From positions 1 to 33,074 of the forward strand of contig JAFSXU010000028.1 of the NCBI GenBank assembly GCA_017443895.1: DNA of 33,074 nucleotides, written 5' to 3'. The notes under the pieces are model-generated. The model was given only the letters and a program-made list of their open reading frames with translations, was not told where the DNA came from and did not search any database. Each line of letters begins with the position of its first letter. Positions within the stretch are counted from its first letter, which is position 1. The DNA is from Clostridia bacterium. Lineage in GTDB: Bacteria > Bacillota > Clostridia > UBA1381. Made by a program: the position numbers and the translations under genes. Shown one piece after another: positions 1 through 33,074 of this stretch.

Positions 1-1
1 A

Positions 2-145
2 AATTCCGCAACCGAGCTTTTGAATGATGGAAAAAGCGTTACAGAAACGGCTGAAATATTAGGCTTTTCATCACAGGCTCACCTGTCAAAGGTCTATAAA
101 AAGATGATGGGCAAGAGCCCAAGTCAGATCAAAAGAGAAGGTTGA
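2..145 (+). CDS. AraC-family transcriptional regulator, C-terminal end only
   Basis: Only the last 47 codons are in the window; the gene begins upstream. The reading frame starting at base 2 contains SVTETAEILGFSSQAHLSKV followed by YKKMMGKSPSQIK. This is the second helix-turn-helix of the AraC/XylS DNA-binding domain with its usual G-x-S/T-P tail, and it ends in TGA at 143-145. AraC regulators commonly sit next to the sugar genes they control, and glycosidase genes follow on the same strand, so control of this locus is a reasonable inference. The effector-binding domain is not visible, so the inducer cannot be guessed. Confidence 0.85.
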   Translation, partial: NSATELLNDGKSVTETAEILGFSSQAHLSKVYKKMMGKSPSQIKREG

Positions 146-252
146 TAAAGTATATATACAGGGACAGATAAATGAAAATTTAGGTATAGGTAACAGCCTT
201 TTACGATAAGTTAGTAAAAAATAAAAAAATATATGTTCATGAGGGACACAAA

Positions 253-566
253 ATGAAACCAAGAATAGGCATAAGACCTACAATTGACGGACACGGTGTG
301 GCGGAGTTGCCTCTGCCATACTTACCCTGTTTCCGCTTGATGTATACGAAAAGCCTGTATATCTTATGGAAAAGGTACCCGGAGATGCTGTAAAAACGCC
401 GATATGGGACGAGTATAGGAAGATAATAAAACCCTATACAGATGAAGAGCATGAATTTATAGAACGGTTTGCGTTTTATGAAAGAGCGAAAAATGCCTAT
501 GCCGTAGTAATGACGGGAGAGAGCGCATTGTACGCCAATGTTATTTTAAAAAAGGGCGTAGTTTAA
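253..566 (+). pseudogene. fucI/fucU deletion fusion, frameshifted relic
   Basis: The first 13 codons from ATG 253 read MKPRIGIRPTIDG, the N-terminus of L-fucose isomerase (FucI). From the shared DG onward the frame reads HGVAEL, typical of the RbsD/FucU sugar-mutarotase family. About one base is then missing near 310-311. The rest of FucU continues in another frame as SAILTLFPLDVYEKPVYLME, then VPGD, and from 366 to the stop at 566 as a clean FucU C-terminus with FAFYERAKNAYAVVMTGE and LKKGVV. The simplest reading is a deletion between fucI and a downstream fucU that joined the two at matching Asp-Gly codons, followed by a frameshift. A good ribosome site (GAGGGA) precedes the ATG. FucI isomerises L-fucose and FucU interconverts its anomers; neither activity is expected from this relic. 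Confidence 0.8.
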
Positions 567-656
567 ATGGTGGGTTTATCTAAGAATTTTTTGAAGTAAT
601 TATGATTATGGTAAGCGCAGATTTGGTTTTGTATTAAAGAACACAAAAATAGATAA

Positions 657-3536
<2,880 letters not shown>

Positions 3537-3558
3537 CCACGAAGCAGGAGGAACATAT

Positions 3559-4161
3559 ATGTTAAAAGTAGAAATTGATTCAGAAAGAATAACTGGTAAA
3601 ATCAAACCTATGCACGCAGTAAACACGGCCCACTCATAGGCAGACGCACCCCCCAAAAGAGACAATTTCAAGGCGTTTAAGGAGACGAGAATACCTTATT
3701 CGAGAAATCATGACGCATCGTTTTGCTTAGTGCAGGGCTCGGTATGGGAGCGCTCATACAGAAACTGTGATTTTGATGCTTATTTTGAACCTGCAAAAGG
3801 GTTTGATCCTGATATTATAATTTGCCTTATAAGCGAAAATATATCAAATGATGATTTTGATGCTGAAGTTTTTATTGAACAATTTCACAGACTTCATAAA
3901 TATCTTTCGGGCAATAATGAAAATACAAGGATAATAGTGGCGTCAAATTTCTTCAATAATGAGCAAAAAACCGAAGCAATCAGGGACTATGCAAAAAAAT
4001 ACGGGGCTGAATTTGTTTATGTAAGCGAGCTTATCAAAGATGAGAGCAATTTAGCATCGGGATATGAGCATGAGGGTATCAAAATCCACCCGGGAGATAA
4101 GGGAATGGCAATAATAGCAAAAAGATTTATAGATGCACTTAATATCTGTACGGAAAGGTAA
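3559..4161 (+). pseudogene. Broken fusion: glycosidase N-terminus joined to SGNH/GDSL hydrolase C-terminus
   Basis: A good ribosome site (AGGAGG) precedes ATG 3559. The frame reads MLKVEIDSERITGKIKPMHA, then an in-frame TAG at 3637-3639, then continues in the same frame with RDNFKAFKETRIPYSRNHDA. Both stretches resemble the start of GH39-like/beta-xylosidase-type TIM-barrel enzymes. After about 3726 the sequence changes to an SGNH/GDSL-like hydrolase C-terminus: FDPDIIICLISEN, an RIIVASNFF strand and a HEGIKIHPGDKGM block-V-like segment ending in AKRFIDAL. No catalytic Ser block I is present, and the glycosidase lacks its active site. I read this as an internal deletion fusing two neighbouring genes plus a nonsense mutation. 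The part from 3730 could still be expressed as a short protein, but I would not expect activity. Confidence 0.7.
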
Positions 4162-4202
4162 AGCAATAAAATCCGATATATTGTGAAAGAGGATATTAAC
4201 AT

Positions 4203-6044
4203 ATGAAACAATTTACACAACTGAAAAAGGCAAGCGAGCTGTGGGATATATGCGGAGATTTCGGAGAATTTGACGGTGATATTCGGCTTAATGAAGCCAC
4301 AGTTTCCTGTATGGGCGATGCTCTTTATGTATGCTCTGAATTTAAAAAGGACGGTGACATTACAAGTGTTACGGGAAAAATAAAAAATATTTCGGATAAA
4401 GCCTTAACGCTCACATCTGTCAGCTACAGATTTTATTTTGACGGAGGAGAATACGATGTATATTCCCAGTATAACGGCTGGCAAAATGAAAGTATGGGAG
4501 AGTGGCAACCACTTGTTACAGGTGTATCGGTTATGGGAAAAAGCATAAGAACAGCTCAGAGCGCTGTGCCGTTTATGTGTCTGTGGAACAGGCAATCAGG
4601 CAGGGGAACCGTTTTTCATATGCTTCCGGATTCTTTGTGGAAGATGAGCGCAGAAAGACTTTATAAGAGCGGTGAGGTTACATATATTGAAGCCCGAACG
4701 GGCGTTTATGAGCATAATTTCTCACTTTTATTGTATCCGGGTGAAGAATTTGAGATGCCACGGATTATATATTACACAGCCTCAAACAAAACAGATATGG
4801 ACTGCTACAAACTCCATAACTTCATAAACAGCACTTATCCCCGCCGCAAAATGCCTGTCATATATAACACATGGCTTTGTAGGTTTGATAAAATCACTTA
4901 TGAGAATGTCATAAATCAGGTGCCTTTGGCGGCTCAGCTTGGCGTTGAATACTTTGTTATTGATGCGGGCTGGTTTGGACAAGGTAGTGAATGGACATCA
5001 AGCAGGGGCGATTGGACGGAAAACAAAACAGGCACCCTTTGTGGCCGTATGAAGGATATTGCCGATGAGGTACGCAGATACGGTATGAAATTCGGTTTCT
5101 GGATAGAAATGGAAAGTGCGGATAAATCAGCTGATATTGTAAAATCGCATCCGGAGTATTTTATTTCGGGAGATGTTGAATTCCTTGATTTTTCAAGAGA
5201 TGATGTTTGTGAATATATGTTTGAAACTATAAGCGGTCTTATTGAAAAATACGGTGCAGAGTTTATAAAATTCGATTTTAATGCTGATTTGTATTATGAT
5301 AAAAAACGCTCAGGATTTATGAAATATTTTAACGGCTACACTGGGCTTATAAAAAAACTAAGAGCAAGCTATCCTGCGCTTTATATGGAAAACTGCTCAT
5401 CGGGCGGTGCGAGAATGGAGCTTAAAAACGGGCTGCTCTTTGACAGCTTCTGGCTTTCAGATAACCAAAGTCCGTTTGAAGGAACCCGTATTTTCAAGGA
5501 CACAATTTTGAGAATACCGCCACAGTGGATTGAATGTTGGGCAGTTATAAAAGGTTATAAGGGATATGTTTATCCGGGAGTGGAGCAGGAGAAAATCATT
5601 TCTGTAAATGATGCGGCATGGGATAATGCTATTGAAGTAAAAGACAGCTATCTTAGGGGCTTCCTTACAGGCAGTCCCATAGGCTTGAGCTTTGATCTTA
5701 CAACCATTTCGGACACGGTGTTTAACTCGCTTAAAGGCTTTATTTCCGATTTCAAAAAAGACCGGGAATTTTGGCTAAAAGCAAACTGCCGTATTCTTAC
5801 AGATACAAAAGATATACTTGTTTTGCAATTTAGCGATGAGTGCCTTTGTGATTTGCGAATACTTGTATTTTCCGGCAAAGTGCGCCAAGACGCAGTTACT
5901 GTATTCCCAATCATAGGCGAGGACAATTATACCGTAGACAATAAAGAGATTTTGTGTGAGGATATAAGCCAAAACGGTATATCTGTACCCATAAAAGGAA
6001 ACTACCAATGTGAATTTGTAAATATGAAAAAACGGAGGAAATAA
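4203..6044 (+). CDS. Alpha-galactosidase, glycoside hydrolase family 36
   Basis: A 613-residue protein with the GH36 pattern: an N-terminal beta-supersandwich, then a TIM barrel with EYFVIDAGWFG, GMKFGFWIEMES, the nucleophile in FIKFDFNAD (Asp358), YMENCSSGGARM and the acid/base in FWLSDNQSPFEGTRIF (Asp420). GH36 enzymes release terminal alpha-galactose from oligosaccharides such as melibiose and raffinose. It has no signal peptide, so it is probably cytoplasmic. At 613 residues it is shorter than the roughly 700-740 typical of bacterial GH36, mainly in the N-terminal domain. A ribosome site (GAGGA) precedes ATG 4203. Its TAA overlaps the ATG of the broken transporter gene (TAATG), which indicates translational coupling in one operon. 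Confidence 0.92.
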   Translation: MKQFTQLKKASELWDICGDFGEFDGDIRLNEATVSCMGDALYVCSEFKKDGDITSVTGKIKNISDKALTLTSVSYRFYFDGGEYDVYSQYNGWQNESMGEWQPLVTGVSVMGKSIRTAQSAVPFMCLWNRQSGRGTVFHMLPDSLWKMSAERLYKSGEVTYIEARTGVYEHNFSLLLYPGEEFEMPRIIYYTASNKTDMDCYKLHNFINSTYPRRKMPVIYNTWLCRFDKITYENVINQVPLAAQLGVEYFVIDAGWFGQGSEWTSSRGDWTENKTGTLCGRMKDIADEVRRYGMKFGFWIEMESADKSADIVKSHPEYFISGDVEFLDFSRDDVCEYMFETISGLIEKYGAEFIKFDFNADLYYDKKRSGFMKYFNGYTGLIKKLRASYPALYMENCSSGGARMELKNGLLFDSFWLSDNQSPFEGTRIFKDTILRIPPQWIECWAVIKGYKGYVYPGVEQEKIISVNDAAWDNAIEVKDSYLRGFLTGSPIGLSFDLTTISDTVFNSLKGFISDFKKDREFWLKANCRILTDTKDILVLQFSDECLCDLRILVFSGKVRQDAVTVFPIIGEDNYTVDNKEILCEDISQNGISVPIKGNYQCEFVNMKKRRK

Positions 6045-6567
6045 TGCTCTATTTTTTGCTTTTTATATCGGTTCTCACCGATACATTGCGGAATATGTAT
6101 AATAACCATTTCAGCAAATCCATATTAAAAACCGACAAGGATGCGGTGTTGTTTAATATGATATGTGGCATGGGTGCGATTATTTTTTTCATATTGGCGG
6201 GAGCAGACTGGAGAATTTCGGGGTTTTCTCTGATTACGACTGTATTTTTTTTTCGGCGGTTACAGCGTGAGCACAGTATACTTCAATTCTTGCCATGTCA
6301 ACAGGACCTATGTCCTACAGTGTGCTTTTTACATATTTGGGCATGGTGATATCAACAGGCTTCGGCATTATATACTATAAGCAGCCTATGAGCATTTTTC
6401 AGACTGTCGGTTTTGTCCTGATGCTTCTTACGGTGTTTTTGGGAACAGATCTTAAAAAGGACTCGCAAATGAGCGTTAAATGGCTTATATATGCACTTAG
6501 TAGCTTTGTCTTATGGGGGCTGGTAGGAGTAATTCAGCTTATACATCAAAGCTCATATGATATGTAG
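6044..6567 (+). pseudogene. EamA/DMT-family transporter, frameshifted and truncated
   Basis: Translation starts at an ATG overlapping the GH36 stop and gives MLYFLLFISVLTDTLRNMYN, then about 50 more membrane-type residues up to a run of nine T (6245-6253). The frame then has to change. In the frame used after 6271 the protein continues as QYTSILAMSTGPMSYSVLFT, with GFVLMLLTVFLGTDLKK and a final TM segment ending at TAG 6565. An in-frame TGA at 6268 is a second lesion. The family is normally about 280-300 residues with ten TM helices; here only about the first 170 positions exist. It would have been a sugar or metabolite permease of the drug/metabolite transporter superfamily, probably for this glycosidase operon. 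The palindromic element starting at 6576 lies just past the break. Confidence 0.75.
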
Positions 6568-7062
6568 AGCACAGCGGTTTGTCCGCTGACGCAAGGGCTG
6601 TATGTGTGAACTAAATACACATTGTTTAAAATAAGGGATCCTCTCTTTCCCTCTCTCTCATTGCACATATTGCCGACTTAACTTGTGCATATAATCTAAA
6701 ACCGAGGTCGTGGATGTATCGGTTGAGGTAAATAAGTCGGCAATCACACATATAGCCTTGCGTGAGCGGATAAACCAAAATGCACAACCGTTGAAACCGA
6801 ATAGAAGCCTGCCTACGGTGCAGCTTATCTAAAACATTTAGTTTGTTGGGATCAACAAATTCTCTCCCCTTGAAGCCGAAATATTTAGGAATAGATATTT
6901 AGTATATGCCTTTTAAGGAATATTACATATATTCAACTCTTTCTTTATTATCGGAGCATGGGCGCACACTTGCCAAGCTTTGTCTGGCACAAAAATAGCA
7001 TATGGCAAGGATAGCAGAGAAATTAAATATTATACTGACATAATAGAATAGGAGATGAAGAT
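6568..7062. other. 495-bp gene-free stretch with structured DNA
   Basis: No credible reading frame is present. It contains the nested inverted-repeat element at 6576-6776 (listed separately). Downstream are a small hairpin at about 6842-6857 (TTGTTG/CAACAA), a bulged stem near 6781-6823 (TGCA..CCG with CGGTGCA) and a TGCCA/TGGCA stem near 6972-6993. The ribosome site AGGAGATGA for the next gene is at the right edge. I found no match to a tRNA, tmRNA, SRP RNA, T-box or riboswitch motif that I know. Confidence 0.6.
6576..6776. repeat. 201-bp nested inverted-repeat element (MITE-like or structured RNA)
   Basis: Left arm 6576-6609 and right arm 6744-6776 are complementary over about 33 positions with three mismatches and one bulged base. 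Two of the three mismatches would be G-U pairs in RNA. Directly inside the right arm, 6733-6743 is perfectly complementary to 6670-6680 (TTGCCGACTTA). Inside that, AACCGA at 6700-6705 pairs with TCGGTT at 6719-6724. The left side also carries a pyrimidine-rich stretch near 6641-6660. The arms could be terminal inverted repeats of a small non-autonomous element that truncated the EamA gene, or helices of a noncoding RNA. I did not find an obvious target-site duplication. Confidence 0.6.
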
Positions 7063-7776
7063 ATGCTGTTGTTTTATATACGCCATGGAGATCCGATTTA
7101 TGACCCCGATTCGCTTACACCATTGGGCAATCGTCAAGCGGAGGCTGTTGCAAAGCGCCTTGCTGTGTACGGTATAGATGAGATATATTCATCGACCTCA
7201 AATCGTGCTCAGCTTACTGCTAAACCGACCGCAGAGCTGTTAAAGAAGGATATACATTTACTGGATTTCTGCAACGAGAAGTATGTGTGGAATGAGTTCG
7301 CAATAGATGATGGAAACGGTTGTGGTTGGATTTTTAGTAAGCGGCAATTTAGAAGAAGCTTGACAAGCACAGAGGTTGCTATGCTCGGAGACAGATGGTA
7401 TGAGCACCCCGGATTTCAAGAATACAAATTCAAAGAGGGTATTCAGCGCGTCAACCGTGAACTTGACGGATTTATTGCCAAGCTGGGCTATGAGCATGAT
7501 CGAGATCAAAGAGTATATAGAGCTTTATCACCAAATGATAAAAGAATAGCACTCTTTGCGCATCAAGGCTTTGGAATAAGCTTCTTATCAAGCATTCTTG
7601 ACATACCGTATCCTATTGTAGCAACACATTTCGATATGTGTCATAGTGGTATGACAGTAATTGAGTTTTACAACGAGGACGGTATAGTGATACCTAAAGC
7701 ACTTAGTATCTCCAATGACTCACATATTTATCGCGAAGGGCTGCCGATGAATTATAATAACGCGATACGCTTTTAG
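7063..7776 (+). CDS. Histidine phosphatase family protein (phosphoglycerate-mutase-like)
   Basis: A 237-residue protein starting MLLFYIRHGDPIYDPDSLTP. RHG at residues 7-9 carries the phospho-accepting histidine, and TPLGNRQAEAVAKRL plus EIYSSTSNRAQLTA are the usual following motifs. FAHQGFGIS supplies the second catalytic histidine late in the protein. Members dephosphorylate small metabolites or act as mutases; the substrate cannot be told from sequence. The start is well supported by AGGAGATGA about 8 bases upstream. It is flanked on both sides by gene-free, hairpin-rich DNA, so it is probably transcribed alone. Confidence 0.9.
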   Translation: MLLFYIRHGDPIYDPDSLTPLGNRQAEAVAKRLAVYGIDEIYSSTSNRAQLTAKPTAELLKKDIHLLDFCNEKYVWNEFAIDDGNGCGWIFSKRQFRRSLTSTEVAMLGDRWYEHPGFQEYKFKEGIQRVNRELDGFIAKLGYEHDRDQRVYRALSPNDKRIALFAHQGFGISFLSSILDIPYPIVATHFDMCHSGMTVIEFYNEDGIVIPKALSISNDSHIYREGLPMNYNNAIRF

Positions 7777-8117
7777 AAAGTAAAGACAAGTAATCAGATG
7801 TTTAGTTAATAATAAGCTTATAGTAGGCTTGTCAAGGGAAAGTGTGTTACTGAATGAGGGACAGAAAAAGCAGAAGTGCTGCTGTTCCACCCACAAACAA
7901 TAGCATGAACGCTATTTGAGAATAGCAGGAATAGATTTATTAAGTAACGAGGCGTACTGTGTGATGTATCCAATCTGCCGTATAATGACAGATTGGGTCA
8001 ATGACACATTCTCAACCATTTTTGCATAATAAAAAACAATACAGATAGTGATAGCTTGATTAACATAGACAGTGTTTTTATAAGCTTATATGAACAACTA
8101 ATAAAGGTAAGCTATAT
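7777..8117. other. 341-bp gene-free stretch with three hairpins
   Basis: No credible gene. Three local dyads are visible: GGGAC/GTTCC enclosing AGCAG/CTGCT (about 7858-7891), AATAGC/GCTATT (about 7903-7921), and a 20-base imperfect stem between about 7959 and 8010 built around CCAATCTG/CAGATTG. None is followed by a clear T run, so they are not simple terminators. The ribosome site for the PHP gene (AAAGG) is at the right edge. Confidence 0.5.
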
Positions 8118-8837
8118 ATGAATGTTAAAGAAATTTCTAAAATAAAACCTATGAAGTATAAATATGAAACGCATCTGCACACAAAGCATATCAGCAAGTG
8201 TGCACATTCCGATGTGCGGGATAGCCTTGAGTTCTATAAGGAAAAGGGATATGACGGAGTGTTTATAACAAATCATTTTCTTGACGGGAACATAAATGTT
8301 GACAAAACCTTGCCTTATGCCGAACAGGTAGAATTCTACTTTTCCGATTATGAAAAAGCTCTTGAACTTTCCTCAGAGATTGGAATAAAGGTGTTTTGCG
8401 GAGTGGAGTTAAGCTACAAAGGAACAGATTTCTTGATTTACGGGTTGGATAAGATGTGGTACCTTGAAAATCCGCAGATAATGGAGATGGAAAAGAGTAA
8501 GGAGCTGGAGTTTATGAGGGACAGTGGGGCTCTGGTAATACAGGCTCATCCTTTCCGCATGGCGACTTATATTGACCACATACGAATTTATACGAACTCG
8601 ATACACGGTATGGAGGTAATAAATGCCAACAGGTCAGAACGGGAAAATGATATGGCACTCTACTATGCTACAAGCTACGGTCTTTTGATGACGGCGGGCA
8701 GTGATAATCATATGGGTAAGGAGCAAAAAAAGGTTGCAGGTATGAGCTTTGATACACCTCTGAGAGATGAGAATGATTTTATTGAACGGGTAAAAAAGGG
8801 TGAGCAAGTAATATTCTATGAGGAATTAGATAAATAA
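8118..8837 (+). CDS. PHP-domain metal-dependent phosphoesterase
   Basis: A 239-residue protein with the PHP signature: KYETHLHTKHISKCAHS (HxH metal ligands near residue 17), GYDGVFITNHF, a VFCGVELSYKG strand, LVIQAHPFR and a late MTAGSDNHMG. PHP proteins use a trinuclear metal centre to hydrolyse phosphoesters; relatives include histidinol phosphatase and nucleoside 3',5'-bisphosphate phosphatases. Substrate is not clear. It appears cytoplasmic and monocistronic. The start is supported by AAAGG 10-14 bases upstream of ATG 8118. Confidence 0.9.
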   Translation: MNVKEISKIKPMKYKYETHLHTKHISKCAHSDVRDSLEFYKEKGYDGVFITNHFLDGNINVDKTLPYAEQVEFYFSDYEKALELSSEIGIKVFCGVELSYKGTDFLIYGLDKMWYLENPQIMEMEKSKELEFMRDSGALVIQAHPFRMATYIDHIRIYTNSIHGMEVINANRSERENDMALYYATSYGLLMTAGSDNHMGKEQKKVAGMSFDTPLRDENDFIERVKKGEQVIFYEELDK

Positions 8838-8867
8838 TCATATTTTTAGTTTATGGAGAATAGGATT

Positions 8868-9525
8868 ATGATTAGGTCTGAACTGATTTATATATTGAGA
8901 ATATTGGCGGTAGGGTTATCGAATATGAGCATAAAATTGCCTTAAAGAGTCAGGTATAGGAACGCATTGCTTGGTGGCTTGCGGAGCGGCTTTGATGATG
9001 ATATTGTCAAAATACGGTTTTTCCGATATTCCATTGGATTTTAACGGAATAAAGGGTGCAGATCCGTCAAGAATTGCCTCACAAGTTGTGAGCGGAGTAG
9101 GATTTTTGGGTGCAGGAATGATATTTGTACATAAAAATACAATTTCAGGACTTACAACTGCTGCCGGAATGTGGGCAACCGCAGGCATAGGTATGGCGAT
9201 AGGAGCGGGAATGTACATAACGGGAATGGTGGTGACAGGGATAGTTGTTGTTGTACAGGTTGTACTGCACTGTAATATAAAGTGGATGAAAGTACTGCGT
9301 CTTAAAGTGGTAAGCATATATGATGTGGATGAAATTGATTATCAAAAGCATATAACAGACAGGTTTAATGAAAACGGAATTTCTGTTCATGATATAGCAA
9401 TACGCAAAGCCGGGAAAGACAGTGCAAGAAACTATAAAATAACGGTTGAAATTCCCGACTCCGTTAATGAAGAAGAAATACTTTCATTGATCGATTATAA
9501 TGCGAAAATAAGTGCAAAGTTATAG
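8868..9525 (+). pseudogene. MgtC/SapB-family membrane protein, frameshifted
   Basis: From ATG 8868 the frame gives MIRSELIYILRILAV and soon stops. The protein continues in a second frame as IEYEHKIALK and in a third as ESGIGTHCLVACGAALMMIL through to the stop at 9525. Joined, these give the MgtC layout: first TM helix, the Y-E-x-x-H..K-x-x-G-x-R/G-T-H signature, then SQVVSGVGFLGAGMIFVHK, TTAAGMWATAGIGMAIGAGM and a cytoplasmic ACT-like C-terminal domain. The signature is disturbed (SGIGTH). At least two frameshifts in the first 30 codons make a functional product unlikely, though a shortened form from TTG 8971 could be made. MgtC proteins affect membrane energetics and Mg2+ stress in other bacteria. 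Confidence 0.75.
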
Positions 9526-9669
9526 CTTATATAACATAATAAAAAACAACAATGCATAAAACTGAACAAACCCACTAATCTGAAGTATGAATGAAAAAGT
9601 CTGATTTGATAAAAATTATCTTTGTAACTTTGAACCATTGTTTTTATATTATTGTGATGCTAAAATGCC

Positions 9670-9870
9670 TTATTTGTGATAATAACCGGCTTCAAAGTCG
9701 GTTGGAGTTTTGTACCTTAGAGAGGTATGAGGTCGTTTATCATTATAGAAACTAATATACTTATCAAGACTTCTTTTAAATTCCCCTATGGTGGGATACT
9801 TGTATCGGTATAGCTCTTATCTTTTAAGGTTATTGAAAAATGGATCACATACAGAATTGTTATATGGGCT
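9670..9870 (-). mobile_element. IS3-family transposase (OrfB) C-terminal remnant
   Basis: On the - strand the frame from 9870 to the TAA at 9670-9672 reads SPYNNSVCDPFFNNLKR, then an in-frame TAA where Glu is expected, then ELYRYKYPTIGEFKRSLDKY and FYNDKRPHTSLRYKTPTDFE. This is the end of the rve integrase core of IS3-family OrfB, with the usual Y-N-x-K-R-P-H-x-S-L and T-P-x-x-F landmarks. The upstream part of the element is gone and the frame carries a nonsense codon, so it is a dead fragment. GTGTCCCACTTTTG at 9897-9910 resembles an IS3-family terminus and may mark the old 5' end; that point is uncertain. Confidence 0.8.
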
Positions 9871-10178
9871 AATTTAAATATAAATTTTGTTTAACAGTGT
9901 CCCACTTTTGTAAATTAATTTAATTGTATCATAATATGAGTGCAGACACAGTAGCTGGGTTTGGACTCGAACCGTGACCAAAGCTAATGATTTATTAAAT
10001 CCTATCAGGTTTTGCATGATAAGGAGTAACTTCTACCAAACAGTTTTATAAATGACTCAGCATTATTATGACAAAAACCATTGAATATTTTAAAATATGA
10101 AATTTACCATTAGCGAATGTTGCCTGACGATTGTCTTTGTGAGTGATTATATAAGGCATATATAATTTAATGGTGTTT

Positions 10179-10227
10179 ATAAAAACCAAATTTGTTGGGA
10201 ACATTGTCCGGCAAAATTGGTTTTTTA
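10179..10227 (+). terminator. Terminator-like hairpin
   Basis: AAAAACCAA near 10181-10189 pairs with TTGGTTTTT at 10218-10226, extended by TTTG/CAAA, around a 17-base loop. The right arm ends in a run of T. It looks like an intrinsic terminator, but no intact + strand gene lies directly upstream, so it may be a relic. Confidence 0.45.
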
Positions 10228-10237
10228 TAATATAGGG

Positions 10238-10264
10238 AATTGCTCGTAAGGTGAGCAATTTTGC
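10238..10264 (+). terminator. Terminator-like hairpin
   Basis: AATTGCTC (10238-10245) pairs perfectly with GAGCAATT (10253-10260) around a 7-base loop, followed by a weak T-rich tail. Being only 11 bases after the previous hairpin and with no gene between, it could instead be part of a larger structured junction. Confidence 0.35.
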
Positions 10265-10396
10265 TTATTCAAAAAAAGATTAAATTTTTGCCCCAAGATT
10301 GGGGGTTAGGGGGTTGATGATTTTCAATCTTTTTTATTTGCGCACAAACAAATGAACAAGCCTGTAAAAAGATAAATCTCAAAAAAATTCTTAACT

Positions 10397-10429
10397 ACTA
10401 AGTAATGATTAGTACATAGAGTCTATAAT
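10397..10429 (+). promoter_or_regulatory. Candidate promoter and operator of the HTH gene
   Basis: TATAAT at 10424-10429 is a consensus -10 box 26 bases before ATG 10456. Just upstream, ACTAA (10397-10401) and TTAGT (10409-10413) form a perfect inverted repeat across the expected -35 position. This would suit autoregulation by the HTH protein, but that is inference. Confidence 0.4.
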
Positions 10430-10455
10430 GAAATTGTAGACAGGAGGTGCAAACT

Positions 10456-10791
10456 ATGAGAGCGGAATTTTCTGCTTTTGATCGTAGAATGGAAATATTA
10501 TCTATTCTTATGAATCATAAGCTGATTTCTCGTCTGGAGCTTGCAAGAAGATTTTCAGTTTCAGATGTTACAATCGGTGAAGACATTATTGCTTTAAGTA
10601 GATTTGCACCTATAGCCAGTAAAATGGGAAGATATGGCGGAGTGTACATAATTGATGAATATAAAAGAGAAAGAGTGTATTTATCCCGTGAAGAAGAGAG
10701 GCTGATTGAAAAATTAGTACAAAGACTTTCGGGAAAAGAACAAAAGCTTTTGAAATTTGTATTGTATAAGTTTGCCATGCCAAAAGTCTGA
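10456..10791 (+). CDS. HTH (DeoR/HTH_11-like) transcriptional regulator of the recombinase module
   Basis: A 111-residue protein. Residues about 8-45 (FDRRMEILSILMNHKLISRL, then ELARRFSVSDVTIGEDI) form a DeoR/HTH_11-type winged helix-turn-helix, and GRYGGVYIID is the wing. The rest is short and helical, with no effector domain, so it is a compact DNA-binding protein. I start it at ATG 10456, 8 bases after AGGAGG at 10442-10447, not at the GTG that overlaps that site. A small HTH gene upstream of a serine recombinase is common in clostridial integrative elements, so control of excision or of the element's genes is likely but not proven. Confidence 0.75.
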   Translation: MRAEFSAFDRRMEILSILMNHKLISRLELARRFSVSDVTIGEDIIALSRFAPIASKMGRYGGVYIIDEYKRERVYLSREEERLIEKLVQRLSGKEQKLLKFVLYKFAMPKV

Positions 10792-11289
10792 GCACACTGT
10801 CTGCAAAGATTTTATATCTTATTTTTACAAAGAAAACACGCAAGATAACGGCGATGTAGAATAAATAAGCAAACGGATACTTTGCCGTATATACGAGCAA
10901 TTCTGTGGATGCGCCAAGACAGTTCTTTGTGGCTTCTACGCTGTTGTAATACAACACCGTCATCAGATGATGACTCACACAAAGATGAGCGACAAACATT
11001 TGCACAGAAAAAAGGATTGCTGCCTTTTGCCAAGACTGTATACGGTTATAATGATACTTCTGCTCAGTCACAGCCCGAGCGTTAAAAGCGTCGCAGGCAA
11101 TGAGAGCAGTCCGGGCAGAGCCGGGAAGGTGAGATTCCTATGAAGCAGTTTGGCACACTGCTGTCCGTTATAGCTTTTGAATTTGATGACATAAATAATG
11201 AGATAGTTATATCTGTCTTATCATTTATGTAATTGAATAGAATAGTACAAACTTAATTGAGCATAAAATATAAAAGGTGGTGTTGCGAT
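10792..11289. other. 498-bp stretch with a start-less frame on the minus strand
   Basis: No confident gene. On the - strand one frame is open from about 11142 down past 10797. It translates to LPGSARTALIACDAFNARAV, then HYNRIQSWQKAAILFSVQMF and later YPFAYLFYIAVILRVFFV, giving two hydrophobic segments. It lacks an ATG and a ribosome site; a GTG at 11071 is the only early start. Its end would overlap the HTH gene, so at most 10797-11142 could be a relic of a membrane protein. On the + strand, AGCAGT/ACTGCT at about 11144-11162 makes a hairpin. Ribosome-site sequence for the next gene lies at about 11273-11280. Confidence 0.35.
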
Positions 11290-11463
11290 ATGAATGAGAG
11301 TATAACTGTATATTCAGATGACGACAGCTTAAATAAAAGCGGAGAATTTATATTGAACATTCAAAAAGCAATGCTTGTTACTTTATTTGAAAAGGAACAA
11401 ATAAACCACTCCCAATACGAATACGCAGTTGAGTTGCTGGAGAAAAAATTTCGTAAGAAATAA
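11290..11463 (+). CDS. Small SHOCT-like protein of the recombinase module
   Basis: A 57-residue protein starting MNESITVYSDDDSLNKSGEF and ending LFEKEQINHSQYEYAVELLEKKFRKK. The last 35 residues resemble a SHOCT-type short helical motif (L..G.IT..EYE..K..LL). I chose ATG 11290 because AAGGTGG lies about 10 bases upstream; an in-frame start at 11257 has no such site. It sits 56 bases before the serine recombinase on the same strand. Small proteins in this position are frequent in clostridial recombinase modules and could be a recombination directionality factor or an accessory DNA-binding protein. I cannot tell which. Confidence 0.65.
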   Translation: MNESITVYSDDDSLNKSGEFILNIQKAMLVTLFEKEQINHSQYEYAVELLEKKFRKK

Positions 11464-11519
11464 TTTTTTGAAAATATTCATAAACTGCGGTAAAATCAAA
11501 ATGAAGGGAGTGATTTATA

Positions 11520-13298
11520 ATGATATATGTAGCGGCATATTGCAGGGTATCTACGGATAATGAAGATCAGGCGAACAGCTTTGAAAGTCAAAAATCATAT
11601 TTTGAAGAATACATAAACAGAAATCCGGATTGGGAGCTATATGAGATATATGCTGATGAAGGTCTGTCGGGGACAAACACAAAAAAGAGAAAAGCATTTA
11701 ACAAGATGATTGCTGATGCACATTTAGGAAGATTTAATATGATTATCACAAAGGAGGTCAGCAGATTTGCAAGAAATACGGTTGATACACTGCAATATAC
11801 AAGAGAGTTAAAAGCATTGAATATTGGTGTGTATTTTGCACTTGATAACATAGATACCCTTGCACCGGACGGAGAACTCAGACTTACCATTATGGCATCG
11901 CTTGCTCAGGAGGAAAGCCGAAAAACATCGGAGCGTGTAAAATGGGGACAGAAAAGGCAAATGGAAAAGGGGGTAGTATTCGGCAGGGATATGCTGGGAT
12001 ACAATGTAGTAAGTGGTGTACTCCACGTTAACGAAGAAGGTGCCCAAATTGTAAGATTGATATTTCATAAATATGTGTACGAAAAAAAGGGTACCGCTAC
12101 CATTGCACGGGAACTGCGTGAGGCAGGTTATAAAACAATAACAGGGAATGCGATATGGACTAATACCGTAATTTTAAAAGTATTGCGTAATGAAAAGTAT
12201 TGCGGAGATCTTGTCCAAAAGAAAACTATTACTCCGGATTACCTGACACATCAAAAAAAGTACAATCATGGTGAAGAAGATTTTGTTATATTAAGAAATC
12301 ATCACGAGCCGATAGTTTCAAGAGAAATTTGGGATATGGCACAAGCAGAACTTGACAGGCGTACACCTTCTGAAGAAATTAAGCTAAGACATTCTAATCG
12401 TTATCCGTTGTCTGGAAAAATCAGATGTGGCTGTTGTGGAAACAGCTTTGTTGCCAGAAGCAAAAAAAGAAAGGATGGAAGCAGGTATAAAGCATGGCAT
12501 TGTTTAGAAGCAACAAGGCATGGTCTGCCGAAAGTAGATCCTGCAGGGAATAAAATTGGCTGTGGCGTTAATTGTCAAATCCGTGATGAAGATTTTATGC
12601 TGGCAGTTAAGAAAGTTATTGAAAGTCTTGAGGTAAACAAGCAAGTTGTTTTAGACGGTATCTGTGATGTGTTAAAAGCTGTTTTTAAATCCACACAAGA
12701 TCAGCATATTGATAAAGAGTCTATAAAAAAGAAGATGGATAATATAACCTCAAAATCTGAAAAATTGCTTGATCTTTATTTAACCGAGGATTTAACAAAG
12801 GAACAGTATCGGGAAAAAAAGGAGAGCTATGAAAAGGAACTCTCGCAACTAAAAGAACTGTTGAGTAAAACAGATCAATCAGATAATAATTATGACATAG
12901 AACAAGCAATTTCAGATATAAAAAAATATCTTTCAGATGTATTGTACGGAAAAAAGCAAGACGAAACCTTTTATAAAGCAATAATTGATAAGATTGTGGT
13001 ATATGACAGGAGGCATTTTGATATTTATTTAAATTTGCTCCCACACAGATGGAAAGTGGTGTTAAATTCAGCGTTGAACGCTGATGCCCTGCGTGGGAGC
13101 ATTAAGTACACGATGTACCGATATCTGTTAAAAGACCTTTTGTTACATCATCTTTCATTATATATCTTTGCGATAAATACCTTAAAGATGCTCCCAATTC
13201 GCCGTTTGGGCCGCCGTACTGTGTTGCAATTGCAGTTGCGAGGCGAGGGTTTTTTGTCTTTATGTTTATGGGGTATTCGAGCATTTTTGCATACTTAA
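11520..13298 (+). CDS. Large serine recombinase (site-specific integrase) reading across its attachment site
   Basis: A 592-residue large serine recombinase. The resolvase catalytic domain begins YVAAYCRVSTDNEDQ with nucleophile Ser11, then EVSRFARNTVDTLQYTRELK and LAQEESRKTSERVKWGQK. The Recombinase domain (about 155-270) has GYNV..LHVNEEGAQIVRLIF, followed by a zinc ribbon with CGCC at 303-306 and later cysteines. A coiled coil lies at about 375-470, and the family's normal end is YLNLLPHRW near residue 515. Codons past about 531 (base 13114 on) run antisense through cotJC, so the last 61 residues are host-derived and would differ after excision. The ribosome site AAGGGAGTG precedes ATG 11520. 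The enzyme would catalyse integration or excision at the cotJC junction. Confidence 0.93.
   Translation: MIYVAAYCRVSTDNEDQANSFESQKSYFEEYINRNPDWELYEIYADEGLSGTNTKKRKAFNKMIADAHLGRFNMIITKEVSRFARNTVDTLQYTRELKALNIGVYFALDNIDTLAPDGELRLTIMASLAQEESRKTSERVKWGQKRQMEKGVVFGRDMLGYNVVSGVLHVNEEGAQIVRLIFHKYVYEKKGTATIARELREAGYKTITGNAIWTNTVILKVLRNEKYCGDLVQKKTITPDYLTHQKKYNHGEEDFVILRNHHEPIVSREIWDMAQAELDRRTPSEEIKLRHSNRYPLSGKIRCGCCGNSFVARSKKRKDGSRYKAWHCLEATRHGLPKVDPAGNKIGCGVNCQIRDEDFMLAVKKVIESLEVNKQVVLDGICDVLKAVFKSTQDQHIDKESIKKKMDNITSKSEKLLDLYLTEDLTKEQYREKKESYEKELSQLKELLSKTDQSDNNYDIEQAISDIKKYLSDVLYGKKQDETFYKAIIDKIVVYDRRHFDIYLNLLPHRWKVVLNSALNADALRGSIKYTMYRYLLKDLLLHHLSLYIFAINTLKMLPIRRLGRRTVLQLQLRGEGFLSLCLWGIRAFLHT
13037..13117. 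other. Putative att junction of the recombinase element with cotJC
   Basis: cotJC-like coding (read on the - strand) stops matching after the GGTACA that ends ..LLTDIGT, at 13113/13114. The junction sequence GTACACGATGTAC at 13106-13118 is itself a short palindrome and is a likely crossover region. On the element side, GCTCCCAC (13037-13044) and GTGGGAGC (13093-13100) form a perfect inverted repeat that encloses a second perfect stem, TCAGCG/CGCTGA (13068-13084). Serine integrases recognise arms on either side of a central dinucleotide, so these dyads may be recombinase-binding sites. The partner att site is not in the window. Confidence 0.55.
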
Positions 13299-13302
13299 AC
13301 AT
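13102..13302 (-). pseudogene. cotJC: Spore coat protein CotJC (manganese-catalase-like), N-terminal third, interrupted
   Basis: The - strand frame from 13302 reads MFKYAKMLEYPINIKTKNPR, ATAIATQYGGPNGELGASLR and YLSQRYIMKDDVTKGLLTDI, then GT. This matches the start of CotJC, normally about 190 residues with E-E-L-A-H-x-E metal ligands directly after LLTDIGT. Here the gene runs into the recombinase element and stops three codons later (SCT, TAA at 13102-13104), removing all metal-binding residues. The ATG overlaps the cotJB stop (TAATG), and GGGAGG for it lies inside cotJB, so the operon order cotJA-cotJB-cotJC is kept. If the element excises during sporulation, as in skin/sigK, a full cotJC could be rebuilt; otherwise it is a pseudogene. 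Confidence 0.85.
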
Positions 13303-13589
13303 TACATGACACCTCCCTTACAAGATTTGGCGTTTGCGCAAGCCTCCCAGGGCCATGGTGAGCAAAGCCAATTAAACTGCTCTTGTGATGCCAAATCCTC
13401 TGTAGACAATGGGCCAAAGTTGTTTTTATACTCATTCTTGAGGCGCATTGCGCTTTTTTGAAGGTCCTTATACATCTCAAATGCCTTTGTATCATCGGCA
13501 TGAGTATCAAGGTACAGGAGCATATCATAAGCAGCAAACTCATACTGCTGAATTTTTTTTAATAAATCGGTTTTTTGAGTGTTATTCAT
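13302..13589 (-). CDS. cotJB: Spore coat protein CotJB
   Basis: A 95-residue protein, MNNTQKTDLLKKIQQYEFAA, then YDMLLYLDTHADDTKAFEMY, LKNEYKNNFGPLS and a tail with CSPWPWEACA. The Y/L-D-T-H-P/A-x-D-x-x-A pattern, the Y-x-x-x-x-G-P-L segment and a C-terminal P-W-P-W-E are the marks of CotJB. CotJ proteins are spore-coat components made in the mother cell. ATG 13589 is preferred over upstream in-frame starts because GGAGGGGC lies just upstream and the length fits the family. It overlaps the cotJA stop by 8 bases and the cotJC start by one base. Confidence 0.9.
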   Translation of the reverse strand: MNNTQKTDLLKKIQQYEFAAYDMLLYLDTHADDTKAFEMYKDLQKSAMRLKNEYKNNFGPLSTEDLASQEQFNWLCSPWPWEACANAKSCKGGVM

Positions 13590-13773
13590 TTTGCCCCTCC
13601 TTTTTGCATACAGCACCGTATTCACATATGCTAAGGTCAAGCTCAGGGAATATAGTTCCCTGACAGAGCGCTGTGTCTACAGCATAAGTATCGGTGAGGT
13701 TTTGAACCGGTACATATGCATAGCCTACACAGCCACAGGAGAAAGGAGAAGTCATATCATAGTTGTTTTCCAT
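13582..13773 (-). CDS. cotJA: Spore coat associated protein CotJA
   Basis: A 63-residue protein with the CotJA core YAYVPVQNLTDTYAVDTALC followed by QGTIFPELDLSI. In the family this is A-Y-V-P-x-Q, Y-x-x-x-x-A-L-x-x-G-T-x-F-P-E-L. Family members are about 60-90 residues. It is first in the cotJABC operon. ATG 13773 is preceded by GGAGG 7 bases away on the - strand. A short perfect hairpin (TGAGGG/CCCTCA, 13803-13817) lies upstream; I could not assign a sigma-E promoter with confidence. Confidence 0.88.
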   Translation of the reverse strand: MENNYDMTSPFSCGCVGYAYVPVQNLTDTYAVDTALCQGTIFPELDLSICEYGAVCKKEGQNE

Positions 13774-13937
13774 TATAATCCTCCATATTGCTTTATATTA
13801 GTTGAGGGAAACCCTCAGTGATAGGATATGAAAAAACAGGTAAAAGTGTGCAACTATCCTCTTGCTAAAATATACAGACTATGGTAATATTACTACATTA
13901 GGTGTGTCGCAAATAAGCGACAGGATAGGAGACGAAA

Positions 13938-15077
13938 ATGGATTTAAGAGCAGACGAAAAAGCATTTGTTGACAAGGTATGGGAGCAGATTGATAAAAAG
14001 CTATCATATGTAGCACCTTTGCAAAAGGGCAAAATTCCGTATACCACAAGCTCAAAATGGCATAACCGCACAACAGACGGTACATACTGCGATATGCGAA
14101 AAATTGATGTTTCGTGGTGGACAAACGGGTTCTGGCCGGCACTGATGTGGCTTATGTATGTAGGCACAAAAAAGGAGCTCTACCGCTCTGCCGCACAGGA
14201 CACCGAGGAAATTTTAGACGAGGCGTTTGCGCATTATGATATGTTGCACCATGATGTGGGCTTTATGTGGCATATATCAAGCGGTGTAAATTACAGGCTG
14301 TTCGGCGGTACGAAATCAAAGGTAAGAACGGCAATCGCCGCTGATATTTTGGCATCACGCTATAACTGTGAGGGCAAATATATCCGCGCATGGAACGAGG
14401 ATAAGGTAGGCTGGGTAATTATCGACTGTATGATGAATATACCGCTCCTTTACTGGGCGTCGGAGGAATATAACGACCCAAGATTTAAGTATATTGCGAT
14501 GAACCATGCAGATACGGTTATGAAAACTCATATAAGAGACGACGGAAGTGTTGTACATATTGCAAACCTTGATAAAAAGACGGGCGAGGTTATAGAAACC
14601 TACGGCGGACAGGGCTATGCTGTCGGCTCATCATGGTCAAGAGGTCAGGCATGGGCAATATATGGGTATATCCTAAGCTATATCCATACGGGCAAGCAGG
14701 AGTATCTTGAAACATCAAAGAAGGTCGCAGATTACTTTATATCATGCGTATGTGATGATTGGCTTCCAAAGGTTGATTTTAAAGCGCCCAAAGAGCCTGT
14801 ATATTATGATTCCACAGCAGGAGCAATAGCCGCATGCGGATTTATTGAGCTTTCAAAGGCAACAGGGGACAGGAAATATCTTGACTCCGCAATGAATATC
14901 CTGAAGGCGATGTATGATAAATTCTGTAACTGGGACAATGACGAACAGGCAATATTGCTTATGGGCACAGAGCGTTACGATGATGATACAGGCAGACATA
15001 TCTCAATTATTTACGGAGATTACTTCTTTACCGAGGCAATTTATAAGCTAAAGGGTAACGATATGCTGTTCTGGTAA
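13938..15077 (+). CDS. Glycoside hydrolase family 88 (unsaturated uronyl hydrolase)
   Basis: A 379-residue (alpha/alpha)6-barrel enzyme, the usual GH88 length. Key motifs are WWTNGFWPALMWLMY, HHDVGFMWHISSGVNYRL with Asp106, VGWVIIDCMMNIPLLYWAS with Asp163, and GSSWSRGQAWAIYGY. The two Asp residues correspond to the catalytic pair of Bacillus unsaturated glucuronyl hydrolase. The enzyme removes the 4,5-unsaturated uronic acid left by polysaccharide lyases from oligosaccharides such as glycosaminoglycans or plant uronans. It lacks a signal peptide, so it acts on imported fragments. ATG 13938 follows TAGGAGA by 6-7 bases. It ends in a strong shared terminator. Confidence 0.92.
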   Translation: MDLRADEKAFVDKVWEQIDKKLSYVAPLQKGKIPYTTSSKWHNRTTDGTYCDMRKIDVSWWTNGFWPALMWLMYVGTKKELYRSAAQDTEEILDEAFAHYDMLHHDVGFMWHISSGVNYRLFGGTKSKVRTAIAADILASRYNCEGKYIRAWNEDKVGWVIIDCMMNIPLLYWASEEYNDPRFKYIAMNHADTVMKTHIRDDGSVVHIANLDKKTGEVIETYGGQGYAVGSSWSRGQAWAIYGYILSYIHTGKQEYLETSKKVADYFISCVCDDWLPKVDFKAPKEPVYYDSTAGAIAACGFIELSKATGDRKYLDSAMNILKAMYDKFCNWDNDEQAILLMGTERYDDDTGRHISIIYGDYFFTEAIYKLKGNDMLFW

Positions 15078-15116
15078 AATGGGTTCATGACCTTAGTGAA
15101 GTCTAAGTATCTAAGA

Positions 15117-15154
15117 AAGAGGTTTGTTGCGTTTAATGCAACAAACCTCTTTTG
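15117..15154. terminator. Bidirectional intrinsic terminator
   Basis: A perfect 14-bp stem, 15117-15130 with 15138-15151, around a 7-base loop. T runs follow on the + strand and weaker ones on the - strand. It lies between the convergent GH88 and pyridoxal-kinase-type genes. The right arm encodes the last residues (KRGLLH) of the minus-strand kinase, so its 3' end doubles as terminator. Confidence 0.85.
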
Positions 15155-15975
15155 AGCTTCGGTAATAATTCTTCAAAGCAAACTCCGTCAGTTAATGGAA
15201 TATCAAGCTTTTCCGTTTCTGCAATGCACCGCTTTATAAATGTTGACGCTTTTTTTACACTGTCAATAAAAGCAACACCGTTTACGGCATCGGCGGCAAT
15301 TATAGCAGAAAAAATATCGCCTGTACCCGAACGAAATCTGCCTGCCTTTTTCTGCTTTTGTATATAGAACTTCCCATCGTCATATATGGCATTACCCAAG
15401 AAATTGCCAAAATGTATACCTGTTATGACAATCTTTTTTGCGCCGATGTCATTTAGCTTTTCCAAAAGCTCTAAAAGCTCGCTCTTTGTCCAGCCCTCGT
15501 GCTTATAGGGGGTATCTGTCAGTATGCAGGCCTCTGTAAGATTGGGTGTCAGGATATCCGCCAAAGCCACAAGTCGCTTCATCTCCTCACACATTTTTTT
15601 CGTGTAGGTAGGGTAGGCGTGTCCGTTATCGCCCATAACAGGGTCAATAACAATAATTGTGTTATCATCCTTAAAATAATGTATAAAGCCCTCAACTATT
15701 TCTATTTGCATATCCGAGCCTAAAAAACCCGATGCAATTGCGCTGAATTTCAAATCAAGCTTTTTCCATTCATTTATATATTGCTCCATATGTCCGGTAA
15801 AATCTTCATAGTAAAAGCTGTCAAAGCCTGTGTGATTTGAAAATATTGAGGTCGGCAGGGGACAGCACTGTATCCCCATATGTGAAATTATCGGCAGTGC
15901 AACGGCAATCGAGCATTTCCCAAACCCCGATATATCGTTTATTACTGCAATCTTTTTTTGGTTATTGTGTGACAT
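15133..15975 (-). CDS. pdxY: Pyridoxal/pyridoxamine kinase (PdxY/PdxK-like)
   Basis: A 280-residue ribokinase-fold protein. The N-terminus KKIAVINDISGFGKCSIAVA binds substrate, as in pyridoxal kinases. IVIDPVMGDNGHAYPTY and ADILTPNLTEACILT follow, and GRFRSGTGDIFSAIIAA holds the G-T-G-D anion hole and catalytic Asp. The enzyme phosphorylates pyridoxal-type vitamers for PLP salvage in the cytoplasm. A hydroxymethylpyrimidine kinase is the main alternative, but the overall N-terminal motif suits the pyridoxine group better. A - strand ribosome site (GGAG) lies 6 bases before ATG 15975. The gene appears to be transcribed alone from the promoter at 16006-16034. Confidence 0.85.
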   Translation of the reverse strand: MSHNNQKKIAVINDISGFGKCSIAVALPIISHMGIQCCPLPTSIFSNHTGFDSFYYEDFTGHMEQYINEWKKLDLKFSAIASGFLGSDMQIEIVEGFIHYFKDDNTIIVIDPVMGDNGHAYPTYTKKMCEEMKRLVALADILTPNLTEACILTDTPYKHEGWTKSELLELLEKLNDIGAKKIVITGIHFGNFLGNAIYDDGKFYIQKQKKAGRFRSGTGDIFSAIIAADAVNGVAFIDSVKKASTFIKRCIAETEKLDIPLTDGVCFEELLPKLKRGLLH

Positions 15976-16005
15976 TTTAATCTCCGATTTATAGTTTCTG
16001 ATAAA

Positions 16006-16034
16006 ATTATACCATTATAATATTGTGTATACAA
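16006..16034 (-). promoter_or_regulatory. Sigma-A-type promoter of the pyridoxal-type kinase
   Basis: On the - strand TTGTAT (16034-16029) and TATAAT (16011-16006) are separated by exactly 17 bases and sit about 30 bases upstream of ATG 15975. The -10 is consensus and the -35 matches 4 of 6. Confidence 0.6.
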
Positions 16035-16043
16035 TATCTAAAA

Positions 16044-16700
16044 TTACCAATTTTCGACTTGTAAGCGCCGTGCTATACTGTTTAAATTTTTTCTGCATTC
16101 TTTGTAGTCGCTTACATATTTGGCTACCTCATCCCAAAACCTGCTTGAATGGTTCATATGCTTTGTATGTGAAAGCTCATGGATTATAACATAGTCAATT
16201 TCGTGAGGAGATGCCATAATCAAGAACCATGAAAAATTAAGCGCCTTTTTTGCCGAGCATGAGCCCCAACGACTGCGTGCGGAGTTTATCTTTACCGAGC
16301 TGTATGAAAGTCCCGTATGCTTTGATAAATACTCAACCCGTTCTGTGATAATCTTTTGCGCGGCTAATTTATATAGGGCGACAACCTGATTTTTTATATT
16401 CCCCTGTGTCACATAAAATGTATCGTTTAAAAGCTGAGTTTTTGTGCCGTACTCAATTTTACATTCTTTTCCGAGAAAAAGCAGGGTTGAGCCGATATCA
16501 AGGACAAAACTGTTTTTTTGAGCTTGCCTTTTTAACTGTTCGTCAATATACCGCTTTAGTGTATCTTCTTTTTCGGCTATGAATTTTTCAATATCATCAT
16601 CACTTACCGAATATGGCGCTCTTACCTCGACATTGCCGTTATCCAATACATATGCAGACAGTGTTTTCCGTCTCATTCTCTTTATCGTGTATGAAAGCAT
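16044..16700 (-). CDS. YgjP/DUF45-family zinc metallopeptidase
   Basis: A 218-residue protein of the YgjP (DUF45, M48-related) type. The conserved segment INSARSRWGSCSAKKALNFS and the zinc motif YVIIHELSHTKHMNHSSRFW (HELSH plus a downstream H) are present, with a short basic C-terminus. No signal peptide or TM segment is seen, so it is presumably cytoplasmic. Relatives are often annotated as SprT-like or putative metal-dependent hydrolases; a native substrate is not established. It is convergent with nothing and divergent from the small gene at 16828. A TTCTCCT complement just upstream on the - strand gives a ribosome site (AGGAGAA) for ATG 16700. Confidence 0.88.
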   Translation of the reverse strand: MLSYTIKRMRRKTLSAYVLDNGNVEVRAPYSVSDDDIEKFIAEKEDTLKRYIDEQLKRQAQKNSFVLDIGSTLLFLGKECKIEYGTKTQLLNDTFYVTQGNIKNQVVALYKLAAQKIITERVEYLSKHTGLSYSSVKINSARSRWGSCSAKKALNFSWFLIMASPHEIDYVIIHELSHTKHMNHSSRFWDEVAKYVSDYKECRKNLNSIARRLQVENW

Positions 16701-16827
16701 TTGTTATTCTCCTAAAAAATCTGTAAATTATTATACATTTTTTGATAAAATTCGTCAAGAGTACGGTTTTTAGTACAGTATGTGTGATATAATGAAATTG
16801 GTAAAAAGAGAAAAGAAGGAGGCTCAA

Positions 16828-17019
16828 ATGGTACAATATTATTCGGATAGGGAGCGCAGAGGAGTTGTCAAAATCGTAAACGAATACGATGGATATATCT
16901 GGGATTTCTATTCACAGATGTGGATACCTTACCCTGCGGCGGTTGATGTAAAGTATGACCGACAAAATTTCAGTCAGATAAGCACATATGAAACTGAGAG
17001 AATAATAGGTATATGGTAA
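16828..17019 (+). CDS. Small hypothetical protein, 63 residues
   Basis: I do not recognise this protein. It reads MVQYYSDRERRGVVKIVNEY, then DGYIWDFYSQMWIPYPAAVD and a tail ending TYETERIIGIW. It is rich in aromatic residues (Y, W, F) and has no TM segment or Cys cluster. The ATG at 16828 is chosen because AAGGAGG lies 6-7 bases upstream; the upstream in-frame ATG at 16780 has none. A consensus -10 (TATAAT, 16788-16793) lies 35 bases upstream, but the -35 is weak. The hairpin cluster follows directly downstream. Confidence 0.65.
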   Translation: MVQYYSDRERRGVVKIVNEYDGYIWDFYSQMWIPYPAAVDVKYDRQNFSQISTYETERIIGIW

Positions 17020-17642
17020 TAAAATTTGTATTATTAGAGCTACCGGAGCAAAAATCTTTTTACCGTAATTTTACACCAAATGATAAAAGCCACTGCTTTA
17101 TGCAGTGGCTTTTATCAGCGTGTCGATAAAGTTATCGACGCGCTGGCAGACATCGAAAAACAAACCGGATTTTGTAAAAATGAACCCGTGGCAGTACGGT
17201 GGTACGGTAGGGTTTATTTGAGCAAAAAGCACATAATGCTGTCGTTTTTGTAAAAGAACGACAGTATTATTTATGACAATAAGTTATATATAGATGCAAA
17301 CCATAATATTTAAGTTTTGTGCGGTCCGGGCAGTTTTTCGACAGTCTGATAAACGCCACTGCTTTATGCAGTGGCGTTTATCCCGGTTAGTCTGAATACC
17401 AAGCTACCGGAGCAATAAGTATTAGGGACAGGGAAAATTGTACAAACCCTTGTCCCAATACTTATTATATGCATAAATTTTGAAAATACAACCACAAAAT
17501 GGAAATTTTTAACAATTCGATATAAAGTTTTGTATTTCATAACAAACTGTGACATAAAAAACCGCATTAAAACGGAATAAATATAAAAAAATGTCACACA
17601 AATTATAAAATGTGTGACGCTGAAATTCAAATTTGTACATAA
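17020..17642. other. 623-bp gene-free stretch, mostly a hairpin cluster
   Basis: No gene is visible. The left two thirds are the palindromic repeat element at 17038-17466 (listed separately). The part 17467-17642 is A/T-rich with no structure I can support, apart from the 3' end of the minus-strand phosphodiesterase at the right edge. Confidence 0.6.
17038..17466. repeat. Palindromic repeat cluster between 14-bp direct repeats
   Basis: The 14-mer AGCTACCGGAGCAA occurs at 17038-17051 and 17402-17415. Between them are four hairpins: A, a perfect 15-bp stem 17082-17096/17102-17116; B, 12 bp 17116-17127/17134-17145 with one G-T pair; C, 14 bp 17233-17246/17257-17270 with one G-T pair; D, a perfect 15-bp stem 17348-17362/17368-17382. 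A and D are copies with a matched A-T to C-G pair change. 17147-17169 and 17325-17348 form a longer imperfect inverted repeat, making the block roughly symmetric about C. A fifth long hairpin (20-base arms, 17414-17433/17447-17466) overlaps the second direct repeat. A mobile palindromic element or a structured RNA are both possible. Confidence 0.7.
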
Positions 17643-18116
17643 TTACCTGTAATTTTTGATTTCGACTTTTAACTTGTCATTTTCTATCTCGCACACAGCA
17701 TATGTTCCGCCGTATTTTAAACTGCCGGGGTTTAGAATTGTCATATTTTTATGATAATCTATTAAAGGTTTATGGGTATGACCAAATACTATTAAATCCG
17801 CCATTTGCCGTTGACCTTTTTCAATCAGGGTGCTTAGAGTATACTCATATTTTACTCTTTCATTGTGACCGTGTACAATAAAAATATTCTTTTTCCCGAT
17901 TGTTACATTCAGCGCGCGGGGTGCATTGGAGAAGAAGTCGTTATTTCCCATAACATAGTAAACAGGGATTTGGGGAAACATTGCCTCTAAATCCTGCGCA
18001 TCACGAACACAGTCGCCTGCGTGGATTATAGCATCTACAGCTTTTGTTTGCATGATAACCTTCATTGGCGATGTCGTATCGTTGTGTGTATCTGAAAAAA
18101 TTAAAATTCTTTTCAT
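17643..18116 (-). CDS. YfcE/MJ0936-type metallophosphoesterase
   Basis: A 157-residue calcineurin-like phosphodiesterase: MKRILIFSDTHND (D-x-H), IIHAGDCV (G-D), YYVMGNNDFF (G-N-N/H-D), IFIVHGHNE and VFGHTHKP (G-H-T-H). These are the five metal-binding blocks of the YfcE family, and the length is typical. Such enzymes hydrolyse phosphodiesters with two metal ions; the cellular substrate is unknown. Translation begins at ATG 18116, preceded by TGGAGC. The frame stays open far upstream on this strand, but that part is antisense to spoIIE and is not part of the gene. It is divergent from spoIIE with a 160-bp shared upstream region. Confidence 0.9.
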   Translation of the reverse strand: MKRILIFSDTHNDTTSPMKVIMQTKAVDAIIHAGDCVRDAQDLEAMFPQIPVYYVMGNNDFFSNAPRALNVTIGKKNIFIVHGHNERVKYEYTLSTLIEKGQRQMADLIVFGHTHKPLIDYHKNMTILNPGSLKYGGTYAVCEIENDKLKVEIKNYR

Positions 18117-18171
18117 ATTCGTAGCTCCATAATAAATAACTGCAATTGAGTATATCATAAGTGTCAGAAAA

Positions 18172-18237
18172 TGTCGATAAGTTTTTTTTATTCGACAACC
18201 GTATTTGACATAAAAATAAGTAGAACGGTGGTATACT
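18172..18237 (+). promoter_or_regulatory. spoIIE promoter with Spo0A boxes and 21-bp spacing
   Basis: TTCGACA at 18191-18197 is a perfect inverse of the Spo0A box core TGTCGAA; TGTCGAT at 18172-18178 is a near match. TTGACA (18205-18210) and TATACT (18232-18237) are -35 and -10 like but 21 bases apart. In B. subtilis the spoIIE promoter is known to use sigma-A with such wide spacing and to need Spo0A~P. The match in layout supports the same control here; it has not been tested. Confidence 0.65.
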
Positions 18238-18276
18238 CTATCTGTTAGAGTAAAAACATGGGAGGGATAACAGATT

Positions 18277-20571
18277 ATGGCAAGTCCGGCACTTAATATG
18301 AACAAACAACAAAGTGTAGCACTTCGTGCGCCAAACCGTTTTGATACATTGCCGATAGCATTACTGTTTATAATATCAAGAGCATCAATTTTAGGAGTAT
18401 TTCCGTTTTCAATAGCGTTTTTTGCCGCAACGACTGATAAAGCGATAGCGTATTTGGCACTTACGGTTATTAGTGCAGGGCTGTTCTTATCGGGCGCAAA
18501 AATTCTTGTGGTAAAGTACATAATAGCATTTTTACTGTATTGGATATATGATAAGCTAAAAACTAAGAATAATACAGTATATGATGCTACAGCCTGCGGT
18601 ATGTCGCTATGTGTCGGCGGAATATTTATGATTGCCGCAGACGGAGGAAGTATATACAGTATTCTTATGCTTATAGCCGAGGGGCTTATATCTTCAATTT
18701 CGTATCTGGTATTTAAAAAGACAGATATGCTTGTAAAAACACGCAAAAAGCGTGAACAAGCCACAAAAGACGAACTTATAAGCGTTGTTATAACCATAAG
18801 CATTGTGATAACGGGATTTTGGGGATTACAATTTCGCGGTATTACACTTTGCAATATTTTATCCATTTACGCAGTTATGGTTATAAGCTATTTATCAAAT
18901 CTTTCCGTAGCGGGCTCGGGCGGACTTTGCATTGGATTTATTACCGCAATGGGGTCGGATACGGCGATACTGAATATGGGAATGCTTGGAATGTGTGCGA
19001 TGTTTTCAAATATGCTAAAGTCTATCGGCAAGCTGGGCGCTTTGATAGGTATGATAGGCGGAGTAGGAGTTATTACACTATATTCGGGCGGTCAAATGGA
19101 TATGCCGATAAATATATATGAGGCGCTTATAGGCGCAGCTTTGTTTATTGCCACTCCGCCCAAGATGTATAGCAGATTATCGGCATATTTTACAAATTCC
19201 CTGACAATTGAGAGTATACAGCTTGATACAAGAGTCCGTGATTATCTGGCGCTGAAGATGATAAAAATTTCCAATTCGTTTTTGAGCCTTAACTCGTGCT
19301 TTGAAGAAACTGCGCAAAAGCGCTTAAACCTTTACAGCCGCGAGGCAGGCGCAATATTTGATGATGTATGTGAGCGTGTATGCTCAAATTGCAATATGGC
19401 AAACAAGTGCTGGAAATCCGAGTTTTCCCAGACTTATAAGCTGGTATCAAATCTTTTGTCAACTATTGAAAACGAGGGTGTGCTCTTGGAGCCTACGGAA
19501 GAATTTAATAAGCATTGTCAAAGAGCTAACGAGTTTATATCGGAGTTTAACCATGTGTATGAGCTGTATAAACAGGAGCTTGTGCATCAAGGCGAGGCGA
19601 TAAGCAATAAGGAGCTGATTAACAGCCAGTATAAAGAAATTGCCACGCTTTTGGACAGGACCTCGAAAATGATAAGCGACGGATTTACATTCAGGGAGGA
19701 TTTGGAAGAGGCGGCGGTGAGCTTTTTAGATGCACACGGCATAGGAGTATTTGAGATAAGCGTTGTCGAAGGGGTAGAGGGACAGCTTGAAATTTATGCA
19801 GGCTTAAATATAGGTACGGATATAAAAAAATGCGAGTCGGCGTTTGGTCAGGTTTGCTCTGTGCCCATAGGCTATGTAGGAACGGAGGCTAACGGGATAA
19901 TGAAATTTGCATCAAAGCCACGCTATAGCGTTGACTTTGCCACACGACAGCGCTGTAAGGACCACGGCAAAGTGTGCGGGGACAGTATAAAAGCCTTCAA
20001 GACAGAGGACTGCAGAATGTATTTCCTGATCTCTGACGGTATGGGGAGCGGTAAAAAGGCGTCGTCTGAGAGTAAGATAACGCTTACGCTTTTACAGGAG
20101 TTTTTGACGGCAGGCTTTGATGTAAAAACTTCAATAGAAATGATAAACTCAACGCTTTGCCTAAAGCTTGACAATGAGTGCTTTGCAACGGTTGACCTTA
20201 TGATGCTTGACCTTATGACGGGATTTTGCGAGTTTTATAAAATCGGTGCGGCGCAGAGCTTTATATATTCGCAGGGCAGGGTGGACACGATATTTTCCGC
20301 ATCAATTCCTGTGGGAATGTTAAAGAGCATAAAGGTAAGCGGACAAAGACGGCGCATATATGACGGCGATACGGTTATTATGATATCCGACGGAGTTTCC
20401 GAGGCAGGATATACAAGTGTCAGGACCGAGTGGATAAAGAACGAAATAACAAATATTTGCGATAATATGGACGATATGGCAGATAATGTTATACATAAGG
20501 CAATAAAGAAAAGCCATGATACGGTAATTGATGATATGAGTGTAATTGCGATACGGTTGATTGAAAATTAA
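18277..20571 (+). CDS. spoIIE: Stage II sporulation protein E (PP2C-type phosphatase)
   Basis: A 764-residue protein with the SpoIIE layout: about ten hydrophobic N-terminal segments (residues about 25-310), a central regulatory region with Cys-rich CERVCSNCNMANKCW, and a C-terminal PPM/PP2C serine phosphatase domain (about 550-764). Metal-binding motifs are FLISDGMGSGKKAS (Asp587), MISDGVSEAG (Asp705) and IDDMSVIAIRL near the end. SpoIIE sits at the polar septum and dephosphorylates SpoIIAA, which releases SigF in the forespore; all three partners are encoded at 31247-32744. GGGAGGG precedes ATG 18277. Length is slightly below the about 800 of clostridial and Bacillus homologs. Confidence 0.96.
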   Translation: MASPALNMNKQQSVALRAPNRFDTLPIALLFIISRASILGVFPFSIAFFAATTDKAIAYLALTVISAGLFLSGAKILVVKYIIAFLLYWIYDKLKTKNNTVYDATACGMSLCVGGIFMIAADGGSIYSILMLIAEGLISSISYLVFKKTDMLVKTRKKREQATKDELISVVITISIVITGFWGLQFRGITLCNILSIYAVMVISYLSNLSVAGSGGLCIGFITAMGSDTAILNMGMLGMCAMFSNMLKSIGKLGALIGMIGGVGVITLYSGGQMDMPINIYEALIGAALFIATPPKMYSRLSAYFTNSLTIESIQLDTRVRDYLALKMIKISNSFLSLNSCFEETAQKRLNLYSREAGAIFDDVCERVCSNCNMANKCWKSEFSQTYKLVSNLLSTIENEGVLLEPTEEFNKHCQRANEFISEFNHVYELYKQELVHQGEAISNKELINSQYKEIATLLDRTSKMISDGFTFREDLEEAAVSFLDAHGIGVFEISVVEGVEGQLEIYAGLNIGTDIKKCESAFGQVCSVPIGYVGTEANGIMKFASKPRYSVDFATRQRCKDHGKVCGDSIKAFKTEDCRMYFLISDGMGSGKKASSESKITLTLLQEFLTAGFDVKTSIEMINSTLCLKLDNECFATVDLMMLDLMTGFCEFYKIGAAQSFIYSQGRVDTIFSASIPVGMLKSIKVSGQRRRIYDGDTVIMISDGVSEAGYTSVRTEWIKNEITNICDNMDDMADNVIHKAIKKSHDTVIDDMSVIAIRLIEN

Positions 20572-20661
20572 AAAAATCCTGATAAAATCAAAAACTTTTA
20601 CACATACTATAAATGATGTAAAAGCATCGTACTATTTACTAAATGTCAGGAGGACAAAACT

Positions 20662-20838
20662 ATGCAAGATCATAAGTGCAATAAGAACGAGAAAATCAGA
20701 TGTACCGTTTCACAGTGTTCACATCATTGCGGAAGAGAGGACTTTTGCTCATTACCGTCAATCCAAGTGGGAACACATGAGGTAAACCCTACAATGCCTG
20801 AATGTACGGATTGTAATTCGTTTGAGTTAAGATCATAA
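20662..20838 (+). CDS. DUF1540 small cysteine-rich protein
   Basis: A 58-residue protein: MQDHKCNKNEKIRCTVSQCS, HHCGREDFCSLPSIQVGTHE, then PECTDCNSFE. The pattern C-x4-C-x3-C-x4-C with I-x-V-G and T-D-C-x-x-F near the end is the DUF1540 domain, a putative metal-binding fold common in Clostridia, sometimes in two copies. One copy is present here. Function is unknown. AGGAGG at 20648-20653 is ideally spaced from ATG 20662, and an intrinsic terminator follows the stop. A longer frame starting at 20561 overlaps it, lacks a ribosome site and has no recognisable content, so I prefer this one. Confidence 0.85.
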   Translation: MQDHKCNKNEKIRCTVSQCSHHCGREDFCSLPSIQVGTHEVNPTMPECTDCNSFELRS

Positions 20839-20842
20839 GCGG

Positions 20843-20872
20843 AAAATGCCCCGAATTTCGGGGCATTTTTGA
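20843..20872 (+). terminator. Intrinsic terminator after the DUF1540 gene
   Basis: A perfect 11-bp stem (AAAATGCCCCG, 20843-20853, with 20859-20869) around a 5-base loop, followed by T residues. It starts 5 bases after the stop codon. Confidence 0.9.
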
Positions 20873-20913
20873 TGTTTTGGCAAAAATTTAAACATATTTT
20901 AGCTAATTGTGTA

Positions 20914-20942
20914 TTGATTATTAACTATTGCTTTGGTATAAT
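20914..20942 (+). promoter_or_regulatory. Promoter of the zinc-ribbon membrane protein
   Basis: TTGATT (20914-20919) and TATAAT (20937-20942) are spaced by 17 bases, 38 bases before ATG 20980. This is a good sigma-A-type site. Confidence 0.6.
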
Positions 20943-20979
20943 ATATGTGAATATTTGTATAAAATTTGAGGTTTGATTT

Positions 20980-22302
20980 ATGAAATGCAAAAAATGCGGA
21001 CAAGTCTTAGGTGAAAATGATCTTGTTTGCCCTGAGTGCGGAACAAAGACAGAACGGGTTGTTGACAGTATAAATGATTTGTTTGCCACTGATGAGCAAA
21101 AAGAAGAAAAGCCAAAGCGTAACTCAAGAAAAAGATATAACGGTGTTTTTGCCATGGCAGGTGCTGTAGCTGTTATAGCATTTGTTGTGGTGCTCTTGGT
21201 GGCAGGTGATGCGGGCAAGCTTCGCCGAGCGAGGCTCTTTGCATATTTTAAAAATTATGAAATGGCGAGTAGGATTGCTGATACCTGTAAGCGTGAGGAT
21301 AATCAATCATATAAGGACTACTATATCTATCTGTCCTATGCCGATAGGCTCCTTGAAGAAGATAATTTGGCAAAGTATGAAGATATTATAACTAAAATGG
21401 TGGACTATGACGATGAGATTGACTATAGCTCGCTGTTTGTCGGCGACAGGGAAAAGTATGCAAAGATTTCAAAAGCAATAAAATTGCGAGACGGATATGA
21501 TATGGAGATGCTCAGGCAAGGAATTTTAATTCCCGGTCTTTTGGAAGCTCAGATAAAAGATTTTAAAGGCGGCTCAACTTTTAACCTCGCTGAAATGAAG
21601 ACTAAGGCGCAGAATTGGAAGGACAATTTTGAAAAAGCAAATAAGCTTTATGGCGATATAATGAGTACAGAGCTTCCGAGTTATGTGAATGTATTGCAGG
21701 AAATCGAAAAAATGATTTCAAATCTGAACGACTACCGTAGTGACGACCATTCAAATATATATTTTACAAAATACAATTCAACATATAAAAATCCGTATAC
21801 AAAACAGGATGTGGAAACTCTTACCGAAAATGTTCAGCGTCAGGCGGACTATAACTGTTCAAAAAGTATTTGCTGGGCACTGTATAATACGGAGCGCGGT
21901 GTAAAAATACCACAGATTTCAGAGTATAAAAAGGCTACAAAAAATCCGATTGGGGAGGAACAAGTGACATCGGAGCCTACTGCTGAGCCGGTTGAACAAA
22001 TAGAGGGTTATTATGTCGGCTTTGACAATATTCCTGATTTCGGTTACTATTTTGGAATGGATCCGACATCAAAAAAAGATTTTGACTATTACTATTCATA
22101 TGCGGATAATGACGATGTTAATGTTTATGATGCTTTGTCAAAGTATGAACAGGCTATGCATAACGAGTCGTTTAGTATGGATAATATGACAAATTCAAAC
22201 GGTATAACAACCTATGAGTATAAAAATGATAAATATGGTGTAGCTGTGGTACATTATACCGAATCAAAGCATGTGGATGTACACATTAAAAATGTAAGGT
22301 AA
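20980..22302 (+). CDS. Zinc-ribbon, single-TM membrane protein of unknown function
   Basis: A 440-residue protein. Residues 1-24 are a zinc ribbon (CKKCGQVLGENDLVCPECGT, two C-x2-C knuckles). A linker with charged residues follows, then one TM helix at about 48-69 (FAMAGAVAVIAFVVVLLVAG). The rest, about 370 residues, would lie outside the membrane: a helical part with many Y/D/K residues resembling TPR-like repeats, then a Thr/Glu/Pro linker (TSEPTAEPVEQ) and an aromatic-rich end (FDYYYSYADNDDVNVYDALS). I do not recognise a family beyond the zinc-ribbon/TM type common in Firmicutes. The ribosome site is weak (TGAGG about 10 bases upstream). It has its own promoter and terminator. Confidence 0.75.
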   Translation: MKCKKCGQVLGENDLVCPECGTKTERVVDSINDLFATDEQKEEKPKRNSRKRYNGVFAMAGAVAVIAFVVVLLVAGDAGKLRRARLFAYFKNYEMASRIADTCKREDNQSYKDYYIYLSYADRLLEEDNLAKYEDIITKMVDYDDEIDYSSLFVGDREKYAKISKAIKLRDGYDMEMLRQGILIPGLLEAQIKDFKGGSTFNLAEMKTKAQNWKDNFEKANKLYGDIMSTELPSYVNVLQEIEKMISNLNDYRSDDHSNIYFTKYNSTYKNPYTKQDVETLTENVQRQADYNCSKSICWALYNTERGVKIPQISEYKKATKNPIGEEQVTSEPTAEPVEQIEGYYVGFDNIPDFGYYFGMDPTSKKDFDYYYSYADNDDVNVYDALSKYEQAMHNESFSMDNMTNSNGITTYEYKNDKYGVAVVHYTESKHVDVHIKNVR

Positions 22303-22309
22303 ATAATAA

Positions 22310-22350
22310 ACGGGGCTGTTGCATAAAAAATGTAACAGTCCCGTTGTTTT
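22310..22350 (+). terminator. Intrinsic terminator after the zinc-ribbon gene
   Basis: Arms 22310-22323 and 22331-22344 form a 14-bp stem with two G-U pairs around a 7-base loop, followed by TGTTTTG. It begins 8 bases after the stop. Confidence 0.85.
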
Positions 22351-22368
22351 GTTGTTTGATGTAAATAT

Positions 22369-22524
22369 AAATTTGGGTTTAGCGGTGTAAATGGGGTTGA
22401 GATTGTAGGGCAGGGGCTTGCTCCTGCCGTTTTTTTGCGGTATCGGGGACGCGGTTGGAGCAAGCCCCAACCCTACGACCATACCAATTTACGATTTTTT
22501 AAATGGTACGCTAAACCAAAATTT
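22369..22524. repeat. MITE-like intergenic repeat, about 156 bp
   Basis: Terminal arms AAATTTGGGTTTAGCG (22369-22384) and CGCTAAACCAAAATTT (22509-22524) are nearly perfect inverted repeats. Inside, 22405-22424 (GTAGGGCAGGGGCTTGCTCC) pairs with 22457-22476 at 18 of 20 positions. The G/C-rich core stands out from the A/T-rich surroundings. Its form fits the small palindromic elements that occur in many copies in clostridial genomes. No coding capacity. Confidence 0.7.
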
Positions 22525-22541
22525 AAGCAACAGTTCTAAAC

Positions 22542-24053
22542 TTACGGAAGCTCGATTTTTTCAAGATCCTTTGCAGGAATTTTCGTTGTTGAATCACCGA
22601 CAAATTTCTTAACTGCCTGCTGTGCCTTTGCAATAGGAATAATCGTACCTGCCCCTGCAACACATCCGCCGGGACATGCCATACCTTCTATCAGGCAGCC
22701 GTTCTTTTTGCCGACCTTTGCAAGCATGAGCATTTTTTGGCACTCTGCGAGTCCTTCTACATGTTCAATATCCAATTCAACATCGGGGTAGTATTCATTT
22801 ACACATTGCTCAATAGCACCTGCAACACCGCCTGCTACTGCATATCCACGACCTGCGCCTGTTGCGTCGTGTACGGGAGCTTCCTTATCATATACGCTGA
22901 AGTCAATTCCTTTTGCGTCAAACATTGCGCTAAGCTCCTCAAAGGTAATTACAAAGTCAACATCACTTCTTACCGTTCTTCGCATTGCCTCAAGCTTCTT
23001 TGCCGCACACGGACCTATAAATACAACTCTTGCGTCAGGCCGTTTTTGTTTTATTGTTCTGGCTGTTGCGACCATAGGCGTAAGCGCACTTGAAACAGTA
23101 TCGGCAACATCTTTGAGAGTCCGCTTTGCAATCATTGACCAAGACGGACAGCACGAGGTTAATAAAAATGGTAATTTACCTGTTTTAACCTCCGAAACAT
23201 AATGGTGCGCCTCTGTTATTGCGCCGATATCCGCACCCAAAGCTACCTCGTATACTTCTTTAAACCCAAGATCCAATAAAGCGGACTTTATCTTCCAAAG
23301 CCTTACATCTGCGCCGAACTGACCGACTATAGCAGGTGCAACCTCCGCAACTACTTCATCGCCTGCCTTAATTGCACGGATAAGCTGGAATATTTGCGAT
23401 TTGTCCGCAATTGCGCCAAACGGACAGCTTACCATACACTGACCGCAGGAGACGCATTTATCGGGATCGATATGCGCTCTGCCCATTGAATCTGACGATA
23501 TAGCGTTTATACCGCAAGCCTTTGCGCAGGGACGCACTTTTTTTGCTATTGCATCGTATGGACAAATAGCCTTGCATTTACCGCATGAAATACATTTATC
23601 ACGGTCTATGTACGATTTTCCTTTTACGATTGAAATTGCACCCTTAGGACAGACCTTTGTACAGGGGTGAGCGACACAGCCACGGCACATATCCGAAACC
23701 TCGTATACATTATGTTCGCACATATCGCAAGCCGATGGGATAACCTGCATAAGCGGCGGTTCATAGTACTTGTCTGAAATATTGCTCTCACGAAGCCCGG
23801 ATGTTACATGGACAGGCTTGTCCTCGGGTCTTAGTGAAAGTCCCATTGCCAGTCTTACACGCTCTGCGGCGATTGCACGCTCACGGTAAATACTCTCACG
23901 GAAACGGGGTTGATCGCCGGGAGTGATTTTGTAAGGTATCGCCTCAATTTTATCGTTTATGCTTGCATCTCCGCTTGATTCAAATGCAACCTTTGCTACT
24001 TCTTTTAAAATCTGGTGTCTGATATGAGTTATGTCTGTTTCTATACCGCGCAT
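22542..24053 (-). CDS. [FeFe] hydrogenase catalytic subunit, group-B-like
   Basis: A 503-residue protein. The N-terminal 105 residues are family-specific, then come Cys-rich CDMCEHNVYEVSDMCRGCVA and ferredoxin-type clusters at about 131-210 (CISCGKCKAICP, CVSCGQCMVSCP). The H-cluster domain has L1 TSCCPSW (299-305), L2 GPCAAKKLE (347-355) and L3 EGMACPGGC (456-464). L1 reads TSCCPxW, as is usual. L2 begins G-P-C rather than M-P-C. The enzyme interconverts protons and H2 with ferredoxin-type partners in the cytosol. No NADH-binding partner gene is adjacent, so a monomeric, ferredoxin-linked role is likely. It is a single gene, divergent from cca. Confidence 0.9.
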   Translation of the reverse strand: MRGIETDITHIRHQILKEVAKVAFESSGDASINDKIEAIPYKITPGDQPRFRESIYRERAIAAERVRLAMGLSLRPEDKPVHVTSGLRESNISDKYYEPPLMQVIPSACDMCEHNVYEVSDMCRGCVAHPCTKVCPKGAISIVKGKSYIDRDKCISCGKCKAICPYDAIAKKVRPCAKACGINAISSDSMGRAHIDPDKCVSCGQCMVSCPFGAIADKSQIFQLIRAIKAGDEVVAEVAPAIVGQFGADVRLWKIKSALLDLGFKEVYEVALGADIGAITEAHHYVSEVKTGKLPFLLTSCCPSWSMIAKRTLKDVADTVSSALTPMVATARTIKQKRPDARVVFIGPCAAKKLEAMRRTVRSDVDFVITFEELSAMFDAKGIDFSVYDKEAPVHDATGAGRGYAVAGGVAGAIEQCVNEYYPDVELDIEHVEGLAECQKMLMLAKVGKKNGCLIEGMACPGGCVAGAGTIIPIAKAQQAVKKFVGDSTTKIPAKDLEKIELP

Positions 24054-24166
24054 ATTAGTCTCCTTTATAGTGATTTATTATACTTATGCCATAATTATAC
24101 ATCATCAATTATTAAAAGTCAACAAAATAAATGCATTATCGTGCGCGTTTATTATGCAATTTTATG

Positions 24167-24196
24167 TTGACATGTGGGATTAAAAGGGGTTATAAT
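24167..24196 (+). promoter_or_regulatory. Sigma-A promoter of cca
   Basis: TTGACA (24167-24172) and TATAAT (24191-24196), both perfect consensus, are 18 bases apart and 42 bases before ATG 24238. Confidence 0.75.
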
Positions 24197-24237
24197 CTAA
24201 TAAATAGATAAAATTTTTTGAAAGGGGTGGAGATGAT

Positions 24238-25575
24238 ATGCAATTTGATTTGCCTGAGGACATAGTAAAAATACTCGGAATTTTGGAACACAGTGGCTAT
24301 GAATCGTATGTTGCAGGCGGAGCGGTAAGGGATATGCTCATGGGTAGAATACCGCATGATTATGATATTGCAACTTCTGCGCGTCCCGAGCAGATAAAAA
24401 AACTCTTTTCAAAAACTATTGATACAGGTATAAAGCATGGTACGGTAACGGTTGTATATAATAAAACGGGCTATGAAATAACAGCCTTTAGAAGGGACGG
24501 CAAATATAATGATGGCAGACACCCTGAAAAGGTCGAGTATGTAACCGATGTCAGAAGTGATGTAAAACGCCGTGATTTTACAATGAATGCAATTATGTTC
24601 TCGCCAAAGCGTGGCATAGTTGATTTATTTGGCGGCAGGGGCGATATATCAAATAAAATCATACGCTGTGTCGGAAATCCCGAAAACAGATTTCGTGAGG
24701 ACGCTCTTAGGATGTTAAGAGCTGTCCGTTTTTGTGCGCAATTGGGATTTAGGATTGATTTCAGGGTTGAAAAGGCTATAAAAAAATGTGCGGCGCTTAT
24801 AAAAAAGGTCAGCAATGAAAGAATTTTAGAGGAGCTTAACAAAATACTGCTATCCGATAACCCCGATTATATCCGTAAACTGCATGAGTATAATTTGCTA
24901 AAATACATTATTCCACAGCTTGATGTATGCTTTGGCGAACCGCAGAGGAATAAATATCATATATACGATGTCGGCGAGCATATTATGCACGCTGTAAAAT
25001 ATACGCCAAATGACTATATAATCAGGTGGGCGACACTTATGCACGATATTGGAAAGCCGTGCTGTTCAAGTACCGACCAAAACGGTATAATCCATTTTTA
25101 CGGCCACCATAGAGAAAGTAAAAGGATAGCCATAGATGTTTTGCATAGACTGAGAATGGATAATGACAGTATAAAAAGTATAAGTATTTTGGTTGATAAC
25201 CATGATGTAAGGGTTGACCAAACCCGGCAGGCGGTAAAGCGTACAATGGCAAGAACGGGCGCAGAGCTGTTTGAAAAACTTATGGAGATACAAAAAGCCG
25301 ATAATAAGGCAAAAAATCCTGTGTATTATCCCGAAAAGGAAAAGCGGATAAATGCCGTATATGAGATATACAGGCAAATTCTTGCCGAGGATCAGCCCTA
25401 TCTTGTTTCGCACCTTGTTGTAAACGGAACGGATTTGATAAAGATAGGCTATAGACCGGGGCGTGAAATAGGTGATGTCTTGAAAAAACTAACCGACGAG
25501 GTAATTATAAATCCAAAACTGAATAACCGTGAATATCTTTTAAGACGGGCAAAGGAAATGCGTGGCAGAAAATAA
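24238..25575 (+). CDS. cca: CCA-adding enzyme (tRNA nucleotidyltransferase) with HD domain
   Basis: A 445-residue class II CCA enzyme. The head carries YVAGGAVRDMLMG and the catalytic DYDIAT (D-x-D), then TVVYNKTGYEITAFRRDGKY and RRDFTMNAIMF. The neck has ENRFREDALRMLRAVRFCAQ, followed by an HD domain with WATLMHDIGKPCC. The enzyme repairs or adds the 3' CCA of tRNAs using CTP and ATP. A C-terminal HD domain is common in Firmicutes homologs and may give phosphohydrolase activity. A strong ribosome site (GAAAGGGGTGG) precedes ATG 24238. The next gene begins 41 bases downstream, so co-transcription with the first regulator pair is possible. Confidence 0.94.
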   Translation: MQFDLPEDIVKILGILEHSGYESYVAGGAVRDMLMGRIPHDYDIATSARPEQIKKLFSKTIDTGIKHGTVTVVYNKTGYEITAFRRDGKYNDGRHPEKVEYVTDVRSDVKRRDFTMNAIMFSPKRGIVDLFGGRGDISNKIIRCVGNPENRFREDALRMLRAVRFCAQLGFRIDFRVEKAIKKCAALIKKVSNERILEELNKILLSDNPDYIRKLHEYNLLKYIIPQLDVCFGEPQRNKYHIYDVGEHIMHAVKYTPNDYIIRWATLMHDIGKPCCSSTDQNGIIHFYGHHRESKRIAIDVLHRLRMDNDSIKSISILVDNHDVRVDQTRQAVKRTMARTGAELFEKLMEIQKADNKAKNPVYYPEKEKRINAVYEIYRQILAEDQPYLVSHLVVNGTDLIKIGYRPGREIGDVLKKLTDEVIINPKLNNREYLLRRAKEMRGRK

Positions 25576-25616
25576 GGATGGGGAATACCTCATCCTTTTG
25601 CACAGGAGATAAAACC

Positions 25617-26333
25617 ATGGACTTAAAAATAGCGATATGTGATGATGATTTATATGATTTAAACAGTGAATATGAGATAATAAGCAAAGTTTTAAAAGAG
25701 GAAAGCATTGATAACAGCATTGATTTGTACACATCTTCGGATAAATTTCTTGAATCAAATAAGCATTACAATCTTGTATTTCTTGATATTGAAATGAATG
25801 GGCAAAACGGTATAGAGTTAGCAGAAAATATAAGAAAGCTTGATAATAAATGCTTTGTTTTCTTTGTTACCAATCACGAGGCATATCTTGATGATGCCTT
25901 TAATCAGCATGCGTTCAGATTTTGGCTAAAACCCCTACAGCACCATAAGCTTGTATATGGTATTAAATCCGTTATAAAAGAGCTTGAAGAGTCAGAGCAG
26001 TATATTATTGTTCATAATAATACTAAAGATATTAAGATTTATGTCCGGAATATTATTTACATATACGCATACGGTAACAAGGTACATATTGTAACCACAA
26101 AAGGCGAGATTGAAACATCTAACTTGTATCGTGATGTATACGGTAAGCTGAAAAAATATAATTTCTTTTGCGAATCACAGCGAGCATACTGTATAAACTT
26201 CAGATATGTAAAAAATTATAATAAAGACAGAGTGTATTGCGGAAATAAAGATAAAACATACGAGGTTTATATTTCAAGGCGGAAATATAATAATTTCAAT
26301 AAATCATTTCTTGAGTGGGTAGGTGGAAAATAA
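25617..26333 (+). CDS. LytTR-family response regulator (AgrA/VirR type), first copy
   Basis: A 238-residue protein with an N-terminal receiver domain (IAICDDD; phospho-accepting Asp57 in VFLDIEMNGQNGIELA; FWLKPL with Lys of the K-P motif) and a C-terminal LytTR DNA-binding domain (IIYIYAYGNKVHIVTTKGEI, FFCESQRAYCINFRYVKNYN). ATG 25617 is preferred over an upstream in-frame start because CAGGAGAT is properly spaced, and the same context precedes the second regulator. Its TAA overlaps the kinase ATG (TAATG). It presumably binds direct repeats upstream of target genes in response to its kinase. Confidence 0.93.
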   Translation: MDLKIAICDDDLYDLNSEYEIISKVLKEESIDNSIDLYTSSDKFLESNKHYNLVFLDIEMNGQNGIELAENIRKLDNKCFVFFVTNHEAYLDDAFNQHAFRFWLKPLQHHKLVYGIKSVIKELEESEQYIIVHNNTKDIKIYVRNIIYIYAYGNKVHIVTTKGEIETSNLYRDVYGKLKKYNFFCESQRAYCINFRYVKNYNKDRVYCGNKDKTYEVYISRRKYNNFNKSFLEWVGGK

Positions 26334-27601
26334 TGCGTATAGATTTAGGGCTGGTTAGTGCGATTATCATAGAATATATAGCATTTATAGTTTATGCCGA
26401 CACTCTTTTTTACAGAAAAAGAAACAGATATGCCTGCTATTTAATAATTGCTATAGGTTATCTTTGTAATATGGTAAGCTGTATGTATGGAAATGTTTTT
26501 ATAAACAATGCGGTATCGTGTTCAGCTCTTTTTCTCAGTTTTAAGCTGTGTTACCGCATAGATACAAAAACCGCTTTATTTCAAAGTGCCTTGCTTGTAG
26601 TTGTGTGTGCATGCAGTGAAATATTGGTGCTCGCAACACCGATGTTTGAAATTCTCACATTTGAACCCTTGTATATTACACCAATTCAATCTCTTATACT
26701 AACAGTCCTAAGCCGTACTATGTATGTACTTGTTCTAATGATAATGAGTCGTATTCTCAGCGGTAAAAGGCAAAAAATTGTTGTATTGCATTGGACTCTT
26801 TCGGCAATTCCAATCCTTTCAAATATTATTATAACATGGCTTATAAAAGAGCGTGTAAGCTCCGTAGTAATGCTAATGTCATGTGTTGTGATTATGGTTG
26901 CAAATATTATCGTTTTTATATTAAATCAGCAAGTCATAAGCAAGGAATATGAGCTTTCAGAGCTTAAAAGCAGACAGCTGAATGAAAAGGTGGACTTTGA
27001 GGAATATATGCTTTTAAAGGAGCGGTATCAGAATATGCAGATATTTCACCACGACTTTAGACAGCATATGAATACGCTAAATTCCTTGATAAAGTCCGAT
27101 AATGAACAAGCAAAGGAATATATAAATCAATTTTCAAGAGCCGAAGAGATATCGCAGTTTACAGAATATTCTGATAACAAAATATTAAATATTTTGCTCT
27201 CTAAAATTAAGGTAAAATGTGAGGAAAACGGCATAAAATTTATAATCGATCCAATATCGGCAAGCCTGTCTTTTATAAAGGATATGGATACCGTCACTAT
27301 ATTTTCAAATTTGCTTAATAATGCGATTGAGGGTTGCAATCACTCAAAAGAAAAAGCAATATTTATGAATATTACAACACAAAATGAAATTTTTACCGTT
27401 ATAAAATTGGATAATACATCTGAAAATAAGCCGATTGTTATAGATGGAAAGTTAAAAACTCATAAGGCAAACGAAAAATTGCACGGTATAGGAATGAGCA
27501 GTATAAAAAGGGCATTAAAAGATTATGAGGGTAGTTTAACATGGACTTATGATGAAAAAGAAAAAATATTTTCTACTGTTATTGTTATGAAGAATACATA
27601 A
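26333..27601 (+). CDS. AgrC-like GHKL sensor histidine kinase, first copy
   Basis: A 422-residue protein with about six N-terminal TM helices (residues about 8-210), a short coiled linker (SKEYELSELKSRQLNEKVDF), the phospho-acceptor region FHHDFRQHMNTLNSLIK and a C-terminal GHKL ATPase domain with FSNLLNNAIEGC (N box) and EKLHGIGMSSIKRALK (G box). This is the AgrC/ComD (HPK10) type that senses peptide signals. ATG 26333 overlaps the regulator stop and has AGGTGG upstream. No agrB or agrD gene is seen nearby, so the ligand is unknown. Confidence 0.9.
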   Translation: MRIDLGLVSAIIIEYIAFIVYADTLFYRKRNRYACYLIIAIGYLCNMVSCMYGNVFINNAVSCSALFLSFKLCYRIDTKTALFQSALLVVVCACSEILVLATPMFEILTFEPLYITPIQSLILTVLSRTMYVLVLMIMSRILSGKRQKIVVLHWTLSAIPILSNIIITWLIKERVSSVVMLMSCVVIMVANIIVFILNQQVISKEYELSELKSRQLNEKVDFEEYMLLKERYQNMQIFHHDFRQHMNTLNSLIKSDNEQAKEYINQFSRAEEISQFTEYSDNKILNILLSKIKVKCEENGIKFIIDPISASLSFIKDMDTVTIFSNLLNNAIEGCNHSKEKAIFMNITTQNEIFTVIKLDNTSENKPIVIDGKLKTHKANEKLHGIGMSSIKRALKDYEGSLTWTYDEKEKIFSTVIVMKNT

Positions 27602-27612
27602 ATTTTTACCGC

Positions 27613-27685
27613 TTACCAAAAAAATCGACCACTCACCCCTGATAAGCTTTACAATTGTACCAATAATAGCTTATAATTTTGGTAA
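27613..27685. promoter_or_regulatory. Nested dyad upstream of the second regulator pair
   Basis: TTACCAAAA (27613-27621) is perfectly complementary to TTTTGGTAA (27677-27685). Between them TAAGCT (27643-27648) pairs with AGCTTA (27668-27673). It ends 22 bases before ATG 27707. No T run follows, so an operator is more likely than a terminator. I cannot name the regulator. Confidence 0.4.
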
Positions 27686-27706
27686 CAAATAAACAGGAGA
27701 AAAACC

Positions 27707-28426
27707 ATGGACTTAAAAATAGCAATATGCGATGATGACAAAGATTATATAAACACTATAGAAAAATATATTGATGATGTCGGTGAAAACGGCATTGAGT
27801 GTGATACTTATTACAGCGGTGAGGAGCTTATTGTTGCTTATACCGATAAAGGTTTAAAATACGATATAATATTCCTTGATATGGAAATGGATGGACTAAA
27901 CGGTATTGAAACCGCAAATAAAATAAGGGAGACGGACGAGAATGCTTTAATAATTTTTATAACAAGTTATAAGCAATATGTGTTTGAAAGCTTTAAATGT
28001 TCTCCATTCCGATTTTTGCTAAAGCCTGTGGAATATGATGAATTTGAGCGTGTACTAAGAGACGCCCAAAAGAAATTATCAAAAAAGAATACAACATTCA
28101 CATTCAGCGAAAATCAAAATATTATAACATTATTTTATGATGATGTAATATTTTTTGAAAGTAAAAAGCATTATGTCTATGTACACACTAAGGATAAAAT
28201 ACATAAGATACGGACTACACTTTCTAAAATTTGCGAAAGGCTTGATAAAAATATTATATTTAGAGTACATAAATCATTTGCGGTTAATTTTAAGTATATA
28301 CAAAAAATCAGTGCAACTGAAATAGCATTGTATGGAACAAACACTATAATACCTATAAGTAGGGCATTAAAAAAAGAGGTATTGCACAATTATACGGATT
28401 TTGTTGAAAGGGATTTACTGTTATGA
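27707..28426 (+). CDS. LytTR-family response regulator (AgrA/VirR type), second copy
   Basis: A 239-residue protein with the same layout as the one at 25617: receiver domain with IAICDDDKDY, phospho-accepting Asp58 in IIFLDMEMDGLNGIETANKI and FLLKPVEYDEF, then a LytTR domain (IIFRVHKSFAVNFKYIQKIS). The first eight residues (MDLKIAIC) and the preceding ribosome-site context are the same as in the first copy, indicating an old tandem duplication of the pair. The stop overlaps the kinase start (ATGA). Confidence 0.93.
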   Translation: MDLKIAICDDDKDYINTIEKYIDDVGENGIECDTYYSGEELIVAYTDKGLKYDIIFLDMEMDGLNGIETANKIRETDENALIIFITSYKQYVFESFKCSPFRFLLKPVEYDEFERVLRDAQKKLSKKNTTFTFSENQNIITLFYDDVIFFESKKHYVYVHTKDKIHKIRTTLSKICERLDKNIIFRVHKSFAVNFKYIQKISATEIALYGTNTIIPISRALKKEVLHNYTDFVERDLLL

Positions 28427-29712
28427 CGATATATACAATAGCCGATTTTTTGAATTGTGTAACAGCGTCAATAATATTTTTTATGCTTCTTGATACATTT
28501 GCTATAAAGAGGGATTGGTTTTCGTTACCTTTTTACGGTATCGGCATAATATTGCTTGCGGTACTTATGAATATAAGCAATGCAGTATTTGGAATGGGAG
28601 CATTAAACGCTTTTGGTATGATAAGTGCGTGTTTTGGTGTATCGTTCTTTTACAAAAGCGGAACTATAAGCAGAGTTGTGCTGTCTGTGCTCTATTTTGC
28701 ATTTCTCGCACTTATGGAAATTATTGTACTGTATATATTGATTTTAACTTTAAAAATAAGTGCTGAACAGATAGTGGAAATTCCGTCTTACAGGTATATG
28801 GGTATTGTATTATCAAAATTATTGACATTTATGGTTGTAAAAATTGTCAACTTAAAATTTAAAAATATTTCCGTAATGCCTAAATCAAGCTATAGAATAT
28901 TATTTACTGTAATGTTTTTGATAACTGTTTTGACCACATTTATCCTGTTCAGATTTTCTCTGGTAATAAGAGAGGGGTATCTTTATAATTTATCTCTTTT
29001 GAGTGCATTTGGAATGCTGTTTAGCACCTTTTTTTCGCTGTACCTATATGAGCATTTAACAAAACAAGCATACGAATTGTACAATAAGCAGGAGCGTGAG
29101 AACAGACTGAAATCACAAGTAAATCATTTGGAAGAAATGCTGGTTGCCCAAAATCAGTTAAAAAGATTTAGGCATGATATTGATAATCTTATGATAGGAC
29201 TTCAAGCATATATAGACAAAAGAGATTTTGAAGGTCTAAGCAGATATATCCATAATTTAAAGGGTGGAATTGCAAGGTATAGTACTGTGTCTGAAACTGG
29301 AAATACAGCACTTGATGCATTATTAAATGTAAAGATTGCTGTTGCGAAAGGAAAAGGAATACATATTATTACAAAGATTCAAATACCTCAAAGTATACAT
29401 ATTGATGATGCGGATATATGTGTAATTTTTGGTAATGCACTTGATAATGCCATAGAGGCTTGTATAAATTCAAAAAGAGATGATGCTGAAATTGAAATAG
29501 TAATGATGTATCAGGATAAAAAAGTATTTTGCAAGATAACAAACACTGCACCCGTTAAAAAGAATTATCTATTCAAAACCTCAAAAGCAGACAAAACAAA
29601 TCATGGATTTGGATTAGAGAATATTAAAAATATCCTTGCTAAATACAATACTGTGCCAAGCATTGAATATGTTGAAGATAAATTCATATTAAAATTTATA
29701 TTATTTACTTAA
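28423..29712 (+). CDS. AgrC-like GHKL sensor histidine kinase, second copy
   Basis: A 429-residue protein with about six TM helices (residues about 8-215), linker ENRLKSQVNHLEEMLVAQNQ, phospho-acceptor region KRFRHDIDNLMIGLQAYID, N box VIFGNALDNAIEACINS and G box TNHGFGLENIKNILAKYN. It is diverged from the first kinase but of the same AgrC/HPK10 type. ATG 28423 overlaps the regulator stop by 4 bases. A terminator follows immediately. Confidence 0.92.
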   Translation: MTIYTIADFLNCVTASIIFFMLLDTFAIKRDWFSLPFYGIGIILLAVLMNISNAVFGMGALNAFGMISACFGVSFFYKSGTISRVVLSVLYFAFLALMEIIVLYILILTLKISAEQIVEIPSYRYMGIVLSKLLTFMVVKIVNLKFKNISVMPKSSYRILFTVMFLITVLTTFILFRFSLVIREGYLYNLSLLSAFGMLFSTFFSLYLYEHLTKQAYELYNKQERENRLKSQVNHLEEMLVAQNQLKRFRHDIDNLMIGLQAYIDKRDFEGLSRYIHNLKGGIARYSTVSETGNTALDALLNVKIAVAKGKGIHIITKIQIPQSIHIDDADICVIFGNALDNAIEACINSKRDDAEIEIVMMYQDKKVFCKITNTAPVKKNYLFKTSKADKTNHGFGLENIKNILAKYNTVPSIEYVEDKFILKFILFT

Positions 29713-29740
29713 AAGCCGTGCTTTAAAACGGCTTTTTATT
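29711..29740 (+). terminator. Intrinsic terminator after the second kinase
   Basis: A 9-bp stem (AAAAGCCGT, 29711-29719, with ACGGCTTTT, 29728-29736) around an 8-base loop, followed by T-rich sequence. It overlaps the stop codon by two bases. Confidence 0.85.
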
Positions 29741-29864
29741 TTATACAGATTTTGCCAGTAATTGTGCAAATTGTGCCAACTGCATTGACAAGACAACAGA
29801 GGTTGATAGAATAAAAACAGAAGGCGGATATGCCACTTTATCAAATTATAAGGAGGAAAAACTT

Positions 29865-31103
29865 ATGAAAAAAATCATATCACTTTTAATCACATTATTT
29901 ATAATATCCGAAACAGCATTTGCATTTACACAAGATGATTTATCAAGATGCAGATACAATGTTTACAAGCAATATGAGGATTTGTTTACAAGTAATGCGT
30001 ATATGTTAAATGGCGAGCCTATATTAGACTATCTTGATACAACAAAAGTTTTTAGGATTATTTATCTTAAAGAAAATAATTCTGCTGGATTTAAATTTTA
30101 TAAAGAGGGAAATTTTTCTGACTTACTTAGAAAAAATGGGAGTATCATTTTCACCGGTAAATTAAAAGATACAGATAGGAACATTGTAATAAACAGACAT
30201 TACAGTATGGCTCATGGAGCGTGGATTCTTGAGGAAAATGGTATGAAATTTGATAACAATGTAGGACTGAACGATGATGACACATTAGTAAAGCTATTAG
30301 ATGCTGAGGGTGTAACTGATGTTACGGATTTTGTTCAATCCGTAGTCGGGACTAATTATAGTCATAGGTTTCTGTATATGAATACGGATAAAGGTGAATA
30401 TATAATGCTTGAAAAAGATTTTGACAGCGGTGTAGCTTCGCAGGAGGTATTAAAAGCAAATATCTTATATCCTGCAAATGTATTTGTTGATTATTGCAAA
30501 GCGGCTAAAATAAAGGATATTCAAGAGATATGGGCAGAAGGAGATAATGAACCGTATACAACTATTATAGACGGCGAGGCGGTTTATATTACACCAAAGC
30601 CTACTGCCACATCTGTTGTAACGGCAGAGCCCGAAGCCACGCCAAAGCCTGTGATTGATATAACCCCAAAACCAACCGTTACACCCGATGTAACCACAAG
30701 ACCTACAGTAGAGCCGACTGCTGTTTCTACAGAGAAACCACAAACGGATAAAACATTAACTGTAAGAACAAGGGGAAGAATAACAATAACAATTGACACA
30801 GACGAGGTACAATTTCCCGATGCGCAGCCGTTTGTTGATGAAAACGACAGAACGCAGGCACCTATAAGAACGGTTGCCGAGATGCTAAACAGCACGGTTT
30901 TATGGGATAATGAAACAAGAACTGTTACAATAACGAATAAAAACGGCGATGTAATAACGATTATAATAGACAGTCCCGTTATGAGCGTAAACGGAAAAGC
31001 CGTTTACATGGACACACAAGCAACAATAAGAGATAACCGCACATATATACCTGTTCGATTTATTGCCGAAGCTATGAATATGAGTGTTAAATGGAGTGAT
31101 TAA
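29865..31103 (+). CDS. Secreted protein with copper-amine-oxidase N-terminal-like domain
   Basis: A 412-residue protein. Residues 1-20 (MKKIISLLITLFIISETAFA) are a signal peptide with an A-x-A cleavage site. A novel region of about 220 residues follows, then a Thr/Pro-rich linker (about 240-300, repeated TPKPT and EPT units). The C-terminal 110 residues form a Cu_amine_oxidN1-like domain: APIRTVAEMLNSTVLWDNET, TVTITNKNGDVI, MSVNGKAVYMDT and TYIPVRFIAEAMNMSVKWSD. This domain is common in clostridial cell-surface proteins and probably binds the wall or a polymer. It ends abruptly at VKWSD, where homologs run on about ten residues. AAGGAGGA precedes ATG 29865. It follows the two kinases and could be a target; that is a guess. 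Confidence 0.85.
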   Translation: MKKIISLLITLFIISETAFAFTQDDLSRCRYNVYKQYEDLFTSNAYMLNGEPILDYLDTTKVFRIIYLKENNSAGFKFYKEGNFSDLLRKNGSIIFTGKLKDTDRNIVINRHYSMAHGAWILEENGMKFDNNVGLNDDDTLVKLLDAEGVTDVTDFVQSVVGTNYSHRFLYMNTDKGEYIMLEKDFDSGVASQEVLKANILYPANVFVDYCKAAKIKDIQEIWAEGDNEPYTTIIDGEAVYITPKPTATSVVTAEPEATPKPVIDITPKPTVTPDVTTRPTVEPTAVSTEKPQTDKTLTVRTRGRITITIDTDEVQFPDAQPFVDENDRTQAPIRTVAEMLNSTVLWDNETRTVTITNKNGDVITIIIDSPVMSVNGKAVYMDTQATIRDNRTYIPVRFIAEAMNMSVKWSD

Positions 31104-31113
31104 CAATACAGCC

Positions 31114-31150
31114 AAAAAGCGAAGGATTATTCCTTTGCTTTTTTTGTGCC
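31114..31150 (+). terminator. Intrinsic terminator after the secreted protein
   Basis: AAAAAGCGAAGGA and TCCTTTGCTTTTT form a 13-bp stem with one G-U pair around a 4-base loop, ending in a run of seven T. It begins about 12 bases after the stop. Confidence 0.85.
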
Positions 31151-31164
31151 AAAACTTCTTAGCT

Positions 31165-31225
31165 TTCGACAAAGGTTATCAGGTTTCGTCAAAGGAAAGA
31201 AAATAGCGAATATAGAAATTATAGT
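31165..31225 (+). promoter_or_regulatory. spoIIA upstream region with two Spo0A-box-like sites
   Basis: TTCGACA (31165-31171) and TTCGTCA (31185-31191) are both perfect inverse matches to the Spo0A box core TGNCGAA, with starts 20 bases apart. A -10-like TATAGT lies at 31220-31225. AGGAAAG and GAAT (31193-31211) hint at a sigma-H promoter, but their spacing is too short, so I do not assign the sigma factor. Confidence 0.55.
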
Positions 31226-31246
31226 ATAGGGAAAGGAGTGAAATGA

Positions 31247-31594
31247 ATGGAATTAACAATAATCGGTAAATACAGGGCTCTTGTTATCCGTCCCGATGAG
31301 GAATTGGATCAACATTCGGCGGAGAATATCCGTACCGAGGCGGACAAGTTATTGAAAAAAACAGGGCTTTGTAATGTTGTTTTTGATATGCGTGATGTAA
31401 GGTTTATGGACTCTTCGGGAATTGGTGTTATTATGGGGCGTTACCGAACGGTGTGTACAATGGGCGGTATGGTCGCAATATGCGGGATGAACAGCGTTAT
31501 TGACAGAGTTGTTGCAATGTCGGGGTTAAAGGATATTGTGATAGTAACGGATAAATTGCAAAATGCTTTAGAGGAGGTATTTAGCGTATGTTAA
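31247..31594 (+). CDS. spoIIAA: Anti-sigma F factor antagonist SpoIIAA
   Basis: A 115-residue STAS-domain protein. VVFDMRDVRFMDSSGIGVIM contains the conserved serine that SpoIIAB phosphorylates, in the D-S-S-G-I-G motif. Unphosphorylated SpoIIAA binds SpoIIAB and frees SigF. Length is normal for the family. AAAGGAG about 10 bases upstream supports ATG 31247. It is first gene of the spoIIA operon and overlaps spoIIAB by 7 bases. Confidence 0.96.
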   Translation: MELTIIGKYRALVIRPDEELDQHSAENIRTEADKLLKKTGLCNVVFDMRDVRFMDSSGIGVIMGRYRTVCTMGGMVAICGMNSVIDRVVAMSGLKDIVIVTDKLQNALEEVFSVC

Positions 31595-32022
31595 GGAATA
31601 GTATGAGTGTGGAGTTTATGGCAATTTCTGATAATGAACGGTTTGCAAGGAGTGTTGCGGCGGCGTTTGTTATAGGACTTGACCCGACAATGGAGGAAAT
31701 ATCCGAAATAAAAACAGCAATATCCGAGGCGGTAACAAATGCCATTATTCACGGCTATAACGACAGCGGTCAGGGCAGGATTGTAATGGAGGGTATTATA
31801 TATGAAGACACCGTCGAATTTCGTGTCAGCGACGAGGGTGTCGGAATAAGTGATATTCGCCGCGCAAGAGAACCGTTATATACAGGCAAGCCTGAGGATG
31901 AGCGTAGCGGTATGGGATTTACCATAATGGAAACATTTATGGATAGTGTCGAGGTGGAAAGTGAAAAAAATAAAGGGACAAGCATTATTATGACAAAGAC
32001 AATTAAGCAGGTGGGAAAGTGA
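31588..32022 (+). CDS. spoIIAB: Anti-sigma F factor SpoIIAB (serine kinase)
   Basis: A 144-residue GHKL-type kinase: FARSVAAAFVIGLDPTMEEI, then SEIKTAISEAVTNAIIHGYN (N box), FRVSDEGVGI (D-x-G-x-G) and ERSGMGFTIMETFMDSVEVE. It holds SigF inactive and phosphorylates SpoIIAA with ATP. ATG 31588 (MLRNSMSVEF) is favoured over the in-frame ATG at 31603 because the Bacillus protein has a matching N-terminal extension and AGGAGG lies upstream within spoIIAA. It overlaps sigF by 4 bases (GTGA). Confidence 0.96.
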   Translation: MLRNSMSVEFMAISDNERFARSVAAAFVIGLDPTMEEISEIKTAISEAVTNAIIHGYNDSGQGRIVMEGIIYEDTVEFRVSDEGVGISDIRRAREPLYTGKPEDERSGMGFTIMETFMDSVEVESEKNKGTSIIMTKTIKQVGK

Positions 32023-32744
32023 TTGATAATCTTTTGTTGATTGAGAAAATGCGCCTTGGCGATAAGGAGGCGGAAAATACCTTAATTGAACAGAATATGG
32101 GCTTGGTATATAGCGTGGTAAAGCGGTTTAGTATCCGTGGCTATGAAACAGACGATCTTGTTCAGGTTGGCTCAATCGGTCTTATAAAGGCGGCAAAAAA
32201 GTTTGACACATCATTTGATGTGAAATTTTCTACATATGCAGTTCCTATGATTATGGGGGAAATAAAAAGGTTTTTGCGTGATGACGGTGCAATAAAAATC
32301 AGCCGTTCGTTAAAAGAAATCGCAATGAAAGGGTGGAGGGTAGAGGAGGTTCTCAGAAAAAGGCTAAACAGAGAACCGACCATAAATGAAGTTTCAAGGG
32401 AGTGCGGAATAAGCGCACAAAGCCTTGTCGAGGCGTACGACGCCGCAACACCGCCCGAATCAATATATGAAAGCGTCTATAACGGTGGTACAAAGGATAT
32501 AAAGTTGGTTGATACAATAAGCGATAAAAATATTGAGGATGAAATTGTAAACAGAGTAATGGTAAACGGTATAATGAAAATGCTTACCGAACGGGAAAGA
32601 AAGATTTTGATTTTAAGATATTTCAGAGGTAAAACTCAATCCGAGATTGCAAGAAGCTTGGGCGTATCGCAGGTGCAAGTGTCAAGAATAGAGAAAAAAA
32701 CAATCCAAAAAATCCGCACATATATGCCCGATGCGGTTACATAA
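32019..32744 (+). CDS. sigF: Forespore sigma factor SigF
   Basis: A 241-residue sigma-70-family factor of the sporulation group. Region 2 is NMGLVYSVVKRFSIRGYETD, DLVQVGSIGLIKAAKKFDTS and FSTYAVPMIMGEIKRFLRDD. Region 3 has EPTINEVSRECGISAQSLVE, and region 4 has ERERKILILRYFRGKTQSEI and LGVSQVQVSRIEKK. SpoIIAB neighbours it in the same operon, which fixes the identity as SigF rather than SigG. It starts with GTG 32019, overlapping the spoIIAB stop, preceded by AGGTGGG. SigF directs early forespore transcription. Confidence 0.96.
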   Translation: MIDNLLLIEKMRLGDKEAENTLIEQNMGLVYSVVKRFSIRGYETDDLVQVGSIGLIKAAKKFDTSFDVKFSTYAVPMIMGEIKRFLRDDGAIKISRSLKEIAMKGWRVEEVLRKRLNREPTINEVSRECGISAQSLVEAYDAATPPESIYESVYNGGTKDIKLVDTISDKNIEDEIVNRVMVNGIMKMLTERERKILILRYFRGKTQSEIARSLGVSQVQVSRIEKKTIQKIRTYMPDAVT

Positions 32745-32808
32745 AATGCAGTTTGTATACATAAAACCATAATAGCTCAAAATAATGGAAAAAATTTCAA
32801 AAAAACGC

Positions 32809-32837
32809 TTGACAAATGAGGAATAAAGTGTTAATAT
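32809..32837 (+). promoter_or_regulatory. Strong promoter P1 (rrn-like)
   Basis: TTGACA (32809-32814), 17 bases, TAATAT (32832-32837). The -35 is perfect consensus; the -10 differs from TATAAT at two positions. The sequence just downstream forms a GCTGT/ACAGC hairpin. Confidence 0.8.
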
Positions 32838-32919
32838 ACAAAAGCTGTTAATGGTGACAGCGATTGAAGCATCTTAAAGAGCAGTCAAAAAATATTTTTA
32901 AAAAAAGTAAAAATAATGC

Positions 32920-32948
32920 TTGACAAAGTGAATAAGATGTGATATATT
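32920..32948 (+). promoter_or_regulatory. Strong promoter P2 (rrn-like)
   Basis: TTGACA (32920-32925), 17 bases, TATATT (32943-32948). The module GCTTGACAAA plus the downstream AAGCTGT..ACAGCG repeats P1, so one promoter is a duplicate of the other. Confidence 0.8.
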
Positions 32949-33074
32949 GAATAAGCTGTCGTTTTGGACAGCGCATTGTACATTGAAAGATAAATAGTGC
33001 AGAGTTCTTGTCAAAGAATTAAAAGAAACGAATTGGTTTCTATGAGTTTTTTATGACAGAAATTCGGATTACAA

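Follow-up and report, generated by a model that had tools for sequence, protein, structure and literature searches.

The window (the whole stretch of DNA analysed, 33,074 nt from a Clostridia bacterium) carries a cotJ operon whose last gene is cut short (Table 1). As the preliminary description held, cotJB and cotJA are intact, cotJB on a reading of the sequence and cotJA by its Pfam match. The minus-strand frame that follows them encodes residues 1–62 of CotJC (MFKYAKMLEY…LLTDIG), beyond which it departs from the CotJC sequence. Its assignment to CotJC rests on the PF05067 domain and on its being encoded after cotJA–cotJB. The sigma-K-like pattern upstream of the operon recurs at 35 of 44 cotJ loci, against 5.5 expected from simple shuffles.

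The remainder of the gene lies on a different contig (C59) of this genome, at the far side of an intervening element. A whole-genome Pfam search returned exactly two Mn_catalase (PF05067) matches: the 5′ piece in the window and C59:62084–62527, where residues 60–197 of CotJC are encoded at 62102–62521. This 3′ half opens abruptly, mid-gene, with DVGVEELGHLEMV, near the EELAH start that had been predicted for the missing part. These two matches are the only ones and are complementary, so the missing half exists beyond the element; the same search found neither an intact second copy of cotJC nor a PF05067 paralog in the window genome. Homologs of cotJC elsewhere continue beyond LLTDIG rather than stopping there.

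Table 1. Features of the interrupted cotJC locus and its element (window positions unless a contig is named)
Feature	Position	Strand	Basis
Right part of intervening element, recombinase at its end	1..13117	.	Pfam
pemK RNA motif (RF02913), upstream of small ORF and recombinase	11048..11143	+	Rfam, 65.3 bits (gathering 34.8)
Sigma-E-like box before small ORF, ATA-N17-CATAAAAT	11242..11269	+	Pattern match, looser form
57-aa small ORF directly upstream of recombinase; candidate recombination directionality factor	11290..11463	+	Same placing at other S2 loci, L050 and L052 among them
Large serine recombinase (Resolvase, Recombinase and Zn-ribbon domains)	11520..13298	+	Pfam; S2-site clade of cotJC recombinases
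attL: element arm 13100–13117 (CATTAAGTACACGATGT...), core CC/GG 13118–13119, then cotJC-side arm	13100..13137	.	Comparison with attR on C59
cotJC 5′ piece, residues 1–62	13117..13302	-	PF05067 match above cut-off; tblastn
cotJB, intact; stop overlaps cotJC start (TAATG)	13302..13590	-	Read from sequence
cotJA, intact	13582..13773	-	PF11007 (CotJA), E 6.6e-13
Sigma-K-like promoter upstream of cotJA, AC-N17-CATATCCTA	13820..13850	-	Sequence pattern
Left part of element	C59:62524-89787		RepA_N, ParA/ParB, NikA/MobC, relaxase, DUF3801 and AbiL-like genes

The interruption falls after LLTDIG(T), as originally described, although the switch to element DNA, at first placed at 13113/13114, is better put at a crossover on the core dinucleotide at 13118/13119, the GG of Gly62 (CC on the plus strand). 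In cotJC orientation attL reads CTTTTAACAGATATCGGTACATCGTGTACTTAATG and attR, on C59, reads CATTAAGTACACGATGTGGGCGTTGAGGAGTTAGG. Aligned, the two share the GG core, and joining them there gives LLTDIGVEELGHLEMV, which restores an uninterrupted frame for a 197-residue protein without a stop (LLTDIG/VEELGHLEMV). The halves and the att comparison together establish the skin-like structure first proposed: a serine-recombinase element lies within cotJC in such a way that the gene can be restored in frame. The deduced attP, CATTAAGTACACGATGT-GGGT-ACATCGTGTACTTAATG, has 17-bp perfect inverted arms with GG exactly central; a symmetric attP with a central dinucleotide is expected for a serine integrase. 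The same core codon occurs at the corresponding junction in other genomes. No exact match to the deduced attP was found in viral contigs.

The element and its recombinase

The element extends from C59:62524 to the end of that contig and continues through the first 13,117 positions of the window contig (C77): at least 40 kb, the middle being unplaced. Pfam matches on the window part include a GH2 beta-galactosidase, a GDSL hydrolase and a melibiase-like glycoside hydrolase, among others, while mobilization genes (NikA/MobC, relaxase PF03432 and DUF3801) are present on the C59 part. A complete conjugative secretion apparatus was not found on these two placed parts, and no phage structural genes were among their Pfam matches, whose content is RepA_N, ParAB, MobC, relaxase and sugar hydrolases. 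The C59 part also carries an AbiLi/AbiLii-like (AAA + RloB) defence pair and a HipA-like gene (L006, 3437–5319).

The recombinase gene was initially thought to end exactly at the junction. Instead, the ORF crosses attL: its last ~60 codons read cotJC antisense when the element is integrated, and the other end of the element when it is circular. The C-terminal ~60 residues thus differ between the two states, and a switch in the enzyme according to integration state is possible. Among the matches listed in phage and plasmid collections, recombinase relatives were all distant (≤50% and ≤48% identity, respectively). Two contigs filed as viral in IMG/VR (L239 and L240) carry cotJC pieces beside recombinases of the S2 type, to which that of the window belongs (see below).

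A small ORF (57–63 aa) precedes most recombinases that occupy this site in relatives (S2, see below); no Pfam family was found for the 57-aa protein of the window. In skin-Cd, a small protein regulated by sigma-E/SpoIIID acts as the directionality factor (PMC5025042). A sigma-E-like box precedes the small ORF in six of ten S2 operons, which are homologous and hence not independent, compared with 9 of 731 control ORF upstream regions (1.2%). It is the looser form of the box that matches; the strict B. subtilis sigma-E consensus matched nowhere, and no sigma-E-like box was found at the S1 recombinases of the window's family. Sequence similar to the pemK RNA motif likewise precedes other S2 recombinases.

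Breaks in cotJC among relatives

The reconstituted CotJC was used to query 70 genomes of the window's family. There were matches in 55, one of which holds only a ~40% identical paralog. The remaining 54 comprise 10 with an intact gene, five whose sole break lies close to the 3′ end (S4), one (G045) with an apparent assembly break and ~38 with at least one break at S1–S3; in 29 of these 38 the break is confirmed by foreign DNA beyond it, and in nine it is called from coordinates alone. Breaks occur after TQYGG (S1, codon 31), LLTDIG (S2, codon 62), TEELAH (S2b, codon 68), LYEDLAA (S3, codon 136) and FQRFGEA (S4, codon 176). Order and class repeat the family sites and add codons ~57 and ~113, making seven break positions across the class. 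S1–S4 are invariant runs of CotJC that align with the GEL, EExxH, AAE and H segments of solved Mn catalases, segments which we take to hold the metal ligands, as in the L. plantarum catalase. Often there are two or three breaks, so that several genomes hold cotJC as two to four pieces, with middle pieces down to 30–35 residues lying between two elements. The same site can be entered in both orientations: the S1 elements of G022 and G023 are opposite to each other. At one locus (L237, G409:C68) the 3′ piece (residues 59–187) is present in two tandem copies ~3.5 kb apart.

Fragmented assembly or chimeric contigs could in principle produce such pieces: the window genome is a 77-contig assembly, and the two pieces in G045 overlap at contig ends in a manner resembling an assembly break. 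However, identical break codons and recombinase lineages recur in many independent assemblies, which argues that the break in the window is neither chance nor misassembly, and the ~40% identical Mn-catalase paralog of the same genomes, nearly always full length, provides an internal control against assembly breakage. With split cotJC genes lying collinear inside single-contig genomes we reject an artefact, to which we assign a negligible chance.

In these single-contig genomes the pieces follow one another along one contig. In G212 (4,068,724 bp) residues 1–33 are followed by 4.7 kb, residues 28–64, 10.6 kb and residues 58–188, an arrangement similar to that in G116, G270 and G408; G334, G305 and G338 have one ~3.3 kb element at S1. 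The shared cores in G212, CGGCGG and ACAGAT...GG, would restore QLGGPDGEL and TDIGTEELAH. Its S1 element encodes a GH44-dockerin-PKD protein with the architecture of Cel44O, which is Ccel_0429 of R. cellulolyticum (PMC4780118), and the genome has a 1581-residue ORF with eight cohesins; G212 is probably Ruminiclostridium cellulolyticum. Elements inside its cotJC (L219, G212:C1:480000-498500) bear a Cel44O-like cellulosomal GH44 gene together with a GH5/SLH cellulase. Other cotJC elements carry an alanine symporter, a DNA-alkylation repair protein, a phosphatase or a superoxide dismutase; the S1 element of G338 (L222, about 3.2–3.3 kb) has little beyond superoxide dismutase and recombinase. In G442, also a complete genome, the halves (C1:198614-198805 and 873263-873643) lie at a distance and could not be rejoined by simple excision without the loss of about 2 Mb; a later rearrangement is likely.

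As in the window, serine recombinase genes at the breaks of relatives aim their 3′ ends at cotJC. In a tree of 36 recombinases the S1, S2, S2b, S3 and S4 groups each receive 100/100 support. A tree of 56 class-wide recombinases requires six site changes, the minimum for seven sites, whereas no shuffle of the labels, out of 1000, gave fewer than 25. Two separate lineages share S1. On the best explanation, several lineages of large-serine-recombinase elements integrate into cotJC, each recognising one conserved attB within the gene, and the window holds the codon-62 (S2) lineage.

Selection and the case for excision during sporulation

In the window genome and in many relatives cotJC is split precisely at site-specific cores, so that attL × attR excision would rejoin it in frame. 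The joined frames stay open even where there are three or four pieces, a single internal stop being found, near the S1 junction of G044. Median dN/dS is 0.09 for pairs in which both genes are split and 0.02–0.06 for close pairs, with observed medians of 0.03–0.09. Nearly all genomes of the family have full-length sigK- and sigE-type genes, and most a full-length spoIVA, showing that the hosts have a sporulation programme. In three or four genomes spoIVA is itself split near residue 403 (G010:C91:4375-18713; G055:C8:71405-84532; G031:C138 and C189), two of the splits being gaps of ~12–13 kb on one contig, which suggests that spoIVA is another interrupted sporulation gene.

These could be ordinary integrative elements that use conserved cotJC DNA as attB, the occupied gene being dead and tolerated (CotJC being dispensable or backed by a paralog) and excision being rare and unrelated to sporulation. 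The plasmid- and ICE-like genes of the window element (RepA_N, ParAB, MobC and relaxase) fit this account, as do the Mn-catalase paralog of some relatives and the little coat defect seen in C. difficile cotCB and cotD mutants (PMC11222575). So, too, does the age of the S2 elements in G023 and G028, which are 98.4% identical against 88% for the flanking DNA (dS of 0.07 for the recombinase, 0.14 for cotJC). Vertical inheritance of this split, which would have given the clearest evidence of function, was rejected, the element DNA being younger than the divergence of the hosts: individual insertions turn over. Some elements have spread recently, and part of the purifying selection may therefore predate their insertion. 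Nevertheless, with ~70% of the cotJC-bearing genomes of the family split, a dead gene would be left mostly unselected, and dN/dS could not have stayed as low as it is; nor would dead genes be expected to keep their frame across three or four pieces, and the window genome has no PF05067 paralog as backup. We consider this account unlikely.

A second possibility is that fragments expressed separately come together as CotJC, or that the 5′ fragment has a role by itself, so that excision is unneeded. In every 5′ piece the frame stays open downstream of the cotJ promoter, and the S4 pieces come close to full length and end in a new tail; indeed, the S4 5′ piece might work unexcised. Yet 3′ pieces begin mid-frame with no evident start, the breaks lie at metal-ligand motifs, and some pieces are as short as the 30–35 residues between two elements. 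This account seems to us very improbable.

The purifying selection on split copies and the sigma-E-like boxes at S2 operons instead favour regulated, skin-like excision, and excision in the mother cell is, we infer, the likeliest mechanism. During sporulation the recombinase, under a mother-cell sigma factor and probably with a small directionality factor encoded just upstream, would excise a circular element in the terminal mother cell and so restore cotJC for coat assembly at the sigma-K stage. The forespore chromosome would keep the element, which would be inherited through the spore, as with skin and SPbeta, and would bear no cost in growing cells.

That the cotJC elements are multiple site-specific lineages, excised in the mother cell during sporulation with restoration of the gene, we regard as probable. 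With little more than even confidence, we extend this to a wider proposal: programmed rearrangement of cotJC may be normal in much of the Clostridia, with independent recombinase lineages, each aimed at a different invariant segment around the metal-ligand motifs, holding the gene in two to four (perhaps five) pieces until it is restored, in the mother cell only. The elements would then be using a terminal cell type to shelter vegetative cargo at no cost, cellulases, superoxide dismutase and transporters being examples.

Comparison with known sporulation and developmental rearrangements

No published interrupted cotJC was found in the literature searched, which leaves out most subscription journals; the nearest mention is of a CotJC homolog encoded next to the prophage phi027 of C. 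difficile. In many annotated genomes cotJC will resemble a pseudogene. The elements also supply natural serine integrases whose target sequences are known, and if G212 is indeed R. cellulolyticum then excision is testable in a cultivable laboratory organism.

The closest parallel is skin in sigK (of B. subtilis and, as skin-Cd with CD1231/CD1234, of C. difficile), where an element likewise lies inside a sporulation gene, with a large serine recombinase at the element end and restoration by attL × attR. In cotJC, by contrast, the target is the gene for a coat enzyme rather than a sigma factor (sigK is intact in the window's family), several sites and recombinase lineages are involved in one gene, and excision is predicted from the DNA. 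The gin element in gerE of B. cereus ATCC10987 (PMC5595907) is similar in being a non-prophage element that splits a small sporulation gene and encodes a serine recombinase with a small partner; however, gin is one element at one site, whereas many lineages target cotJC. SPbeta in spsM, vfbin in spoVFB and yin in yabG of C. botulinum (PMC4191935, PMC10747680) also intervene in late sporulation genes, but these are prophage-like, while the cargo of cotJC elements consists of ICE-like or host-type metabolic genes. Prophage-derived content, typical of skin and SPbeta and not of gin, is absent from the Pfam matches of the window element.

Outside sporulation, the heterocyst interruption elements of cyanobacteria, with four in the nifD of Rivularia (PMC4874684), offer the nearest likeness: several elements, with their own recombinases, in one developmental gene. 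Recombinases of heterocyst elements mostly cluster by element variant (PMC4874684). The target there is a nitrogen-fixation gene without homology to cotJC, and in cotJC the spore line must keep the element that the dying mother cell would lose. For the most part, the known sporulation rearrangements each concern a single element and a single site, and are confined to individual species or genera. Set against these, cotJC is a repeated, class-wide target with a recombinase lineage for each site, and what draws excisable elements to developmental genes thereby becomes a question testable by comparison.
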